NCBI RefSeq assembly: GCF_013408985.1
Contig: NZ_JACBZT010000001.1
Span: 1,178,001 to 1,242,000 of the forward strand
Direction of reading: 5' to 3'
From: Petropleomorpha daqingensis
GTDB lineage: Bacteria; Actinomycetota; Actinomycetes; Mycobacteriales; Geodermatophilaceae
Length of the DNA: 64,000 nt
Shown: positions 1 through 64,000 of the stretch, one piece after another
How positions within the stretch are numbered: position 1 is the stretch's first letter
Layout of the letters: each line of letters starts with the position of its first letter
Notes under the pieces: model-generated
Seen by the model: the letters and a program-made list of their open reading frames with translations, nothing else
Database searches by the model: none
What the model was told of the DNA's origin: nothing
Translations under genes and position numbers: made by a program

Positions 1-753
<753 letters not shown>

Positions 754-757
754 GAGG

Positions 758-1765
758 TCAGCCCTTCTTCCGGGGGCCCTGGCCGGAGGTGCCCGGCTCG
801 CTGCCTGCGGGGGTCTCGGTGCCGTCGTCCTTGTCGGCCAGCGCTCGGCCGGCCGGCTCGGGGGCGTCGGGGTGCGCCTGGGCGGCGCCGGAGCGCTCGG
901 CGGGGGTGCCGGCCGCCGCCTGCGCGGTGTCGGCCGCCTTCTGCTCCGTCGTCTGGCCGGGCCCGGCGGGACGGACGGCGCCGAAGGGTCCGACCGGCTC
1001 GGTCGGCTTGTCCGCGCCCGGCAGGAACGGCGCCGACTCGCCGCGCTGGGCGGCCAGCCGGAGCCCGACCAGCGTCGGGCCGAGCTCGTCGTCCGCGTCG
1101 ACCGCGGCGTCGGCCGCGGCCGCGTCGGCGTGCTGCGAGAAGCCGGCCAGCTGGCGGGAGATGCCGCGGAAGTCCGTGAGCGGCGCCCCCCGGGTGGGGC
1201 TCGGCTTCTCACCGCGGCGCAGCGCGGCCACCAGCTCGCGGGCGCTCTCGACGTCCTGCTGGTCGTAGAACTCGTAGTCGACGGTGACCACGGGCGCGTA
1301 GTCGCAGGCTGCGAGGCACTCGGCGTGCTCGAGGGTGATCGAGCCGTCGGCGGCGGTCTCGTCGTGGTGCACGCCTAGGTCGTCGGCCAGCGCGTCGAAG
1401 ATCCGCTGGCCCCCGAGGACGGCGCACAGCGTGTTGGTGCAGACGCTGACCAGGTGCCGGCCGGTCGGGCGGCGCTTGTACATCGTGTAGAAGGTCGCGA
1501 CCGCGCCGACCTCGGCCATGGTGAGGCCGAGCTGGTCGGCGCAGAACCGCACGCCCTCCGGGGTGACGTAGCCCTGGTAGCTCTGCACCAGGTGCAGCAT
1601 CGGCAGCAGCGCCGAGCGGGGCTGCGGGTAGCGGGCGATGATCTCGCGCGCCTCCGCGACCGCGCGGGCCGGGATGGGGTCGAGGTCGGCGGGAGCCGGG
1701 TCGACCGGGCTCGAGTCGAGCCCGGTGACCGCCGTCCCCTCGGCCGATCCTGGCAGTGCACTCAT
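758..1765 (-). CDS. nuoE: NADH-quinone oxidoreductase subunit E, with long C-terminal tail
   Basis: This is the thioredoxin-fold 2Fe-2S subunit (N1a) of the complex I NADH module. The four cluster ligands are visible as Cys109 and Cys114 (CTNTLC) and Cys150 and Cys154 (CLAAC). The ATG at 1765 overlaps the nuoD stop (ATGA), which fixes the start although the frame is open further upstream. At 335 aa it is longer than typical NuoE: after about residue 215 comes a low-complexity Ala/Pro/Glu tail ending in GPRKKG, of unknown role. Confidence 0.95.
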
Positions 1766-3087
1766 CAGCGATCCACTCCACCCATGACGGGGTCGATCGA
1801 GGCGATCGCGGCGATGACGTCGGCGATCATGCCGCCCTCGCTCATCGCGGCCGTCGCCTGCAGGTTGACGAAGCTGGGTTCGCGCACGTGCACGCGCCAC
1901 GGGCGGGTGCTGCCGTCGCTGACCACGTGGTAGCCGAGCTCGCCGCGGGGCGACTCGATCGGCACGTAGACCTGGCCGGCCGGCACGCGGAAACCCTCGG
2001 TGACCAGCTTGAAGTGGTGGATCAGGGCCTCCATCGACTGGCCCATGATGTGCCGGACGTGGTCGAGGGAGTTGCCCATGCCGTCGGCGCCCAGGGACAG
2101 CTGCGCGGGCCAGGCGATCTTCTTGTCCTCGACCATGACCGGGCCGGGCTCGAGCCGGTCGACGGCCTGCTCGATGATCCGCAGCGACTCGCTGATCTCC
2201 GCGACCCGGACCAGGTAGCGGCCCCAGGCGTCGGCGGTGTCGGCGGTCGGGACGTCGAAGTCGTAGGTCTCGTAGCCGAGGTAGGGCTCGACCTTGCGCA
2301 GGTCCCAGGGCAGGCCGGCGGCCCGCAGGATGGGGCCGGTCATGCCGAGCGCGACGCAGCCGGTGACGTCGAGATAACCGACGTCCTTGAGCCGGCGCTG
2401 CCAGATCGGCTGGCCGGTGAGCAACTTGTGCAGGCCGGCCACGCGCGCCGGGAAGATCCGCAGGAACTCGCGGATGTGCTCGACGGCGCCCTCGGGCAGG
2501 TCCTGGGCCAGTCCGCCGGGGCGGATGTAGGCGTGGTTCATCCGCAGCCCGGTGATCTCCTCGAGCAGGTCGAGGACGATCTCCCGCTCGCGGAAGCCGT
2601 TGGTCATGCCGGTGAGGGCGCCGAGCTCCATGCCGCCGGTGGCCAGGGCCACCAGGTGCGAGGCGATCCGGTTGAGCTCCATCACGAGCACGCGGATGGT
2701 CTGCGCCCGCTGCGGCGCCTCGATGCCGAGCAGCTTCTCGACCGCCAGGCAGTAGCCGGCCTCGTTGAACAGCGGGGACAGGTAGTCCATCCGCGTCACG
2801 AAGGTCGTGCCCTGCGTCCAGGTGCGGTACTCGGTGTTCTTCTCGATGCCGGTGTGCAGGTAGCCGATGACCACCCGCGCCTTGGTGACGGTCTCGCCCT
2901 CGAGGTCGAGGACGAGCCGGAGGACACCGTGCGTCGACGGGTGCTGCGGGCCGAGGTTGACGACGAGCCGCTCGGCCTCGATCGGGTCGGCCCCGAGGGT
3001 GCTGTCCCAGTCGCCGCCGGTGACGGTGTAGACGCGGCCCTCGGTGGTCTCGTACGAGCCGGCGTACGGGTCGGACGTGGTGGTCAT
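1765..3087 (-). CDS. nuoD: NADH-quinone oxidoreductase subunit D
   Basis: The 49-kDa-type subunit of the complex I Q module, 440 aa, full length. With NuoB it forms the quinone-binding pocket, where menaquinone is reduced in actinobacteria. The diagnostic N-terminal [13 protein letters not shown] is present near residues 45-58, and the C-terminus ends in PVMGGVDR. It is a separate gene rather than the NuoCD fusion of enterobacteria. The ATG follows the nuoC stop by 13 nt, and its own stop overlaps the nuoE start. Confidence 0.97.
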
Positions 3088-3100
3088 GGCTGGACCTTCT

Positions 3101-3841
3101 TCACCGGTAGGCGCGCCGCGTGTCCGGCGGCGGGATCGTGGCGCCCTTGTACTCGACCGGGACGCCGCCGAGCGGGTAGTCCTTGCGCTGGGGGTGCCCG
3201 TCCCAGTCGTCGGGCATGAGGATCCGGGTGAGCGACGGGTGGCCGTCGAAGACGACGCCGAACATGTCGAACGTCTCGCGCTCCTGCCAGTCGGCCGTCG
3301 GGTAGATGCCGGTCACCGAGGGGACGTGCGGGTCCTCGGCGGTGACGGCGACCTCGAGCCGGATCCGGCGGCGGTAGGTCATCGACGTCAGGTGGTAGAC
3401 GACGTGCAGCCGCGGGCGGTCCGGCGTCGCCACCGGGCCGCCGCTGTCGAGGTAGTCGACGCCGGAGACGCTGGAGAGCAGCTCGAAGCGCAGCGCCTCG
3501 TCGTCCCGGAGCGCCTGCGCCAGCGTGAGCAGGTGCTCGCGGACGACGAAGTAGGTGATCTCGCCGCGGTCGACGAGCACGCGCAGCACCGCCGCGTCGT
3601 AGGTGGCCTGGCCGACGGCCTCGATCAGCGCGTCGGTGACCTCGTCGAAGTAGCCGCCGTAGGGCCGGTCGGTGGAGTGCAGCGCGACCGCGCCGCCGGG
3701 CTCGACGCGGACCAGGCCGCCGAAGCCGGAGGTGTCGCCGCTGCCGCTGACACCGAAGGCGCCCTTGCGGAAGCCGCCGCTCGGCGCGTTGGCGCCCTCT
3801 GCCGCGTCGTCGCGCCCGCTGCGGTCGCCCGGACCCGTCAT
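3101..3841 (-). CDS. nuoC: NADH-quinone oxidoreductase subunit C
   Basis: The 30-kDa-type Q-module subunit, 246 aa. The family signature ERETFDMFG(V) with [10 protein letters not shown] and RKDYPLGG is clear in the last 80 residues. The N-terminal 45 residues are Gly/Ser-rich and not part of the domain. Two ATGs are possible; the one at 3841 is chosen because it overlaps the nuoB stop (ATGA) and has GGAAAGG at proper spacing. The ATG at 3847 would place that ribosome binding site too close. Confidence 0.95.
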
Positions 3842-4530
3842 CGCCATGCCTTTCCGAGCCCGGTCGGGCGCTCCTCGGGCAGCAGGACGGCGTTGCCGTT
3901 GCGCTGCTCGATGAGGAACTGGCCGGTGCGGCCCTCGGCCGCCGCCTCCTCGTACGCCTTGCGCAGCTTCTTGTCGGCGCGCACGGTCGAGGGCATCTCG
4001 ACCAGGAGGTCCTGGGCGGTGCCCTCCTCCTGCTCCCGCGCCAGCTGCCGCGCCCGCTTGGGGCCGAGCGGCTCGTTCATGATCTTGTGGTGCAGCTTGA
4101 GGATCGCGTCGGTGAGCATCTCCGGCCGCGGCGGGCAGCCGGGCAGGTACATGTCCACCGGCACGATGTGGTCGACACCCTGCACGACCGCGTAGTTGTT
4201 GAACATGCCGCCGGAGCTGGCGCACACGCCCATGGCCAGCACCCAGCGGGGCTCGGGCATCTGGTCGTAGATCTGCCGCAGGACCGGCGCCATCTTCTGG
4301 CTCACCCGGCCGGCGACGATCATCAGGTCGGCCTGCCGCGGCGAGGCGCGGAAGACCTCCATGCCGAAGCGGGCCAGGTCGTAGCGGCCGGCGCCGGTGG
4401 CCATCATCTCGATGGCGCAGCAGGCCAGGCCGAACGTGGCCGGCCACAGCGACGACTTGCGCGTCCAGTTGACCAGCTTCTCGACGGTCGTCAGCAGGAC
4501 GCCGCCGGGGATCTTTTCCTCGAGACCCAT
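3838..4530 (-). CDS. nuoB: NADH-quinone oxidoreductase subunit B
   Basis: The PSST-type subunit, which holds cluster N2, the last 4Fe-4S centre before quinone. Expected ligands are visible: adjacent Cys37-Cys38 ([10 protein letters not shown]), Cys103 (GVCASSGG) and Cys132 ([10 protein letters not shown]). It is 230 aa; the C-terminal 60 residues after the conserved core are charged and variable. The ATG lies 13 nt after nuoA, and the stop overlaps nuoC. Confidence 0.97.
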
Positions 4531-4543
4531 CGGATGCCCCTTG

Positions 4544-4906
4544 TCAGTCCCAGTCGAGGCCGCCGCGACGCCAGACGTAGGCGTAGGCGATGAAGACGGT
4601 GGCGATGAACAGAACCATCTCGACCAGTCCGAACACCCCGAGGGCGTCGTTGGTGACCGCCCAGGGGTAGAGGAAGACGATCTCGATGTCGAAGACGATG
4701 AAGAGCATCGCCGTCAGGTAATAGCGGATCGGGAACCGGCCGCCACCCAGCGGCTGGTCGACCGGCTCGATCCCGCACTCGTACGCCTCGAGCTTCGCCC
4801 GGTTGTACCGGCGCGGCCCGACGAACGGGGCGACGGTGACCGAGAAGAGCGCGAACGCCGCGCCCAGGGCGAACAGCCCGAGGATCGGGACGTAGAGGGA
4901 GAGCAT
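4544..4906 (-). CDS. nuoA: NADH-quinone oxidoreductase subunit A
   Basis: A 120-aa membrane subunit with three transmembrane helices (about residues 5-25, 62-82, 90-111) and the family motif YECGIEP at 42-48 in the first cytoplasmic loop, followed by [18 protein letters not shown]. It starts the complex I operon proper. The ATG at 4906 begins the hydrophobic protein directly. It is preceded by TAGGGT with a 7-nt spacer, so a leaderless transcript may start here in addition to read-through from menJ. Confidence 0.96.
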
Positions 4907-4913
4907 CAGCGGC

Positions 4914-4919
4914 ACCCTA
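4914..4919 (-). promoter_or_regulatory. Putative -10 box of a leaderless nuoA promoter
   Basis: TAGGGT on the reverse strand ends 7 nt before the nuoA ATG, the same geometry seen at many genes in this window. No convincing -35 is seen. Confidence 0.4.
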
Positions 4920-5003
4920 CGGTGAGGACGATCACGTTTCGCACAACGGACCTGGTTGCACGCTGCGTGTCGACATGTATCCGGTGTGTGAGTTCGGCCA
5001 CGG

Positions 5004-6287
5004 TCATACCGCCGGGGCCAGTCGGTGCAGGACGGCGAGCGCGCGGTCGACCCCGTCGCCGCGGCGGCCGTCGCTGAGGTTGCCCATGAGCCGTAGCGCA
5101 CCGCGGACGAGAGCCGGCCGCTTGAGCCCGTGGGTGGTGGCGAAGCGGACCAGGTCGGGCCGGGCCAGCAGGGCGAGGAACACGGTGCCGAGGCGGTGGT
5201 GCGCGCCGTACTCCTCGCGCAGCCGCTCGGGGTAGCGCCGCAGCACCTCCTCGCGCGCCGGTCCGACGGGGCGGGCCAGGGCGGCGACCGCGGTCTCGGC
5301 GGCGGTCCGCCCGGTCTCCATCGCGTAGCTGATGCCCTCGCCGTTGAACGGGTTGACCGTGCCCGCGGCGTCGCCGGCCAGCAGCAGGCCGCGGGTGTAG
5401 GCCGGCCCTCGGTTGAGCGCCATGGGCAGCCCCGCGCCGCGCACCGGGGTGACCGCGTGCTGCTCGTCGAGCTGCCACTCCGGCGGCAGGGTGGTCAGCC
5501 ACCGGCGGAAGACCTCGCGGTGGTCGCCGTCGGAGCGGCGGGTGTCGAGCAGGCCGAAGCCGACGTTCGCCGTCCCGTCACCCATGCCGAACGACCAGCC
5601 GTAGCCGGGCATGGAGTCGGCGTCGGGGCCGTCGGCGGACAGGTCGAAGGAGATGTCGAGGTAGTCGTCGTGGGTCCGCGGCGTCGCGATGTAGCGGCGG
5701 ACGGCGACGCCCAGCGGCCGGTCGGTCCGGCGGACCAGGCCGAGCGACTTGGCCAGCCGGCCGGAGAGCCCCTCGGCGGAGATCACCAGCGGCGCCCGCC
5801 ACTCGGCCGACTCCTTGCCGGGGCCGGCCTGCGCCCGCACGCCGGCGACCCGCCCGGCGTCGTCCAGGAGGGGCTCGGTGACGGTGACCTCGTGGTGCAC
5901 CCGCGCCCCGGCCGCGGCGGCGTGCCGGGCGAGCATCGCGTCGAGGTCGCGGCGCTGGCAGACCAGGCTGTAGCCCGGCCAGTTGCCCAGCGTCGGCCAG
6001 TCGACCTCGACGACCTGACCACCGCCGAACACCCGTAGCCCCTTGTGCCGGACCCAGCCCGCGGCCGGTGAGGTGTCGATGCCCATCTCGTCGAGCTGCT
6101 TGACCCCGCGCGGGGTCAGCCCGTCGCCGCAGACCTTCTCCCGCGGGAACAGCGCCTTCTCGAGGACGACGACGTCGAGTCCCGCGGTGGCCAGCGTCCA
6201 GGCCGCGGCCGACCCGGCCGGACCGGCTCCCACGACGACGACGTCGGCGCGCTCGGGCGCGGCCGTCTGTCGTCCGGTCGTCGGCAC
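5004..6287 (-). CDS. menJ: Geranylgeranyl reductase-family flavoprotein, likely menaquinone reductase
   Basis: A 427-aa FAD-dependent oxidoreductase of the geranylgeranyl reductase family. The N-terminal dinucleotide-binding motif VVVGAGPAGSAAA, the LEKALFPREKVCGDGLTPRG segment and the C-terminal LLLAGDAAGTVNPFNGEGI are all present. In mycobacteria the equivalent gene (Rv0561c) saturates one isoprene unit of the menaquinone side chain, and the men genes nearby support that role. The GTG at 6287 is chosen because AGGGGG lies 8 nt upstream; the frame is open to a GTG at 6332, but that would run through the Rex-type operator. It heads the nuo operon. Confidence 0.88.
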   Translation of the reverse strand: MPTTGRQTAAPERADVVVVGAGPAGSAAAWTLATAGLDVVVLEKALFPREKVCGDGLTPRGVKQLDEMGIDTSPAAGWVRHKGLRVFGGGQVVEVDWPTLGNWPGYSLVCQRRDLDAMLARHAAAAGARVHHEVTVTEPLLDDAGRVAGVRAQAGPGKESAEWRAPLVISAEGLSGRLAKSLGLVRRTDRPLGVAVRRYIATPRTHDDYLDISFDLSADGPDADSMPGYGWSFGMGDGTANVGFGLLDTRRSDGDHREVFRRWLTTLPPEWQLDEQHAVTPVRGAGLPMALNRGPAYTRGLLLAGDAAGTVNPFNGEGISYAMETGRTAAETAVAALARPVGPAREEVLRRYPERLREEYGAHHRLGTVFLALLARPDLVRFATTHGLKRPALVRGALRLMGNLSDGRRGDGVDRALAVLHRLAPAV

Positions 6288-6316
6288 GGTGCGGTCCCCC
6301 TGGGTCTCGGGCGAGC

Positions 6317-6334
6317 TTGTGAAATGGTTCACAA
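6317..6334 (-). promoter_or_regulatory. Rex-type operator upstream of menJ-nuo
   Basis: TTGTGAAATGGTTCACAA is a perfect 7-bp inverted repeat with a 4-bp centre and fits the consensus of the NADH-sensing repressor Rex (TTGTGAANNNNTTCACAA). It lies 30-47 nt upstream of the menJ GTG, just downstream of the predicted -10, where a bound repressor would block transcription. Rex itself is encoded at 31511-32179. Confidence 0.85.
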
Positions 6335-6347
6335 AGTCCGTCGTCCG

Positions 6348-6353
6348 AGTCTA
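6348..6353 (-). promoter_or_regulatory. Putative -10 box for menJ-nuo
   Basis: TAGACT on the reverse strand would start transcription near 6341, so the Rex-type site (6317-6334) would fall just inside the transcribed region. The -35 region is weak. Confidence 0.4.
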
Positions 6354-6399
6354 GGCCGACAACGTGACGAAGCGAACACTGCCCCCGGGAACTCGTCGC

Positions 6400-7071
6400 T
6401 CAGTTCCCGCCTGACGCACCGGTCGCCAGGGCCTCCCGGACCTCGTCGTCGCTGGTCGCACCGAAGTCGCCGTAGCCCTGCCCCACCGCGGAGAACGACG
6501 CCGGCGTCCAGAGGCAGACCACGTCGTCGACCGAGGCGGCCAGCTCGGCGCAGGTGTGCGGCGACCCGACCGGGACGGCGACGAGCACGCGGGCGGGGTG
6601 CGACCGGCGGACCGCGGCCACCGCCGCGCGCATCGTGGCCCCCGTGGCCAGGCCGTCGTCCACCACCACGACGGTCCGGCCGGCCAGCGGGACCGGCGGC
6701 CGGATCCCCCGGTAGGCCTGCTCGCGGCGGCGCAGCTCGGTGAGCTCGCGCTGCCGGACCTCCTCGAAGGCCGCCGGGGCGACGTGCGCCCGCGCGAGGA
6801 CCTGATCGGTGCGCACCGCCTCGACCGCGTCCCCGGCGGCGGCGATGGCGCCCATGGCCAGCTCGGGCTGCCAGGGCAGGCCGAGCTTGCGGACCGCGAC
6901 GAGGTCCAGGGCGGCGCCCAGGGCGGCGGCGACCTCCGCGGCGACGACCACGCCCCCGCGCGGCAGGCCGAGGACGACGACGTCGGCGGCCTCGCCCAGC
7001 CGCCCGGCGAGCGCGGCGCCGAGCGCGCGGCCGGCGTCGCGTCGGTCGGCGAACGGCGGGTGCCCGCTCAT
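6400..7071 (-). CDS. Phosphoribosyltransferase family protein
   Basis: A 223-aa protein of the type I phosphoribosyltransferase fold (COG1926-like). It opens with FADRRDAGRALGAAL, typical of this subgroup, and the PRPP-binding signature VVVVDDGLATGATM is near residues 132-145. The true base substrate is unknown; many such proteins stand alone and some are fused to dienelactone hydrolases. It follows a short Pro-rich ORF with a 15-nt gap and probably shares its promoter. Nothing links it functionally to the menaquinone genes. Confidence 0.85.
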   Translation of the reverse strand: MSGHPPFADRRDAGRALGAALAGRLGEAADVVVLGLPRGGVVVAAEVAAALGAALDLVAVRKLGLPWQPELAMGAIAAAGDAVEAVRTDQVLARAHVAPAAFEEVRQRELTELRRREQAYRGIRPPVPLAGRTVVVVDDGLATGATMRAAVAAVRRSHPARVLVAVPVGSPHTCAELAASVDDVVCLWTPASFSAVGQGYGDFGATSDDEVREALATGASGGN

Positions 7072-7086
7072 CGCCCGCGCCGCGGC

Positions 7087-7233
7087 TCAGACGGGCTGCG
7101 GCCCGGACGGCGGCGGCGCGATCGGGTCGGCCGGGTCGGGCACCGGGGAGGGTGCGGGGGCCGGCGGCGGCAACGGGTCGATCGGCGTCGGCGGCTGCGG
7201 CCCGCCCGGAGGCTCGGGTGGCGGCAAGGTCAT
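7087..7233 (-). CDS. Small proline-rich protein (48 aa)
   Basis: A 48-codon ORF, ATG at 7233 to TGA, whose product is about half proline (starts MTLPPPEPPGGPQPP). No domain is recognised. Two points favour a real gene: a TAGCGT hexamer ends 6 nt before the ATG, matching the leaderless promoters in this window, and the next gene follows after 15 nt. Against it, Pro-rich ORFs arise easily in GC-rich DNA. Confidence 0.45.
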   Translation of the reverse strand: MTLPPPEPPGGPQPPTPIDPLPPPAPAPSPVPDPADPIAPPPSGPQPV

Positions 7234-7239
7234 GCGGAG

Positions 7240-7245
7240 ACGCTA
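7240..7245 (-). promoter_or_regulatory. Putative leaderless -10 box overlapping the menG stop
   Basis: TAGCGT on the reverse strand; its TAG is also the menG stop codon. It lies 6 nt before the small ORF at 7233 and could drive that ORF plus the phosphoribosyltransferase. Confidence 0.4.
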
Positions 7246-7965
7246 GCCCCGGCGGTAGCCCCGGTGCAGCGCGACGATGCCGCCGGTCAGGTTCCGCCAG
7301 CCGACGTCGGACCAGCCGGCACCCTGCAGCCGGGCCGCGAGCGCCGGCTGGTCGGGCCAGGCGCGGATCGACTCGGCCAGGTAGACGTAGGCCTCCGGGT
7401 TGCTGCTCACCGCGCGGGCGATGCGCGGCAGGGCCTGCATCAGGTACTCGGTGTAGACGGTCCGGAACGGCGACCAGGTCGGGCTGGAGAACTCGCAGAC
7501 CACGAGCGTGCCGCCGGGGCGGGTGACCCGCCGGAACTCGCGCAGCGCGGCGTCGGGATCGGCGACGTTGCGCAGGCCGAAGGAGATGACGACGCCGTCG
7601 ACGCTCTCGTCGGCCAGCGGCAGCCGCATCGCGTCGCCGGCCACCTTGGGCACCGGGCGGGAGGCCCCGGCGCGGAGCATCCCCTGCGAGAAGTCGAGGG
7701 CGATCGCGGTCGCGCCGGTGCCGGCGAGCTCCACCGTCGAGACCGCCGTTCCGGCGGCGACGTCGAGGATCACCTGCCCCGGGCGCGGGTCGAGCGCCTC
7801 GCGGGTGGCGCGCCGCCAGCCGGCGTCGAGGCCGCCGGAGAGCACCGTGTTGGTGAGGTCGTAGCGGCGGGCGACCCGGTCGAACATCGCGGCGACCTCG
7901 GCCGGCTGCTTGTCCAGCCCCGCCCGCACACCACTGGTGTGCGCGGTCTCTCCACGATCTCCCAC
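7243..7965 (-). CDS. menG: Demethylmenaquinone methyltransferase
   Basis: UbiE/MenG class I SAM methyltransferase, 240 aa, which performs the last step of menaquinone synthesis (C-methylation of demethylmenaquinone). The sequence [18 protein letters not shown] is the family hallmark, followed by the SAM motif [16 protein letters not shown] and [15 protein letters not shown]. The GTG at 7965 is supported by a TAGCGT -10 box 7 nt upstream (leaderless). It is divergent from menF with 35 nt between. Orthologue of the mycobacterial gene next to menD. Confidence 0.94.
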
Positions 7966-7972
7966 GGCACGG

Positions 7973-7978
7973 ACGCTA
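7973..7978 (-). promoter_or_regulatory. Leaderless -10 box of menG
   Basis: TAGCGT on the reverse strand, 7 nt before the menG GTG. It shares a 35-nt intergenic space with the menF promoter. Confidence 0.5.
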
Positions 7979-7988
7979 CCCGTGCTCC

Positions 7989-7994
7989 TACGCT
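7989..7994 (+). promoter_or_regulatory. Leaderless -10 box of menF
   Basis: TACGCT ends 6 nt before the menF GTG at 8001; there is no room for a ribosome binding site. Confidence 0.5.
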
Positions 7995-8000
7995 GGGCCC

Positions 8001-9263
8001 GTGACTGCGGCTGCCGTGACCTCGCCGGATGCCGCCGCGCGCACGCTCGTCTCCCGGAAGGTCGACGACGCGCACGACCTGCTCGCCCACCTGCCCGCCG
8101 AGGGCGCGCTGTCCTGGGTGCGCCGCGGCGAGGGTCTGGTCGGCTGGGGCGAGGCCGCCCGGCTGGAGGTCACCGGTCCCGGCGCCCTCGCCGACGCCGC
8201 GGCCTGGTGGTCGGCCTACACCGGCGAGCTGACCGTCGAGGACCACGTCGGCGTGCCCGGCTCGGGTCCGGTGCTGTTCGCCAGCATCGCCTTCGACCCG
8301 GTGGCCGGGACGTCGGTGTTCGTCGTCCCCGAGGTCGTCGTCGGGCGCCGGGACGGCGTCACGTGGGTGACCAGCGCCGGCTCGCGGCGGCTGCCCTCCC
8401 CCCGGCCGGTGCCGGACGGCGGCGCGGGCCGGCTGCGCTACGCCGACGGCGAGCTCGACCCGGTGCGCTGGTGCGCCGCCGTGGCGGCCGCCGTCGAGCG
8501 GATCACCGCCGGTGACCTGGCCAAGGTCGTGCTCGCCCGCGACCTGATCGTGGCGGCCGACGAGCCCCTCGACCCGCGGCGGTTGCTGCGGCGCCTCGCC
8601 GACCGCTTCCCGGACTGCTGGACCTTCGCCGTCGACGGGCTGCTCGGCGCGACGCCGGAGCTGCTGCTGCGGCGCACCGGCCGCGAGCTCTCGGCCCGGG
8701 TGCTCGCCGGCACGGCCCCGCGCGGCGCGGGCGCCGAGGACGAGCGGCTGGCCGCGGCGCTGCTCGGGTCGGCCAAGGACCGCGCCGAGCACGCGCTGGC
8801 CGTCGACTCCCTGGTCGGCGCGCTGGCCCCGTACTGCAGCTCGCTCAGCGCTCCCGAGGAGCCGGAGCTCCTGACCCTGGCCAACGTCCGGCACCTGGCC
8901 ACCGACGTGACCGGCACCCAGCGGCGCACCGGACCGCGCAGCCGGGCCGGGCTGCTGGAGCTGATCGGTGCCGTGCATCCCACCGCCGCGGTCGGCGGCA
9001 CGCCGACCGCGGCGGCGGTCGCGCTGATCGGCGAGCTGGAGGGCATGGACCGCGGCCGCTACGCCGGTCCGGTGGGCTGGGTCGACGCCCGCGGGGACGG
9101 CGAGTTCGGGCTCGCGCTGCGCTGCGCCGAGATCTCCCCCGCCGACCCGTGCACCGCGCGGCTGTTCGCCGGCTGCGGCATCGTCGCCGGCTCCGACCCG
9201 GCCGCCGAGCTGGCCGAGACCCAGGTGAAGTTCGCCGCCTTCCAGGCCGCCCTCGAGGGCTGA
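8001..9263 (+). CDS. menF: Isochorismate synthase
   Basis: A chorismate-binding enzyme of 420 aa that converts chorismate to isochorismate, the entry to menaquinone. Conserved motifs of the family are seen in order: [47 protein letters not shown] and the C-terminal [18 protein letters not shown]. The N-terminal third is variable as usual. A salicylate or siderophore role is possible in principle, but menD, menC, menE, menA and menG within 7 kb argue for menaquinone. Confidence 0.93.
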
Positions 9264-9312
9264 CCGGCGGAAATGCCGCGACGGGACGGCCCCGGGCAGG
9301 CACAGTGCCCGG

Positions 9313-10197
9313 GTGACCCGCCGTCCCGCCGTGATCCTCGGCGACCGCTCGCTGCCGCCCGGCTACGCCCACCCGCACGCCTCCGAGGAGGCGCGGCGGA
9401 TCGCCGAGGCCGGCACGGGTCTGCGCGCGCAGGTCGGCTCCGGGGTGCACGGCACGTCGATCAGCGGCCAGGACGACCGCGACGAGATGGGCGTGTGCCT
9501 GGAGCCGGCCGCGTTCGTCACCGGTCTGGCACAGGTGCCGGCCGGCGCCGGCTCGCACGCCACCGTCCGGTTCCAGCAGTACCACCGGCACACCGCCTGG
9601 GACCGGCCCGGCGGGCTGGCCAACCGCTCGGGTGCGGGTGATCTGGACGTCGTCGTCTACTCGGCGCGCAAGTGGGCCCGGCTGGCCTGCGAGGGCAACC
9701 CGTCGATCCTGCTGCTGCTCTTCGTCCCGGACGACGAGGTCGTGTTCCGCGACGCGTGCGGCGCCGAGCTCGTGGCGCACGCCGACCGGTTCGTCTCGCA
9801 GCGGGCCGGCGGGCGGTTCCTGGGCTACCTGCAGGCGCAGCGGGCGGCGATGACCGGGGAGGTCGGCGCGAAGACCAACCGGCCGGAACTGGTCGCCGCG
9901 CACGGGTACGACTCGAAGTTCGCGATGCACGCGCTGCGGTTGGGCCTGCAGGGCATCGAGCTGCTCAGCACCGGGCAGATCACCCTGCCCATCCCGGAGC
10001 CGGATCGGACGTACCTGCGGTCGGTCCGCCGCGGCGAGATAGCGCTGCCCGAGGTGCTGGCCGCGATCGCCGACGTCGAGGCGAGGCTGACGGCGCTCCA
10101 GACCGGCAGCGCCGTCCCGCCCGAGCCCGACCGGGCGTGGGTGGACGACTGGCTGCACCGCTCGTACCTGGCGTACTGGGCGGCGCTCGGCGGCTAG
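9313..10197 (+). CDS. Solo RlaP/YcgL-like nucleotidyltransferase
   Basis: A 294-aa protein resembling the DNA-polymerase-beta-like nucleotidyltransferases of COG3541/PF10127. The active-site pattern GS(x)9-11DxD is seen as GSGVHGTSISGQDDRD (residues 42-57) and is followed by GDLDVVVYSARKWARL and the family segment GYDSKFAMHALRLGLQG. Relatives act in RNA-repair operons with RNA ligases, but no repair partner is present here. The GTG start and substrate are uncertain. Its TAG stop overlaps the menD stop in the shared tetranucleotide CTAG. Confidence 0.75.
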   Translation: MTRRPAVILGDRSLPPGYAHPHASEEARRIAEAGTGLRAQVGSGVHGTSISGQDDRDEMGVCLEPAAFVTGLAQVPAGAGSHATVRFQQYHRHTAWDRPGGLANRSGAGDLDVVVYSARKWARLACEGNPSILLLLFVPDDEVVFRDACGAELVAHADRFVSQRAGGRFLGYLQAQRAAMTGEVGAKTNRPELVAAHGYDSKFAMHALRLGLQGIELLSTGQITLPIPEPDRTYLRSVRRGEIALPEVLAAIADVEARLTALQTGSAVPPEPDRAWVDDWLHRSYLAYWAALGG

Positions 10198-11885
10198 CGG
10201 AGGGCGTCGACGGCGGCGTCGCGGAGCTCGCGCGCGAGCCGCGCCTCCTCGCGCTGGTCGGTGCGGACGACGACCACCCGCGGGCCGCCGAGCGCCAGGG
10301 CGGCGCGCAGCTCGTCGGGCGTCGACACCGCCGTCGCGGGCCAGCCCATCGCCTCGGCCACCGCGACCAGGTCGCGGCCGTGCGGGGTGCCGAACACCCG
10401 CCGGTAGTCGGTCGCGTGCCGGTCCTCGCCGGGCTCCAGCTGGGCGAAGATCCCGCCGCCGTCGTCGTCCCGGACGACGACCGTGAGGTCCGGCCGCGAC
10501 TCCCCCTCACCGACGAGCAGCCCGGTCGCGTCGTGCAGGAACGTCAGATCGCCGAGCAGGGCGAACGCGCGGCCGCCGTGCACGGCGGCCGCGCCGATCG
10601 CGGTGGAGATCGTGCCGTCGATGCCGGCGACGCCGCGGTTGGCCAGCACCGTGACGTCGCCGCGGGGCACGGCCAGCCGGTCGACGTCGCGGACCGGCGT
10701 CGACGAGCCGAGCACGAGCAGCGATCCGGCCGGCAGCGCGGCCACGAGGTCGCGGGCGAGCCGGGCGGCGCTCAGCGCCGGGGCGGCGTCGAGGACGGCG
10801 TCGACGGCCGCACCGACCCGGTCGGCCGCGACGGCCCACTCGCGGGCCCACCCGCCGTCGATGTGCGGGCCGCCCTCCCCCGGGCCGGCGGAGAAGTTGA
10901 CACCGACGGTCGTCGCGCTGCGGGCCGCGTCGGCCCAGCGGGCGGTCCCGGACGTCACCTCGACCTCGACCCGCGGGTCGGCCAGCAGCGCCGACACCGG
11001 CCGGGAGAGCGTCGGCCGGCCGAGCACGACGACGCGGTCGGGCAGGTGCTCGTCGAGCCACTCGCGCGCACCGAGCAACAGCACGCCGCCGCGCAGCGCA
11101 CCGGATATCCAGGCGCCGCTGCTCGGCTCGGCGACGACCGGCCAGAACCGCTCGACGTTCTCCGCGGCGATCCGGCCCCACGAGGCGGGGCCGTCGCCGG
11201 CCACGAGCAGCGTCCGCGGCGACCAGGTGACGTCCGTGGTCGTCCGGCCCGCGCGGGGGCGCACGCCGGTCCACGCCGCGCCGCCGTCGCGACCGGCCCA
11301 GGGGCCGGTGAGCTCGCCGGGCTCGTCGTCGGGCAGGAGCGGCTCGCGCAGCGGCAGGTTCAGGTGCACCGGCCCCGGGTCGGCGGACAGCTCGCCGCGG
11401 GCCACGAGCAGCGCCCGGGAGACCACCGAGCGCCAGTACCGGTTCTGCGCCTGCTCGCGGCCGGCCTCGGGGACGCCGACGTCGGCGGCCCAGCGCACCG
11501 CGCCGCCGTAGAGCGCGGTCTGCTCGATCGTCTGGTTGGCGCCGGTCGCGCGCAGCTCCGGCGGCCGGTCGGCGGTCAGCGCGACCAGCGGCACCCCGCT
11601 CGCGTCGGCCTCGAGCACGGCGGCGTGCAGGTGGGCGGTCGCCGTCCCGGACGTGGTCAGCACGGGCACCGGGCGGCCGGAGGCCTTGGCCAGCCCGAGG
11701 GCGAGGAAGGCCGCCGTCCGCTCGTCGATGCGCACGTGCAACCGCAGCCGGCCGGTCCGCTCCGCGGCGGCCAGGGCCAGCGCAACGGGTGCCGAGCGCG
11801 AGCCGGGCGCCAGGACGGCGTCGGTGACCCCGCCGCGGACCAGCTCGTCGACCAGGACGCGGGCGAAGGCGGTGGCCGGGTTCAC
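10194..11885 (-). CDS. menD: 2-succinyl-5-enolpyruvyl-6-hydroxy-3-cyclohexene-1-carboxylate synthase
   Basis: SEPHCHC synthase, a thiamine-diphosphate enzyme that joins 2-oxoglutarate to isochorismate. It is 563 aa, with N-terminal APGSRSAPVALAL, RIDERTAAFLALGLAK, LTTSGTATAHLHAAVLEA and ALTADRPPELRATGANQTI; the ThDP-binding GDLTFLHDATGLL lies in the C-terminal domain. The GTG at 11885 overlaps the menC stop (GTGA), so menC-menD are translationally coupled. Confidence 0.95.
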   Translation of the reverse strand: MNPATAFARVLVDELVRGGVTDAVLAPGSRSAPVALALAAAERTGRLRLHVRIDERTAAFLALGLAKASGRPVPVLTTSGTATAHLHAAVLEADASGVPLVALTADRPPELRATGANQTIEQTALYGGAVRWAADVGVPEAGREQAQNRYWRSVVSRALLVARGELSADPGPVHLNLPLREPLLPDDEPGELTGPWAGRDGGAAWTGVRPRAGRTTTDVTWSPRTLLVAGDGPASWGRIAAENVERFWPVVAEPSSGAWISGALRGGVLLLGAREWLDEHLPDRVVVLGRPTLSRPVSALLADPRVEVEVTSGTARWADAARSATTVGVNFSAGPGEGGPHIDGGWAREWAVAADRVGAAVDAVLDAAPALSAARLARDLVAALPAGSLLVLGSSTPVRDVDRLAVPRGDVTVLANRGVAGIDGTISTAIGAAAVHGGRAFALLGDLTFLHDATGLLVGEGESRPDLTVVVRDDDGGGIFAQLEPGEDRHATDYRRVFGTPHGRDLVAVAEAMGWPATAVSTPDELRAALALGGPRVVVVRTDQREEARLARELRDAAVDALR

Positions 11886-12808
11886 GCCTGCACCGCCGCG
11901 AGCCGCGCCCGCCACCGCGCCTCGGTCTCCGGGTCGGCGGCCACCTGGGGCAGCCGGTCCGGCTCGGGACGGACGACGGGCAGCGCACCGTCCACCGGGA
12001 GCAGCGGCGTGCTCGTGACGTCGTCGGTGAACAGCGCCACGGTGGCCAGCCCGCAGGCGAACGGCAGCTCGGGCAGCGCCGCGGCCAGCGCGACACCGGC
12101 GGCGATGCCGACCGACGACTCCAGGGCGCTCGACACCACGCAGGGCAGGCCGTGCGCCTCGGCGACGCGCAGCGCCGCGCGCACCCCGCCCAGCGGTTGC
12201 ACCTTGAGGACGACGACGTCGCAGACCTCGCGCAGGTCGACCGCGAGCGGGTCGGCCGCCCGCCGCACCACTTCGTCGGCGGCGATCCGGACGTCGATCC
12301 GCCGGCGCAGCACCAGCAGGTCGTCGAGCGACGCGCAGGGCTGCTCGACGTACTCCAGCCCCACCCGGTCGAGGTGCTTGATCCGCTCGACGGCGGTGTC
12401 GACGTCCCAGGCCGCGTTGGCGTCGACCCGGATCGCACCGTCGGGACCGAGCGCGTCGCGGACGGCCTCCACCCGCGCGAGGTCGTCGTCCTCGCTCTGA
12501 CCGGGCTCGGCGACCTTGACCTTGGCGGTGCGGCAGCCGGAGGCGGTGACGATCGCGCGCGCCCGCTCGGCGTCGACGGCGGGCACGGTCACGTTGACCG
12601 GCACGCGGTCGCGGACCGGCGCCGGCCAGCCCTCCGTGGCCGCCTCGTGCGCGGCGGCCCACCAGCGGCGGCTCTCGGCGACGTCGTAGTCCCAGAACGG
12701 CGAGAACTCGCCCCAGCCGGCCGGTCCCCGCACGAGCACGCCGTCGCGGACGTCGATGCCGCGGAAACGGGTGCGCATCGGCACGGACCACACCTGCGCC
12801 GACATCAC
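11882..12808 (-). CDS. menC: o-Succinylbenzoate synthase
   Basis: An enolase-superfamily enzyme of about 308 aa that dehydrates SHCHC to o-succinylbenzoate. The catalytic Lys is in CRTAKVKVAE, and the metal ligands are in RVDANAAWD, YVEQPC and AADEVV, in the expected order. Start: GTG at 12808, directly before an in-frame ATG at 12805. The GTG is preferred because a TAGGCT box ends exactly 7 nt upstream, as in other leaderless genes here; an ATG start would be 10 nt away. It is divergent from menE. Confidence 0.92.
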   Translation of the reverse strand: MMSAQVWSVPMRTRFRGIDVRDGVLVRGPAGWGEFSPFWDYDVAESRRWWAAAHEAATEGWPAPVRDRVPVNVTVPAVDAERARAIVTASGCRTAKVKVAEPGQSEDDDLARVEAVRDALGPDGAIRVDANAAWDVDTAVERIKHLDRVGLEYVEQPCASLDDLLVLRRRIDVRIAADEVVRRAADPLAVDLREVCDVVVLKVQPLGGVRAALRVAEAHGLPCVVSSALESSVGIAAGVALAAALPELPFACGLATVALFTDDVTSTPLLPVDGALPVVRPEPDRLPQVAADPETEARWRARLAAVQA

Positions 12809-12815
12809 GCGGAAC

Positions 12816-12821
12816 AGCCTA
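12816..12821 (-). promoter_or_regulatory. Leaderless -10 box of menC-menD
   Basis: TAGGCT on the reverse strand, 7 nt before the GTG at 12808. Confidence 0.5.
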
Positions 12822-12836
12822 CTTTCGGCAGCGACG

Positions 12837-12842
12837 TAGGCT
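12837..12842 (+). promoter_or_regulatory. Leaderless -10 box of menE-menA
   Basis: TAGGCT ends 8 nt before the menE GTG at 12851; it lies 15 bp from the opposing menC -10 box. Confidence 0.5.
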
Positions 12843-12850
12843 TGCCTGTC

Positions 12851-13984
12851 GTGGCCAGGCACCTCACCCTCGTGCCCGCGCCCGGCCGCTCCGAGGACGC
12901 CGTCCTGTCCGATGTGGAGCCCGCCGTGCGCGCCTGCCTGGCCGGTACGGCGCCGCTCGCCGTCCTGCCCGCGGGTGCGCCGGCCGCTGTCGAGGCCGCC
13001 CACGCCGTCCTCCGCCCCGACGAGCCGCTCGAGGACGGCGCCGACCTCGTCGTCGTGACCTCGGGCTCGACCGGCACCGGCCGGGGCGTGCTGCTGCCGG
13101 CCTCCGCGCTCACCGCCTCCGCCACCGCCACCCACGACCGGCTCGGCGGCCCCGGGTCCTGGCTGCTCGCGCTGCCCGCCTCGGCGATCGCCGGTCTGCA
13201 GGTGCTCTGCCGCGGGGTGGTCGCCGGTCACCGTCCGACCGTGCTGGGCGAGGACGAGCGGCTGGCCGACGCGGTCGAGCGCATGCCGGCCGGGCGGCGG
13301 TACACCGCGCTCGTGCCGACCCAGCTGCGCCGCTACCTCGACGCCGAGCCGGTGGCGCTATCCGCGTTCGACGCGGTCCTGGTCGGCGGCGCGGCGACCG
13401 ACCCGGCGCTGCTCGACCGGGCGCGCGACGCGGGGGTCGCGGTGGCCACGACCTACGGCATGACCGAGACCGCCGGGGGCTGCGTCTACGACGGGGTGCC
13501 GCTGGACGGCGTCCGCGTGCGGGTGGCCGACGGCGTCGAGATCGCCGGGCCGACGCTCGCCCTCGGCTACCGGCTCGACCCCGAGGGGACGGCCGTGGCG
13601 TTCGCCGACGGCTGGTTCCGCACCCGCGACGCCGGCTCGATCGACCACGAGGGCCGGCTGACCGTGCACGGCCGGCTGGACGACGTCCTCATCAGCGGCG
13701 GGGTGAACGTGGCGCCCCAGGCCGTGGAGGCGGCGCTGCGCGAGCACGCCGACGTGGCCGACGCGGTCGTCTTCGGCCGGCCCGACGAGGAGTGGGGGCA
13801 GCGCGTCGTGGCCGCCGTCGTCCCGGCGCCCGGCGCGCAGCCGGCGCTGGCGGACCTGCGGCCGTGGGTGACCGACCGGCTGGGAGCCCCTGCCGCACCG
13901 AAGGAGCTGCACCTGATCGCCGCCGTCCCGACCCTGCACACGGGCAAGCCCGACCGCCGCGGTGTCGCGGAGGGATTGCGCTGA
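12851..13984 (+). CDS. menE: o-Succinylbenzoate-CoA ligase
   Basis: A short AMP-binding (ANL) enzyme of 377 aa that activates o-succinylbenzoate. The P-loop-like VVVTSGSTGTGRGVLL, the ATTYGMTETAGGCVYDG adenylate motif and the hinge GRLDDVLISGGVNVAPQAVE are present, and the C-terminal Lys is in TGKPDRRGV. The missing N-terminal part compared with other ligases is typical of actinobacterial MenE. Its stop overlaps the menA ATG (ATGA). Confidence 0.93.
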   Translation: MARHLTLVPAPGRSEDAVLSDVEPAVRACLAGTAPLAVLPAGAPAAVEAAHAVLRPDEPLEDGADLVVVTSGSTGTGRGVLLPASALTASATATHDRLGGPGSWLLALPASAIAGLQVLCRGVVAGHRPTVLGEDERLADAVERMPAGRRYTALVPTQLRRYLDAEPVALSAFDAVLVGGAATDPALLDRARDAGVAVATTYGMTETAGGCVYDGVPLDGVRVRVADGVEIAGPTLALGYRLDPEGTAVAFADGWFRTRDAGSIDHEGRLTVHGRLDDVLISGGVNVAPQAVEAALREHADVADAVVFGRPDEEWGQRVVAAVVPAPGAQPALADLRPWVTDRLGAPAAPKELHLIAAVPTLHTGKPDRRGVAEGLR

Positions 13985-14856
13985 TGGCCACGCCCGCGCA
14001 GTGGGTGGCCGGCGCCCGGGTGCGCACGCTGCCGGCCGCCGTCGCCCCGGTGTTCGTCGGCACCGGCGTCGCCGCGGGGCTCGACGGGTTCCGGCTCGTA
14101 CCGGCGCTGCTGGCGCTGGTCGTCGCGCTGGCCCTGCAGATCGCGGTGAACTACGCCAACGACTACTCCGACGGCATCCGCGGCACCGACGCCGACCGCG
14201 TCGGGCCGATGCGGCTGGTGGGCTCGGGGGCGGCGACGCCGCGGCAGGTGCTCACGGCCACGGTGCTCGCGTTCGCCGTCGCCGCCGTCGCCGGGCTCGT
14301 GCTCGCCGCGATGTCGAGCTGGTGGCTGCTCGCCGTGGGGGCCGCCTGCATCGTCGCGGCGTGGACCTACACCGGCGGCCCGATCCCCTACGGCTACCGG
14401 GCGCTCGGCGAGATCTTCGTCTTCGTCTTCTTCGGTCTGGTCGCCGTCGTGGGGACGACGTTCGTCCAGACGCAGTCGGTGGAGCGGCTGGCGTTCGCCT
14501 GCGCCGTCCCGGTCGGGCTGCTCATCGTGGCGATCCTGGTGGCCAACAACCTGCGGGACATCCCGGGCGACGCCGCCGTCGGCAAGCGCACGCTCGCCGT
14601 CGTCCTGGGCGACCGCGCCACCCGTGTGGGTTACATCGCACTCCTCGTCGGGGCATTCATTGCGATCATGGGGATCGGACTGGTGCGGCCCTGGGCGCTG
14701 CTCGGGCTCGTCGCGGCGCCGCTCGCCGTACCACCCGGTCGCATCGTCCTGGGCGGCGGCCGGGGCCCCGAGCTCATCGCCGTGCTGCAGGGGACCGGGC
14801 TGCTGACCCTGCTCACAGGGGTGATGCTCGGTATCGGAACAGCCCTCAGCGGCTGA
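13984..14856 (+). CDS. menA: 1,4-Dihydroxy-2-naphthoate polyprenyltransferase
   Basis: A UbiA-family membrane prenyltransferase, 290 aa with about eight or nine hydrophobic segments. It attaches the isoprenoid tail to dihydroxynaphthoate. The first Asp-rich motif NYANDYSDGIRGTD (about residues 56-69) and the second, NNLRDIPGDAAVGKRTLA (about 182-199), are clear. Coupled to menE by a 4-nt overlap. Confidence 0.95.
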   Translation: MATPAQWVAGARVRTLPAAVAPVFVGTGVAAGLDGFRLVPALLALVVALALQIAVNYANDYSDGIRGTDADRVGPMRLVGSGAATPRQVLTATVLAFAVAAVAGLVLAAMSSWWLLAVGAACIVAAWTYTGGPIPYGYRALGEIFVFVFFGLVAVVGTTFVQTQSVERLAFACAVPVGLLIVAILVANNLRDIPGDAAVGKRTLAVVLGDRATRVGYIALLVGAFIAIMGIGLVRPWALLGLVAAPLAVPPGRIVLGGGRGPELIAVLQGTGLLTLLTGVMLGIGTALSG

Positions 14857-14875
14857 CTTTCGGGCGGAAGATCTT

Positions 14876-14915
14876 CCCGCTGCCCGTCGCTGCACGGACG
14901 TAGGACGGCAGCGGG
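14876..14915 (+). promoter_or_regulatory. Leader hairpin touching the ribosome binding site of the downstream fusion gene
   Basis: CCCGCTGCC (14876-14884) pairs with GGCAGCGGG (14907-14915), and GTC/GAC extends the stem after a one-base bulge. The right arm runs straight into GGGGAGGG, the ribosome binding site of the gene at 14930. It could be a terminator remnant for menE-menA or a translational control element. Confidence 0.4.
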
Positions 14916-14929
14916 GAGGGAGACCCACG

Positions 14930-17410
14930 GTGGCAACCACGGAGGAACTGCTCAACGCGGTCGACGAGGTCGTGTCCGACGGAGTGCGGCGCGGACTGCT
15001 GCACAACGTCGTCGAGGACACCGCCCTGGACGGTCGGCACGTCACGATCGACGGCCGCCGCATGGTGAACTTCGGCTCCTGCTCCTACCTCGGGCTGGAG
15101 ATGCACCCCGCGCTCAAGGCCGGCGTGCACGACGCGGTCGACCGCTTCGGCACCCAGTTCTCCTCGTCCCGCGTCTACGCCGCTGCGCCCCTCTACCGCG
15201 AGGTCGAGGAGACGCTGTCCCGGCTGTTCGGGCGCGGCGCCATCGTCACCCCCTCGACGTCCATGGGGCACATCGCCACGATGCCGACGCTGATCGGCGA
15301 CCGCGACGTCCTGGTCATGGACCACCAGGTCCACCACTCCGTGCAGACGGCGGCGAAGCTGGTCCAGTCCGGCGGCGCGCGCGTCGAGCTCATCCCGCAC
15401 GGCGACCTGAGGACGCTCGAGAAGCGGCTGGAGAGCTACAAGCGCACGCACCGGCGGGTCTGGTTCGCCGCCGACGGGCTGTACTCCATGTACGCCGACC
15501 TGCTGCCCACCGAGGAGCTCGACGAGCTCGCCGCGCGGCACGACAACCTGTGGCTCTACATCGACGACGCGCACGCCGTCTCGTGGACCGGCCGGCACGG
15601 CCGCGGCCACGCGCTGGAGCACCTCGCCCCCGCGACGCTCGCCCGGACCGTCGTCGCCGCGTCGCTGAACAAGTCCTTCGCCGCCTCGGGCGGTGCGATG
15701 ACCTTCCCCGACGAGGAGACCCGCGGCCGGGTGCTCCGGGTCGGCGCCCCGCTGATCTTCTCCGGGCCGGTGCAGCCGCCGATGCTGGGCGCGATCCTCG
15801 CCTCCGCGCGGCTGCATATGACGCCCGAGATCGCCGAGCGCCAGGATCTGCTGCTCGACCGGATCCGGCTGTTCAACAAGCTGGCCGCCGAGGCGGAGCT
15901 GCCGGTGGTCTCGGAGTCCGAGACGCCGATCCGCTGCGTCGGCGCCGGGGTGTCCTCGGTCGCCTACCGGCTGGTGGAGCGGCTGCGCTCGGCCGGGTAC
16001 CACGTCAACACCGCCTCGTTCCCCGCCGTCCCGGCCAAGCGCAGCGGTGCGCGCATCACGATCACGGCGCACCACACCGAGGACGACGTCGCTGGCCTGG
16101 TGAGCGCGCTCGCCGAGCACCTGCCGGCCGCGATCACCGACGAGGGCGCCTCGGTGGCCGACCTGCACCGCGCGTTCCACCGGCAGCTGCGCGGCCGCCA
16201 GGTGCTCGGTGCCGAGGAGGCGCCGTCGAAGCCGCGCCGGCCGGCCCTGCGGCTGGAGCACCACCGCTCGATCGCGACGATCGACGCCGGCGAGTGGGAC
16301 CGGCTGCTCGGCACCCGCGGCACGTTCACCGCCGCGGCGCTGCGCACCTTCGAGTCGGTGTTCGACCAGGGCGGCACCGGAGCCGCCGGCCAGACCGAGG
16401 ACGCCTGGGACTTCCACTACTGGATCGTCCGCGACCGCTCGGGCGTGCCCGTCGCCGCCACGTTCTTCACCACCGCGCTGTGGAAGGACGACATGCTCTC
16501 CTCGGCGGCGGTCAGCCGCGAGGTGGAGCGCCGCCGCACCGAGACGGCGGACAGCTACCTGCTGACGTCGTCCACGCTCGGGATGGGGTCGCTGCTCACC
16601 GAGGGCGACCACCTCTACCTCGACCGCTCGCGCGACTGGCGCGGGGCGCTGCGGATGATCCTGTCCGCGGCCCGGCACGAGGAGGACCTCGCCGGTGCCG
16701 GCGCGATCGTCCTGCGGGACCTGCCCGACGGGGACGACGAGATGCACGCGTTCCTGCTCGGCGAGGGGCTGATGCGCCTCCCGCTCTGGAACACCTGGGT
16801 GCGGCACGTCGGCTTCACCGACGACGAGGAGTTCCTGGCCGGGCTCACCCGCAAGCACCGGTACCACCAGCGGACCCGCGTCCTGGCCTGGGAGCCGCGG
16901 TACCAGGTGGACGTGCTGCCCGGCGGCAGTCGTGAGGCGCTCGCCCTGGACGACGCGACCCGCGACCGGCTGTACGAGCTGTACCGCAACGTGCACGCGC
17001 GCTCGTTCGAGCTCAACGTCTTCCCGCTGCCGCGCCGGGTCATCGATTCCGCGCTCGAGTCCCCGGCGTGGGAGATCGTGCTCCTGTCCCTGCCCGAGGT
17101 GTCGTCGTCGCCCGTGGCCTTCGCGGTGCAGCACGTCGTGCCCGGCGAGGACGGGCACGTCGCGCCGTTGTTCGTCGGGCTGGACTACGAGTACGTGCCG
17201 ACCCACCACAGCTACCAGCAGCTGCTCTTCCAGTCGGTGCGCAGCGCCCTGCGGCACGGCGCCCCGCGGATCCTGTACGGCATGAGCGCCGACCTGCACA
17301 AGGCGCGCTTCGGGGCGACGTCGGAGAAGCGGTGGGCCTACGTCCAGCCGACGGAGACCTTCAACGCCGACGTGCTGGCCCGGGTCGCGGAGAGCGTCGG
17401 CGTGAGCTGA
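14930..17410 (+). CDS. Alpha-oxoamine synthase / FemAB-like acyltransferase fusion
   Basis: An 826-aa two-part enzyme. Residues about 1-410 are a PLP-dependent alpha-oxoamine synthase (the family of serine palmitoyltransferase, KBL and BioF): NFGSCSYLGL, the STSMGHIA region, IDDAHAVSWTG (211-221) and the PLP lysine K248 in SLNKSFAASGG. Residues about 430-826 resemble GNAT/FemAB-type acyltransferases, ending in a typical ILYGMSADLHKARFGATSEK segment. A strong GGGGAGGG lies upstream of the GTG. The parts suggest decarboxylative condensation of an amino acid with an acyl-CoA, then N-acylation, as in ceramide-like lipids; this is inference. It stands alone, downstream of menA. Confidence 0.85.
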   Translation: MATTEELLNAVDEVVSDGVRRGLLHNVVEDTALDGRHVTIDGRRMVNFGSCSYLGLEMHPALKAGVHDAVDRFGTQFSSSRVYAAAPLYREVEETLSRLFGRGAIVTPSTSMGHIATMPTLIGDRDVLVMDHQVHHSVQTAAKLVQSGGARVELIPHGDLRTLEKRLESYKRTHRRVWFAADGLYSMYADLLPTEELDELAARHDNLWLYIDDAHAVSWTGRHGRGHALEHLAPATLARTVVAASLNKSFAASGGAMTFPDEETRGRVLRVGAPLIFSGPVQPPMLGAILASARLHMTPEIAERQDLLLDRIRLFNKLAAEAELPVVSESETPIRCVGAGVSSVAYRLVERLRSAGYHVNTASFPAVPAKRSGARITITAHHTEDDVAGLVSALAEHLPAAITDEGASVADLHRAFHRQLRGRQVLGAEEAPSKPRRPALRLEHHRSIATIDAGEWDRLLGTRGTFTAAALRTFESVFDQGGTGAAGQTEDAWDFHYWIVRDRSGVPVAATFFTTALWKDDMLSSAAVSREVERRRTETADSYLLTSSTLGMGSLLTEGDHLYLDRSRDWRGALRMILSAARHEEDLAGAGAIVLRDLPDGDDEMHAFLLGEGLMRLPLWNTWVRHVGFTDDEEFLAGLTRKHRYHQRTRVLAWEPRYQVDVLPGGSREALALDDATRDRLYELYRNVHARSFELNVFPLPRRVIDSALESPAWEIVLLSLPEVSSSPVAFAVQHVVPGEDGHVAPLFVGLDYEYVPTHHSYQQLLFQSVRSALRHGAPRILYGMSADLHKARFGATSEKRWAYVQPTETFNADVLARVAESVGVS

Positions 17411-17496
17411 GCGGCGGGGCTGTCAACCCCGGACGGCAACCTGTGGACAGGGCTCTGACCTGGGGATTCGCCCCGGCGTCGAGACCGGTGCGTCGC

Positions 17497-17502
17497 TAGC
17501 GT
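17497..17502 (+). promoter_or_regulatory. Leaderless -10 box of the HNH gene
   Basis: TAGCGT ends 7 nt before the ATG at 17510. A CTGTGGACAG motif lies about 50 nt upstream (near 17440). Confidence 0.45.
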
Positions 17503-17509
17503 TGCGGTC

Positions 17510-18712
17510 ATGTCCTCCGACCACCTCCACGCGCTGAGCGGCCCTGAGCTGCTCGACCGCACGCGTGATCTCGTCGAGGCGGTCAACCGGGCGCAGGCCG
17601 AGCTGGCGCGCACCGTCCGCGTCGCGGACTCCAAGCGGGCGTTCGCCGGCGACGGGCAGAAGACGGCGCAGTCGTGGCTGCGCGGGCACGGCCGGCTGTC
17701 GAAGGCCGCGGCCTCGCAGGTGGTGCGCAACGGCCGCGCGCTCGAGCAGCTCCCGGACGTGGAGGAGGCCCACGCCGCCGGGCGCCTGACCGCCGATCAG
17801 GTCGAGGTGATCGCGCAGATCACCGCGCCGAAGTACGCCCGGCTGATCACCGCCCAGGGCGGCAGCGTCGCGGCGGTCGGGCAGGTGCTCGGCCGGTTCG
17901 CCGTCGACCGGCCGCACGCGGACCTGACCGAGCTGGTGCACCAGGTGCTGCAACGCCTCGATCAGGACGGCCCGGAACCCGATCCCACCGAGGAGCGGTT
18001 CCTGACCCTCGTCACGCACGCCGACGGCAGCGTCACCGGCCGCTTCCACCTCGATCCGCTCGGCGCGCAGAAGGTCCAGGCCGCGCTGGAGGCCCACCGG
18101 CAGGCCGACCGGCCCGCCGGTGACCAGCGCACCCTCGCCCAGCAGCAGGCCGACGCGCTGGTCCAGTGGGCCGACAACACCCTGGCCGCCGGCACCGCCC
18201 CCCTGCTGCGCCGCACCCGCCCGCAGGTCGCGGTGAAGATCGGCTCGGAGGACCTCGCCGACCCGGGCACCGGCAGAGGCGCCGCGACCCTCGGCTTCGG
18301 CGGCGTCGTCTCCGCCGCGAAAGCCCGGCAGGTCGCCTGCGACGCCGAACTGCGCCGCTACCTCATCGCCCCCGACGGCGAACTCTTGGATCTGGGCCGC
18401 AGTCAACGTCTGGCCACCCCGGCTCTACGAAAAGCCGTCGAACTACGCGACGAGGCCTGCGTCTTCGCCGGCTGCGACGGACCGGCCTGGTGGTGCGACG
18501 TCCATCATGTGGTGCATTGGCTCTTCGGCGGCGAAACCAGCCTGGACAACTCCGCGCTGCTCTGCGAACGCCACCACACCCAGGTCCACCACGGCTTCAC
18601 GATCCAGCGAGATCCCGCCGGGCGATGGCACACCTACCGACCCGACGGCACCGAGATCCTCACCATCCGACCCGAGCCCACCGATGCCGAAGAGCTCAGC
18701 CGAGCGGGCTGA
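17510..18712 (+). CDS. DUF222 / HNH endonuclease (13E12 repeat family type)
   Basis: A 400-aa protein with an N-terminal helical DUF222 domain (about residues 5-300) and a C-terminal HNH nuclease of the CxxxxC...HH type: CVFAGCDGPAWWCDVHHVVHW and then LCERHHTQVHH. Such proteins occur in many copies in actinobacterial genomes and are related to the mycobacterial REP13E12 family; their function is unclear and they may be mobile. The last third uses more A/T-ending codons than its neighbours (for example CTACGAAAAGCC near 18425), hinting at a different history. No flanking repeat is seen. Confidence 0.85.
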   Translation: MSSDHLHALSGPELLDRTRDLVEAVNRAQAELARTVRVADSKRAFAGDGQKTAQSWLRGHGRLSKAAASQVVRNGRALEQLPDVEEAHAAGRLTADQVEVIAQITAPKYARLITAQGGSVAAVGQVLGRFAVDRPHADLTELVHQVLQRLDQDGPEPDPTEERFLTLVTHADGSVTGRFHLDPLGAQKVQAALEAHRQADRPAGDQRTLAQQQADALVQWADNTLAAGTAPLLRRTRPQVAVKIGSEDLADPGTGRGAATLGFGGVVSAAKARQVACDAELRRYLIAPDGELLDLGRSQRLATPALRKAVELRDEACVFAGCDGPAWWCDVHHVVHWLFGGETSLDNSALLCERHHTQVHHGFTIQRDPAGRWHTYRPDGTEILTIRPEPTDAEELSRAG

Positions 18713-18718
18713 AACGCG

Positions 18719-19072
18719 TCAGTCGTCGGTCTCGTCGCCGGACAGCCGCGCCCGGAGGTCTTCCTTGGCCGTCCGGCGGGCGACGCTGCGCGCCGCGAGC
18801 GCCTCGGTGAGCCGATCGCGCACCGGCCGCAGGACGAGGTAGCTCACCGGCATCGACAGCAGCACGCCGAACAGCAGCCCGGCGTAGCTGGCGAGGCCCG
18901 CCCACCACAGCACGAGCACGAGCACGACCGCGATCGCGATCCGGTCGAACGTGTAGAAGAGCAGCCAGGGCAGCACCTTCGGCGGGCTGGCCGGCCGGCC
19001 GTCGGGACCGCCCGGTGCCGGGACGCTTCCCGAGGCGGTCGACTCGGCGGGGGTGGGGGTGGTCTCAGCCAT
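18719..19072 (-). CDS. DUF4229 family membrane protein
   Basis: A 117-aa protein with a Pro/Ala-rich N-terminus (1-32), two transmembrane helices (about 34-56 and 60-82) and a charged C-terminal tail ending DLRARLSGDETDD. This matches actinobacterial DUF4229 proteins, whose function is unknown. The ATG at 19072 is preferred to earlier in-frame starts because it overlaps the end of the Lrp gene by 8 nt, giving a two-gene operon. Confidence 0.75.
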   Translation of the reverse strand: MAETTPTPAESTASGSVPAPGGPDGRPASPPKVLPWLLFYTFDRIAIAVVLVLVLWWAGLASYAGLLFGVLLSMPVSYLVLRPVRDRLTEALAARSVARRTAKEDLRARLSGDETDD

Positions 19073-19493
19073 CACGGCCCTCCCACTTGGTGGACAGGAC
19101 GACCGTCGTCCGGGTGCGGGCAACGCCCCGGATCCGGTTCAACGCACTGATGGTGGCCTCCAGAGCCGGGATGTCGGAAACCCGCACCTTGAGCACGTAG
19201 CCCTCGCTGCCGGCCACGCGCCAGCAGTCCTCGATGCCGGGCGTGGCCCGCAGTGCCTCCTCGACGCCGGTGTCGTCGACCGAGTCGCTCTCGATCACAC
19301 CGACGAGAGCCGTCACGTGCAGGCCCACCGCGGCCGGGTCGATGACCGCCCGGTAGCCGGAGATCACCCCGGCCGCCTCGAGCTTGCCGACCCGCTCGTG
19401 CACGGCCGGGGAGGACAGCCCCACCTGCCGGGCGAGCTCGGCGTAGCTGGCCCGGCCGTTCGCGCGCAGCAGGTCGATGAGCTGGCGGTCCAC
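19065..19493 (-). CDS. Lrp/AsnC family transcriptional regulator
   Basis: A 142-aa regulator with an N-terminal winged HTH (ELARQVGLSSPAVHERVGKLE, near residues 19-39, is the helix-turn-helix) and a C-terminal RAM ligand-binding domain (VTALVGVIES, VAGSEGYVLKVRV). Such proteins sense amino acids. The GTG at 19493 is the only available start; the preceding in-frame triplets look like coding sequence (ETVIDA before the GTG) but contain no start codon. It is followed by DUF4229. Confidence 0.88.
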   Translation of the reverse strand: MDRQLIDLLRANGRASYAELARQVGLSSPAVHERVGKLEAAGVISGYRAVIDPAAVGLHVTALVGVIESDSVDDTGVEEALRATPGIEDCWRVAGSEGYVLKVRVSDIPALEATISALNRIRGVARTRTTVVLSTKWEGRDG

Positions 19494-19597
19494 GGCGTCG
19501 ATGACGGTCTCCGTCCTGCGGGTGCGGACGACGGCGGTTCGCCGTCCGTTTCCGAGTATTCCTGCGGACGTACATTGGAGGCGGACGAGGGGGTGTT

Positions 19598-19819
19598 GTG
19601 CCGATGGCGGCGTTCCTGGTGGTGCTCCTGGTGGCGGTCGGGGTGGTCGTGCTCCTCATGCGCGCCGCGGCCGCCTCGGGTGGCAGCGGAGGCGTCTCCT
19701 CGCCGCGACCGCCACGGGTGCGCCCGCAGCGCCCGCGCCGTCCGGTCGCTCCCGACGACGATCCCGACTTCCTGCGCGAGCTCGGCCGCCGCAGCAAGGG
19801 CGAGGGCCCGACCGTCTGA
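19598..19819 (+). CDS. Small single-pass membrane protein (73 aa)
   Basis: One hydrophobic helix at the N-terminus (about residues 4-25) is followed by a Ser/Gly linker, an Arg/Pro-rich stretch and an acidic DDDPDFLRELGRR end. No family is recognised. GTG at 19598 or ATG at 19604 may start it; a purine-rich GAGGGGG lies just upstream. Its TGA abuts the stop of the reverse gene at 19820 (shared TGATCA). Confidence 0.6.
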   Translation: MPMAAFLVVLLVAVGVVVLLMRAAAASGGSGGVSSPRPPRVRPQRPRRPVAPDDDPDFLRELGRRSKGEGPTV

Positions 19820-20101
19820 TCAAGCGGCGGGCGTCGTCCCGAGCAGCCAACCGAGGCCGCCTTGTGCGGGCTCCTCGCCCTCGGCGGACAGGTCACCCGG
19901 CCAGCCGAGACCGTGGCCCTTGTTCGGCGGCGCGGGCCAGCCGACCTCGCCGGACTGCTGCGCCTGCTCCTCGACCGTCCGGTGCGACGCGGTCGCAGTC
20001 CCCCGGCGGGCCATCCCCTCCGCGACGAGAGGGTGCACGGACGATCCGTCCGTGGCCGTGTGCCTACCCATGGCGGGCATGGAAGCACGCGGGGGCAACA
20101 T
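19820..20101 (-). CDS. Hypothetical protein, last cistron of the rex-hem-ccs operon (93 aa)
   Basis: A 93-aa soluble protein of unknown function, with RTVEEQAQQSGEVGWPAPP in the middle and GWLLGTTPAA at the end. Its ATG is 3 nt after the ccsB stop, which supports a real gene co-expressed with cytochrome c maturation. An internal Met at residue 8 is an alternative start. Confidence 0.55.
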   Translation of the reverse strand: MLPPRASMPAMGRHTATDGSSVHPLVAEGMARRGTATASHRTVEEQAQQSGEVGWPAPPNKGHGLGWPGDLSAEGEEPAQGGLGWLLGTTPAA

Positions 20102-20104
20102 CCG

Positions 20105-21079
20105 TCACTTGCCGACGCCCGCGTAGCTGTGCAGCCCGGTCGACACCAGGTTCACGTACAGCAGGTTGAAGATCATCACCGCGAGCCCGACGACGTTCAC
20201 CCATGCCGCCGGCCGCCCGCGCCAGCCCGCCGTCGTCCGGGCGTGCAGGTACCCGGCGTAGACGACCCAGGCGATGAACGCCCAGGTCTCCTTGGGGTCC
20301 CAGCCCCAGAACCGACCCCAGGCGCTCTCCGCCCAGATCGCGCCGGCGATCACGGCGAAGGTCCAGATCGGGAAGCCGAAGACGGCGGTGCGGTGCGCGA
20401 CGCGGTCGAGGGCCGCGGCGGCGGGGAGCCGCTCCACGATCTGCATGCCCGAGCCGCCGGCCGGCGCGCCCGCGGCCACCTTGGCCTCGTACCGCGTCCG
20501 CAGCAGGTACAGCACGCTCGCGATCCCGCTGACGAAGAAGATGCCGAAGCCGAGGATCGCCGTGGTCACGTGGATGGCCAGCCAGTACGAGCGCAGCGCC
20601 GCCACGAGCGGCTTGGCGTCGGTGTAGAGCTTCAGGCCGATGAGCACCAGGGCCAGCACGGCCGGCCCCATGACGAAGGCGCCGATGTGCCGCAGCGCGG
20701 GGGCCCGCACGGCCAGGACGGTGAACGCGGCCACCGCGACGAGCACTACCGCGGTGGCGAACTCGTACATGTTGCCCCAGGGCAGGCGGTCCACGGCCAG
20801 CCCGCGGGTGACGAGGATCCCCACGTGGGTGACCAGCCCGGCGACGGTCAGCCCCATCGCGATCAGGCCCCAGCGCCGTCCCCGAACGGGTTCGGCCGCG
20901 GGCTCGGTCGCCGGGGCGGCCGGTTCGACCGGAGCGCCCGCGCCGACGAGCTCACGGGTGCGCGCGGGACGGCGACCGAACGCCAGCTGCGCGCAGAACG
21001 CGACGACGCCCAGCGAGTACAGGGCGACGGTGATCGAGAACAGCGTGTTCGACAGCTGGGCCAGCTCGACAGCGGTCAC
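20105..21079 (-). CDS. ccsB: Cytochrome c biogenesis protein CcsB/CcsA (ResC)
   Basis: The heme-handling half of System II cytochrome c synthetase, 324 aa with about eight membrane helices. The tryptophan-rich heme motif WGWDPKETW is at 258-266, with conserved His170 and His279 as probable heme ligands on either side. A 25-residue Ala/Pro/Glu insert follows the first helix. The GTG at 21079 overlaps the resB stop. It works with ResB to move heme outward and join it to CxxCH apocytochromes. Confidence 0.92.
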   Translation of the reverse strand: MTAVELAQLSNTLFSITVALYSLGVVAFCAQLAFGRRPARTRELVGAGAPVEPAAPATEPAAEPVRGRRWGLIAMGLTVAGLVTHVGILVTRGLAVDRLPWGNMYEFATAVVLVAVAAFTVLAVRAPALRHIGAFVMGPAVLALVLIGLKLYTDAKPLVAALRSYWLAIHVTTAILGFGIFFVSGIASVLYLLRTRYEAKVAAGAPAGGSGMQIVERLPAAAALDRVAHRTAVFGFPIWTFAVIAGAIWAESAWGRFWGWDPKETWAFIAWVVYAGYLHARTTAGWRGRPAAWVNVVGLAVMIFNLLYVNLVSTGLHSYAGVGK

Positions 21080-22680
21080 GTGCGCGAAGCCTCCGGTCCG
21101 GGTGCAGGAGCGCGGGCGTCCAGCGCCGCCCGCAGGTCGCCGGTCAGCGCGGCGAACCGCGGACCGGAATCGCCGCTGCCCCGCGTGAGGGAGGCCAGCG
21201 ACAGAACGGTACCGCCGCCGTCCGGGGCCCCGGTCACCCGGGCGAAGAACCGTTCCCGGCGCACGAGCAGCATCCCGAGCAGCCCGGCGAGCATCGCCAG
21301 CGCCGAGACCAGCACCCACACCTGCCCCGGGTCGTGCGAGAACTGCAGCGCCGCGAACTCCTTGTAGCCGCTGAAGGTGATCGTCGTCCCGTCGTCGAGG
21401 GTGAGCGACTGCCCCTCGGCCAGGTTCGCCGCGCCGACCCGGTTGAGGGCGCCGCGGTCGATCTGGGTGCTGTCGAGCGAGTAGACCGACTGCGGCAGCC
21501 CGGAGTCCAGGCCGAGGTAGCCGCGGTAGGCGACGATCGCCACCTGCGGTGCCAGCGGCCGCGGGTCGACCGAGGTCAGGACGCCGCCCTGCACGACACC
21601 GGTCGGCGCGAAGAACCCCTCCAGCGCCAGCTGGTCGCTCTGCCCCGGCAGGTCCGGCAGCTTGAGCGCGCCCTGGCTGGACATCGTCGTGGTGTCCGAC
21701 GGCAGGAAGGGCACCGAGATGTCCTTGAACGAGGTCCCGTCCGGCAGCGTGACGGTGAACGTCGGGCTGAACCCGTGCCCGGTCACGTACACCCGGTCGC
21801 CGTCGACCCGCAGCGGGTGGTTGACCCCGATCGTGGTCTCGCGGCCGGACTCGCCGGGGGCGCCGTAGGTGATCTTCGCCGTGTACGACGACGCGGTGAG
21901 GTCCTCCTCGTACTGCGCGCGGAAGTCCTCGAGGTTGATGCACAGCGGCGTGAGGTCGCTGCCCTCGACGAGCGGACCGGCCGAGTAGTTGTCGTACTGC
22001 TGGAACGAGTTGCAGAAGCCCTGCCCCTCGGTGACCAGGATGCTGCCCTCGTAGCCCCACAGCTTGCCGCCGGCCAGCGCCAGCAGCAGCGCCACCAGCG
22101 ACAGGTGGAAGACGAGGTTGCCGGTCTCCTTGAGCAGGCCCTTCTCGGCCGAGAGCTCGGGACCGGAGCTGCCGTCGCGGCGCACCACCCGGAACCGGCG
22201 GACCCGCAGCTCCTCCTCCACGACGTCCAGCGCCTCGGTGCCGGGGAGCGGGGTCGGCACGCTCGTGGAGTCCGGCAGCCGCAGCAGGTGCCGGGGCGCG
22301 GCCGGCGGCGCGGCCCGCAGCGCGCGCAGGTGCTCCAGGCCGCGCGGCAGCACGCAGCCGATCAGCGAGATGAACAGCAGCAGGTACACCGCGGCGAACC
22401 ACGGCGAGCTGAAGACGTCGAACAGGTACAGCTTGTCCAGGATCGGCGCGAGCGTCGGGTGGTCGGTGAAGTACCCGTTGACCTGGTTCTGCGACAGCGA
22501 GCGCTGCGGCAGCAGCGAGCCGGGGATCGCCGCGACCGCCAGCAGGAACAGCAGGATGATCGCCGTCCGCATGGCGGTCAGCCGGCGCCACCAGCGCAGC
22601 AGGGTGCCGGTCACCCGGCGGTGCACCGGCGGCGGGGACGGCGGGACGGGCGTCGTCCGGGGCGGGTCGAGAACGCTCAC
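21076..22680 (-). CDS. resB: Cytochrome c biogenesis protein ResB (Ccs1)
   Basis: A 534-aa membrane protein, partner of CcsB. Helices lie near residues 37-57, 85-110, 190-210 and close to the C-terminus; between the last two is the large extracytoplasmic domain. LLKETGNLVFHLSLVALL is a ResB hallmark with a likely heme-ligand His. The GTG at 22680 overlaps the ccdA stop; the open frame upstream is a shadow of ccdA. Confidence 0.92.
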   Translation of the reverse strand: MSVLDPPRTTPVPPSPPPVHRRVTGTLLRWWRRLTAMRTAIILLFLLAVAAIPGSLLPQRSLSQNQVNGYFTDHPTLAPILDKLYLFDVFSSPWFAAVYLLLFISLIGCVLPRGLEHLRALRAAPPAAPRHLLRLPDSTSVPTPLPGTEALDVVEEELRVRRFRVVRRDGSSGPELSAEKGLLKETGNLVFHLSLVALLLALAGGKLWGYEGSILVTEGQGFCNSFQQYDNYSAGPLVEGSDLTPLCINLEDFRAQYEEDLTASSYTAKITYGAPGESGRETTIGVNHPLRVDGDRVYVTGHGFSPTFTVTLPDGTSFKDISVPFLPSDTTTMSSQGALKLPDLPGQSDQLALEGFFAPTGVVQGGVLTSVDPRPLAPQVAIVAYRGYLGLDSGLPQSVYSLDSTQIDRGALNRVGAANLAEGQSLTLDDGTTITFSGYKEFAALQFSHDPGQVWVLVSALAMLAGLLGMLLVRRERFFARVTGAPDGGGTVLSLASLTRGSGDSGPRFAALTGDLRAALDARAPAPGPEASRT

Positions 22681-23501
22681 AGCGCCGACTCCCCGAATCC
22701 GCTGCTGGCCAGCCCCGACCGCAGCCACTGCATGAGATCTGTCCAGAGCCCCGTGACCAGCAGGATGCCGACGACGACCAGGACGGCGCCGCCGATCCGG
22801 GTCACCGTGCGCGCGTGCCGGCGCAGGAAGGACGTCGCGCCCATCGCCCAGCGCGCACCGAGGGCGACGAGCACGAACGGGATGCCCAGGCCGAGGCAGT
22901 AGGCGACCCCGAGGACCGCCCCGCGGCCCGCGGTGGCCTCGGCGTAGGCGAGCGAGTTGACCGCGGCCAGCGTCGGCCCGAGGCACGGCGTCCAGCCCAG
23001 CCCGAAGACGATGCCGAGCAGCGGCGCCCCGGCCAGCCCGGCGACGGGCCGCGCCGAGATCCGGGCGGTGCGCTGCAGGAACGGCAGCCAGCCGAGGAAC
23101 GCCAGGCCCATCACGATCGTGACGACGCCGAACACCCGGTTGAGCACGTCGGAGTACTCGAGCAGCAGCCGGCCGAGACCGCCGAAGGCCGCCCCGAACG
23201 CGACGAAGACCAGCGTGAAGCCGAGCACGAACAGCAGGGCGCCGGCGAGCATCCGGCCCCGGGGGGAGCGCTCGTCGGTCTCGGTGCGCACCGCGGTCGC
23301 CGTCCCCCCACCACTGCCGGCGGCGACCGGCGAAGCGGTACGGGCGCCCGTGCCGACCAGGCCGGTGACGTAGGAGAGGTAGCCGGGCACGAGCGGCAGC
23401 ACGCACGGCGAGGCGAAGCTGATCAGCCCGACGAGGGCCGCGATCCCGGCGGCCACGAGCAGGGGGCCGTCGGTGACCAGGCGGCTGAAGGTCTCGCCCA
23501 C
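22677..23501 (-). CDS. ccdA: Thiol-disulfide transporter CcdA
   Basis: A DsbD-type membrane protein of 274 aa with about six helices. The redox pair is Cys33 (FASPCVLPLVPG) and Cys173 (WTPCLGPTL). It carries electrons from cytoplasmic thioredoxin to the extracytoplasmic thioredoxin TlpA, encoded just upstream. The loop at 51-80 is Gly/Thr-rich and longer than usual. The GTG start is 1 nt after the tlpA stop, with GAGGG in front. Confidence 0.93.
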   Translation of the reverse strand: MGETFSRLVTDGPLLVAAGIAALVGLISFASPCVLPLVPGYLSYVTGLVGTGARTASPVAAGSGGGTATAVRTETDERSPRGRMLAGALLFVLGFTLVFVAFGAAFGGLGRLLLEYSDVLNRVFGVVTIVMGLAFLGWLPFLQRTARISARPVAGLAGAPLLGIVFGLGWTPCLGPTLAAVNSLAYAEATAGRGAVLGVAYCLGLGIPFVLVALGARWAMGATSFLRRHARTVTRIGGAVLVVVGILLVTGLWTDLMQWLRSGLASSGFGESAL

Positions 23502-23502
23502 C

Positions 23503-24141
23503 TCAGCCCTCCTCGACGACGCGGTCGAGGACGGTCTGCAGGTCCTCCGGCTTCACCGCGGCGGTGTACACCGCGGCCACCCGTCCGTCGCGGTCCAGCA
23601 CGATGGTGGACGGGATCGCGTTGGCCGGGTAGTCCCGGAACGCCAGCGCCACCTCGCCGCGCGGGTCGTAGAGCGACGGGTAGGTGATGTCCTTGCTCTG
23701 CAGGAAGGCGTCGGCCAGCTGCTCGTCGTCCTTGACGTTGACGCCGAGGAACTGCACGCCGTCGCCCTTGACCGCGGCGTAGACCTGCTGGAACTCCGGC
23801 GTCTCCACCCGGCAGGGCGGGCACCAGGAGCCCCAGAAGTTGATCACGGACACGTCGCCGGACAGCGAGGACGAGGAGAACTCCGTGCCGTCGAGCAGCC
23901 GGCCGCCGAACTCCGGCGCGCTCTGGCGGTCCTTCACCGGGATGACCTCGCCGGCGGGGGTGCCGGCGACGAACCGGAACTCGCCGCCGTTGTTGACGTC
24001 GACGGCGTCCTTGCCGGTGCAGCCCGCGACCAGCAGGGCCGCTCCGACGAGCGCGAGCACCAGGCGCCGATTCATCCGCCGGATTCCACGACGAGAACGG
24101 CTCGCGCCGGCGGCCTGCGGGTTGAAGGTGGCACCGCTCAT
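23503..24141 (-). CDS. TlpA/ResA-like thioredoxin lipoprotein
   Basis: An extracytoplasmic thioredoxin (AhpC/TSA-like fold) with the redox site SWCPPCR, which keeps apocytochrome c cysteines reduced. A lipoprotein signal LLVAGC is visible. Start is ambiguous: ATG 24141 overlaps the upstream stop (ATGA), as nearly every gene in this operon does, and gives a long N-terminus (lipobox Cys41). ATG 24075 (MNRRLVLALVG) gives a standard 18-residue signal. The first is listed on context; the second is plausible. Orthologue of Rv0526. Confidence 0.88.
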   Translation of the reverse strand: MSGATFNPQAAGASRSRRGIRRMNRRLVLALVGAALLVAGCTGKDAVDVNNGGEFRFVAGTPAGEVIPVKDRQSAPEFGGRLLDGTEFSSSSLSGDVSVINFWGSWCPPCRVETPEFQQVYAAVKGDGVQFLGVNVKDDEQLADAFLQSKDITYPSLYDPRGEVALAFRDYPANAIPSTIVLDRDGRVAAVYTAAVKPEDLQTVLDRVVEEG

Positions 24142-24776
24142 GCCCCGGGCACCGCGTCGGGGTCGGTGGCTCCCGCCGGCTCGGCGTAGGAGAGCCCGGT
24201 GAACCGGTCGCCCACGTAGGTCAGCGACGTGACGCTGGCCAGGCCGCACTGCCGGCGGCGCGGGTCGTGCACGTACCGGCGGCCCTCGAGGTGCAACCGC
24301 ACCGTCCAGATGGGCAGCTGGTGGCTGACCAGGACCGTCGCGTGCCCGCGGGAGGCGTCCCGGGCGGCCTCGACCGCCCGGATCATGCGGGCGGCGATCT
24401 CGACGTAGGGCTCGCCCCACGACGGCTGCAGCGGGTTGCGCAGCTTCCACCAGTTGGCCGGGCGGCGGAACACGCCCGCTCCCCCGGCCACCCGCATGCC
24501 CTCGAACGCGTTGCCCGCCTCGATCAGCCGCTCGTCGAGCTCCACCGGCAGGCCGAGCTCGGCGGCGATCGGCGCGGCGGTCTGCTGGGCCCGCTCCAGC
24601 GGGCTGGAGACCAGGCGGACGACGTCCTTGCCCGCGAACCAGGCGGCGGCCTTCTTCGCCATCATCTCCCCGGCGTCGGAGAGCCGGAAGCCCGGGAGAC
24701 GGCCGTAGAGGATGCCGTCGGGGTTGAACACCTCGCCGTGCCGCAGCAGGTGGACGACGGTGGTCTCCTCGCTCAC
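24138..24776 (-). CDS. Histidine phosphatase family protein (phosphoglycerate mutase-like)
   Basis: A 212-aa member of the histidine phosphatase superfamily. The catalytic [10 protein letters not shown] motif is near the N-terminus, [11 protein letters not shown] and the second His in [10 protein letters not shown] follow. It is not the glycolytic mutase (see 50005). In mycobacteria the equivalent Rv0525 also sits between hemL and the cytochrome c genes; its substrate is unknown. GTG overlaps the hemL stop. Confidence 0.87.
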
Positions 24777-26146
24777 GGGGTGGCCTCGGCGTCGTCGGGC
24801 GCGGCGTGCACGGGGCCGGGGCGGGCTGCAGCGGCGGCGCGGGCAGCCGCGGGCAGCGCGGCGAGCACGCGGTCGAGCGCCTCGCCCTCCAGCTGCGCGT
24901 TGACGAACCAGGCCTCGAAGGCCGACGGCGGCAGGTAGACGCCGCGGGCGAGCATCTCGTGGAAGAACGCGGTGTAGCGGCCGACGTCCTGGCTCTTGGC
25001 GTCGTCGTAGTCGCGGACCTGCCGCTCGTCGGGCACGAAGAAGACGCTGAACATGTTGCCGGCCTGCTGCACCCGGTGCGGCACCCCGGCGGCGAACAGC
25101 GCGGCGCTCGCCGCACCGCGCAGCGTTGCGGACACCTTGTCGCAGCGGGCGTAGACCTCGTCGGTGCAGTGCCGCAGCGTGGTCAGCCCGGCGGCGACCG
25201 CGACCGGGTTCCCCGACAGGGTGCCTGCCTGGTAGACCGGCCCGACCGGCGCCAGCTGGTCCATCAGCTCGGCGCGACCGCCGAACGCCGCGGCCGGCAG
25301 CCCGCCGCCCATGACCTTGCCGAAGGTGAACAGGTCGGCGGCCACGGGGTCGAGGCCGTACCAGCCGGACCGGGACACCCGGAAGCCGGTCATCACCTCG
25401 TCGAGCACCAGCAGCGCCCCGTGCGCGGCGGTGATCCGGCGCAGCGCGGCGTTGAACCCGTCCAGCGGCGGGACGACGCCCATGTTGCCGGCGGCGGCCT
25501 CCGCGATGACGCACGCGATGTCGGCGCCGCGCTCGGCGAAGACCTGCTCGACCGCGGCGACGTCGTTGTAGGGCAGGACGACGGTGTCGGCGGCGGCGCC
25601 GGTGGTGACACCCGGGGTGTCGGGCAGCCCGAGCGTGGCGACGCCGGAGCCGGCCGAGGCGAGCAGCGCGTCGACGTGACCGTGGTAGTGCCCGGCGAAC
25701 TTCACGACCAGCCGGCGCCCGGTCGCGCCGCGTGCCAGCCGGATCGCCGACAGCACCGCCTCGGTGCCGGAGTTGACCAGCCGGACCTTCTGCACCGGCG
25801 GCATCCGGCGGGCGATCTCCTCGGCCAGGTCCAGCTCGCCCTCGGTGGGCGCGCCGAACGACAGCCCGGCCGCGGCGGCGGTGGACACCGCCTGGACGAC
25901 GGCCGGGTGGGCGTGGCCGAGCAGCATCGGCCCCCAGGAGCTGACCAGGTCGACGTAGCGGCGGCCGTCGGCGTCGACGAGGTAGGGCCCGGACGCCGAC
26001 ACCATGAAGCGCGGGGTCCCCCCGACCGCGCGGAAGGCGCGGACCGGGCTGTTCACCCCGCCCGGGGTGATCTCCTGGCCCCGGGCGAACAGGTCGGCAG
26101 AGACCGGGGCCTCGTAGGCGTAGCGGGCGGCGTCCGACGAGGTCAC
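24773..26146 (-). CDS. hemL: Glutamate-1-semialdehyde 2,1-aminomutase
   Basis: A PLP enzyme of 457 aa that makes 5-aminolevulinate, the second step of the C5 heme route after Hem[14 protein letters not shown] at the N-terminus, [19 protein letters not shown] and the PLP lysine in [12 protein letters not shown] are all present. The C-terminal 30 residues are an Ala-rich tail. GTG start overlaps the preceding stop. Confidence 0.95.
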
Positions 26147-26661
26147 TGATCCAGTGTCCCCTGCGAACCTGAGGACCCGTCGAAGGGATGGCCGTTCGAC
26201 GGAGGAGTGACGACCGCGAGGATCGCGGTGGTCAGCGCGGCGGGGTCGCGGGTCGGCACGAGGACGGTCCGGCCGTCGGTGAGCCTCAGCGGCAGCCCGG
26301 TGCGGCCCTTCGGGACCGACCAGCCGCCGCCGAGCACCGGAGCCCCGGCGTCCACGCCCGCCTCGCCCTCCCGGACGGCGCGCAGGTGGGCGGCGTCGAC
26401 GTCGGCGAGCGCGACCCGCTCGCGGCCGACCGACAGCGCGGCGTCCGGGCCGTCGGCGTCCACGCGCACCGTCCACATCCGGCGGGCGGACAGCGCGCCC
26501 ACGCCCACGACGCCGAGCACCGCGACGACGCAGAGCACCCACACCCAGGCGGGCACGTCGGCGCCGGGCAGCGCGAGGTCGAGCCCGATCAGCACCACGA
26601 GGAACGCGGCGACCAGCCAGAACGGCCGCCACGACCCGCCGGGTTCGATGTAGGGCGTCAC
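26143..26661 (-). CDS. Two-helix membrane protein, DUF3093-like
   Basis: A 172-aa protein inserted between hemB and hemL with 4-nt overlaps on both sides. Two transmembrane helices (about 13-31 and 38-57) precede a soluble beta-rich region with [19 protein letters not shown] and [20 protein letters not shown]. This arrangement resembles actinobacterial DUF3093 or bacterial PH-like proteins, but I cannot assign the family with certainty. Function unknown; coupling suggests a role near heme synthesis or membrane assembly. Confidence 0.7.
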
Positions 26662-27638
26662 CGCAGCCAGCGGGCTGCTTCCACCGCCCAGTACGTGAGC
26701 ACCGTTCCGGCGCCCGCGCGGCGGATCGCGGTGAGCGTCTCGAGGATCGCCCGCTGCCGGTCGACCCAGCCGTTGGCCGCGGCCGCCTCGAGCATCGCGT
26801 ACTCGCCGCTGACCTGGTACGCGCTCACCGGCACGTCCACGGCGTCGGCCACCGCGCGCACGATGTCCAGGTACGGCAGCGCCGGCTTGACCATGACGGC
26901 GTCGGCACCCTCGGCGAGGTCCTGGCGCACCTCGCGCAGCGCCTCGTGGGCGTTCGGCGGGTCCATCTGGTAGGTCGACCGGTCGCCGAACTGCGGCGCG
27001 CCCTCGGCGGCCTCCCGGAACGGGCCGTAGAAGCCGCTGGCGTACTTGGCGGCGTAGGCCAGGATCGGCGTCTCGGTGAACCCGGAGCCGTCGAGCGCGC
27101 GGCGGATCGCCGCGACCTGGCCGTCCATCATCCCGCTGGGCGCGATGACGTGGGCCCCGGCCTGGGCCTGGGCGATCGCGACGGCGGCGTAGCGGTCCAG
27201 CGTCGGGTCGTTGTCGACGATCCCGGCCGGCGTGACGACCCCGCAGTGCCCGTGGTCGGTGTACTCGCACAGGCACAGGTCGGCCATGAGCACCAGCTCG
27301 TCGCCGAGGTCGTCCCTGAGCTGCTGCAGCGCCACGTTGACGATGCCGTCGGCGGCGTCGGCCTGCGAGCCGACCGGGTCCTTCTCCGACGGGATGCCGA
27401 ACAGGATCAGCCCCCCGATGCCGGCCTCGGCCGCCTCGTGCGCGGCCTTGCGCAGCGAGTCCAGCGTGTGCTGGACGACGCCCGGCATCGAGCTGATCGG
27501 CACCGGCTCGTCGATGCCCTGCTTGACGAACACCGGGAGCACGAAGTCCGCCGGGGCGAGCCGGGTCTGCGCGGTGAGCCGCCGCAGCGCGGGCGTCGAC
27601 CGCAGCCGACGCCCGCGCGCGAAACCGGGCGACGTCAC
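26658..27638 (-). CDS. hemB: Porphobilinogen synthase (5-aminolevulinate dehydratase)
   Basis: Condenses two 5-aminolevulinates to porphobilinogen. 326 aa. Catalytic lysines are in [15 protein letters not shown] and [12 protein letters not shown]. Metal-type segment [15 protein letters not shown] has the cysteines of zinc-dependent enzymes. The GTG at 27638 overlaps the hemD stop; an open frame upstream is a shadow. Confidence 0.96.
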
Positions 27639-29179
27639 TTGGCGCCGCCTTCCTCCTCGGCCCGGCGCGCGGCCGCGAACTCCGCGAGCGCGTCGACCAG
27701 CGGCGCGACGGCGGCGGTCTCCGGCTGGACGTCGACCCGCAGGCCGAACTCCTGCGCGGTGGCCGCGGTGGCGGGGCCGATCACCGCGACGACGGTCTTG
27801 GCGTGCGGCTTGCCGGCGATGCCGACCAGGTTGCGCACCGTGCTCGACGAGGTGAAGCACACCGCGTCGAAGCCGCCGCCCTTGATCGCCTCGCGCACCG
27901 GCGCGGGCGGCGGGGCCGCCCGGACGGTCCGGTAGGCGGTGACGTCGTCGACCTCCCAGCCGCGCTCGACCAGGCCGGCGGCCAGGGTCTCGGTGGCGAT
28001 GTCGGCGCGCGGCAGCAGCACCCGGTTGATCGGGTCGAACACGTCGTCGTAGGGCGGGAAGTCGGCGAGCAGGCCTTCGCTGGACTGCTGCCCGGCGGGC
28101 ACCAGCTCCGGCGCGATGCCGAACGCCCGGACGGCGTCCGCGGTGGACTCGCCCACGCAGGCGACCTTGACGCCGGCGAACGCGCGGGCGTCGAGGCCGA
28201 GCTCGGTGAACTTCTCGCGCACGGCCTTCACCGCGTTCACCGAGGTGAACACGATCCAGCCGTAGCGGCCGGTGACCAGGCCCTTGATCGCGCGGTCCAT
28301 CTGCGCGGGGCTGCGCGGCGGCTCGACGGCGATGGTCGGCACCTCGACCGGCACCGCGCCGTAGGCGCGCAGCCGCTCGCTCATCTCGCCGGCCTGGTCC
28401 TTGGTCCGCGGCACCAGCACCCGCCAGCCGAACAGCGGCCGGCTCTCCCACCAGGAGAGCTTGGCCCGCTTGTCGACGGCGGCACCGATCGTGGCGACGA
28501 CGGCACCGGAGAGCGCCTCGAGGCCGGCGGTCTTCTCGGCGACCGCGGCGAGCTTGCTCACGACGCTCTTCTGGCCCGTGCCGGATCCACCGGCGGTGAC
28601 CACGACCGGCGTCGCGCCGGTCAGGCCGCCCTCGACGAGCCGGATCGCGGCCTCGGGCAGCTCCTCGACGGCGGGGGCCGAGAGCACCAGCGGGCTGCCG
28701 GTGGCGGCGGCCGCCGCGGCCAGCGGGACGAGGTCGACCCCGGCGCGCAGGTCGGCGGAGAGCGCCGTCCCGCCGAGGGCGACGCCGGCGAACGCCGGCA
28801 CCGCGGTGCCGGTCGCGACGCCGGGGACGACGTCGAACGGCACGGAGGTGCGGCCCACGGCCAGCAGCTCCTTGACCGCGGCCTCGGAGGTGAACGGGTC
28901 GCCGGCGACGAGGCGGACGACGACGGCGCCGCCCTTCGCCGCGGCCACGGCGGCCTTGGCCACCTCGGCGGGGTCGCCGGAGACGGGCGTCAGCTCGGCG
29001 GCCGGCACGGTCTCGCGGACGACGTCCTGGACGGCGATCGAGACGTCGGGGTCGACGAGGACGACGCCGGCCGTGGCGAGCGCCTCGCTCGCCCGGGCGG
29101 TCAGCATCCCGGGGTCGCCCGGGCCTGCGCCGACGAAGACGACCTTGCCGGCCGGCGCGCCGGCGGTCTTGCGGGTCAT
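27635..29179 (-). CDS. hemD: Uroporphyrinogen-III synthase with degenerate methyltransferase domain
   Basis: A 514-aa two-domain protein. The N-terminal half (about 1-250) has the fold signature of uroporphyrinogen methyltransferases, with [11 protein letters not shown] at 17-27, but later motifs are altered (RLVAGDPF where RLKGGDPF is usual, and [19 protein letters not shown]). The C-terminal half (about 255-505) is the HemD domain that closes and inverts ring D of hydroxymethylbilane; [17 protein letters not shown] and [10 protein letters not shown] are typical. In actinobacteria this fusion is common (Rv0511-like). ATG overlaps hemC. Confidence 0.93.
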
Positions 29180-30153
29180 CGGGTGCTCCTGCTTCCTGGC
29201 CCCTGGGAGAGGGCGTGTTCGGGGATCTGGGGGGCCGCCATCAGCTCGGCGGCACCGCGGTCGAGCAGCTCGGCGGCGAGCGCGCGGCCCAGGGCCGCCG
29301 CCTCGCCGAGCGGGCCGGTGACCGAGCCGCGGACGGCGTCGCTGCCGTCCAGGGCGGTCACCGAAGCGCGGAGGTACAGCTCGGGGCCGTCCTCGCCGTC
29401 GGCCACCTCCGCGTAGGCGGCGACCGGCGCGCTGCAGCCGGCCTCCAGTGCGGCGAGGGTGCTCCGCTCGGCGACCACGCAGGCACGGGTGCCGGCGTGC
29501 TCGAGCGGGGCGAGCAGCTCACGGGTGCGGGCGTCGTCCTCGCGGCACTCGACGGCGAGCGCTCCCTGGGCGGGGGCGGGCAGCACCTGCAGCGGGTCGA
29601 GCGTCTCGGTGATCGCGTCGGTGCGCCCCAGCCGGGCCAGCCCGGCCCGGGCGAGGACGACCGCGTCCAGGTCACCCGGGACGACCCGCGCCATGCGGGT
29701 GTCGACGTTGCCCCGGATCGGGACGACGTCGAGGCCGAGGCCGAGCGCGCGGATCTGGGCCACCCGGCGCGGGGCGCCGGTGCCGACCGTGGAGCCCGGC
29801 GGCAGCTCGCCGAGGGTGAGCCCGTCGCGGGCCACCAGCGCGTCGCGCGGGTCCTCGCGCACCGGCACGGCGGCCAGGACGAGGCCCGGCTCCGGCGCGG
29901 TGGGCAGGTCCTTGTAGCTGTGCACGGCGAGGTCGACCCGGCCGTCGTGCAGCGCCTGGCGGATCGCCGTGACGAAGACCCCGGTGCCGCCGAGCTGCGC
30001 GATCGCCGCCGTGGAGACGTCGCCCTCGGTGACGATGTGCACCAGCTCGACCGGGACGCCGGTGGCGGCGGTGATCGCGTCGGCGACCCACTGCGACTGG
30101 GTCAGCGCCAGCCGGCTGCGACGGGTGCCCAGACGGAGAGCGGGCGTGCTCAC
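29176..30153 (-). CDS. hemC: Hydroxymethylbilane synthase
   Basis: Porphobilinogen deaminase, 325 aa. [20 protein letters not shown] at the start, the [12 protein letters not shown] segment, [10 protein letters not shown], and the dipyrromethane-cofactor cysteine in [13 protein letters not shown] are present. GTG at 30153 overlaps the hemA stop, and its own stop overlaps hemD. Confidence 0.96.
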
Positions 30154-31514
30154 GGCAGACCACCCCCCGGGCGGAGGTCCTCGGGATCGACGGTGACCGC
30201 CTCGGCGAGCGTGGCGTGCTCGCCCTCGACGTCGGCGTCGATGCCCAGGCCGAACAGCGCCCGCAGCGCGTCGGCGTAGTCGGTGCCGCCCGGTGCGCTG
30301 GCCAGCTCCTTGACCCGGACCGTCGGCTCGTGCAGCAGCTTGTCGACGACGCGGCCGACCGTGCGGGCGACCTCCGCGCGGGAACGGGCGTCGAGGTCGG
30401 GCAGCCGGCCGGACAGCCGCAGCAGCTCGGCGTCGACCACCTCGGCGGCCTGGTTGCGCAGCGCGGAGATCGCCGGGGCGACCGCGGCGGCGTGCTGCTC
30501 GGCGCGCAGCTGCGACAGCTCGGTCTCGATCAGGCCGCGCGCGGCGCGGACGTCGTCGGCGGCCACCGAGCCCGCGATCGGGGCCTCGGCCGACTGCCGC
30601 TCGCCCTGCAGCAGCGCGAGGTCGACGACGTGCACGCCGGGCAGGCCCGCGACGCCGGCCTCGACGTCGCGCGGCAGGGCCAGGTCGACGACGACGAGCT
30701 GCCGGTCTCCGCGTCCGGTCATGGCGGCCGCGACGGTGTCGGTGCCGACGACGATCCCGCTCGCGCCGGTGCAGGTGACCAGCACGTCGGCGGCGGCGAT
30801 CTCGGCGGTCAGGTCGGCCAGCTCGGCCGCGCGCCCGCCGACGGCCTCGGCCAGCCGGGCGGCGTGCTCGGGCGTGCGGCTGCTCACCGTCACCTGCACG
30901 CCGCGGCGGGCCAGGGTGGTGGCAGCCAGAGCGCCCATCGAGCCGGCGCCGACGACCAGCGCCGGGCGGCCGGCCAGACCACCGAGGCGGGCGTCGGCGC
31001 GGTCCAGCGCGGCGGCGACCAGCGAGGCGCCGGCCCGGTCGATGCCGGTCTCGGCGTGCACCCGCTTGCCCACCCGCAGCGCCCGCTGGGCGATCGGGTG
31101 CAGGGCGCGGCCGACCGTGCCCTCCTCCTGGGCGAGCGCGTAGGCCGCGCGCAGCTGGCCGAGCACCTGGGTCTCGCCGACGACCATCGAGTCCAGGCCC
31201 GCGGCGACGGTGAACAGGTGCGCGACCGCCTGGTCCTCGTAGTGCACGGTGACGTACGGCGAGAGCTCCTCGACCGTGCCGCCGGCCTGGCGCGCCAGGA
31301 TGCGGCTGACGTCGACGACGCCGCCGTGGAACTTCTCGACCTCGGCGAACACCTCGACCCGGTTGCAGGTCGCCAGCACGATCGCCTCGCTCACGTGGTC
31401 GCTGTCGACCAGCTCGTGCAGCACCTTGGCCATGTCGTCGGCCCCCATGGCGAACTGCTCGAGCAGCGAGACCGGGGCGGTCTGGTGGCTCACACCCACC
31501 GCGAGCAGGCTCAT
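30150..31514 (-). CDS. hemA: Glutamyl-tRNA reductase
   Basis: First committed enzyme of the C5 heme pathway, 454 aa. The nucleophile Cys50 is in [27 protein letters not shown] and the NADPH-binding [12 protein letters not shown] follow, with a C-terminal dimerisation helix region. The ATG at 31514 overlaps the rex stop, so heme entry is translationally coupled to the redox regulator. An open frame upstream of the ATG is a shadow of rex. Confidence 0.96.
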
Positions 31515-32179
31515 GCCATACCGCCCACGACCGCCTCGGGCAGCGTGCGCTGGGAGCCCAGGAAGGCCAGCACCTGCAGCTCCACGGACAGGTCGACCTG
31601 ACGCACGTCGACCCCCGGCGGGGCGGTGAGCGTGACGGGCGCGAAGTTCAAGATGCTCCTCACCCCGGCCGCGGCGAGCCGGTCGCAGACGGACTGCGCC
31701 ACCTCGGCCGGTGTCGTGATGACGCCGATGGACGCCTGCGTCTCGGCGACGACGTCCTCCAGCTCCTCGACCGGACGGACGACCGAACCACCGACCTGCT
31801 GCCCCACCCGGCTCGGTGCGGCGTCGAACAGGCCCACGAACTCGAAGCCACGGGTGCCGAAGCCGGCGTAGTCGGCCAGCGCCGCGCCGAGGTTGCCGAT
31901 GCCCACCAGCACGCACGCCCGTGACCGTTCGACGCCCAGTACCCGCGCGATGCGGTCCCGAAGAGTGCGGACCTCGTACCCGACGCCGCGCACCCCGCAC
32001 GGGCCGAGGTGGGAGAGGTCCTTGCGCAGGCCGGCCGGGTTCACGCCCGCAGCGGAGGCCAGCTCACCCGAGGAGACGGTGCTCCGCCCGCCGTCGACCA
32101 GCCCGGTGAGGACCCGGAGGTACACGGCGAGCCGGGCGACGGTGGCCTCCGGGATCGTCCGGGGCCGGGGGTTCGTCAC
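31511..32179 (-). CDS. rex: Redox-sensing transcriptional repressor Rex
   Basis: A 222-aa NADH/NAD+-sensing repressor. N-terminal winged helix with [33 protein letters not shown] (about 36-55) and GVRGVGYEV; then a Rossmann fold with [12 protein letters not shown] (90-101) binding NADH, and a C-terminal swapped helix. The GTG at 32179 is chosen to match Streptomyces Rex length and has GGAG 10 nt upstream; the frame stays open to 32308. It leads the 13-gene operon, and a Rex-like site overlaps its promoter, so autoregulation is likely. Confidence 0.95.
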
Positions 32180-32271
32180 GGGCCTGCCACTCCACAGCGG
32201 TCGCTTCCGGCGACGCACCTGCCGCCTGCGACGATCGGGGAAACCGGGCGGTCTGCCGCCCGGCGTCCGCC

Positions 32272-32277
32272 ACGGTA
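32272..32277 (-). promoter_or_regulatory. Putative -10 of the rex-hem promoter
   Basis: TACCGT on the reverse strand, exactly 17 bp from a TTGTTC -35 at 32295-32300. The 271-nt gene-free stretch 32180-32450 contains this promoter, the Rex-like site and a 70-bp repeat. Confidence 0.5.
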
Positions 32278-32282
32278 ACCGC

Positions 32283-32300
32283 TTGTGAACGTGGGAACAA
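32283..32300 (-). promoter_or_regulatory. Imperfect Rex operator at the rex promoter
   Basis: Forward-strand TTGTGAACGTGGGAACAA has one perfect half (TTGTGAA) and one degraded half (GGAACAA, 4 of 7 matching). It covers the -35 box and much of the spacer. Streptomyces Rex represses its own rex-hem operon, so the position fits. Confidence 0.6.
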
Positions 32301-32384
32301 AGTCGCACAGGGCCTCAGACCCCGCTGACCGGCCACATACGGGTGGCACTGTGTCGAGAACCACCCTGTCACACGCCTGGTGAG

Positions 32385-32454
32385 GTGATGGAACGGCCCC
32401 GGTCCAGAGGCTCGCCCCGAGCGTGCGAGGGGTGAGGGGGAGCGGGGTCCTTAC
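32385..32454 (-). repeat. 70-bp 3'-end hairpin repeat, copy 1
   Basis: Begins GTGATGGAACGGCC and ends GGGGTCCTTAC on the forward strand. It contains CTCGCCCC pairing with GGGGTGAG and an outer GGCCCCG/CGGGGTCC stem. The reverse-strand TAA stop of the glutaredoxin gene lies inside its end. Same length and frame of match as the copy at 47185. Confidence 0.75.
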
Positions 32455-32690
32455 CCCAGGTCCCGTCGCAGCCGTGGGACGTCCACCGCGAAGTAGGAGT
32501 GCTCGCGGCCGTCGAGCAGGACGACGGGCACCCGGTCGCCGAACTCGGCCTGCGTCTCGGGGTCGGCGTCGACGTCGATCGACTCCGGCGGCTCGAGACC
32601 GGCCTCGGCGGCGAGCTGCGCGAGCGTGGCGGCGGCCTCCTCGCAGAGGTGGCAGCCCTCGCGAGTCATCAGCTGCAGTCGTGGGGTCAC
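32451..32690 (-). CDS. Glutaredoxin-like protein (DUF836 type)
   Basis: A 79-aa protein with the redox-like motif MTREGCHLCEEA at residues 8-19 (CxxC), then VPVVLLDGREH and FAVDVPRLRRDL, typical of the short glutaredoxin-like family found beside heme genes (Rv0508-like). The GTG overlaps the stop of the acyl-CoA ligase gene, so the two form one operon. Partner thiol is unknown; in actinobacteria it could be mycothiol. Confidence 0.85.
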   Translation of the reverse strand: MTPRLQLMTREGCHLCEEAAATLAQLAAEAGLEPPESIDVDADPETQAEFGDRVPVVLLDGREHSYFAVDVPRLRRDLG

Positions 32691-34213
32691 TGCTCCACCA
32701 GCTCCGCGTCGGTGAGGCCGAGCTCGCGCAGCCGAGCCCGGCTGACCTTGCCGGTCAGCGAGTGCGGCAGCGCAGGCAGGAAGTGGACCGAGGTCGGCAC
32801 CTTGTAGCGGGCGAGCGAGCCGGCGGCGTGCGCGATGAGCTCGTCCGCGGTCACCGTCTGCCCCTGCTCCAGGACGACGACCGCCCGGACCGCCGACCCC
32901 GTGCGCGCGTCGGGCACGCCGATCACCGCGCTCTCGGCGACCGCCGGATGGCCGTCCAGCACCCGCTCGACCTCGGCGGGGTAGACGTTGAAGCCGCTGA
33001 CCAGCACCAGGTCGCTGCGCCGGTCGACCAGGTGCAGGTCGCCGTCCTCGTCCCGGTAGCCGAGATCGCCGGTGGCCAGCCACCCGTCGGCGTCCGGGCC
33101 GTCGGTGCCGTCGGGCCAGTAGCCGGCGAACAGGTTCGGCCCCCGGACGACGATCTCCCCGGGGCCCTCCTCGCCGCCGTCGTCGTCCTCGTCCGGCTCG
33201 GCGTCGCCGGGGGTCTCCGCCGAGTCCCGCAGCTCGATCTCGACGCCGGGGATCGGCCCGCCGATGCAGTTCGGCTTGGGCCGGCCGGTGGCCAGGGTGC
33301 TGGCGACCACCGGGCTGGCCTCCGTGAGCCCGTAGCCCTCCCAGACCGTGACGGCGGCGCGCTCGCGCATCGCCGTCCACACCTCCTCCGGCAGCGGGGC
33401 CGCACCCGACGACGCGATCCGCACCGCCGCGAACGCCCGCCGCAACCCGGCGTCGCTGCCGTCGGCGTCGGCCGCGGCCAGCCAGGCCTGGTACATCGGG
33501 GGCGCTCCGGGGACGGCGGTGACCTGCTCGCGCTCCATCAGCTCCAGCGCCGCCCGCGGGTCGAAGCTCTCCTGCAGCACGACGCAGGCGCCGGTGGCGG
33601 CCGCCAGGCCGAACCCGGAGTTGAGGCCGTAGACGTGGAACAGCGGCAGGACGAGCAGCACCCGGTCGTCGGCGCGCACCGGCGGCGGGGTCATCGCCAG
33701 ACACTGCTCCTGGTTGGCCCGGAGCGCCGCGTGGGGCAGCATCGCGCCGCGCGGCCGGCCGGTGGTGCCGCTGGTGTAGGCGAGGAAGGCCAGCCCGTCC
33801 GGGTCCTCGGCGTCCTCGGGCGGCGGACCGCCGGCCTCCGGCGGCCCGGGGCAGACCGGCACCCCGGCCACCTCCGACCGCTCCTGGCGGACGACGAGCA
33901 GCGACGCCCCCGAGTCGCCGAGGACGTGCTCGAGCTCAGGGTCGGTGTAGGCCGTGTTGACCGGGACGACGACCAGCCCCGCGCGCAGGGCGCCGAGAGC
34001 GGCCCGCAACCAGTCGATCCCGTTCGGCAGCTGCACCGCCACCCGCTCCCCCGGCGCCAGACCGCGCGCGGCGTACCCGGCCGCCACCCGGTCGACGGCG
34101 GCGTCGAGCTCCCCCCAGCTGAGCCGCCGATCGCCGGCGACCACCGCCGGGGCGTCGGGGCGCTGCCGCGCGGCGGCCCGCACCAGCGCGGTCAGGGTGG
34201 TGCCGTCGGACAC
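32687..34213 (-). CDS. Long-chain acyl-CoA synthetase-like AMP-dependent ligase
   Basis: A 508-aa ANL superfamily enzyme with LAYTSGTTGRPRGAMLPH, VWEGYGLTEASPVVAS, the ATGDLGYRDEDGDLHLVDR motif, the hinge SDLVLVSGFNVYPAEVE and the C-terminal Lys in SLTGKVSRA. An acidic insert (DAEPDEDDDGGEEGPG) sits before the ATP motif region. It activates a carboxylic acid, probably a fatty acid, to its CoA ester; the substrate cannot be told from sequence. Start: GTG 34213 because AGGAGAGG lies just upstream. Confidence 0.85.
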   Translation of the reverse strand: MSDGTTLTALVRAAARQRPDAPAVVAGDRRLSWGELDAAVDRVAAGYAARGLAPGERVAVQLPNGIDWLRAALGALRAGLVVVPVNTAYTDPELEHVLGDSGASLLVVRQERSEVAGVPVCPGPPEAGGPPPEDAEDPDGLAFLAYTSGTTGRPRGAMLPHAALRANQEQCLAMTPPPVRADDRVLLVLPLFHVYGLNSGFGLAAATGACVVLQESFDPRAALELMEREQVTAVPGAPPMYQAWLAAADADGSDAGLRRAFAAVRIASSGAAPLPEEVWTAMRERAAVTVWEGYGLTEASPVVASTLATGRPKPNCIGGPIPGVEIELRDSAETPGDAEPDEDDDGGEEGPGEIVVRGPNLFAGYWPDGTDGPDADGWLATGDLGYRDEDGDLHLVDRRSDLVLVSGFNVYPAEVERVLDGHPAVAESAVIGVPDARTGSAVRAVVVLEQGQTVTADELIAHAAGSLARYKVPTSVHFLPALPHSLTGKVSRARLRELGLTDAELVEQ

Positions 34214-34429
34214 GGGCCTCTCCTGTCGTTGGAGCTGCTCTGAAGCTGCGATCGCCACCCGGCCGGGGTACGGGAGGAAGCGAATCCGGCGGGGTGGCGT
34301 GGACGGACTGCAGCGATGTTGTCACCATGGGGCTTGCCCCGCAGCATGCGCGCCGGTCGACCGAGCCCGACGCGACGGAGGGAGCCGTAGGTCGGCTCGG
34401 CGGGCCGACGAGGAGGTCGATCCGCCCGC

Positions 34430-35269
34430 ATGCCGTCCCCCCGCCCGCTCGACGCCGCGCGGCAGGCCACCGCCGCGCCGGCGGAGTCGAACGGGCGGCC
34501 GACCCCCTATCCGCGGCCCTCGCCCGCGGCACGCCCCTCGCCGCGACCGCGGCCCACCCCGTTCCCGCGCGCGGCCACCGAGACGGTGCCGGCGCCGCGG
34601 CCGGAGCCCTCCCCCGACCCCCCGCTCGAGCCGAACGTCGTCGTCGACCCGGCTCTCGACGAGGAGCTGACCGCCGACGAGTTCGCGGCCCTCGCCGATG
34701 CCGGAGAGCCGCCCGAGAGCGACGGGGTCGACGTCTGGGGGCTGGTCCGTGCCGCCCAGGCCGGCGACGCCGAGGCGTTCGGCCGGCTCTACGACCACTA
34801 CGTGACGATGATCTTCCGGTACGTCTACCACCGGGTCGGCGACCGGGCGATGGCCGAGGACGTCACCAGCGAGACGTTCGTCCGGGCGCTGCGGCGGATC
34901 GACTCGCTGTCGTTCCAGGGCCGCGACGTCGGCGCCTGGCTGGTCACGATCGCCCGCAACATCATCCGCGACCACGTGAAGAGCAGCCGGTACCGGCTGG
35001 AGGTCACGACGGCGGACATGCGCGACGCCGACCGGGCCACCGACGGCCCCGAGGACGCCGTCGTCCAGCACCTCACCAACGAGCAGCTGCTGATCTGCGT
35101 GCAGCAGCTCAACGCCGAGCAGCAGGAGTGCATCGTGCTGCGCTTCCTGCACGGGCTCTCGGTCGCCGAGACCGCCGCGATCATGGGGAAGAAGGACGGC
35201 GCGATCAAGGCGCTGCAGCACCGCGCCGTCCGGCGACTCGCGGCCCTGTTGCCGGAGGGGCTGCTGTGA
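34430..35269 (+). CDS. BldN-like ECF sigma factor with long N-terminal extension
   Basis: A 279-aa ECF sigma factor. Region 2 spans about 103-175 (FGRLYDHYVTMIFRYVYHRV, AEDVTSETFVRAL) and region 4 about 220-272 (LNAEQQECIVLRFL, SVAETAAIMGKKDGAIKAL). The first 95 residues are Pro/Arg-rich, then acidic, and are not sigma sequence. Streptomyces BldN is made as a pro-protein with a comparable N-terminal extension, and it is followed by anti-sigma RsbN, as here. It probably controls a developmental or envelope regulon. The ATG has GAGG at long spacing, so the start is moderately sure. The 216-nt space upstream (34214-34429) holds a GGGGCTTGCCCC palindrome at 34329-34340. Confidence 0.87.
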   Translation: MPSPRPLDAARQATAAPAESNGRPTPYPRPSPAARPSPRPRPTPFPRAATETVPAPRPEPSPDPPLEPNVVVDPALDEELTADEFAALADAGEPPESDGVDVWGLVRAAQAGDAEAFGRLYDHYVTMIFRYVYHRVGDRAMAEDVTSETFVRALRRIDSLSFQGRDVGAWLVTIARNIIRDHVKSSRYRLEVTTADMRDADRATDGPEDAVVQHLTNEQLLICVQQLNAEQQECIVLRFLHGLSVAETAAIMGKKDGAIKALQHRAVRRLAALLPEGLL

Positions 35270-35358
35270 CAGAACTGCAGCCGGGTCGCGTAACCCCCCG
35301 GACCCCTTCGTCGTTGGGCACGCTGGACGACGCCCACCCCTCCGGAGGACCCCTGTGA
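35266..35358 (+). CDS. 30-codon ORF bridging sigma and anti-sigma genes
   Basis: A GTG overlaps the sigma factor stop (GTGA) and the TGA overlaps the anti-sigma GTG (again GTGA), so this 30-aa frame exactly fills the gap. The product (starts MTELQPGRV, ends SGGPL) has no recognisable domain. It may couple translation of the two genes or may be chance; a good GGAGG ribosome binding site for the anti-sigma gene lies inside it at 35343-35347. Confidence 0.3.
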   Translation: MTELQPGRVTPRTPSSLGTLDDAHPSGGPL

Positions 35359-36605
35359 ACGCTCACACCGGCAGCCACGCGGCACCGCGCCGCGGCGCCG
35401 CCGTGCGCGCTCGCGAGGAGGCCCTCGTCGGCCGGCTCGGCGAGCTCGGCACGGCTCTGGACGGCGAGCCCGACGCCGCTTTCCGCGCGGCGACCCGGGC
35501 CCGGCTCGTGGCGATGGCCGCCGTCCGGACTCCGGAACCGGTGGGCAAGGCCCGCGCCCGGCGCTTTCTGGGCGCGAGCGCGGTCGAGACCGCCACCGCG
35601 CGCTGGCGCGGCAGGTTCACCGCCGGGCTGGCCGGTGCCGCCGTCGCGGTGACCGCGCTTGCCGGTCTGGTCGCCGTCTCGACCGGCGCGCAGCCCGGCG
35701 ACCCGCTGTACGGGCTCAAGCGCGGCACGGAGCAGACCCAGCTCGCGCTGGCCAGCGACTCCTCGCGCGGGCAGACGCTGCTCGACTTCGCCAGCACCCG
35801 GCTGCACGAGCTCGACCACCTGCTCTCGGAGGGGACGACGGCGCTGCCGGCGGCCGGTGGCAGCGGGAGCGACGGCGACGTCCTGGCCGCGGACGCGTCG
35901 CCGGAGCTGGTGATCCAGACCCTGCGGACGATGGACGCGCAGACCACCGAGGGCGCGTCGTGGCTGACGACCCGGGCGGTGCAGACCGGCTCGGCGTCCC
36001 CGCTGGACTTCCTGGCGCAGTGGTCCGCGCAGCAGTCGGCCGACCTGTCCGCGCTCGTGCCGAAGGTGCCGGCAGGTGCGCGCGACGCGATGGGCAACTC
36101 GCTCGCCCTGATCTCCGAGGTCCGGGCCCGCGACACCGCGCTGCAGGGCGCCCTGGCCTGCCCGGGCGGCCCGGCGACGGCCGGCACCGACCAGTACGGG
36201 CCGCTGCCGGCGGACTGCGGGGTCCAGACCCCGCCGTCGGCTGCGGGCGGCAGCACGCCGGAGCCGGGCACCGTGCCCGGCGAGGGGCAGACCGCGACCG
36301 ACCTGCCGACCAGCGCCATCCCGGCCGCGCCCACCGGGGACACCGGGTCGAGCGGCAGCACCGGGGCGCCCGGTGGCTCGACCGCCGGCACGACGGTGCC
36401 GACGGTGCCCCGCACGACGGTCCCGTCCGCGCCCGCCCCCAGCCTGCCGACGCTGCCCCTGCCGTCGGTGTCGGTCTCGCTCCCGGGCGGCTCGGCGGGC
36501 GGCTCGAGCGGCTCCGCGTCGACGCCGACCAGCGGTTCGACGTCCAGCACGAGCCCGCCGCTGGTCAGCATCTGCCTCGGCCCCATCGCCGTCGGCAGCT
36601 GCTGA
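35355..36605 (+). CDS. Membrane anti-sigma factor, RsbN-like, with DUF5667 domain
   Basis: A 416-aa protein with one transmembrane helix at about 88-110. The cytoplasmic part (1-85) would bind the sigma factor encoded upstream. The outside part begins with GAQPGDPLYGLKRGTEQTQL, the hallmark of DUF5667, and continues as helices to about 265. A long Pro/Ser/Thr/Gly linker (280-400) ends in CLGPIAVGSC, perhaps a disulfide cap. Streptomyces RsbN has the same order. GTG start with GGAGG 7 nt upstream. Confidence 0.85.
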   Translation: MNAHTGSHAAPRRGAAVRAREEALVGRLGELGTALDGEPDAAFRAATRARLVAMAAVRTPEPVGKARARRFLGASAVETATARWRGRFTAGLAGAAVAVTALAGLVAVSTGAQPGDPLYGLKRGTEQTQLALASDSSRGQTLLDFASTRLHELDHLLSEGTTALPAAGGSGSDGDVLAADASPELVIQTLRTMDAQTTEGASWLTTRAVQTGSASPLDFLAQWSAQQSADLSALVPKVPAGARDAMGNSLALISEVRARDTALQGALACPGGPATAGTDQYGPLPADCGVQTPPSAAGGSTPEPGTVPGEGQTATDLPTSAIPAAPTGDTGSSGSTGAPGGSTAGTTVPTVPRTTVPSAPAPSLPTLPLPSVSVSLPGGSAGGSSGSASTPTSGSTSSTSPPLVSICLGPIAVGSC

Positions 36606-36680
36606 GCCCTGCGGCGGGGCGGCTTCCCCGCGCCCGTTAGGGTCGAGAGCGGTTTCGCCGTTCTCCCGGGGGAGGTGCTC

Positions 36681-37622
36681 GTGCCGCGTTGGCCGTCCCG
36701 CGGGCGCCCGGTCGCCCCGGTCGACCCCGAGACCCGCGCGCACGTCGCCGGTGAGGCGTCGGCCGCCGCCGCCGAGGTCAGCGGCCCGCCGGCGGTCGAG
36801 GCCGACCCGACCGCGGCCGCGTTCTTCGACGTCGACAACACGATGATGATGGGCGCGTCGCTGTTCTGGTTCGCCCGTGGGCTGGCCGCCCGCAAGTACT
36901 TCACCAGCCGCGACCTGGCGCGGTTCGTGTGGCAGCAGGCGAAGTTCCGCATCGCCGGCAACGAGAGCGCCGAGGACATGCACTCGATCCGGGAGAGCGC
37001 GCTGGGCTTCGTGTCCGGCCGCCCGGTCGACGAGATCGCGCAGGCCGGCGAGGAGATCTACGACGAGCTGATGGCCGACCGGATCTGGGGCGGCACGCGG
37101 CAGCTCGCGCAGCAGCACCTCGATGCCGGGCAGCGCGTGTGGCTGGTCACCGCCACCCCGGTCGAGCTGGCCACGATCATCGCCCGCCGGCTCGGCCTGA
37201 CCGGGGCGCTCGGGACCGTCGCCGAGATCAAGGGCGGCCGCTTCACCGGCCGGCTGGTCGGCGAGCTCATGCACGGCGAGGCCAAGGCGGAGGCGGTGCG
37301 GGCGCTGGCCGAGCGGGAGGGCCTGGACCTCTCCCGCTGCACGGCCTACAGCGACTCGGCCAACGACCTGCCGATGCTCACGCTGTGCGGCAACGCCGTG
37401 GCGGTGAACCCGGACACCGAGCTGCGCGCGGTCGCCCGCTCGCGCGGCTGGACGGTGCGCGACTTCCGGACCGGGCGCAAGGCGGCGAAGATCGGCGTCC
37501 CGACGGTGGCCGCCGCCGTGGTATCCGGCGGGATCGTCGGCGGGACCATCGCCGTGCGCCGGCGGCGCAAGGTCGTGACGGTGCCCGTCGTGGACAAGCG
37601 GGTGCGCCTGCCCTGGCGGTGA
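36681..37622 (+). CDS. HAD-IB family phosphatase, membrane-anchored (SerB1-like)
   Basis: A 313-aa haloacid dehalogenase hydrolase. The nucleophile motif FFDVDNTMM, motif [10 protein letters not shown], and motif III with [11 protein letters not shown] are intact, so it should be catalytically active. A hydrophobic helix at about 275-295 followed by RRRRK suggests a C-terminal membrane anchor. It resembles mycobacterial SerB1 (Rv0505c), whose phosphoserine role is not certain; lipid phosphates are also possible. GTG 36681 has GGAGG 5 nt upstream; the GTG at 36675 would overlap that site. Confidence 0.85.
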
Positions 37623-38534
37623 CTACCGCCAGACGCTCTTGCGCTGCAGCAGGAGCTGGTAGATCGAGTGCTGGATGGTCTCCCGCACCTGGTCGGTGAG
37701 GTTGAACACCAGCATCGGGTCCTCCGCCGCGCCGGGACCGTAGGACGCGGTCTCGATCGGCGCGCCGAAGGCGATCAGCCACTTCGACGGCAGCGGCAGC
37801 AGGCCCAGCGGGCCGAGCAGCGGGAACGTCGGCGTCACCGGGAAATACGGCAGGCCGAGCAGCCGCGCCGCGGTCTTGGCGTTGCCGATCATCGGGTAGA
37901 TCTCCTCGGCCCCGACGATGGCGCACGGGATGATCGGCACGCCGGTGCGCAGCGCCGCGGTGACGAAACCGCCGCGGCCGAAGCGCTGCAGCGTGTACCG
38001 CTCGCGGAACGGCTTGCCGATGCCCTTGAAGCCCTCGGGGAAGACGCCGACCAGCTCGCCCCCGGTGAGCAACCGCTCGGCGTCCTCGTTGCTCGCCAGC
38101 GTGGTGCCCATCTTGCGCGACATGCTGCCGATGAACGGCAGCTCGAAGACCAGGTCGGCGCCCAGCAGCCGCAGCCGCCGGTGCGCCGGGTGCTCGTCGT
38201 GCAGCGCGACGGTGGTCATCAGCGCGTCGACGGGCAGCGTGCCCGAGTGGTTGGCCACCACCAGCGCGCCGCCCTCGGCCGGCACGTGCTCGAGCCCCTG
38301 GGTCTCGACGCGGAAGTACTTGCTGAACAGCGGCCGCAGGATCGGCAGCAGCAGGTGGTCGGTGAGGTCGGGGTCGAAGCCGAACTCGTCGGTCTCGTAG
38401 TCGCCGGTCACCCGCCGGTGCAGGAACTCGACACCGCCGGCGATCTGCTCCTCCCAGCTCGGGGAGGACGGCGCGGCGACCGGGCGCGGCTCGTCGTCCT
38501 CCGGCCGCAGCGGGATCACGCGGGCCTCAGGCAT
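37623..38534 (-). CDS. Lysophospholipid acyltransferase family protein
   Basis: A PlsC-type acyltransferase of 303 aa. Motif I NHSGTLPVD (the HX4D form) and motif III VFPEGFKG are present, with AAALRTGVPIIPCAIVGAEE after them. Orthologue of Rv0502 and in the same place next to an epimerase and bS22. It transfers an acyl chain to a phospholipid or related acceptor at the membrane. The ATG overlaps the epimerase gene by 8 nt; its stop touches the stop of the HAD gene. Confidence 0.87.
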   Translation of the reverse strand: MPEARVIPLRPEDDEPRPVAAPSSPSWEEQIAGGVEFLHRRVTGDYETDEFGFDPDLTDHLLLPILRPLFSKYFRVETQGLEHVPAEGGALVVANHSGTLPVDALMTTVALHDEHPAHRRLRLLGADLVFELPFIGSMSRKMGTTLASNEDAERLLTGGELVGVFPEGFKGIGKPFRERYTLQRFGRGGFVTAALRTGVPIIPCAIVGAEEIYPMIGNAKTAARLLGLPYFPVTPTFPLLGPLGLLPLPSKWLIAFGAPIETASYGPGAAEDPMLVFNLTDQVRETIQHSIYQLLLQRKSVWR

Positions 38535-39633
38535 CGCGCACCGCCCGCAATCCCGGGGCCGGCGGCGCGGGGCGCAGCCGCTCCCCGACGGCGGCGGCAC
38601 CGTCGCCGACCCGGTCGACGACGCCGAGCAGCCGGTCGGTGACGGCGCTGATGACGTCCGGCGGGATCACCGGGTCGACCGTGCGCGCGTAGTCGGCCAG
38701 CGCGGCCGCGGTGCTGTAGCGCGGCGTGTAGCCGAACTCCTCACGCAGGACCGTCGTGTCGACCACGCGGCCGAAGTTGAGGAAGCGCATCTGCTCCGGG
38801 GAGTAGTCGACGAACCCGAACCGCCGGGAGAACCGGCCCACCGAGCCGAGCGCCGGCGAGGGGATCGGCACGTGGACGCGGCCGAGCCGGCGGATGCACT
38901 GGGAGAGCAGCAGCGTGCCCTCACCGCCGACGTTGACCGTGCCGGTGAACTGGCCGGTGGTCGCGCGGACGAGGACGGCGAGTGCGTCGTCCTCGTGCAG
39001 CAGCTGCACCCGGGCGTCGTAGCCGAGCGCCGTGGGCACGACCGGCATGCGGAAGAACCCGGTGAGCAGCGAGTCGATGCTCGGCCCGATGAAGTTCGTG
39101 AACCGCAGCATCGCCACGTCGACGTCGGGACGGCGACGTGCGAACGACCGCACGTAGCCCTCGATGTCGACGCTGTCGCGGGCGAACCCACCGGACGGCA
39201 CGCGCCTGGCCTGCATCTTCTCGGTGAAGACGGCGGGATCGCGGGAGGAGGCCCCGTAGACCGCGCTGGTCGACTTGAGCACGAAGCGGCGCACCGACGC
39301 CGCCCGCTGGCAGGCGGCCAGGAGCTGCATCGTCCCGATGACGTTGAGCTCTTTCATCGGCCCCCGCCCACCGGCACCGGCGGGCGTGGAGCTGATGTTC
39401 ATGTGCACGACCGTGTCGACGGACGCGTTCGCGATGACCTTGCCGATCAGCGGGTTGCGGATGTCGGCGCGCACGAACTCGGTGCGGCCGAGACGTCGCA
39501 GCATCTCGGCGGACGGCGGGACGGTGTCCACGCCGATGACCCGTTCGATCGACGGGTCGGTGGCGAGCTCGGCCGCGAGGGCACCCCCCAGCCACCGGCT
39601 CACGCCGGTGACGAGGACCACCGCGGGCGGCAC
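38527..39633 (-). CDS. NAD-dependent epimerase/dehydratase family protein (GalE2-like)
   Basis: An extended short-chain dehydrogenase of 368 aa with the Rossmann motif VLVTGVSRWLGGALA at 6-20, IGVDTVPPS and ELNVIGTMQLLAAC. The usual YxxxK is not clear-cut (TSAVYGASS is present). Rv0501, named galE2 in M. tuberculosis, occupies the same position. Substrate unknown. It follows bS22 by 11 nt and overlaps the acyltransferase gene. Confidence 0.85.
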   Translation of the reverse strand: MPPAVVLVTGVSRWLGGALAAELATDPSIERVIGVDTVPPSAEMLRRLGRTEFVRADIRNPLIGKVIANASVDTVVHMNISSTPAGAGGRGPMKELNVIGTMQLLAACQRAASVRRFVLKSTSAVYGASSRDPAVFTEKMQARRVPSGGFARDSVDIEGYVRSFARRRPDVDVAMLRFTNFIGPSIDSLLTGFFRMPVVPTALGYDARVQLLHEDDALAVLVRATTGQFTGTVNVGGEGTLLLSQCIRRLGRVHVPIPSPALGSVGRFSRRFGFVDYSPEQMRFLNFGRVVDTTVLREEFGYTPRYSTAAALADYARTVDPVIPPDVISAVTDRLLGVVDRVGDGAAAVGERLRPAPPAPGLRAVRDA

Positions 39634-39644
39634 GTGCGGGCGCC

Positions 39645-39743
39645 CTACTTCTTGTTGCGTCGCTGGACGCGGGTCTTCTTCAGCAGCTTGCGGTGCTTCT
39701 TCTTCGCCATCCGCTTGCGCCGCTTCTTGATGACCGAACCCAT
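39645..39743 (-). CDS. Small ribosomal protein bS22 (AURKAIP1/COX24 domain), 32 aa
   Basis: A 33-codon gene. The product starts MGSVIKKRRKRMAKKK and ends QRRNKK, strongly basic, and matches the actinobacterial mini-protein bS22 found in mycobacterial 30S subunits (Rv0500B). The purine-rich GGGAGTGCAGGAC lies before the ATG. It stands between an HTH gene and the epimerase gene exactly as in mycobacteria. Confidence 0.93.
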   Translation of the reverse strand: MGSVIKKRRKRMAKKKHRKLLKKTRVQRRNKK

Positions 39744-39964
39744 GTCCTGCACTCCCGACGTCGTGGTCGCGCGGGCGAACCGGAAGAACCGGGACCCGCG
39801 CCGTGGTGATTCAGCTCGTGCGCGACGACACCGGCGCCTGCCGGGTCCTCGCTGGCCGCCCGAGCTTACCGGCCGTCCCGCGGCGACGCTGCCGCGGGAC
39901 GAGCCCGGTTCACGACGAAGGGGGAAGGCCTCGTCCCCCGTGAGCTCCGTCCCTCTGAAGGGAA

Positions 39965-40034
39965 GGGAGCGGAGCGGCCCTGCTGCAGGGTCCCGCCGCG
40001 AGCTTGCGAGTGGCGGGGGCAGCGGGGTCCTTGC
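39965..40034 (-). repeat. 70-bp 3'-end hairpin repeat, copy 3 (diverged)
   Basis: Shares GGAGCGGCC, CAGGGTCCCGC, CGAGCTTGCGAG and GGGGTCCTTGC with the copies at 32385 and 47185. It abuts the HTH gene stop at 40035. A second hairpin, GCTCCGTCCCT with AGGGAAGGGAGC, precedes it at 39944-39970. The rest of the gene-free stretch 39744-39943 shows only a GGGGG/CCCCC small stem near 39920. Confidence 0.65.
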
Positions 40035-40388
40035 TCAGGCGATGTCGGTGTAGGCGTCGCGCAGGTAGTCCTGGACGGCCCGCTCCGGGACGCGGAAGGA
40101 GCGGCCGACGCGGACGGCGGAGAGCTCGCCGGCGTGGACGAGGCGGTACACGGTCATCTTCGAGACCCGCATCATGGCGGCGACCTCGGCGACGGTCAGG
40201 AAGGTGACGGCGGCGCGCTGCTGCGGGACGACCGGGCGGCCGACGGGCATCGCGGCCGGGTGCGCGGCCGGCACGGGGCGGGCGACGGTGGCGGCCATGG
40301 GGCGACCGATCGGCCGCGGGCCCGGCACGCCCTGGCGGGCGGCGAACTGAGCGGCGGAAGCAGCGTGGTGGCGCTGGGGCATGGTCAT
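40035..40388 (-). CDS. Helix-turn-helix (excisionase/BldC-like) DNA-binding protein
   Basis: A 117-aa protein. Residues about 60-110 are a MerR/excisionase-type HTH: FLTVAEVAAMMRVSKMTVYR, then LVHAGELSAVRVGRSFRVPE. The first 55 residues are Ala/Pro/Arg-rich and look disordered. It corresponds to Rv0500A. Orthologues sit beside proC and bS22 in many actinobacteria, but the regulon is unknown. ATG 40388 has GGAG 9 nt upstream; an ATG at 40382 is possible. Confidence 0.87.
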   Translation of the reverse strand: MTMPQRHHAASAAQFAARQGVPGPRPIGRPMAATVARPVPAAHPAAMPVGRPVVPQQRAAVTFLTVAEVAAMMRVSKMTVYRLVHAGELSAVRVGRSFRVPERAVQDYLRDAYTDIA

Positions 40389-40551
40389 TGTCTCTGTCTC
40401 CGGACCTAGCGCGTGTCGTCGAGCCGGCTTCCCCACCGACTACGCGGCACGCACGCGCTGACACAGAGAGTAGGGGGACAACCGTGACAGAAGCGAGACA
40501 AGAAACGGACATGAGGAACGGTTGGTCCTCGGCAGATTTCTACCTATGTCG

Positions 40552-40565
40552 TCGTGTCGACACGA
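40552..40565. promoter_or_regulatory. 14-bp perfect palindrome upstream of the HTH gene
   Basis: TCGTGTCGACACGA reads the same on both strands. It lies in the 252-nt gene-free gap 40389-40640, about 165 nt upstream of the HTH start and 76 nt from the proC end. GTGTC/GACAC words recur at 40411 and 40573. It may be an operator; no regulator is assigned. Confidence 0.35.
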
Positions 40566-40640
40566 TGCAGGGCGTGTCGCAGCGACCCGAGGTGCCGATG
40601 TGACGGTCCGTTGATCAAGATCTGCCCGCGCGGTCGTCGC

Positions 40641-41468
40641 TCAGCGACCCGCCGGCCCCTCACCGCTCTCTCGTCCCAACTCCACCGAGCGGGCGTGGGC
40701 GGCCTCGATGGCGGCGATGAGGGCAGCCCGGACACCGTGCCGCTCGAGCTCGCGGATCGCGGCGATCGTCGTCCCGCCGGGGCTGGTGACCGCCTCGCGC
40801 AGCTGCACCGGGTGCTCCCCCGAGTCGCGCAGCATCACGGCGGCGCCCAGGGCGGTCTGCACGATGAGGTCCGCGGCGAGGGCCCGGGGCAGGCCCAGCA
40901 GGATCCCGGCGTCGATCATCGCCTCGACCAGGTAGAAGAAGTAGGCCGGACCGCTGCCGGACAGCGCGGTGACGGCGTCCAGCTGCGCCTCCGGCACCCG
41001 GCGCACGCGGCCGACCGAGGCGAGCAGCGCTTCGGCGTCGTCCAGGTGCGACTCCGCCGCGTGCGCGCCCGCGGCCAGCACGCTCATGCCCTCGTCGACC
41101 AGCGCCGGGGTGTTGGGCATGACCCGCACCACCGGCGTCCCGGCGGGCAGGGCGGCCTCGATCGTCGTGGTGGGCACGCCGGCGGCGACCGAGACGACGA
41201 GGTGCCGGGCGGGGTCGACGTGCGCGGCCAGCCCGGTCAGCAGCGTGCCGATGTCCTGCGGCTTGACCGCGATGAGCAGGGTGCGGGCACGCTCGGCCCC
41301 CTCGGCGAGGTCGACCGCCGGGACGCCGTGCCGCTCCTGCAGCTGCGCGGCGCGCTCGGGGCTGCGCTCGCAGACCACGAGGCCCTCCCGCCCGCCGCGC
41401 CGGATCAGGCCGGAGAGCAGCGCCTCCCCGATCTTCCCGCCGCCGATGATGGCCAGGCCGCCGGTCAT
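40641..41468 (-). CDS. proC: Pyrroline-5-carboxylate reductase
   Basis: Last enzyme of proline synthesis, 275 aa. N-terminal GGLAIIGGGKIGEALLSGL binds NAD(P)H, IAVKPQDI and RVMPNTPALVDEG follow, and the signature ALSGSGPAYFFYLVEAMIDA is complete. The ATG overlaps the stop of a proline dehydrogenase-like gene. Confidence 0.95.
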   Translation of the reverse strand: MTGGLAIIGGGKIGEALLSGLIRRGGREGLVVCERSPERAAQLQERHGVPAVDLAEGAERARTLLIAVKPQDIGTLLTGLAAHVDPARHLVVSVAAGVPTTTIEAALPAGTPVVRVMPNTPALVDEGMSVLAAGAHAAESHLDDAEALLASVGRVRRVPEAQLDAVTALSGSGPAYFFYLVEAMIDAGILLGLPRALAADLIVQTALGAAVMLRDSGEHPVQLREAVTSPGGTTIAAIRELERHGVRAALIAAIEAAHARSVELGRESGEGPAGR

Positions 41469-42193
41469 GCCCGGCCACCCAGGCGCCGCGCCACGACCCC
41501 GAGCGCGCCGGCCCCCGAAGGCACGGCGACCCGCACCCGGTGGCCGGCGGCCACCAGCCGCTGCTGTTCGTCGGTCCGGACTCCGTAGGGCATGACGTGC
41601 TCCCAGCTCTCCGGCGCGCGGTCGTGCCAGGCCGCACGCTCGCCGGTGATCGCGATCAGACGGGGGTCGGTGGTGGCGATGCCGGGCCGTCCCGGCGCCG
41701 CCATGAGGACGTTGAGGCAGCGCACGAAGGCCAGCCGGCCGGCGCTGCCGCCGCCGTCTGCCAGCCGCACGCCGCCCGCGGCCAGAGCCCGGCAGCGTCG
41801 CTCGGCGTCCGGCTCGCGGGTGGAGACGACCACGGTCGCCCCGGGCAGCTCGCCGACGCCCTCCCCCGCGCCGGCGAGGACGACGCCGACACCGGCGTCG
41901 GCGGCCACGGCGGCCAGCGAACGGGTCCGCGCGGCACCGAGCCGACCGACGGCCAGGACGACGTCGCAGCCGGCGGCCCACCCGGCGGCGGTCAGCCGGC
42001 CGAGCAGCGCGGTGAGCTCGGCCTCGTCGCCGTCGGGATCGGCGGCGGCGTGCTCGAGGGAGACGCGGCGGCCGGTGGCGATCAGCTCGCCGGCGACCCG
42101 GAGGGCGTCGTCCACCCTCGGACCGGCGACGAACCGGGCCGGGAGCGAGCGCACCAGCAGGCGGTGCACCTCGGGCCGGGTTCGCACGCGCAC
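41465..42193 (-). CDS. Degenerate proline dehydrogenase-like protein
   Basis: A 242-aa protein that aligns in outline with proline dehydrogenase: FVAGPRVDDALRVAGEL near the start, IATTDPRLIAITGE near residue 175, and WEHVMPYGVRTDEQQRLVAAG followed by VRVAVPSGAG and ARRL at the C-terminus. It is shorter than usual, and the KGAY-like segment and several barrel strands are eroded, so activity is doubtful. It is translationally coupled to proC, which runs the reverse pathway. A role as regulator or partner of ProC is possible. GTG 42193 follows TACGGT by 8 nt. Confidence 0.72.
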   Translation of the reverse strand: MRVRTRPEVHRLLVRSLPARFVAGPRVDDALRVAGELIATGRRVSLEHAAADPDGDEAELTALLGRLTAAGWAAGCDVVLAVGRLGAARTRSLAAVAADAGVGVVLAGAGEGVGELPGATVVVSTREPDAERRCRALAAGGVRLADGGGSAGRLAFVRCLNVLMAAPGRPGIATTDPRLIAITGERAAWHDRAPESWEHVMPYGVRTDEQQRLVAAGHRVRVAVPSGAGALGVVARRLGGRA

Positions 42194-42201
42194 GAGTGAG
42201 A

Positions 42202-42207
42202 ACCGTA
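42202..42207 (-). promoter_or_regulatory. Leaderless -10 box of the proC operon
   Basis: TACGGT on the reverse strand ends 8 nt before the GTG at 42193. Confidence 0.4.
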
Positions 42208-42256
42208 GTGGTCAGGGCGTGTGTGCCGGTTCGGGGGCCGGGGTAGCGGCGCCCGC

Positions 42257-42832
42257 ATGGCAGGAGAACTGGACGGGAAGAAGGTGGCCGTCCTCGCGAC
42301 CGACGGCGTCGAGCAGGTCGAGCTCGACAGGCCGTGGCAGGCGCTCGAGGAGGCCGGTGCGGAACCGGAGCTGGTGTCGTTCGAGCCGGGCACCATCCAG
42401 GCGTTCGAGCACATCGACAAGGGCGACACCAGGAAGGTGGACCTCACCCTAGGCGACGCCGACCCCGACGACTACGCGGCGCTGGTGCTGCCGGGCGGGG
42501 TGATCAACGGCGACTTCGTGCGCGCCGACGCCGACGCGGTGGCGTTCGTCAAGGCGTTCTTCGACGCCGGCAAGCCGGTGGCGGCGATCTGCCACGCGCC
42601 GTGGGTGCTCGCCGAGGCCGACGTCCTCAAGGGGCGGCGGATGACGTCGTGGCCGTCGCTGCAGACCGATCTGCGCAACGCCGGCGCGGACTGGGTCGAC
42701 GAGGAGCTGGTCGTCGACGGCACCCTGATCACCAGCCGCAAGCCCGACGACCTCGACGCGTTCTGCGCCGCGATCGTCGAGGAGTTCGCGGCCGCCGACA
42801 CCGCTGACGACGACGAGGAGGACGACGCCTAA
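42257..42832 (+). CDS. DJ-1/PfpI family protein (type 1 glutamine amidotransferase-like)
   Basis: A 191-aa PfpI-like protein with the nucleophile-elbow cysteine in AAICHAPWVLAEADVLKGR and an upstream Glu in DGVEQVELDRPW. The acidic tail (ADTADDDEEDDA) is a halophile-like feature but short. Family members include stress-induced deglycases and proteases. ATG 42257 starts the conserved domain. Its TAA overlaps the stop of the gene on the other strand. Confidence 0.87.
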   Translation: MAGELDGKKVAVLATDGVEQVELDRPWQALEEAGAEPELVSFEPGTIQAFEHIDKGDTRKVDLTLGDADPDDYAALVLPGGVINGDFVRADADAVAFVKAFFDAGKPVAAICHAPWVLAEADVLKGRRMTSWPSLQTDLRNAGADWVDEELVVDGTLITSRKPDDLDAFCAAIVEEFAAADTADDDEEDDA

Positions 42833-43923
42833 CCCGCGGCGAGGAGGCCGGCGGCGGGCGCCACGGTGAGCAGCACCCCGGCGAACACGAGGACCGCGAG
42901 GAGCTTCGGTCCCACGGGGTCGCGGTGCATCTTGTGCCGGTAGGCGCCCACGCCGGCCACCAGCCCGGTCACCGCGAGCGGGGAGACCAGCACCGCGAGG
43001 TGCGGCAGCATCTCCCAGATCACGGTGAACAGGAAGTAGATGCCGACGCCGGCGGCCAGGGCGATGACGAGCTCCCCGGCGAAGCGCAGCCAGGCGAGCG
43101 CGCTCTCCTTGGGCGTGCTGTCCAGGTCTTCGGCCTCGACGTCGTCGGTGACGATCGGGATGGGCCCGGTGACCGGGTTGTCGTCGAGCGGCCTGGCGGG
43201 CGCGGGAACCCGGCGCCGCTCCTCGGCCGCGGCCGGCGCGGCCCGGCGGTCGCCCGCGGGGCGTTCGGGGCGCGCCTCGACGGGACGCGACTCGAGCGGG
43301 CGGTCGACCGGCGCAGCCTCACCGAGGTGCTCGGCGGCCAGTCGCCGTCCCTCGGGCCGCCGTCGGTCGTCGAGCCGTCGGTCGGCCTGCCGCCGATCGG
43401 CGACGCGGCGGTCCTCGGCGACGGGGACGTCGGCCCTGCGGCGATCGGCAGCGCGCCGGTCGTCGGGACGACGCTCGGTCGCCCGCCGGTCGGCCGCCCG
43501 GCGCTCGTCGGGTCGCCGTTCGGTCCGCCGGTCCTCGGGACGGCGTTCGGTCCGCCGGTCGTCGGGGCGCCGCTCGTCGGGACGCCGTTCGTCGGGACGT
43601 CGCTCGCGCACGGCGGACGTCTCGGCTCCCGGGACCTCGGGCTTGCCCGACGGGCGCATGTTCGGGATCGCCGCGGTCGAGGGGTCCGCGGCCCGCTGGG
43701 CCGGCGGCTCGGCGATGCGCAGGTCGCTCGCCCGCCGTCCGTAGGGCCGGCCGCCCACCCGGCCGGTGTCGCCGGGGTCCTCCTGACCCCGCTGCCGGAT
43801 GCCGGTGTCGTCCGGGTCGTCGCGCCGCCGGCGTCCCCGCGTCGGGGACTCGATGCCGGCCTCCCGCAGGATCTCCGCGAGCGAACGGCCACCGGTCTCG
43901 GGATCCCGCCGTGGTTCGGCCAT
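42829..43923 (-). CDS. Membrane protein with Arg/Asp repeat domain (Rv0497-like)
   Basis: A 364-aa protein. Residues 107-193 are built of short repeats of the type RRPDERRPDDRRTERR, giving a highly charged, probably disordered segment. After a Pro-rich linker come three transmembrane helices (about 283-302, 308-327, 340-362). Its place after the Ppx gene matches Rv0497. Function unknown; the ATG overlaps the ppx stop. The length of the repeat is likely to vary among strains. Confidence 0.8.
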   Translation of the reverse strand: MAEPRRDPETGGRSLAEILREAGIESPTRGRRRRDDPDDTGIRQRGQEDPGDTGRVGGRPYGRRASDLRIAEPPAQRAADPSTAAIPNMRPSGKPEVPGAETSAVRERRPDERRPDERRPDDRRTERRPEDRRTERRPDERRAADRRATERRPDDRRAADRRRADVPVAEDRRVADRRQADRRLDDRRRPEGRRLAAEHLGEAAPVDRPLESRPVEARPERPAGDRRAAPAAAEERRRVPAPARPLDDNPVTGPIPIVTDDVEAEDLDSTPKESALAWLRFAGELVIALAAGVGIYFLFTVIWEMLPHLAVLVSPLAVTGLVAGVGAYRHKMHRDPVGPKLLAVLVFAGVLLTVAPAAGLLAAG

Positions 43924-44867
43924 CACGCCCCTTCCAACAAGTCGAGTCGACGCAGGATGACACCTTCCCGCAACGCCCACGGGCAGATCCGCACGGACGG
44001 TACGTCGAGTGCGCGCATCGCGGCCTGCGCCACGACCGCACCCGCGGGGATCTGGTGCGCACGGTCCGGCGACACGCCGGGGAGCTCGGCCAGCGCGCCG
44101 GACTCGATCCGCGACACGAAGCCCACCAGCTGACCCAGTCCGGTGGTGCTCAGCCGCCGATCGACCCGCAGGCCCGCCGAGTACGGCGCGGCGCCGGTGA
44201 GCCGGGCCAGCGTGCGGAACGTCTTGCTGGTGGCGGCGACCAGGTCGGGCGGCCCGGCCGAGCGCAGCTTGCGCGCCGCCGGCTCCAGCAGCCGCTCGGC
44301 GTGCTCGTCCAGGGCTCGCAGCGCCTTGAGGTCGGGCCGGCCGCCGGTGAGCGCATCGGGCAGGAACCGCCGGGTCATGCGGCCGGCGCCCAGCGGCAGG
44401 GAGAGCGCGACCTCGGGCTCCTCGTCGATGCCGGCGGCCAGTTCCAGAGAGCCGCCGCCGATGTCGAGCACCAGCAGCCGGCCGGCGCTCCACCCGAACC
44501 ACCGGCGGACGGCGAAGAAGGTCAGCCGGGCCTCGTCCTCGCCGGAGAGCACCTGCAGGTCGACGCCGGTCTGCTCGCGGACCCGCTCGAGCACCTCCAG
44601 GCCGTTGTCGGCCTCCCGGATCGCCGAGGTGACCAGGGCCAGGAAGTCCTCGCAGCCCTGCTTCTCGGCCTGGTCGACGGCCTTCTGCACGGCGCGGACC
44701 AGCGCCTTCTCCCCCGCCTTCGACAGCTTGTCGTCCTTGCCGATCTCCTCCGCCAGGCGCAGCAGGGTGCGGTCGTCGTGCATGGGGGTCGGGTGCGCGC
44801 CCCGGTGCGCGTCGACCACGAGCAGGTGCACCGTGTTCGACCCGACGTCGAGAACCCCCAGCCGCAT
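43923..44867 (-). CDS. ppx: Exopolyphosphatase / pppGpp phosphohydrolase
   Basis: Ppx/GppA family ASKHA-fold enzyme, 314 aa. The first phosphate loop LGVLDVGSNTVHLLVVDA, the TSAIREADNG segment, LSGEDEARLTF and the second loop LLVLDIGGGSLELAAG are intact. It hydrolyses inorganic polyphosphate or pppGpp. This short form, without the C-terminal HD-like domain, is the actinobacterial type (Rv0496). It sits near the SenX3-RegX3 phosphate system. Confidence 0.92.
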   Translation of the reverse strand: MRLGVLDVGSNTVHLLVVDAHRGAHPTPMHDDRTLLRLAEEIGKDDKLSKAGEKALVRAVQKAVDQAEKQGCEDFLALVTSAIREADNGLEVLERVREQTGVDLQVLSGEDEARLTFFAVRRWFGWSAGRLLVLDIGGGSLELAAGIDEEPEVALSLPLGAGRMTRRFLPDALTGGRPDLKALRALDEHAERLLEPAARKLRSAGPPDLVAATSKTFRTLARLTGAAPYSAGLRVDRRLSTTGLGQLVGFVSRIESGALAELPGVSPDRAHQIPAGAVVAQAAMRALDVPSVRICPWALREGVILRRLDLLEGA

Positions 44868-44896
44868 GGCCCCCAGTCTGCCCGTCGGCCGGCTCC

Positions 44897-44902
44897 TAGG
44901 CT
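44897..44902 (+). promoter_or_regulatory. Leaderless -10 box of the Rv0495c-like gene
   Basis: TAGGCT ends 6 nt before the GTG at 44909. A weaker CAGACT (44875-44880, reverse strand) lies 7 nt before the ppx ATG on the other side. Confidence 0.5.
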
Positions 44903-44908
44903 GGCCTG

Positions 44909-45727
44909 GTGCAGGACGTGCCGCCCGAGGTCCCCCTCGACTTCGCCCGCGAGTGGATCACCTTCCCCGATCCCGACGACCCGGATCACCTGATCCGCGC
45001 CGACCTCACCTGGCTGACCTCGGCGTGGACGTGCATCTTCGGCCGCGGCTGCGCCGGGGTGGTCGAGGGGCGGCCGGACGACGGCTGCTGCAGCCACGGC
45101 GCGTTCTTCACCGAGGAGGACGACCTGCTGCGGGTCACCGCGGCCGTGGCCGATCTCACCGACGACGACTGGCAGCTGGCCCCCGTCGGGCGCGGCGCCT
45201 GGACCGAGCAGGACAGTGCCGAGGACGGGGTGGCCCCCGACGACGGGGTCCGCTCGCTGCGCACCCGCGTCGTCGACGGTGCCTGCGTCTTCCTCAACCG
45301 GCCGGGCTTCCCCGGCGGCACCGGCTGCGCGCTGCACCGGATGGCCCTGCGCACCGGGCTGCACCCGCTGACCACCAAGCCCGACGTCTGCTGGCAGCTG
45401 CCGGTGCGGCGGGAGCAGGAGCACGTGGAGCGCCCCGACGGCACCAAGGTCCTGATGACGACGATCGGCGAGTTCGACCGCCGTGGCTGGGGTCCGGGCG
45501 GGCACGACCTGCACTGGTGGTGCACGGGCTCGCCGGCCGCGCACGTCTCGCCGGAACCGCTGGTGGCGACCTACGAGGCCGAGCTCGTCGCGCTGATCGG
45601 CGGCCCGGCCTACGCCGAGCTACGCCGGCTGGCCGAGGCCCGCCTCGACGCGGGTCTCGTCGCGCCGCACCCGGCCAGCCCCGAGCCGGTGCTTGTCCAG
45701 CTGCACCGGCGCCGTCCCGGCAGCTGA
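44909..45727 (+). CDS. Cysteine-rich conserved protein (Rv0495c-like)
   Basis: A 272-aa protein of unknown function found near regX3 and ppx in mycobacteria too. It has eight cysteines (42, 48, 60, 61, 126, 140, 161, 205) in motifs such as [30 protein letters not shown] and PDVCWQLPV, which look like a metal- or Fe-S-binding set, as in DUF3109/YkgJ-like proteins. This reading is inference. The last 36 codons are antisense to the AraC-type gene, convergent at 45620. Confidence 0.8.
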
Positions 45728-46693
45728 CGCGGCGCGGAACGTCTGCCGGTAGGCCCTCGGGGAGACCCCGCGGCGGCGGGCGAACTGCTCGCGCAGGCCG
45801 GCCGCCGTCCCGAAGCCGACCAGGCGGGCGATCTCCTCCACCGGGGCGTCGCTGTTCTCTAGCAGCTCCTCGGCCGCGGCCAGCCGCTGGCCCAGCAGCC
45901 AGGAGTGCGGGGTCGTGCCGGTGGTCGCCTTGAACCGCCGGGCGAAGCTGCGCGGGCTCATCAGCGCCCGCCGGGCGAGCAGCTCGACGCTGATGTCCTC
46001 GGCGAGGTGCGCGGTCGCCCAGTCCAGGACCGCGCCGAGCAGGTCGTCCTGGCAGGCCGGCACGGGTGCGTCGATGAACTGCGCCTGGCCGCCGTCGCGG
46101 TGCGGGGGCACGACCATCTCGCGGGCGAGCTGGTTGGCCGCGGCGGCACCCCACTCGCGGCGCACCAGGTGCAGCAGGGTGTCCACGCCGGCCGCCGTCC
46201 CGGCGCCGGTGATGATCGAGCCGTTGTCGACGTAGAGGACGGCCGGGTCGACGTCCAGCTCGGGGAACCGGGCGGCCAGCTCGCCGGCCCACTTCCAGTG
46301 GGTGGTCACGCGCTGCCCGTCCAGCAGCCCGGCGGTGGCCAGCACGAAGACGCCGGTGCAGTGGCTGACGATCGTGGCGCCGCGCGCGTGCGCCCGCCGC
46401 AGGGCGGTCAGCAGGGCGTCCGACGGCAGGACGTCGAAGACCTCCCACGCCGTGATGAGCACGATGTCGGAGCGCTCGAGCCGGTCGAACCCGTGGTCGG
46501 CGACGATGCCGAGGCCGGTGTCGGTGCGGACGACGCCCGGCACCTCCGCGACCAGCCCGAAGTCGAACCGCGGCAGGCCCATGTGCCGGCGGTCGTAGCC
46601 GAACACCTCGTGGCACACGCCCAGCCCGAAGCTGCCGATGAGCCCGTCGGCGCAGACGACGCTGACCACCAGAGGACGGTTCGATGCGGCCAT
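45620..46693 (-). CDS. GATase-like/AraC family transcriptional regulator (FtrA type)
   Basis: A 357-aa regulator. The N-terminal DJ-1-like domain (about 8-185, with [16 protein letters not shown] around the pseudo-active Cys) precedes two AraC helix-turn-helix motifs ([20 protein letters not shown] and [21 protein letters not shown]). The normal family end is near [10 protein letters not shown]; here about 36 further residues are read antisense to the end of the Rv0495c-like gene, as if the ancestral stop had been lost. Effector unknown. Confidence 0.87.
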
Positions 46694-46774
46694 GCGCAGA
46701 GTGTGGCAGAAATACCGCGTTTGTGGTCAGTCCTGCCACTCGTGCGGGCGGGGGCGCGGGAGGACTCTTCTCCC

Positions 46775-46963
46775 ATGTTCCTCATCCGATGCCCGATCAC
46801 CGGGACCGACGAGCTGGTCGCCGAGAGCTCCATCGTCGCGGTGACGAACCACCCCACCCACATCGCCATGACCATCCGCTGCCCGCAGGGCCACCAGCAC
46901 GTGTACCGGACCGGTCGCCGCTGGGACTCCGCTCGCCGCGCGGAGGAGCTCGTCGGCGCCTAG
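46775..46963 (+). CDS. Small Cys/His protein (62 aa)
   Basis: ATG at 46775 after a GGGAGG tract. The product has MFLIRCPITG and IRCPQGHQHVYRTGRRW; two RCP motifs and a His cluster suggest a rubredoxin- or zinc-ribbon-like half site, though only two Cys are present. No family recognised. It is followed by the DUF3072 gene after 10 nt. Confidence 0.6.
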   Translation: MFLIRCPITGTDELVAESSIVAVTNHPTHIAMTIRCPQGHQHVYRTGRRWDSARRAEELVGA

Positions 46964-46966
46964 GCT
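46961..46966 (+). promoter_or_regulatory. Leaderless -10 box of the DUF3072 gene
   Basis: TAGGCT ends 7 nt before the ATG at 46974; its TAG is also the stop codon of the preceding 62-aa gene. Confidence 0.45.
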
Positions 46967-46973
46967 CGAACAC

Positions 46974-47183
46974 ATGAGCGAATCGCAGGCGCAGACCGAC
47001 CCCACCGCCGAGAAGGACCCGTCGGACTGGGTGACCGGCGACGAGCCGGCCACCGGGCCGCAGAAGAGCTACCTGCAGACGCTGGCGCGCGAGGCCGGCA
47101 CGGAGGTCCCCGACGACCTCACCAAGGCCGACGCGTCGCGGAAGATCGACGAGCTGCAGGAGGAGACCGGCCGCGGCTCGTGA
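46974..47183 (+). CDS. DUF3072 domain protein (69 aa)
   Basis: A 69-aa acidic protein with the DUF3072 core DEPATGPQKSYLQTLAREAG and ADASRKIDELQEETGRG, a helical segment found as a single small protein in many actinobacteria and proteobacteria. Function unknown. It ends just before a 70-bp repeat that separates it from regX3. Confidence 0.85.
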   Translation: MSESQAQTDPTAEKDPSDWVTGDEPATGPQKSYLQTLAREAGTEVPDDLTKADASRKIDELQEETGRGS

Positions 47184-47184
47184 C

Positions 47185-47254
47185 GTGATGGAACGGCCAC
47201 CCTTCAGGGTCCCGCGCCGAGCCTGCGAGGTGTGGGGGGAAGGGTGGTCCTTAC
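47185..47254 (-). repeat. 70-bp 3'-end hairpin repeat, copy 2
   Basis: Begins GTGATGGAACGGCC and ends GGTCCTTAC like copy 1, ungapped and the same length. CCACCCTTC and GAAGGGTGG form a 9-bp stem, giving a terminator-like hairpin just after the regX3 stop (47255). It also follows the DUF3072 stop on the other strand, so it may work in both directions. Confidence 0.75.
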
Positions 47255-47938
47255 TCAGGCCTCGAGCTTGTAGCCCAGACCTCGCACGGTCAGCAGGAAC
47301 TGCGGGTTGGCCGGGTCCGGCTCGATCTTGGCGCGCAGCCGCTTGACGTGGACGTCGAGGGTCTTGGTGTCCCCCACGTAGTCCGAGCCCCAGACCCGGT
47401 CGATGAGCTGCATGCGGGTCAGCACCCGACCGGCGTTGCGCAGCAGCAGTTCGAGCAGGTCGAACTCCTTGAGCGGCAGGGCGACCGCCTCGCCGTCCAC
47501 GACGACGACGTGCCGCTCGACGTCCATCCGCACCGGCCCGGCCTCGAGCACGGGCTCGGCGGGGACGTCGCCGTTCTCGCCCCGCCGGCGCAGGACGGCG
47601 CGGATCCGGGCGACCAGCTCGCGCGCCGAGTACGGCTTGGTCACGTAGTCGTCGGCGCCGAGCTCCAGGCCCACGACCTTGTCGATCTCGCTGTCCTTGG
47701 CGGTCAGCATGATGATCGGCACGGCGCTGCGGCTGCGCAGCTGCCGGCAGACCTCGGTGCCCGACAGGCCGGGCAGCATCAGGTCCAGCAGCACGATGTC
47801 CGCGCCGCCCCGGTCGAACTCGGCGAGGGCATCCGGCCCGGTCGCCGCGACGGCGGTGTCGAACCCCTCGCGCTTGAGCATGTACGACAGCGCGTCGGAG
47901 AAGGACTCCTCGTCCTCGACCACCAGCACCCGCGTCAT
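47255..47938 (-). CDS. regX3: Response regulator RegX3
   Basis: OmpR-family response regulator, 227 aa. Receiver domain with phospho-acceptor Asp52 (VLLDLMLPG), TAKDSEIDKVVGLELGADDYVTKP, then a winged-helix DNA-binding domain with RVWGSDYVGDTKTLDVHVKR and TVRGLGYKLE. With SenX3 it activates phosphate-starvation genes. The ATG overlaps the senX3 stop. Confidence 0.94.
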   Translation of the reverse strand: MTRVLVVEDEESFSDALSYMLKREGFDTAVAATGPDALAEFDRGGADIVLLDLMLPGLSGTEVCRQLRSRSAVPIIMLTAKDSEIDKVVGLELGADDYVTKPYSARELVARIRAVLRRRGENGDVPAEPVLEAGPVRMDVERHVVVVDGEAVALPLKEFDLLELLLRNAGRVLTRMQLIDRVWGSDYVGDTKTLDVHVKRLRAKIEPDPANPQFLLTVRGLGYKLEA

Positions 47939-49149
47939 GTCCGTCCCTTCTCGACGGCGCGCTCCGGCGCCGCGTTCTCGATCTCGATGGCGGTGTCGGG
48001 GTCGGGGACACCGCCGGCGGCCAGGGGGATCCGGAGGGTGAACGTCGAGCCGACGCCCTCCTCGCTCCAGACCGTCACCGATCCGCCGTGGTTGCTGGCC
48101 ACGTGCTTGACGATGGCCAGGCCCAGCCCGGTGCCGCCGGTACGGCTGGCCCGTGACTGGTCGACCCGGTAGAAGCGCTCGAAGATCCGCGAGCGGTCCG
48201 CCCGCGGGATGCCGATGCCGCTGTCGGTGACCGCGATCTCGGCGAACCCGGAGCGGGCTCGCGCGGCGACCGCGATCTTGGTCTCCTCGGGGCTGTAGGC
48301 GACCGCGTTGGCCAGCAGGTTGGTCACCGCGGTGGCCAGCTGCGCCTCCACCCCGCGGACGACCAGGCCGTGCTCGCCGCCGGTGGCGATGACCATCTGC
48401 TTCGCGCTCGCCGCCGTCCGGGTGCGGTCCACCGCCTCGGCGATGACCGTGTCGACCTGGACCGGCTCGAGCTCCGGCAGCGGTTCGCCGCCCTGCAGGC
48501 GGGACAGGTCGATCAGCTCGCGGACCAGCCGGCCCAGCCGCTCGGTCTCCCGACCGGCCCGGGTGGCGAAGCGGCGCACCGTCTCCGGGTCGTCGGCGGC
48601 GTCCTCGAGCGCCTCGGCCAGCAGCGCCAGCGCACCGACCGGCGTCTTCAGCTCGTGCCCGACGTTGGCGACGAAGTCGCGGCGCACCGCCTCACCGCGG
48701 CGGACCTCGGTGACGTCCTGCAGCACCAGGGCGACCGGGCCCGGCGGCGGAGCCGCGCCGCTGTCCAGCCGCACGCCGTGGACGCCGACCAGCCGCGGTC
48801 CGCCACCGACGAGACCGCCGGGCAGCCGGACGTCGCGCCGGCGGCTGCCGCCCGTGCGCACCTCCAGCGCGAGCTGCAGGAGCTCGGGGACCAGCAGGCG
48901 GGTGTCGCGGACGATGCCCAGGGCGCGCGCCGCGGGGTTGGCGAGCACGATGACGTCGTCGGCGTCGAGCAGGACGACGGCGGGGTCCATGAGATCCACC
49001 AGGCGGCGAGCCAGCGCAGGCTCCGTCCGCTCGAACGGAGCAGGGGCCGGGAGGACCTCCCGGGCCGCGCGCAGGCGCGTCAGCAGCACCGCCGTCGCGC
49101 CACCGGCGCCGACGGCGAGGCCGACGAGCAGCGCCACCAGCGGACTCAC
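47935..49149 (-). CDS. senX3: Sensor histidine kinase SenX3
   Basis: A 404-aa kinase. One N-terminal transmembrane segment (about 3-26), a PAS-like region (50-150), the H box with His165 in VGHELKTPVGAL, then NLLANAVAYSPE, DSGIGIPRADRSRIFERFYR and GGTGLGLAIVKH of the ATPase domain. The GTG at 49149 gives the mycobacterial length and has TAGCAT 7 nt upstream, so the mRNA is probably leaderless. Confidence 0.93.
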   Translation of the reverse strand: MSPLVALLVGLAVGAGGATAVLLTRLRAAREVLPAPAPFERTEPALARRLVDLMDPAVVLLDADDVIVLANPAARALGIVRDTRLLVPELLQLALEVRTGGSRRRDVRLPGGLVGGGPRLVGVHGVRLDSGAAPPPGPVALVLQDVTEVRRGEAVRRDFVANVGHELKTPVGALALLAEALEDAADDPETVRRFATRAGRETERLGRLVRELIDLSRLQGGEPLPELEPVQVDTVIAEAVDRTRTAASAKQMVIATGGEHGLVVRGVEAQLATAVTNLLANAVAYSPEETKIAVAARARSGFAEIAVTDSGIGIPRADRSRIFERFYRVDQSRASRTGGTGLGLAIVKHVASNHGGSVTVWSEEGVGSTFTLRIPLAAGGVPDPDTAIEIENAAPERAVEKGRT

Positions 49150-49156
49150 GGTTGCG

Positions 49157-49162
49157 ATGCTA
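49157..49162 (-). promoter_or_regulatory. Leaderless -10 box of senX3-regX3
   Basis: TAGCAT on the reverse strand, ending 7 nt before the GTG at 49149. Confidence 0.45.
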
Positions 49163-49222
49163 GGTGGCGAACAGACCGGAAAAGCAGCCATTCGCCGGGT
49201 ACGTCACCCGCCCCGGCGAGGA

Positions 49223-49251
49223 GTTCACCGCCATGTGGCCCCCCGTTCACC
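49223..49251. promoter_or_regulatory. PHO-box-like direct repeat between senX3 and phoU
   Basis: GTTCACC at 49223-49229 and again at 49245-49251, start to start 22 bp, which is two turns of the 11-bp repeat unit used by PhoP/RegX3-type regulators; the unit between (TGTGGCC) is degenerate. It lies in the 194-nt space between the divergent senX3 and phoU genes, so it could control both. Confidence 0.6.
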
Positions 49252-49282
49252 TCTCGGTACTCGGGGCACCGTGCAGCACTCC

Positions 49283-49288
49283 TACCCT
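49283..49288 (+). promoter_or_regulatory. Putative -10 box of phoU
   Basis: TACCCT, 32 bp beyond the PHO-box-like repeat and 55 nt before the phoU GTG. There is no good -35, as expected for an activated promoter. Confidence 0.35.
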
Positions 49289-49343
49289 GCAGGAGACGCG
49301 TGAGAATCGGCCGGTCGACCGGCCCGAGAGGGGTTGGGAACCA

Positions 49344-50000
49344 GTGCGCCAGCAGTACCACGAGGAACTCGCCGACATCAACAACTGCCTGGTCGAGATG
49401 GCCAACACGGTCGGGTCGGCGATGAGCAAGGCCACCACCGCCCTGCTGGACGCCGACGTCGCGCTGGCCGACCTGGTCATCGCCGGGGACGAACAGGTCG
49501 ACGCCGCCCGGGAGAGCCTCGAGCAGCGCTGCTTCATGCTGCTGGCCCAGCAGCAGCCGGTCGCCACCGACCTGCGCACGATCACCGCGGCGACGCGCAT
49601 CGTCGCCGACCTCGAGCGGATGGGCGACCTCGCCGTCCACGTGGCCAAGGTGGCGCGGATGCGCTTCCCCGACCACGCGGTGCCGCTGGAGGTCCGGCCG
49701 ATCTTCCTCGAGGCCGGGCACGTGGCCGAGCGCCTCGTCGCCCAGACGGCCACGGTCATCGCCAAGCTCGACGTCGAGGCCGCCGGCCGGCTGGAGGCCG
49801 ACGACGACCTCATGGACCAGCTGCACCGCCAGCTGTTCCGCGAGCTGCTCTCCAAGGACTGGCCGCACGGCATCGAGGCCGCGATCGACGTGACCCTGCT
49901 CGGCCGCTACTACGAGCGGTTCGCCGACCACGCCGTCAGCGTCGCCCGCCGGGTCGTCTACCTGGTCACCGGCGAGCGCGAGATGCAGAACATGTCCTAG
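49344..50000 (+). CDS. phoU: Phosphate transport system regulator PhoU
   Basis: A 218-aa protein of two three-helix PhoU units (repeats around residues 8-95 and 110-205), with TRIVADLERMGDLAVHVAK and LGRYYERFADHAVSVARRV, the conserved acidic metal-binding ends. It restrains phosphate uptake and SenX3 signalling. The GTG at 49344 is used because GAGAGGGG lies before it; the frame is open to 49164 but would cover the PHO box. Confidence 0.93.
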   Translation: MRQQYHEELADINNCLVEMANTVGSAMSKATTALLDADVALADLVIAGDEQVDAARESLEQRCFMLLAQQQPVATDLRTITAATRIVADLERMGDLAVHVAKVARMRFPDHAVPLEVRPIFLEAGHVAERLVAQTATVIAKLDVEAAGRLEADDDLMDQLHRQLFRELLSKDWPHGIEAAIDVTLLGRYYERFADHAVSVARRVVYLVTGEREMQNMS

Positions 50001-50004
50001 GGCG

Positions 50005-50763
50005 CTACTTCTTGCCCTGGTTCTTCACGGCCTCGATCGCCTCGGCCGCGGCCTCCGGGTCGAGGTACTCACCGCCCGGCTTGAGGGGCGTGAGGTCGTC
50101 GTCCAGGTCGTAGCGCAGCGGGACGCCGGTCGGGATGTTCAGCCCGACCACCTCCTGGTCGCCCATGCCGTCGAGGTGCTTGACCAGCGCGCGCAGGCTG
50201 TTGCCGTGCGCGGCGACCAGCACGGTCCGGTCGGCGCGCAGGTCGGGGACGATCGCGTCGTACCAGTACGGCAGCATCCGGACGACGACGTCGGCGAGGC
50301 ACTCGGTCGCCGGGCGCACCTCCGGCGGCAGCACCGCGTAGCGCGGGTCGGCGTCCTGGCTGAACTCGCTGCCGGCCTCGATCGGCGGCGGCGGGGTGTC
50401 GTAGGAGCGGCGCCAGACCATGAACTGCTCCTCGCCGTACTCGGCGAGGGTGGCCGCCTTGTCCTTGCCCTGCAGCGCGCCGTAGTGCCGCTCGTTGAGC
50501 CGCCAGGAGCGCTGCACCGGGATCCACTGCCGGTCGGCCGCGGCCAGCGCCAGCTCGGCGGTGGTGATGGCCCGCTTGAGCACCGACGTGTGCAGCACGT
50601 CGGGCAGCAGGGCGTGCTCGGCCAGCAGCTCACCGCCGCGGGTCGCCTCGGCCCGTCCCTTGTCCGACAGCGGGACGTCGACCCACCCGGTGAACAGGTT
50701 GGCCTTGTTCCACTCGCTCTCGCCGTGTCGCAGCAGCACCAGCGTTCCGGTCACGACCGCCAT
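50005..50763 (-). CDS. gpmA: 2,3-Bisphosphoglycerate-dependent phosphoglycerate mutase
   Basis: Glycolytic mutase, 252 aa. [20 protein letters not shown] with catalytic His, [23 protein letters not shown], and the second His in [17 protein letters not shown] are complete. The neighbourhood with phoU, senX3 and regX3 is that of mycobacterial gpm1 (Rv0489). Converges on phoU with a 4-nt gap. Confidence 0.96.
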
Positions 50764-50788
50764 CCTGCCCGACGGCCCGGCGGGAAGC

Positions 50789-51094
50789 TCAGGCGGTGAG
50801 CTGCGGCCAGACGAGCCAGAGCTCGTAGAGCGCCGGCGGGGCCAGGCCGAGCAGCAGCCAGAAGCTGCGCACCCGCCGTGCCGCGCCCCAGCGCAGGGCG
50901 CCGACCAGCGCGACGCTGCACGCCACCGCGACGGTCAGCCAGAGCACCGTGGCCGCGACGTCGATGTCCACCTCGAGCTGGGCGAAACCGAGCTTGACCG
51001 CGCAGAACAGCAGGGGATAGGCGAAGGCGGAGGCGGCGACGACACCGATCAGCAACCGTCCGAAGCGCTGCTGCGCGGGGGTGCTGCCTTGCAT
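50789..51094 (-). CDS. Small three-helix membrane protein (101 aa)
   Basis: Hydrophobic segments at about 13-35, 45-66 and 74-95; no recognised family. ATG 51094 is preceded by a GTG at 51097; TAGCGT at 51103-51108 (reverse strand) ends 8 nt before the ATG, consistent with a leaderless transcript. It lies upstream of gpmA with a 25-nt gap and could be co-transcribed with it. Confidence 0.65.
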
Positions 51095-51102
51095 CACGCA
51101 CC

Positions 51103-51108
51103 ACGCTA
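51103..51108 (-). promoter_or_regulatory. Leaderless -10 box of the small membrane protein gene
   Basis: TAGCGT on the reverse strand, 8 nt before ATG 51094 and 5 nt before GTG 51097. Confidence 0.35.
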
Positions 51109-51154
51109 TCCGTTTCCGGCCTGGAACGGCACGGGAACGGGCAGGATCTGCCCC

Positions 51155-51907
51155 GTGCGAGCGGCGCAGCGCTGGGCGGAGGAGCTCGCGGCCTGGGCGA
51201 TCGACCCCGCGATCCTGGCCGCCGCCCCGGAGTCGCCCTACGGCTTCCCGCCGGGCCTGTTCGGCAGCCGCCGCGGCTCGGTCGTGACGCACGAGGCGGT
51301 CCGCGGTGGCCGGCCCGGCTCGGTGCTCGACGTCGGCTGCGGCGGAGGCGCGGCCAGCATCCCGGTGGGCGCGGCCGAGCTGCTCGCGGTGGACGAGTCG
51401 GCGGACATGCTCGACCGCTACCGGGCCGCGGCGGCCCCCACGCCGGTGCGGACCTGGTGCGGCCGGTGGCCCGACGTGGCCGGCGAGGTCCCGGCGGCCG
51501 ACGTCGTCGTCGCGGCGAACGTCGTCTACAACGTGCCGGACCTGCCCGGCTTCCTGACCGCGCTGACCGGGCACGCCCGCTGCCGGGTGGTGGTCGAGCT
51601 GACCGACGCCCACCCGTGGACCGCGCTGGCGCCGCTGTGGCGGCACTTCCACGGCCAGGGCCGGCCGGACGGACCGACGTCGGTGCTGTTCGGCGAGGTC
51701 CTGGCCGACCTGGGCATCGCGGCGGGCTCGTCGACCTGGGAGCGCCTCGACCTGTTCCGGGGCGGGGACCCCGCCGAGGTGCTCGCGTTCACCCGCCGGC
51801 GGCTGTGCCTGCCGGCCGACCGGGATCCGGAGATCGCCGCGGAGTTGGCCCGGCTGGACGACGCGCCCCCGCCGACCGCGACCACCTTCTGGTGGGACGT
51901 GGGCTAG
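51155..51907 (+). CDS. Class I SAM-dependent methyltransferase
   Basis: A 250-aa methyltransferase with the SAM motif SVLDVGCGGGAASIPV at about residues 55-70 and the acidic VDESADML after it. The substrate is unknown. GTG 51155 is preceded by AGGA. Its TAG overlaps the TAG of the convergent transporter gene in one CTAG. Confidence 0.8.
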   Translation: MRAAQRWAEELAAWAIDPAILAAAPESPYGFPPGLFGSRRGSVVTHEAVRGGRPGSVLDVGCGGGAASIPVGAAELLAVDESADMLDRYRAAAAPTPVRTWCGRWPDVAGEVPAADVVVAANVVYNVPDLPGFLTALTGHARCRVVVELTDAHPWTALAPLWRHFHGQGRPDGPTSVLFGEVLADLGIAAGSSTWERLDLFRGGDPAEVLAFTRRRLCLPADRDPEIAAELARLDDAPPPTATTFWWDVG

Positions 51908-53469
51908 GCGTTCTGACGCGCGAGGTCGGGCACGCTCCGTCGTCCCGGCAGCCAGGTGAGGACGACGACCACCGCCACGAGCGCGCACGACGCGGTGTAC
52001 AGGGCGGTGGTGTGCATCGCCGAGACGAACGCCTCCTTCGCCGCGTCGACCACCCCGGCGGCGGCCCGGGCGGCGTCGGCGTCCGCACCCGCCGCGATGC
52101 GGCGCACCGTCTCGAGCGTGGCCACGATCGACTCCGACGACTGCTCCCGGACGGCGGCCGGCAGGCCGTCGAGGGTGTCGGCCAGGTCGGCCCGGTAGGC
52201 GGCGGTGAGGATCGAACCCAGGATGGCCACGCCCAGCGCGCCGCCGACCTGGCGCACGGAGTTGTTCACCGCGGCCCCCGCACCGGCCTTCTCGCGCGGG
52301 ACGACGGACATGATCGACTCGGTGGCCGGCGGGAAGATCGCCCCCATGCCCAGGCCCTGAGCGCTGAACACCACGACCAGCAGCCACAGCGGGGACGCGA
52401 CGTCGAACAGCTGGATCCCGGCGAACGACGCCCCGACCAGCAGGAAACCGGCCGTGACCACCAGCTTGGCGCCGTACTGCTGGGCCAGCACCGAGCTGCG
52501 CAGGCCCATGACCGCCATGCCGGCGGCGACCGGGATGAGAGCCGCGCCGCTCTGCAGCGCGGTGTAGCCGCGGACGCCCTGCAGGTAGTAGACGAGGTAG
52601 AACGTCGCGCCCTGCAGCGCGAAGAAGTTGAGTCCCAGGGCGGCCGCGGCCGCGGAGAACGCCGGGTTGCGGAACAGCGAGACGTCCAGCGCCGGGTGGG
52701 TGGAACGGCGCTGCAGCCAGACGAACACCGCCAGCAGCACCGCCCCGCCGACCAGCGGCACCAGCACCGTCGGATCGGTCCAGCCCACCCCGGAGCCGCC
52801 GCGGATGATGCCGTAGACCAGCCCGGCGAGGGCGACGATCGACAGCAGCACGCCCGGGACGTCCAGCCGGCGCGGGAAGGGGTCGCGCGACTCCGGGACG
52901 ACGAGGAGCACCGCGACCACACCCAGGACGCAGATCCCGACCCCGATGAGGAACACCGCCCCCCACCAGAAGTGGGCGAGGACCGCCCCTCCGGCCAGCG
53001 GCCCGGCAGCGACCCCGACGCCGTTGGCACTGGCCCAGATGCCGATCGCGCGGGCCCGCTCCCCCGGCGGGAAGACGTTGGTGATCACCGCCAGCGTGGT
53101 GGGCTGCACGGCGGCCCCACCGATGCCCATGACCGAGCGCCACGCGATCAGCTCGACCGCGCTGCCGCTGAACGCGGCGAACAGCGACGCGACCGCGAAC
53201 AGGGTCAGCCCGATGAGCAGGACCTTCTTGCGGCCGATCCGGTCGCCGATGACGCCCCACGAGAACAGCAGGCCGGCGAACACGAGGATGTAGGCGTCGA
53301 TCACCCACTGCAGCTCGCCCTGCGTGGCGTCGAGCTCGCGCTGCAGGGTGGGCAGCGCGACGTTGAGGATCGTGTTGCCGGTGATCACGACCAGCATGCA
53401 GACCGTCATGGTGGCCAGCACCCACCACCGACGGGCGTAGCCCGGCGGTACGTCGCCGGCCGCGGTCAC
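51904..53469 (-). CDS. DHA2-family MFS drug/H+ antiporter
   Basis: A 521-aa transporter with about 14 transmembrane helices. The N-terminal TGNTILNVALPTLQRELDA and motif A GDRIGRKKVLLIG are typical of the DHA2 (EmrB/QacA) group. Substrate unknown; it may export toxic compounds. The GTG overlaps the stop of the YbjN gene, so it may be expressed with mshA. Confidence 0.88.
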   Translation of the reverse strand: MTAAGDVPPGYARRWWVLATMTVCMLVVITGNTILNVALPTLQRELDATQGELQWVIDAYILVFAGLLFSWGVIGDRIGRKKVLLIGLTLFAVASLFAAFSGSAVELIAWRSVMGIGGAAVQPTTLAVITNVFPPGERARAIGIWASANGVGVAAGPLAGGAVLAHFWWGAVFLIGVGICVLGVVAVLLVVPESRDPFPRRLDVPGVLLSIVALAGLVYGIIRGGSGVGWTDPTVLVPLVGGAVLLAVFVWLQRRSTHPALDVSLFRNPAFSAAAAALGLNFFALQGATFYLVYYLQGVRGYTALQSGAALIPVAAGMAVMGLRSSVLAQQYGAKLVVTAGFLLVGASFAGIQLFDVASPLWLLVVVFSAQGLGMGAIFPPATESIMSVVPREKAGAGAAVNNSVRQVGGALGVAILGSILTAAYRADLADTLDGLPAAVREQSSESIVATLETVRRIAAGADADAARAAAGVVDAAKEAFVSAMHTTALYTASCALVAVVVVLTWLPGRRSVPDLARQNA

Positions 53470-54008
53470 TCCCCGCCGTCTCCCTGCGGTCGCCGGGAGT
53501 CCGGATCGGCGAAGGCGGCTGGGTCTGCAAAGGCAGCAAACGCCTCGAGGTTGCGCAGCGACTCCCCCCGCTTGACCCGCCAGGCCCACTCGCGGCGGAT
53601 CGAGGTGCCGAAGCCGATCTCCAGCATCGTGTTGAAGGAGTCGTCGGCGTAGCTGAGCACCGCGCCGAGGATCCGGTCGATCTCCTCGGGCGTCACCGCG
53701 GCGTGCGGCAGCCGGCCGGTCAGGTAGATGTCACCGACGCTGTCGATGGAGAACGCGACCCCGTACATGCGGGCGTTGTGCTGCAGCAGGAAGGTCCACA
53801 GCTGCTCGCGGTTCTCGTCGGGCTGGCGGCAGACGAACGCCTCGACCCGCAGCGCGTGCTCGCCGACGATCAGCCCGCACACGGTCTTCAGCTTCTTGGT
53901 GCCGGGCAGGTCGACCAGCCACCGGCCGGGCGCGGGGTGCTCGTGCTCGAGCTCGCTGTCGCGCAGCGTCTCGCCGATGACCGCGTCGAGGTCGTCGACG
54001 ACGCTCAC
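53466..54008 (-). CDS. YbjN domain-containing protein
   Basis: A 180-aa protein of the YbjN/type III secretion chaperone-like fold, with [28 protein letters not shown] split by loops and [23 protein letters not shown]. Orthologue of Rv0487, which also follows mshA. Role unknown. A short repeat [11 protein letters not shown] lies near the C-terminus. GTG overlaps the mshA stop. Confidence 0.87.
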
Positions 54009-55348
54009 TGGGCCACCTGGGCGCCGGGGAAGGCACGCAGCGGTGTGCGCGCCCGGACGGGCGCGAGCCGCGCGGCCTCGCGGGCAACGGCGAGCTCGCC
54101 GGCCGCCGCGGTGTAGGCCTCGATCAGCGTGTCGGCGGTGCGGTCCCAAGAGAACTGGCCGGCGTGCCGGCGGGCGCCGGCGGCCAGGAAGGTCCGGCTG
54201 GCCAGCACCCGGCGGATCGCCGCGGCGTAGTCGGCCGGGTCGCGGCCCTCGACGAGCACGCCGGAGACGCCGTCGTGCACCGCCGTCATCAGGCCGCCCA
54301 CCGCCGAGGCGACCACCGGCGTCCCGCAGGCCTGCGCCTCGAGGGCGACCAGCCCGAACGACTCGTTGTGGCTGGGGACGACGGCGACGTCGGCCGCCCG
54401 GAAGTGCAGCGGCAGCCGGTGCGGCGGCTGCGGCGGCACGAAGCGGACGAGGTCGGCGATGCCCAGGGCGGCGGCCAGCTCCTCGAGCTGGCGCGGCGCG
54501 TCCAGGCCGGAGCCGCTGGGCGCCCCGATGACGTGCACCTCGAGCCGCTCGCGCAGGGCGGGGTCGTCGGCGAGCATCCGCGCGGCGGCGGCCAGGAGCA
54601 GGTCCGGTGCCTTGAGCGGCTGGATGCGCCCGACGAACATCAGGACGACGGCGTCCGGCCGGATGCCGAGCGCCCGGCGGGCGGCCATCCGGTCGCCGGG
54701 CGAGAACCGGTCGAGGTCGACGCCGGGCGGGACGACGAGGGTCCGCCGCGGGTCGGCGCCGTAGTGGTGGTGGAGCTGGCGCGCCTCCTCCTCGGTGTTG
54801 GCGATCAGCCGGTCGGCCTCGACGACGACCTGCTCCTCACCGATGACGCGGGCGCGCGGCTCGGGCCGGTCTCCAGCGGCCAGCGCGGCGTTCTTCACCT
54901 TGGCGAGGGTGTGCGCGGTGTGGACCAGCGGGACGCTCCACCGGTCCTTGGCCAGCCAGCCGACCTGGCCGGAGAGCCAGTAGTGGGAGTGGACGAGGTC
55001 GTAGTGCCCGGGCTCGTGCTGGGCCTCCTCGCGCAGCACCGCGGCGGTGAACGCGCACAGCTGCGCGGGCAGCTCCTCCTTGCCGAGGTCCTCGAACGGC
55101 CCGGCGGGCACGTGCCGGACGGTGACCCCCGGGCTCATCTCGACCACCGGTGGCAGGTCGCTGGAGGTGGCCCGGGTGAAGACGTCGACGGCGATGCCGC
55201 GCTCGGCCAGCCGCCGGGAGGTCTCGACGATGTAGACGTTCATGCCGCCCGCGTCGCCGGCACCGGGTTGGTCGAGGGGGCTGGTGTGCACGGACAGGGT
55301 GGCCACCCGCCGGGGCGTGGTCGACCGGCGGAAACGGCGAGCGGGCAC
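54005..55348 (-). CDS. mshA: D-inositol-3-phosphate glycosyltransferase
   Basis: First enzyme of mycothiol synthesis, a GT4 glycosyltransferase of 447 aa that joins GlcNAc to inositol-3-phosphate. [12 protein letters not shown] at 29-40, [40 protein letters not shown] and [22 protein letters not shown] are present. GTG 55348 has GGGAGG 6 nt upstream. Mycothiol is the main thiol of actinobacteria. Confidence 0.94.
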
Positions 55349-55445
55349 GTGAGACCTCCCGCCCGTGGTGGTGTTCGACGTCGTGAGCGAGGGCCGAACT
55401 GCCCCCTGCCGACTCTCCATCCTGCAACAGCGTCAGGATGAGCAC

Positions 55446-56231
55446 ATGTCCGGTCCCTCGAACCTTCAACCATCCGTGTACCGGGAACTTCCCAGCACCG
55501 GCCGCGTCGCGGTCGTCACGGGCGCGTCGAGCGGGATCGGCGCCGCCACGGCGACCCGCTTGGCGGCCGAGGGGTTCTCCGTCGTCCTGGGCGCGCGGCG
55601 GCTGGACCGCCTCACCGAGCTGGCCGAGCGGATCGGCGGGCGGGCGCTGCCGCTCGACGTCACCGACGACGGGTCGGTGGCCGCCTTCTGCGCGCAGCTG
55701 GACCGGGTCGACGTCCTGGTCAACAACGCCGGCGGCTCGTGGGACATGGACCCGGTGGCCGACGCCGACCTCGACGCGTGGCAGCAGGCCTACGACGTCA
55801 ACGTGCTCGGCACCGTGCGGATGACCAAGGCGCTGCTGCCCGCGCTGCGCGCCTCAGGCGCCGGCGACGTCGTCTTCGTCGGCTCGACCGCCGGGCTGAT
55901 CAGCTACGAGGGCGGCGCCTCGTACACGGCCGCCAAGCACGCGATCCACACGCTGGCCGAGACGCTGCGGCTGGAGATCGTCGGCGAGCCGGTGCGGGTG
56001 ATCGAGATCGCACCCGGGATGGTGCGCACCGACGAGTTCTCCCGCAACCGGCTCGGCTCGCAGGACAGGGCCGACAACGTCTACCGCGGGGTGCGCGAGC
56101 CGCTCGTGGCCGAGGACGTCGCCGACTGCATCGCGTGGACGGTCACCCGCCCGCACCACGTGAACATCGACCTCATGGTGGTGCGGCCGATCGCCCAGGC
56201 CGCCCAGCACAAGGTGGCCCGCGACAGCTGA
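55446..56231 (+). CDS. Short-chain dehydrogenase/reductase (YdfG-like)
   Basis: A classical SDR of 261 aa. Cofactor motif VVTGASSGIGAATATRL, DVLVNNAGG, catalytic Ser in FVGSTAGLISYEGG and YTAAKHAI (YxxxK) are intact. DVADCIAWTVTRPHHVNIDLM near the end is typical of serine/3-hydroxy acid dehydrogenases. In mycobacteria an SDR (Rv0484c) is also near mshA. The 97-nt space to divergent mshA has no clear operator. Confidence 0.9.
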   Translation: MSGPSNLQPSVYRELPSTGRVAVVTGASSGIGAATATRLAAEGFSVVLGARRLDRLTELAERIGGRALPLDVTDDGSVAAFCAQLDRVDVLVNNAGGSWDMDPVADADLDAWQQAYDVNVLGTVRMTKALLPALRASGAGDVVFVGSTAGLISYEGGASYTAAKHAIHTLAETLRLEIVGEPVRVIEIAPGMVRTDEFSRNRLGSQDRADNVYRGVREPLVAEDVADCIAWTVTRPHHVNIDLMVVRPIAQAAQHKVARDS

Positions 56232-56251
56232 TAGCCGTTGACCCCGTTCCT

Positions 56252-56278
56252 GCGGAAGCGTCCTGACGACGTTTCCGC
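56252..56278 (+). other. Hairpin before the transposase gene
   Basis: GCGGAAGCGTC and GACGTTTCCGC form an 11-bp stem (one G-U pair) with a CTGAC loop, 8 nt before the GGGAGG ribosome binding site. It may be a subterminal structure of the element or a brake on transposase expression. Confidence 0.5.
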
Positions 56279-56296
56279 GGTGGACGGGAGGTTGTC

Positions 56297-57532
56297 GTGG
56301 GCTTGCTGCACGAGGCGCTGCCGGCGTCGACGCTGGTGGTGGCCATCGATCCGGGGAAGGTCAGCAATCGGGTCTGGTTGAGCACCGGTGAAGTCGGCCA
56401 GGTGGTGCCGCCGCTGTCGCTGCCGGTGTTGCGTCCGGGGCTGGAGCAGCTGCACCGACTGGTCGTGGACCACGTCGGCCCCTCGGGTCCGGTGTTCGCC
56501 ATCGAGGCCTCCGGCGGGCTGCATCAGGCCTGGCTGCGCGAGCTCAACCAGCGGTTTCCCGGATCGGTCCGGCTCTTCGCGCCCTCGGAGACCACCGCCG
56601 CCCGAGCACAACTGGGATCGCGGCGATTCAAGACCGATGACCGGGACTGCGCGGCGCTGACCTACCTGGCCCGCCAAGGACAGGGCCGGCCGGTGCCCGA
56701 CCAGGAACAGGACGCGCTCACCGCGGCTGTTCGCCACCGCCGCGGCCTGATCGGCGAGCACAAGGTGGCCCAGCAGCGGCTGCACGATCAACTGCATGCC
56801 CTCTGCCCCGGACTGGCCGCACCCGACGGGCATGGCCGGGCGCTGCCGGCCGACAGCGTGATCGGGCAGGCGGTGCTGGACTGCGCCGCGGCCTTCGCCG
56901 GCCGACCGCCCTCGATCCGTTCGCTGCGCGCTCGAGCCCGGGGGCGCGTGCTCACCAGCGAAGCGGAGTTCTGGGTCGGGCGGTGGCGGGCCTGCCTGCC
57001 ACCGCCGCCCGACGCCTCGGCACGAGCAGCGCGGTTGAGCCGGAGCGTGGCCCGCTGGCGGGCGATCGCTGCCGACATCGCCGCGGTCGACGCGGAGATC
57101 ACCGCTCTGCTGGCCGAAAGCGCCGGGCAGATCCTCACCACGCTGCCCGGTGTGGCCACCAGTCGTGCAGCAGCCTTCGCCGCGTTCAGCCTGCCGATTG
57201 CCCGGTTCCCCACCGCGGAGCATCTCTACTCGGCCACCGGCCTGGCCCCGGGCAGCTACCGGTCGGCGACGATCAACCGGCGCACCCCGATCTCCCGTCA
57301 GGGGCTGCCCGAACACCGCGATGCGCTGATGAACCTCGCCTGGGGCCTGTCCCAGCACTGCGGGCCGTTCATCGACCGCGCCCACGAGCTGCGCGCCCGC
57401 GGCCTGCGCCCGATCCCGGTCCGCATCGCCCTGGCCCGCCACGCCTGCCGACTGGCCTACACCCTGCTCCAGACCCAACAACCCTTCGACGAACAGCGCT
57501 ACCGTCGAGCCCGGCACCAGAGCGAGCGGTGA
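56297..57532 (+). CDS. IS110 family transposase
   Basis: A 411-aa DEDD (RuvC-like) transposase. Acidic residues D18 (VVAIDPGK), E70 (FAIEASGG), D114 and D117 (KTDDRDCAAL) are in place, and the C-terminal Transposase_20 domain has ILTTLPGVATSRAAAF and LYSATGLAPGSYRSA. The gene is full length and probably functional. GTG start with GGGAGG 5 nt upstream. Codon use is less extreme in GC than the neighbours, fitting transfer. Confidence 0.92.
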   Translation: MGLLHEALPASTLVVAIDPGKVSNRVWLSTGEVGQVVPPLSLPVLRPGLEQLHRLVVDHVGPSGPVFAIEASGGLHQAWLRELNQRFPGSVRLFAPSETTAARAQLGSRRFKTDDRDCAALTYLARQGQGRPVPDQEQDALTAAVRHRRGLIGEHKVAQQRLHDQLHALCPGLAAPDGHGRALPADSVIGQAVLDCAAAFAGRPPSIRSLRARARGRVLTSEAEFWVGRWRACLPPPPDASARAARLSRSVARWRAIAADIAAVDAEITALLAESAGQILTTLPGVATSRAAAFAAFSLPIARFPTAEHLYSATGLAPGSYRSATINRRTPISRQGLPEHRDALMNLAWGLSQHCGPFIDRAHELRARGLRPIPVRIALARHACRLAYTLLQTQQPFDEQRYRRARHQSER

Positions 57533-57547
57533 CGGCTGTGACAGCTA

Positions 57548-57632
57548 TGCCGCACGACGGCGCAACCTAGCTTGCCGCCCGCTCGCCCTGGGGCCGCCCA
57601 CGGCGCACAAGAAAGCCTGCCGCTCGACGGCG
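57548..57632. repeat. Two near-identical 15-bp repeats in the transposase-murB gap
   Basis: TGCCGCACGACGGCG (57548-57562) and TGCCGCTCGACGGCG (57618-57632) differ in one base and are 70 bp apart; a looser third copy is at 57726. The gene-free stretch 57533-57760 also has a CTTGACCTCAAG palindrome at 57741-57752. It may be the right end of the IS110 element. Confidence 0.45.
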
Positions 57633-57760
57633 TCTGATCAGCCTGCCGACCAGGCCCCACCGCCGGACCGATCACCGCGCTGCGCTCCCAGGCCGGACGC
57701 CCCCCGCACCCGGCCGGATGACACCTGCCCGCCCGACGGTCTTGACCTCAAGGGCGAAAG

Positions 57761-58768
57761 CTAGGGCCGGACGGCGGTCGGCTCCCGCTCCAGGTGGACG
57801 CCGAAGCGCCGCTCGACCTCGGCGACGACCCGGTCGGCGAAGGCCAGCAGCTCGGTCGCGGTCGCGCCGTCCTCGGTGGTCAGCGCGAGGCTGTGCCGCG
57901 ACGACGTCCCGACGTGGCCGTCGCGCGTGCCGCGGCCGAAGCCGGCGTGCTGGACCAGCCAGGCGGCGCTGAGCTTGACCAGCCCGTCGCCGGCCGGCCA
58001 GCTCGGGCAGCCCTCGACGGCCCGCGCAGCCGGGACGATCGGGTTGGTGAAGAAGGAGCCCGCGCTGCGGCTGTCCGGGTCGGCGGGGTCCAGCACCATG
58101 CCCTTGCCGCGGCGCAGCCCGATCACGGCGTCGCGGACGTCGGCGAGCGGCGCGCGCTCCCCCAGCTCCACGCCGAGCGTGCGGGCCAGCTCGGCGTACC
58201 CGACGGGGGCGGACAGCTCGCCCGGGTGCAGCGCGAAGGTCACCGAGAGGACGACGAACCGCGAGGGATCCCGCTTGAGCCGGCTGTCGCGGTAGCCGAA
58301 GCCGCACTCCGCCGGCGTCAGGCTGCGGCGGTCCTTCTCCACGCGGTCCCAGACCTCGACGGCGGTGATCGTCTGCGCGACCTCCTGGCCGTACGCGCCG
58401 ACGTTCTGCACCGGCGTCGCACCGGTCGAGCCCGGGATGCCCGAGAGCGCCTCCAGTCCGGCCAGCCCGTCGGCGACGGTGTGCGCGACCACGCCGTCCC
58501 AGTCCTCGCCGGCAGCGACGACGAGGACGGCGCCGTCCCGCTGGATGCCCCGCGTGCGGACCAGGACGACGTCCCCCGGCCAGCCCTCGTCGGGCGCCAC
58601 GACGTTCGAGCCGCCGCCCAGGACCAGCAAGGGCCGCCCGGCCTCGTCGGCGTCGCGGACGGCCTGCACGAGCTCGTCGGCGTCGGCGACCTCCACGAGC
58701 CGGTCGATGGGGCCGCCCACCGCGAGGGTGGTGAGCTCGGCGAGCCGGGCGTCGTGTCGGACCTGCAC
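57761..58768 (-). CDS. murB: UDP-N-acetylenolpyruvoylglucosamine reductase
   Basis: Peptidoglycan precursor enzyme, 335 aa. FAD-binding LTTLAVGGPIDRLVE and [30 protein letters not shown], catalytic region GYRDSRLK, and SRSAGSFFTNPIV with the catalytic Ser are present; this is the type I form. GTG 58768 has TAGCGT 6 nt upstream. Confidence 0.95.
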   Translation of the reverse strand: MQVRHDARLAELTTLAVGGPIDRLVEVADADELVQAVRDADEAGRPLLVLGGGSNVVAPDEGWPGDVVLVRTRGIQRDGAVLVVAAGEDWDGVVAHTVADGLAGLEALSGIPGSTGATPVQNVGAYGQEVAQTITAVEVWDRVEKDRRSLTPAECGFGYRDSRLKRDPSRFVVLSVTFALHPGELSAPVGYAELARTLGVELGERAPLADVRDAVIGLRRGKGMVLDPADPDSRSAGSFFTNPIVPAARAVEGCPSWPAGDGLVKLSAAWLVQHAGFGRGTRDGHVGTSSRHSLALTTEDGATATELLAFADRVVAEVERRFGVHLEREPTAVRP

Positions 58769-58774
58769 GACCCC

Positions 58775-58780
58775 ACGCTA
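58775..58780 (-). promoter_or_regulatory. Leaderless -10 box of murB
   Basis: TAGCGT on the reverse strand ends 6 nt before the murB GTG. Confidence 0.5.
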
Positions 58781-58788
58781 ACCGCGAC

Positions 58789-58794
58789 TAGGCT
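58789..58794 (+). promoter_or_regulatory. Leaderless -10 box of the methyltransferase-like gene
   Basis: TAGGCT ends 8 nt before the GTG at 58803; it is 8 bp from the opposing murB -10 box. Confidence 0.5.
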
Positions 58795-58802
58795 CCCGTC
58801 AG

Positions 58803-59663
58803 GTGAGCGGCGACCACAAGCAGCGCGCCTCGCTGCCGCCGATCCGCAAGAAGGCGCCGCGCCTGGCCGCCGGGCGAGCTCGGGCGCTCGGGCTGCCGAC
58901 CCGCGGCACCACCAACGCCAACCGGCTGCGCCGGGTCGACCGCTGGCTGCTCGCCACGCAGGTCCCCCGGCTGCGCGACGCGGCCCGGCCCCTGGTGGTC
59001 GACCTCGGCTACGGCGCCTCCGCCGTCACGACGCTCGAGCTGGCCGAGCGGCTCGCGGCCGAGGTGGACGGGCTCGAGGTGGTCGGGCTGGAGATCGACC
59101 CCGAGCGCGTGGCTGCGGTCGCGGCCGACCGCGATCCGCCGCGCGTGGACTTCCGGCTCGGCGGCTTCGAGCTGGCCGGGCTGCAGCCGGTGCTGGTCCG
59201 CGCGTTCAACGTGCTGCGCCAGTACGACGAGCCGTCCGCCGCGCAGGCGTGGGACACCATGCGCGACGCGCTCGGTCCGGGCGGGCTGATCGTCGAGGGC
59301 ACCTGCGACGAGTACGGACGGCGCGGCGCCTGGGTCGCCCTCGACGCGGACGGCCCGCTCACGCTCACGCTGTCGGCACGCGTCGCCGACCTGGCCCAGC
59401 CCTCCGACCTCGCCGAGCGGCTGCCCAAGGCGCTGATCCACCACAACGTGCCCGGGCAGCCGGTGCACGACTTCCTGCGCGCGTTCGACGCGGCGTGGGC
59501 CGCCTCGGCGTCGGTGTCCGCGTTCGGACCCCGGCAGCGGTGGACCGCCGCGGTCGAGACGATGGCCGAGCAGGGCTGGCCGTTCGTCGGGGCGACCCGC
59601 CGCTGGCGGCAGGGCGAGGTGACCGTGCGCTGGTCCGCGGTCGCGCCGGTTCCGGCAGCATGA
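58803..59663 (+). CDS. Class I SAM-dependent methyltransferase-like protein
   Basis: A 286-aa protein with VVDLGYGASAVTTLELAERL as a SAM-binding motif and EIDPERVAAV as the acidic motif after it. Basic N-terminus (KQRASLPPIRKKAPRLAAGRA) may bind nucleic acid. It lies next to murB in several actinobacteria. Substrate unknown. Its stop overlaps the start of the next gene. Confidence 0.78.
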   Translation: MSGDHKQRASLPPIRKKAPRLAAGRARALGLPTRGTTNANRLRRVDRWLLATQVPRLRDAARPLVVDLGYGASAVTTLELAERLAAEVDGLEVVGLEIDPERVAAVAADRDPPRVDFRLGGFELAGLQPVLVRAFNVLRQYDEPSAAQAWDTMRDALGPGGLIVEGTCDEYGRRGAWVALDADGPLTLTLSARVADLAQPSDLAERLPKALIHHNVPGQPVHDFLRAFDAAWAASASVSAFGPRQRWTAAVETMAEQGWPFVGATRRWRQGEVTVRWSAVAPVPAA

Positions 59664-60421
59664 CCGGCGTGACCGCCCTCGCCGGAGAGTCCCTCCGCCT
59701 GCGCTGCATCGAGGCCGTGGTCGAGGAGGGCGAGCGGTTCGGGATCCTCGCCGCCGAGCTGGCCGACGCGGGCCGGCTCGACGTCGTCGTCCCGTGGGTG
59801 CCGGCGTGGACGGCGCGCGACCTGGTGGGACACCTCGGCACCGTGCACCGCTGGGCCACCGACATCGTGTGCGCCGGGCACGCCGACTCGCCGCCCGGTG
59901 AGCAGGAGCCTCCGGACGACGGCCTGCTCGACTGGTACGCCGCCGGCCACACCGCGCTGGTCCGCGCCCTGCGGACGACGCCGCCGGACTCCCCCGCGTG
60001 GCACATGAGCCCCGCCGCGCCGAAGGTGGCCGCCTCGTGGGCGCGCCGGCAGGCGCACGAGCTGGCGGTGCACCGGATGGACCTCGAGGCCACCGCGGGG
60101 GTGGCGCACGCGCCGCTCGACCCGGTCCTGGCCGACGACGGCGTGGACGAGCTGCTGTCGATCGTCGTCCCCCGCTGGGCGCACAGGGAGCCGCTGGCCG
60201 ACGCCGACGCGGTGGTGGCGGTGACCAGCACCGGTAGCGGCCGGCAGTGGGAGGTGCGGGTCGACCGGGGTGTGGTGACGATCGGACCGGTGCCGTCCGG
60301 CGCTGCCGACGCCACGCTCACCGGCGACGGGACGCAGCTGCTGCGGCACCTGTGGGGCCGCCCGGCCGGGGTGCAGGTGGACGGCGACGCCACCGCCGAG
60401 GCCCTGCTGCGCGGTCGCTGA
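59660..60421 (+). CDS. Maleylpyruvate isomerase / mycothiol-dependent DinB-like protein
   Basis: A 253-aa protein of the TIGR03083-like family. The DinB-type N-terminal four-helix part has VPWVPAWTARDLVGHLGTVHRW and RRQAHELAVHRMDLEA, with metal-ligand His residues, and the C-terminal domain is beta-rich. Members use mycothiol as cofactor; mshA is at 54005. The exact substrate is unknown. ATGA overlap with the preceding gene. Confidence 0.83.
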   Translation: MTGVTALAGESLRLRCIEAVVEEGERFGILAAELADAGRLDVVVPWVPAWTARDLVGHLGTVHRWATDIVCAGHADSPPGEQEPPDDGLLDWYAAGHTALVRALRTTPPDSPAWHMSPAAPKVAASWARRQAHELAVHRMDLEATAGVAHAPLDPVLADDGVDELLSIVVPRWAHREPLADADAVVAVTSTGSGRQWEVRVDRGVVTIGPVPSGAADATLTGDGTQLLRHLWGRPAGVQVDGDATAEALLRGR

Positions 60422-60426
60422 CCGCG

Positions 60427-61284
60427 GTGGCGCGACGCCGGGAGGAGCTCCTCCCCCCTGGACCCACGCCCGTGCAGGGCGGCACCGCCGAGCTGCTCGG
60501 TGACGCCGACCGCGACGGCTCGTGGATGCTGCTGGTCAACAGCACGCCGCAGTCGCACGTCGACCTCGACGACCCGACGCACCTGGAGTTCGAGTACGTG
60601 CGCCGGATGGGCCACGTGCTCGACCTCGCGGCGGCCGAGGGTGTCCCGCTCGACGTCGTCCACCTCGGCGGCGGGGCGCTGACCCTGCCGCGGTACGTCG
60701 CGCTCACCCGGCCGGGCTCGCGGCAGCGGGTCGCCGAGATCGACGAGCCGCTGACCGAGCTGGTGCGGGCCCACCTGCCGCTGCCGCGGAACGCGCGGAT
60801 CCGGGTCCGTGCGGCCGACGCGCGGGAGGCGGTCGCGTCGATGCACCCGGCGAGCGCGGACGTCGTGGTCAGCGATGTGTTCGCCGGAGCGCGCACCCCG
60901 GCGCACCTGACGACCGTCGAGTACGCCCGGGAGATCCGCCGCGTGCTGCGGCCGGGCGGCGTGCTGGCGGCCAACGTCGCCGACGGGCCGCCGCTGGCGT
61001 TCGCCCGCGCGCAGGCGGCGACCCTGCGCGCGGTGTTCCGGGAGGTCTGCCTGATCGCCGAGCCGGGGACGTTCCGCGGCCGGCGGTTCGGCAACCTGGT
61101 CGCGGTGGCGTCGGACGCGCCGCTGCCGGTCGCCGCGCTGGTCCGCCGCTGCGCCGGCGACCCGATGCCCTCGCGGGTGGTCGAGGGCGACGAGCTGGAC
61201 CGGTTCGTCGGCAGCGCGCGGCCGATCCCGGACGCCGCGGCGCAGCCCTCTCCCGAGCCGCCGCCCGAGGTCTTCAGCCGCTGA
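60427..61284 (+). CDS. Spermidine synthase-like methyltransferase-fold protein
   Basis: A 285-aa protein with DVVHLGGGALTLPRYV and RVAEIDEPLTELVRAHL matching the nucleotide-binding part of spermidine synthases, and VVVSDVFAGARTPAHLTT. Typical polyamine-binding residues are not evident, so it may be a different fused-off aminopropyl- or methyltransferase; actinobacterial copies are often called fused MFS/spermidine synthase. It lies 5 nt after the preceding gene. The last 11 nt overlap the convergent macro gene. Confidence 0.78.
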   Translation: MARRREELLPPGPTPVQGGTAELLGDADRDGSWMLLVNSTPQSHVDLDDPTHLEFEYVRRMGHVLDLAAAEGVPLDVVHLGGGALTLPRYVALTRPGSRQRVAEIDEPLTELVRAHLPLPRNARIRVRAADAREAVASMHPASADVVVSDVFAGARTPAHLTTVEYAREIRRVLRPGGVLAANVADGPPLAFARAQAATLRAVFREVCLIAEPGTFRGRRFGNLVAVASDAPLPVAALVRRCAGDPMPSRVVEGDELDRFVGSARPIPDAAAQPSPEPPPEVFSR

Positions 61285-61786
61285 GCGCCTGCTCGAAGGC
61301 GGCCAGCACCTCGGGCGAGAACAGCACGAAGCGCACCTCGACGACGTGCTCGGGCTCGACCGAGCAGACGCCGGCCACCGCCTGGCGGGCGGCGTCATCG
61401 ACCGGCCAGCCGTAGATGCCGGCGGAGACCGCGGGGAAGGCGACCGTGCGGGCGCCGAGCCCGTCGGCCACCCGCAGGCTGCTGGCGTAGCAGGAGCGCA
61501 GGACGGCGCTGCGGTCCTCGGACGCCGACCAGATCGGACCCGCGGTGTGCACCACCCAGCGGGCCGGCAGGCGTCCGGCGGTGGTCGCGACGGCGTCGCC
61601 GCGGGGCAGCCTGCCGCCGGGCAGCCGTTCCTTGACCGCACGGCACTCGGCGAGGATCTCGGGACCGCCGCGGCGGTGGATCGCGCCGTCGACCCCGCCT
61701 CCGCCGAGCAGGCCGGGGTTGGCCGCGTTCACGACGACGTCGACGTCCGCCTCGGTGAGATCGCCGAGAACCGCCCGCAGCTGCAC
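61274..61786 (-). CDS. Macro-domain ADP-ribose hydrolase
   Basis: A 170-aa macro domain resembling O-acetyl-ADP-ribose deacetylase YmdB. DVVVNAANPGLLGGGGVDGAIH binds the distal ribose in pieces, and FPAVSAGIYGWP is the second phosphate loop. It removes acyl or ADP-ribose groups. GTG 61786 has TACGGT 6 nt upstream. Confidence 0.9.
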   Translation of the reverse strand: MQLRAVLGDLTEADVDVVVNAANPGLLGGGGVDGAIHRRGGPEILAECRAVKERLPGGRLPRGDAVATTAGRLPARWVVHTAGPIWSASEDRSAVLRSCYASSLRVADGLGARTVAFPAVSAGIYGWPVDDAARQAVAGVCSVEPEHVVEVRFVLFSPEVLAAFEQALSG

Positions 61787-61792
61787 GGCCCG

Positions 61793-61798
61793 ACCGTA
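61793..61798 (-). promoter_or_regulatory. Leaderless -10 box of the macro-domain gene
   Basis: TACGGT on the reverse strand, 6 nt before the GTG at 61786; it overlaps the opposing box at 61797-61802 by two bases. Confidence 0.5.
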
Positions 61799-61802
61799 AG
61801 GT
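61797..61802 (+). promoter_or_regulatory. Leaderless -10 box of the PspC gene
   Basis: TAAGGT ends 8 nt before the ATG at 61811, sharing TA with the macro gene box. Both promoters occupy a 24-nt gap. Confidence 0.45.
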
Positions 61803-61810
61803 CACCGGGC

Positions 61811-62014
61811 ATGACGCCGCCCGTCTCCCGCCGGCTGACCCGCGACACCCGCAACAAGGTGCTCGGCGGCGTCTGCTCCGGCATCGCCCGCCTCATCGGG
61901 GTGTCCCCCACCGCGGTGCGCTGGGCGTTCGTGATCTCCTGCGTGCTCCCGGGCCCGCAGTTCATCGCCTACCTGGTGCTCTGGATCGTCATCCCGCCGG
62001 ACACGCGGGCCTGA
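61811..62014 (+). CDS. PspC domain protein (67 aa)
   Basis: A small membrane protein with the PspC core: RLTRDTRNKVLGGVCSGIA, then one long hydrophobic region (about 37-60) ending VLWIVIPPD. PspC proteins sense envelope stress in other bacteria. Converges on DUF2516 with 3 nt between stops. Confidence 0.88.
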   Translation: MTPPVSRRLTRDTRNKVLGGVCSGIARLIGVSPTAVRWAFVISCVLPGPQFIAYLVLWIVIPPDTRA

Positions 62015-62017
62015 CGG

Positions 62018-62323
62018 CTACCAGCTGTTGCCGCGGCGCAGTCCCCGCACGGCCGGCCGGACGTCGACCAGGTAGACGATCGCGGCGACGATCCCGGGCA
62101 GCCAGAGGAACCCGGCGAACGGCACCCCGAACAGGGCGAACGGCGTCATCGAGAACTCGACCAGCGCGGCCAGCCCGGTGATGCCCGCCCACGCGGGCTT
62201 GGTGAGCTTCCCGGCGGCCACGAACGACGTCGACGGGCGGAACAGCGCGTCGACGAACGCCCAGCCCGCCAGCACGAACATCGCCGTGTAGAGGGCGGTC
62301 ATGAACAGCCATTCGAAGCCCAC
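62018..62323 (-). CDS. DUF2516 family membrane protein
   Basis: A 101-aa protein with three hydrophobic segments (about 7-27, 45-65, 69-88), matching DUF2516 (Rv0476), which sits next to hbhA in mycobacteria. Function unknown. GTG 62323 follows TACCCT by 6 nt. Confidence 0.83.
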   Translation of the reverse strand: MGFEWLFMTALYTAMFVLAGWAFVDALFRPSTSFVAAGKLTKPAWAGITGLAALVEFSMTPFALFGVPFAGFLWLPGIVAAIVYLVDVRPAVRGLRRGNSW

Positions 62324-62329
62324 GCGGGC

Positions 62330-62335
62330 AGGGTA
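62330..62335 (-). promoter_or_regulatory. Leaderless -10 box of the DUF2516 gene
   Basis: TACCCT on the reverse strand, 6 nt before the GTG at 62323. Confidence 0.4.
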
Positions 62336-62375
62336 CTCGCGCGGGCCGGTCCGCCAGGGGCTCCAGCGGACAGCA

Positions 62376-62413
62376 CAGGGCCCCGGAGCGCTGTGCGCAG
62401 CTCCGGGGCCCTG
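62376..62413 (-). terminator. Strong hairpin terminator after hbhA
   Basis: CAGGGCCCCGGAGC and GCTCCGGGGCCCTG form a perfect 14-bp stem with a 10-nt loop, 17 nt after the hbhA stop. There is no U-run on the hbhA side; the forward side continues ATCCTTTCGTT. High-GC actinobacteria often use hairpins without a U-tract. Confidence 0.75.
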
Positions 62414-62430
62414 ATCCTTTCGTTCCCGCG

Positions 62431-63198
62431 TCAGGCCTTCTTGGCCGGGACGGCGGTCGGGTCGGCCGGCTTGGCGGTCCGGGCGCGGCTGGTGCGCGGC
62501 TTGCTCACCGACGCACTGGCCTTCGCCGGGGAACTCTTCCGGGCGGCCGTCGTGCTCTTGCGCGGCGCGCGCTTGGCCGGGGTCTCGGCGGCGGCGTCGA
62601 CGGTCTCCTTGGTGCTCTCGGCGGCCTCGGCGGTCTTGCTCTCGGCCTTGTCGGCGACCTTGGTGGCCTTGGCAGCGGTCTTCTGCGCGACCGAGGTCAC
62701 CTCGTTGGAGGCGTCCTTGACGGCCTTGGCGCCGTCCTCGATGGCCTCCTCGACCGTGCCCTCGACGGTGTCGACGGCGTTCTCGGCGCGACGGACGACC
62801 CGGCGGAAGCCGGGCTGCTGGCGCAGCTCCTCGACGACGTGGGCACCGCGCTCGGCGAGCGCCTCGACGGTGGCGAACGCCTGGGTGCGGGCGGTCTCGA
62901 CCAGGCCGGTCACCGTGGTGCGGACGGCCTCGGGACGGACCGACGCGCGGAACTGCTCGGCGGCGGCGCGGGCCTGACCGGCGGCCTCGGTGGCCCGGGT
63001 GCGGGCCTCCTTGACGCCCAGGTCGGCCTGGACCTTGGCCTCGCCCGGCAGCGCCTCGGCGCGGTTGCGGAGCTGGTCGACGACGAGCTTGGCGCGCTGG
63101 ACGGCCAGGTCGCCGGCGCCGATCGTGGCCAGGACGGGGGTCTTGGCGAAGTGGACGGCGGTCTCGCCGTACTGCTTCACGGTCTGGGTGGCAGTCAT
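62431..63198 (-). CDS. hbhA: Heparin-binding hemagglutinin-like surface protein
   Basis: A 255-aa Ala/Lys/Glu-rich protein, mostly predicted helix or coiled coil (about 40-190), ending in a Lys/Ala/Pro-rich low-complexity tail (KSSPAKASASVSKP, VPAKKA). This is the layout of mycobacterial HbhA, whose Lys-rich tail binds heparan sulfate. In a soil organism the tail may bind other polyanions or the envelope. ATG overlaps the stop of the HTH gene. Confidence 0.85.
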   Translation of the reverse strand: MTATQTVKQYGETAVHFAKTPVLATIGAGDLAVQRAKLVVDQLRNRAEALPGEAKVQADLGVKEARTRATEAAGQARAAAEQFRASVRPEAVRTTVTGLVETARTQAFATVEALAERGAHVVEELRQQPGFRRVVRRAENAVDTVEGTVEEAIEDGAKAVKDASNEVTSVAQKTAAKATKVADKAESKTAEAAESTKETVDAAAETPAKRAPRKSTTAARKSSPAKASASVSKPRTSRARTAKPADPTAVPAKKA

Positions 63199-63686
63199 GC
63201 CGACTCCTTCGTGGTTGGGGGAACGTTCGCGGTGCGGGAAGAGTCAGGGGTGCGGGCGGCGTGCTCGCGGACGTAGGTCTCGTACAGCTCGAGCAGCACC
63301 GCCTTGTGCCGCTCCGAGAGAGCGGGGTCCGAGCGGATGGCCGCCACCGTGTCCGGTGTGCCGGACCGCCGGTCGAGGATCCCGGCCTGCTCGTAGAGCG
63401 ACTCGGCCGAGATCTTCAGCCCCTTGGCGATCGCGGCGAGGATCTCCGCGGACGGCTTGCGGAGGCCCCTCTCCACCTGGGACAGGTACGGGTTGCTGAC
63501 CCCGGCGGTGCGGGCCAGCTCGCGCAGCGACACGCTGGCGGCGTTGCGCTGCTCCCGGATGAACTCACCCACAGCCGACGCGGACGGCGCCGCGCCGACG
63601 GTCTCCGCAACGGAACCAGCGACCCGGTCCACCTTCTCGCGGACCGTCGTCACCTGCTCCCGCACGAACTCCGTGGGCTTCTGCAC
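63195..63686 (-). CDS. XRE-family transcriptional regulator (Rv0474-like)
   Basis: A 163-aa regulator with a central Cro/C1-type HTH (about 43-100): FIREQRNAASVSLRELARTA, GVSNPYLSQVERGLRKPSAE. The C-terminal helical part (115-163) may dimerise. It is coupled to hbhA by a 4-nt overlap. GTG 63686 is placed 7 nt after a TAACGT -10 box, giving a leaderless mRNA; an open frame extends upstream through the operator and is not used. Confidence 0.88.
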   Translation of the reverse strand: MQKPTEFVREQVTTVREKVDRVAGSVAETVGAAPSASAVGEFIREQRNAASVSLRELARTAGVSNPYLSQVERGLRKPSAEILAAIAKGLKISAESLYEQAGILDRRSGTPDTVAAIRSDPALSERHKAVLLELYETYVREHAARTPDSSRTANVPPTTKESA

Positions 63687-63693
63687 GTGACCT

Positions 63694-63722
63694 ACGTTAG
63701 GCGACGGTGCTAGCTCTTGCAA
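63694..63722 (-). promoter_or_regulatory. Promoter of the HTH-hbhA operon
   Basis: On the reverse strand TTGCAA (63717-63722) and TAACGT (63694-63699) are separated by exactly 17 bp, a good sigma-70 type promoter. The -10 ends 7 nt before the GTG. Confidence 0.65.
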
Positions 63723-63739
63723 GCGGAGGAGCTAGCACC
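63706..63739. promoter_or_regulatory. Perfect inverted repeat (operator) over the HTH-hbhA promoter
   Basis: GGTGCTAGCTC (63706-63716) and GAGCTAGCACC (63729-63739) are perfect 11-bp arms with a 12-bp centre containing the -35. A repressor bound here would block the promoter; the HTH protein encoded next is the natural candidate. Confidence 0.7.
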
Positions 63740-63773
63740 CGACCGTGAGGCTCCTCACAGGCAAAAGTCCAGT

Positions 63774-64000
63774 TCAGGCGTTTACGGACGCCGCCGACCG
63801 GATCTCACCGACCACACCGTCGCCGCCGGAGACCGGGGTCAGCAACCAGGGAGCAAGCAGGTCGTCGCGCACGCCGAGCCGGCGCAGTCCCGCGGCGAGC
63901 ACCGGGGTGCGGCCCCGCTCGCTGCCGTCGTCGAGCTTGAGCGCGACCGCCCCGCGACCGGGCACCGCCGCGACGTGCACGCCGTCCGCACCGCCCTTGA
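63774..64000 (-). CDS. L-asparaginase II family protein (only the C-terminus in window)
   Basis: The last 75 codons are present; the start lies beyond the right edge. KGGADGVHVAAVPGRGAVAL and LDDGSERGRTPVLAAGL match the end of asparaginase II-type amidohydrolases, which release ammonia from asparagine. The gene faces the HTH gene in the same direction, 87 nt upstream of its GTG. Confidence 0.8.
   Translation of the reverse strand, partial: KGGADGVHVAAVPGRGAVALKLDDGSERGRTPVLAAGLRRLGVRDDLLAPWLLTPVSGGDGVVGEIRSAASVNA

Follow-up and report, generated by a model that had tools for sequence, protein, structure and literature searches.

The window analysed here, a stretch of 64,000 nucleotides from Petropleomorpha daqingensis, carries a gene in which an alpha-oxoamine synthase is fused, in one chain, to an acyltransferase domain with the predicted fold of a FemX-like tandem GNAT protein (Table 1). 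The reading frame opens with a GTG at 14930 and its stop codon ends at 17410. As the whole chain is kept at 39-73% identity in two phyla, a chance reading frame or a misassembly is excluded, and the gene is confirmed as real. A UbiA prenyltransferase gene precedes the fusion in the window and, by synteny, at two other actinobacterial loci (L030 and L123), and at all three a DUF4229-type gene and an AsnC-type gene lie on the 3' side (the labels in L030 and L123 were given by eye). In the window a DUF222 gene intervenes between the fusion and the DUF4229-type gene; since in L030 and L123 the interval from the fusion to the next short gene holds no DUF222 gene, it is probably an insertion unrelated to the fusion.

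Table 1. Features of the fusion gene and its flanks, in positions of the window
Feature	Position	Strand	Basis or remark
UbiA-type prenyltransferase gene (menA by context)	13984..14856	+	PF01040 1.5e-33; directly upstream of the fusion
G-rich stretch resembling a ribosome-binding site, AGCGGGGAGGGAG	14910..14922	+	7 bases 5' of the GTG; by eye
Fusion gene, alpha-oxoamine synthase + FemX-like tandem GNAT domain	14930..17410	+	826 aa plus stop
Alpha-oxoamine synthase domain, residues ~34-396	15029..16117	+	Pfam 44-394; bioF 34-394; PRK07505 38-398
Codon of the PLP lysine K248 (SLNKSF)	15671..15673	+	Identical in 41/41 relatives of at least 750 aa
Linker, residues ~397-429	16118..16216	+	Length varies among relatives (alignment)
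Predicted FemX/tandem-GNAT-like acyltransferase domain, residues 430-826	16217..17407	+	AlphaFold2, fold searches; PF13480 in 32/37 members
DUF222 gene	17510..18712	+	Downstream of the fusion

The N-terminal domain is, judged from its sequence, an alpha-oxoamine synthase of the broad fold type I PLP family. Residues 44-394 match Pfam Aminotran_1_2 (1.1e-24), and H135, D212, D213, H215, K248 and R375 are invariant in all 41 fusions of at least 750 aa, its own included; we take these residues to form the PLP site and the carboxylate site, as in BioF and SPT. The initial annotation had proposed such a synthase with an intact PLP lysine, K248, and this part was borne out. Its wording "serine palmitoyltransferase-like" fared worse, as the three SPT equivalogs scored far under their cut-offs (NF047600, 137.1 of 640 bits; NF047599, 132.1 of 500; NF047603, 106.6 of 670), and the best NCBIfam model was an unnamed subfamily, PRK07505, itself at 272 bits under its cut-off of 342. 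The NCBIfam cut-offs were likewise missed for bioF (177.6 of 426 bits), glycine C-acetyltransferase (KBL, PRK06939; 131.9 of 460), ALA synthase (89 of 339) and the CqsA/LqsA autoinducer synthases (NF005526; 61.5 of 428). The picture was the same for six Myxococcota synthases that lack the fused domain, with PRK07505 again the best model and always under its cut-off (245-268 of 342 bits).

Neither Pfam nor NCBIfam has a model that matches the C-terminal part of the window protein, and the sequence profile of this part found nothing related among solved structures (best E 0.82, unrelated). Across the family, PF13480 (Acetyltransf_6) is recognised in 32 of 37 C-terminal domains and PF04339 (FemAB_like) in 6 of 37; W456, D521, S529, R536, G553, G559, R596, Y685, G750 and Y762 are invariant in all 41 fusions of at least 750 aa, and K791 is kept in 40 of them. 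The AlphaFold2 model of residues 430-826, built from 7 sequences (mean pLDDT 88.7, pTM 0.87), predicts a tandem GNAT protein of the FemX/FemAB type. Its first Foldseek matches were tandem GNAT proteins and MprF-type domains, with 2wpw at the top (E 1.7e-9), and VIA-align placed it nearest to FemX (6snr; Z 22.2, 4.4 A rmsd, 302 aligned) and Sbb17 (9wqw; Z 22.1, 2.8 A rmsd, 275 aligned), followed by Sba18 (Z 21.7), FemA (21.1), MprF (18.2) and N-myristoyltransferase (17.0), the scores of FemX, Sbb17 and Sba18 being ties. The FemAB/GNAT-like domain that had been suggested from the window alone is thus supported by fold prediction and by the family matches. Our domain differs from FemX/FemAB and Sbb17/Sba18 in being fused to an oxoamine synthase and in that no solved structure matches it significantly by sequence.

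The fusion is rare in the order of the host and commoner in Myxococcota. Six loci turned up in a scan of named genomes, three in Geodermatophilus/Blastococcus and three in Myxococcota MAGs: the fusion of Geodermatophilus sp. DSM 45219 is 73% identical to the window protein, those of two Blastococcus MAGs 72% and 65% (the latter cut), and the Myxococcota ones 39-44%. Only 2 among 59 relatives carry the full-length chain, and the C-terminal domain, used as a query, was found in 3 of 394 genomes of the host class and 6 of 397 of the host order (own genome included in all three counts). Of 377 Myxococcota genomes, 41 match, and 33 of these hold 35 fusions of at least 750 aa. We examined 44 of the 46 Myxococcota places, leaving out two synthase-only ones (G480:C17 and G663:C24); beside the 35 long fusions they comprise two shorter ones, of 628 and 489 aa, at contig edges, and seven synthase-only copies. 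Most copies found are therefore in Myxococcota, and the Gram-positive setting, which the initial annotation had treated as defining, is not supported in that role. A limited search of the open-access literature found no published description of this fusion.

The two domains also occur apart. At L104 they are encoded by separate adjoining genes, and in nine genomes searched for the C-terminal domain it was present in G656, G663 and G739 and found nowhere in G779, G517, G667, G786, G737 and G480, which have the synthase-only copy alone. In a tree of the synthase domain (L033 and L100 omitted, just 4 of the 12 planned outgroup rows present, and one of these, L003, placed on a very long branch within the family), the six actinobacterial copies cluster together (100/100) beside two synthase-only Myxococcota copies (96/87).

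The genomic surroundings of the relatives point to sensing. Counted over 51 loci (44 from Myxococcota and 7 from actinobacteria, with L123-L125 outside the count), 21 of 93 immediate neighbours are histidine kinases, vs 2 of 317 genes at least three places away (Fisher 7e-13, both phyla, kinship ignored). By phylum, the figures are 17 of 80 vs 0 of 270 in Myxococcota and 4 of 13 vs 2 of 47 in actinobacteria. The kinase model behind these numbers rested on 14 unlinked kinases (from 16 regions, two of which had no usable domain), because the earlier one, trained on kinases of the same loci, was biased; the latter had given 21 of 93 vs 1 of 317, and the count among immediate neighbours was unchanged. 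As a background, HisKA domains number 53-86 in each of four of these Myxococcota genomes (~8 Mb). The initial annotation, made from the window alone, had no view of the sensor kinases in relatives.

In Myxococcota, a particular sensor domain accompanies the synthase. A hybrid histidine kinase (HisKA, HATPase, receiver) is encoded one or two genes away from the fusion at L031, L032 and L034, the L034 gene standing behind a weakly methyltransferase-like gene, and the three kinases have a common N-terminal domain (37-42% identity). A search with these three sequences found one copy in each of the L031, L032 and L034 genomes and none in six actinobacterial genomes; a broader profile added a second, weak copy in one of these three genomes (G449) and more, weaker copies in some other synthase genomes. 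The domain adjoins the synthase in 21 of the 44 Myxococcota loci, among them 18 of the 35 fusions of at least 750 aa, and is absent next to the other 17 (two of which have a neighbour on one side only). Its gene lies downstream on the same strand in 7 cases, upstream and divergent in 8, and upstream on the same strand in 6, and a pairing kept through such repeated rearrangement argues for a functional link between synthase and sensor. Five of the 21 sensor-domain neighbours (L075, L082, L093, L101 and L102) gave no kinase match. Searched genome-wide with a profile built from the synthase-adjacent copies, the domain occurs in 28 of 41 synthase genomes vs 71 of 336 genomes without a synthase (377 Myxococcota; Fisher 2e-9, kinship ignored); it is a wider family, one part of which accompanies the synthase.

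The model of this domain, from three sequences, is of middling confidence (pLDDT 72.9, pTM 0.71). It resembles the H-NOX structure 6bde (Z 10.6, 3.6 A, 152 aligned) and the N-terminal domain of the AraC-type regulator VirS (8rcw; Z 8.8, 4.2 A, 164 aligned), and more weakly TRAPP subunits; PF12625, the AraC N-terminal domain, is recognised in 3 of the 21 sensor proteins (best 1e-6). Among solved structures, the profile of the sensor domain itself picked up nothing but plant receptors (E of 0.012 or above). Heme sensing, which an H-NOX-like fold suggested, was rejected for lack of a conserved heme histidine: no column of the alignment has a histidine in more than 8 of the 21 sequences, and on this basis H-NOX-style heme binding appears unlikely. 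A further difference from H-NOX is that the domain is mostly carried on histidine kinases. Hydropathy places no membrane segment in 20 of the 21 proteins and one weak segment, at residue 421, in the remaining one. The domain may accordingly be pictured as a cytosolic sensor of a lipophilic ligand.

The actinobacterial kinases are of another kind. A divergent kinase stands beside 5 of 9 actinobacterial fusions (L029, L108, L110, L124 and L125), and the three scanned with Pfam all have PAS, HisKA and HATPase domains, two with GAF and two with a receiver. Four of the nine (L029, L108, L124 and L125) have a second kinase, which is cut by the contig end in L108 and comprises HisKA, HATPase, receiver and Hpt in L029. 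L122, whose contig equals the L029 record in length, is left out of the locus counts. Between families, the first kinases are 48-54% identical over their aligned parts. The window, L030, L109 and L123 have no kinase beside the fusion, and L109 lacks the divergent kinase although its near relative L110 has one. Only distant homologues of both kinases occur in the window's own genome (G000), the best-scoring at 36% and 37% identity. In the actinobacterial fusion tree, the kinase-linked L029 groups with the prenyltransferase-linked copies (100/99).

The idea of one dedicated actinobacterial kinase pair had to be given up. A similar pair adjoins genes resembling kdp in G120 and G135 (gene labels read from the sequences), and the L029 kinases are nearer to it (61% and 56% identity) than to the other fusion-linked kinases (48-52% and 41-44%). 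The second L029 kinase groups with the kdp-side kinases in a tree (98/97), and the first-kinase tree, which is unrooted, leaves the alternatives unseparated. With no single dedicated set of kinases in actinobacteria, a signalling role becomes slightly less likely and a lipid product slightly more so.

From the domain make-up, the conserved residues and the genomic pairing in relatives, we infer a two-step chemistry and a use for its product. Given its family and its intact active site, the N-terminal domain would condense an amino acid with an acyl thioester into an alpha-amino ketone, with loss of CO2, and the FemX-like GNAT domain, going by its fold, would then acylate the new amine from a second acyl or aminoacyl donor. 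The resulting N-acylated aminoketone would most likely serve as a small signal of lipophilic character. Its receptor in Myxococcota would be the soluble H-NOX/VirS-fold domain that the neighbouring kinase carries, and several actinobacteria could respond to it through the kinase beside the fusion. In the window's genome, where the locus has no kinase and no close homologue was found, the product may reach an unlinked receptor or have another purpose. Our tentative preference, short of an even chance, is that the fusion is a two-step N-acyl (or N-aminoacyl) alpha-aminoketone synthase whose product is most likely a signal. The case for a signal rests mainly on Myxococcota, and the claim is weaker for the window itself since its locus has no kinase. 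It is possible, if rather doubtful, that the family stands for a new class of bacterial signals, N-acyl- or N-aminoacyl-alpha-aminoketones (the N-aminoacyl form perhaps cyclising to a pyrazinone) made by one fused synthase and read in Myxococcota by cytosolic histidine kinases with a heme-free sensor domain of the H-NOX/VirS fold, and in Actinomycetota by other kinases.

There is a precedent for such an arrangement. CqsA makes 3-aminotridecan-4-one from 2-aminobutyrate and decanoyl-CoA, and the genes for autoinducer synthase and sensor are usually adjacent, as in the pairs CqsA/CqsS and LqsA/LqsS (excerpts of a review, PMC3376566). As in those pairs, an enzyme of the PLP alpha-oxoamine synthase type here often adjoins a sensor histidine kinase in relatives, and by analogy the fusion could plausibly work like CqsA. 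Importantly, there are differences: our protein falls outside the CqsA/LqsA model NF005526, it has an additional FemX-like acyltransferase domain, and the window's locus has no kinase. Furthermore, CqsS and LqsS have six membrane helices (same excerpts), whereas the Myxococcota sensors are soluble by hydropathy. A metabolic neighbour may also fit the signal reading. In 5 of the 44 Myxococcota loci (L086, L087, L088, L094 and L099, all within one clade of six), the gene directly 3' of the fusion encodes an AMP-ligase-carrier protein (AMP-binding + PP-binding, labelled FAAL-ACP), which could be a source of acyl thioester.

The strongest competitor is a membrane lipid. A ceramide-like product, such as an N-acyl 3-keto sphingoid or its 1-deoxy analogue, would be made by the one chain, and the kinases would time its production, for example under stress; we regard this as doubtful overall, yet a serious contender. 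An enzyme gene can be under the control of a kinase that does not sense the product. The families nearest to the synthase domain include SPT and BioF, and the proposed order of steps agrees with the bacterial ceramide route, in which, as described in parts of PMC11087976, Spt and then bCerS act in the cytoplasm ahead of ketone reduction. The likeness to the Spt/bCerS/CerR system, compared by description, would lie in condensation followed by N-acylation; the difference is that two enzymes are replaced here by one chain that misses all SPT cut-offs. Excerpts of other papers on bacterial SPT and ceramide synthase (PMC11334938, PMC12134224 and PMC11324152) leave the family of bCerS unsettled. SPTs with a dedicated ACP and an acyl-ACP synthetase have also been described (in a part of PMC9386255), to which the AMP-ligase-carrier neighbours could correspond. 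Ceramide-like chemistry, with an acyl group on the aminoketone nitrogen, as first suggested for this gene, is thus possible. Against a structural lipid speak the rare and patchy occurrence of the gene, the recurrence beside it of a soluble sensor domain with a predicted fold of the ligand-binding type, and the neighbours listed, among which no ketone reductase recurs and a single reductase-like gene follows L082. It is the recurrent neighbouring sensor kinase that leads us to favour a signal over a ceramide-like lipid.

The donor of the second step could also be aminoacyl-tRNA, and we hold this to be unlikely. Fem proteins and MprF use aminoacyl-tRNA, Sbb17 does so according to the title of its structure entry, and all of these, like Sba18, scored above N-myristoyltransferase in the fold comparison. 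The product would then be an N-aminoacyl aminoketone, possibly closing to a dihydropyrazinone or pyrazinone, comparable to the DPO route, where N-alanyl-aminoacetone occurs in autoinducer biosynthesis (PMC12930378, in part). However, resemblance of a predicted fold leaves the donor unfixed, the first Foldseek matches include tandem GNAT proteins as well as MprF-type domains, and the AMP-ligase-carrier neighbours favour acyl donors in at least one clade, although they may feed the synthase domain instead. Finally, the gene may, in the window's genome, be no more than a stray metabolic enzyme copy that is weakly used and has no part in signalling, linked to a menaquinone-type cluster by chance or for co-expression. 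This would agree with the prenyltransferase gene upstream in the window, L030 and L123 and with the missing close kinase-pair homologue in G000, but it is very unlikely for a chain that is intact, active-site residues included, and 67-73% identical to its same-family relatives.

The fusion adds a new variant to the oxoamine synthase family, and its link to sensing is testable, the enzyme half and the sensor half separately. If the pairing is one of synthase and receptor, it would add a further family of signals made by oxoamine synthases and received by a soluble domain, in two phyla in which social behaviour and natural products abound. If the product is a lipid instead, the chain would be a short cut, in one protein, of the two-enzyme bacterial ceramide route. 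Beyond the kinases and carrier proteins, flavin oxidoreductases lie beside L090, L091 (homology by eye) and L097 and near L034, and an aromatic amino acid lyase adjoins L091; a set of neighbours that differs between clades is as expected if the product varied.

The sensor domain of predicted H-NOX/VirS-like fold, a soluble domain that adjoins the synthase in some Myxococcota loci, constitutes a family wider than its synthase-linked copies: it was found in 99 of the 377 Myxococcota genomes, where long open reading frames are frequent carriers. Pfam covers this domain poorly (PF12625 match in 3 of 21).

Other genes accompany the fusion on its 3' side. In two Myxococcota loci, L072 and L074, these are a pair encoding 144-146 and 242-266 amino acids, the second of which is receiver-like in appearance by eye; neither gene of the L072 pair had a Pfam match. 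A third Myxococcota locus, L091, has an aromatic amino acid lyase gene there. In the window it is a DUF222 gene, and since our locus comparison found none at the corresponding place in L030 and L123 (actinobacterial loci where, likewise, the fusion follows a UbiA prenyltransferase gene), its presence suggests an insertion.

Genes located 3' of the fusion
Gene	Locus	Coordinates	Position	Pfam match
DUF222 gene	window	17510-18712	separates fusion from DUF4229 gene	
Aromatic amino acid lyase gene	L091	6850-8385	immediately 3' of fusion	PF00221, 3e-201

The divergent kinase is present in the actinobacterial locus L110 and absent from L109, though the two are closely related and share a flanking glycosyl hydrolase/transferase-like gene. 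A kinase pair similar to the fusion-side pair also adjoins kdpA-like and kdpE-like genes in L142 and L143 (genomes G120 and G135), its first kinase having several membrane segments in L142, and it is this kdp-side pair that the kinases of L029, another actinobacterial fusion locus, resemble most.
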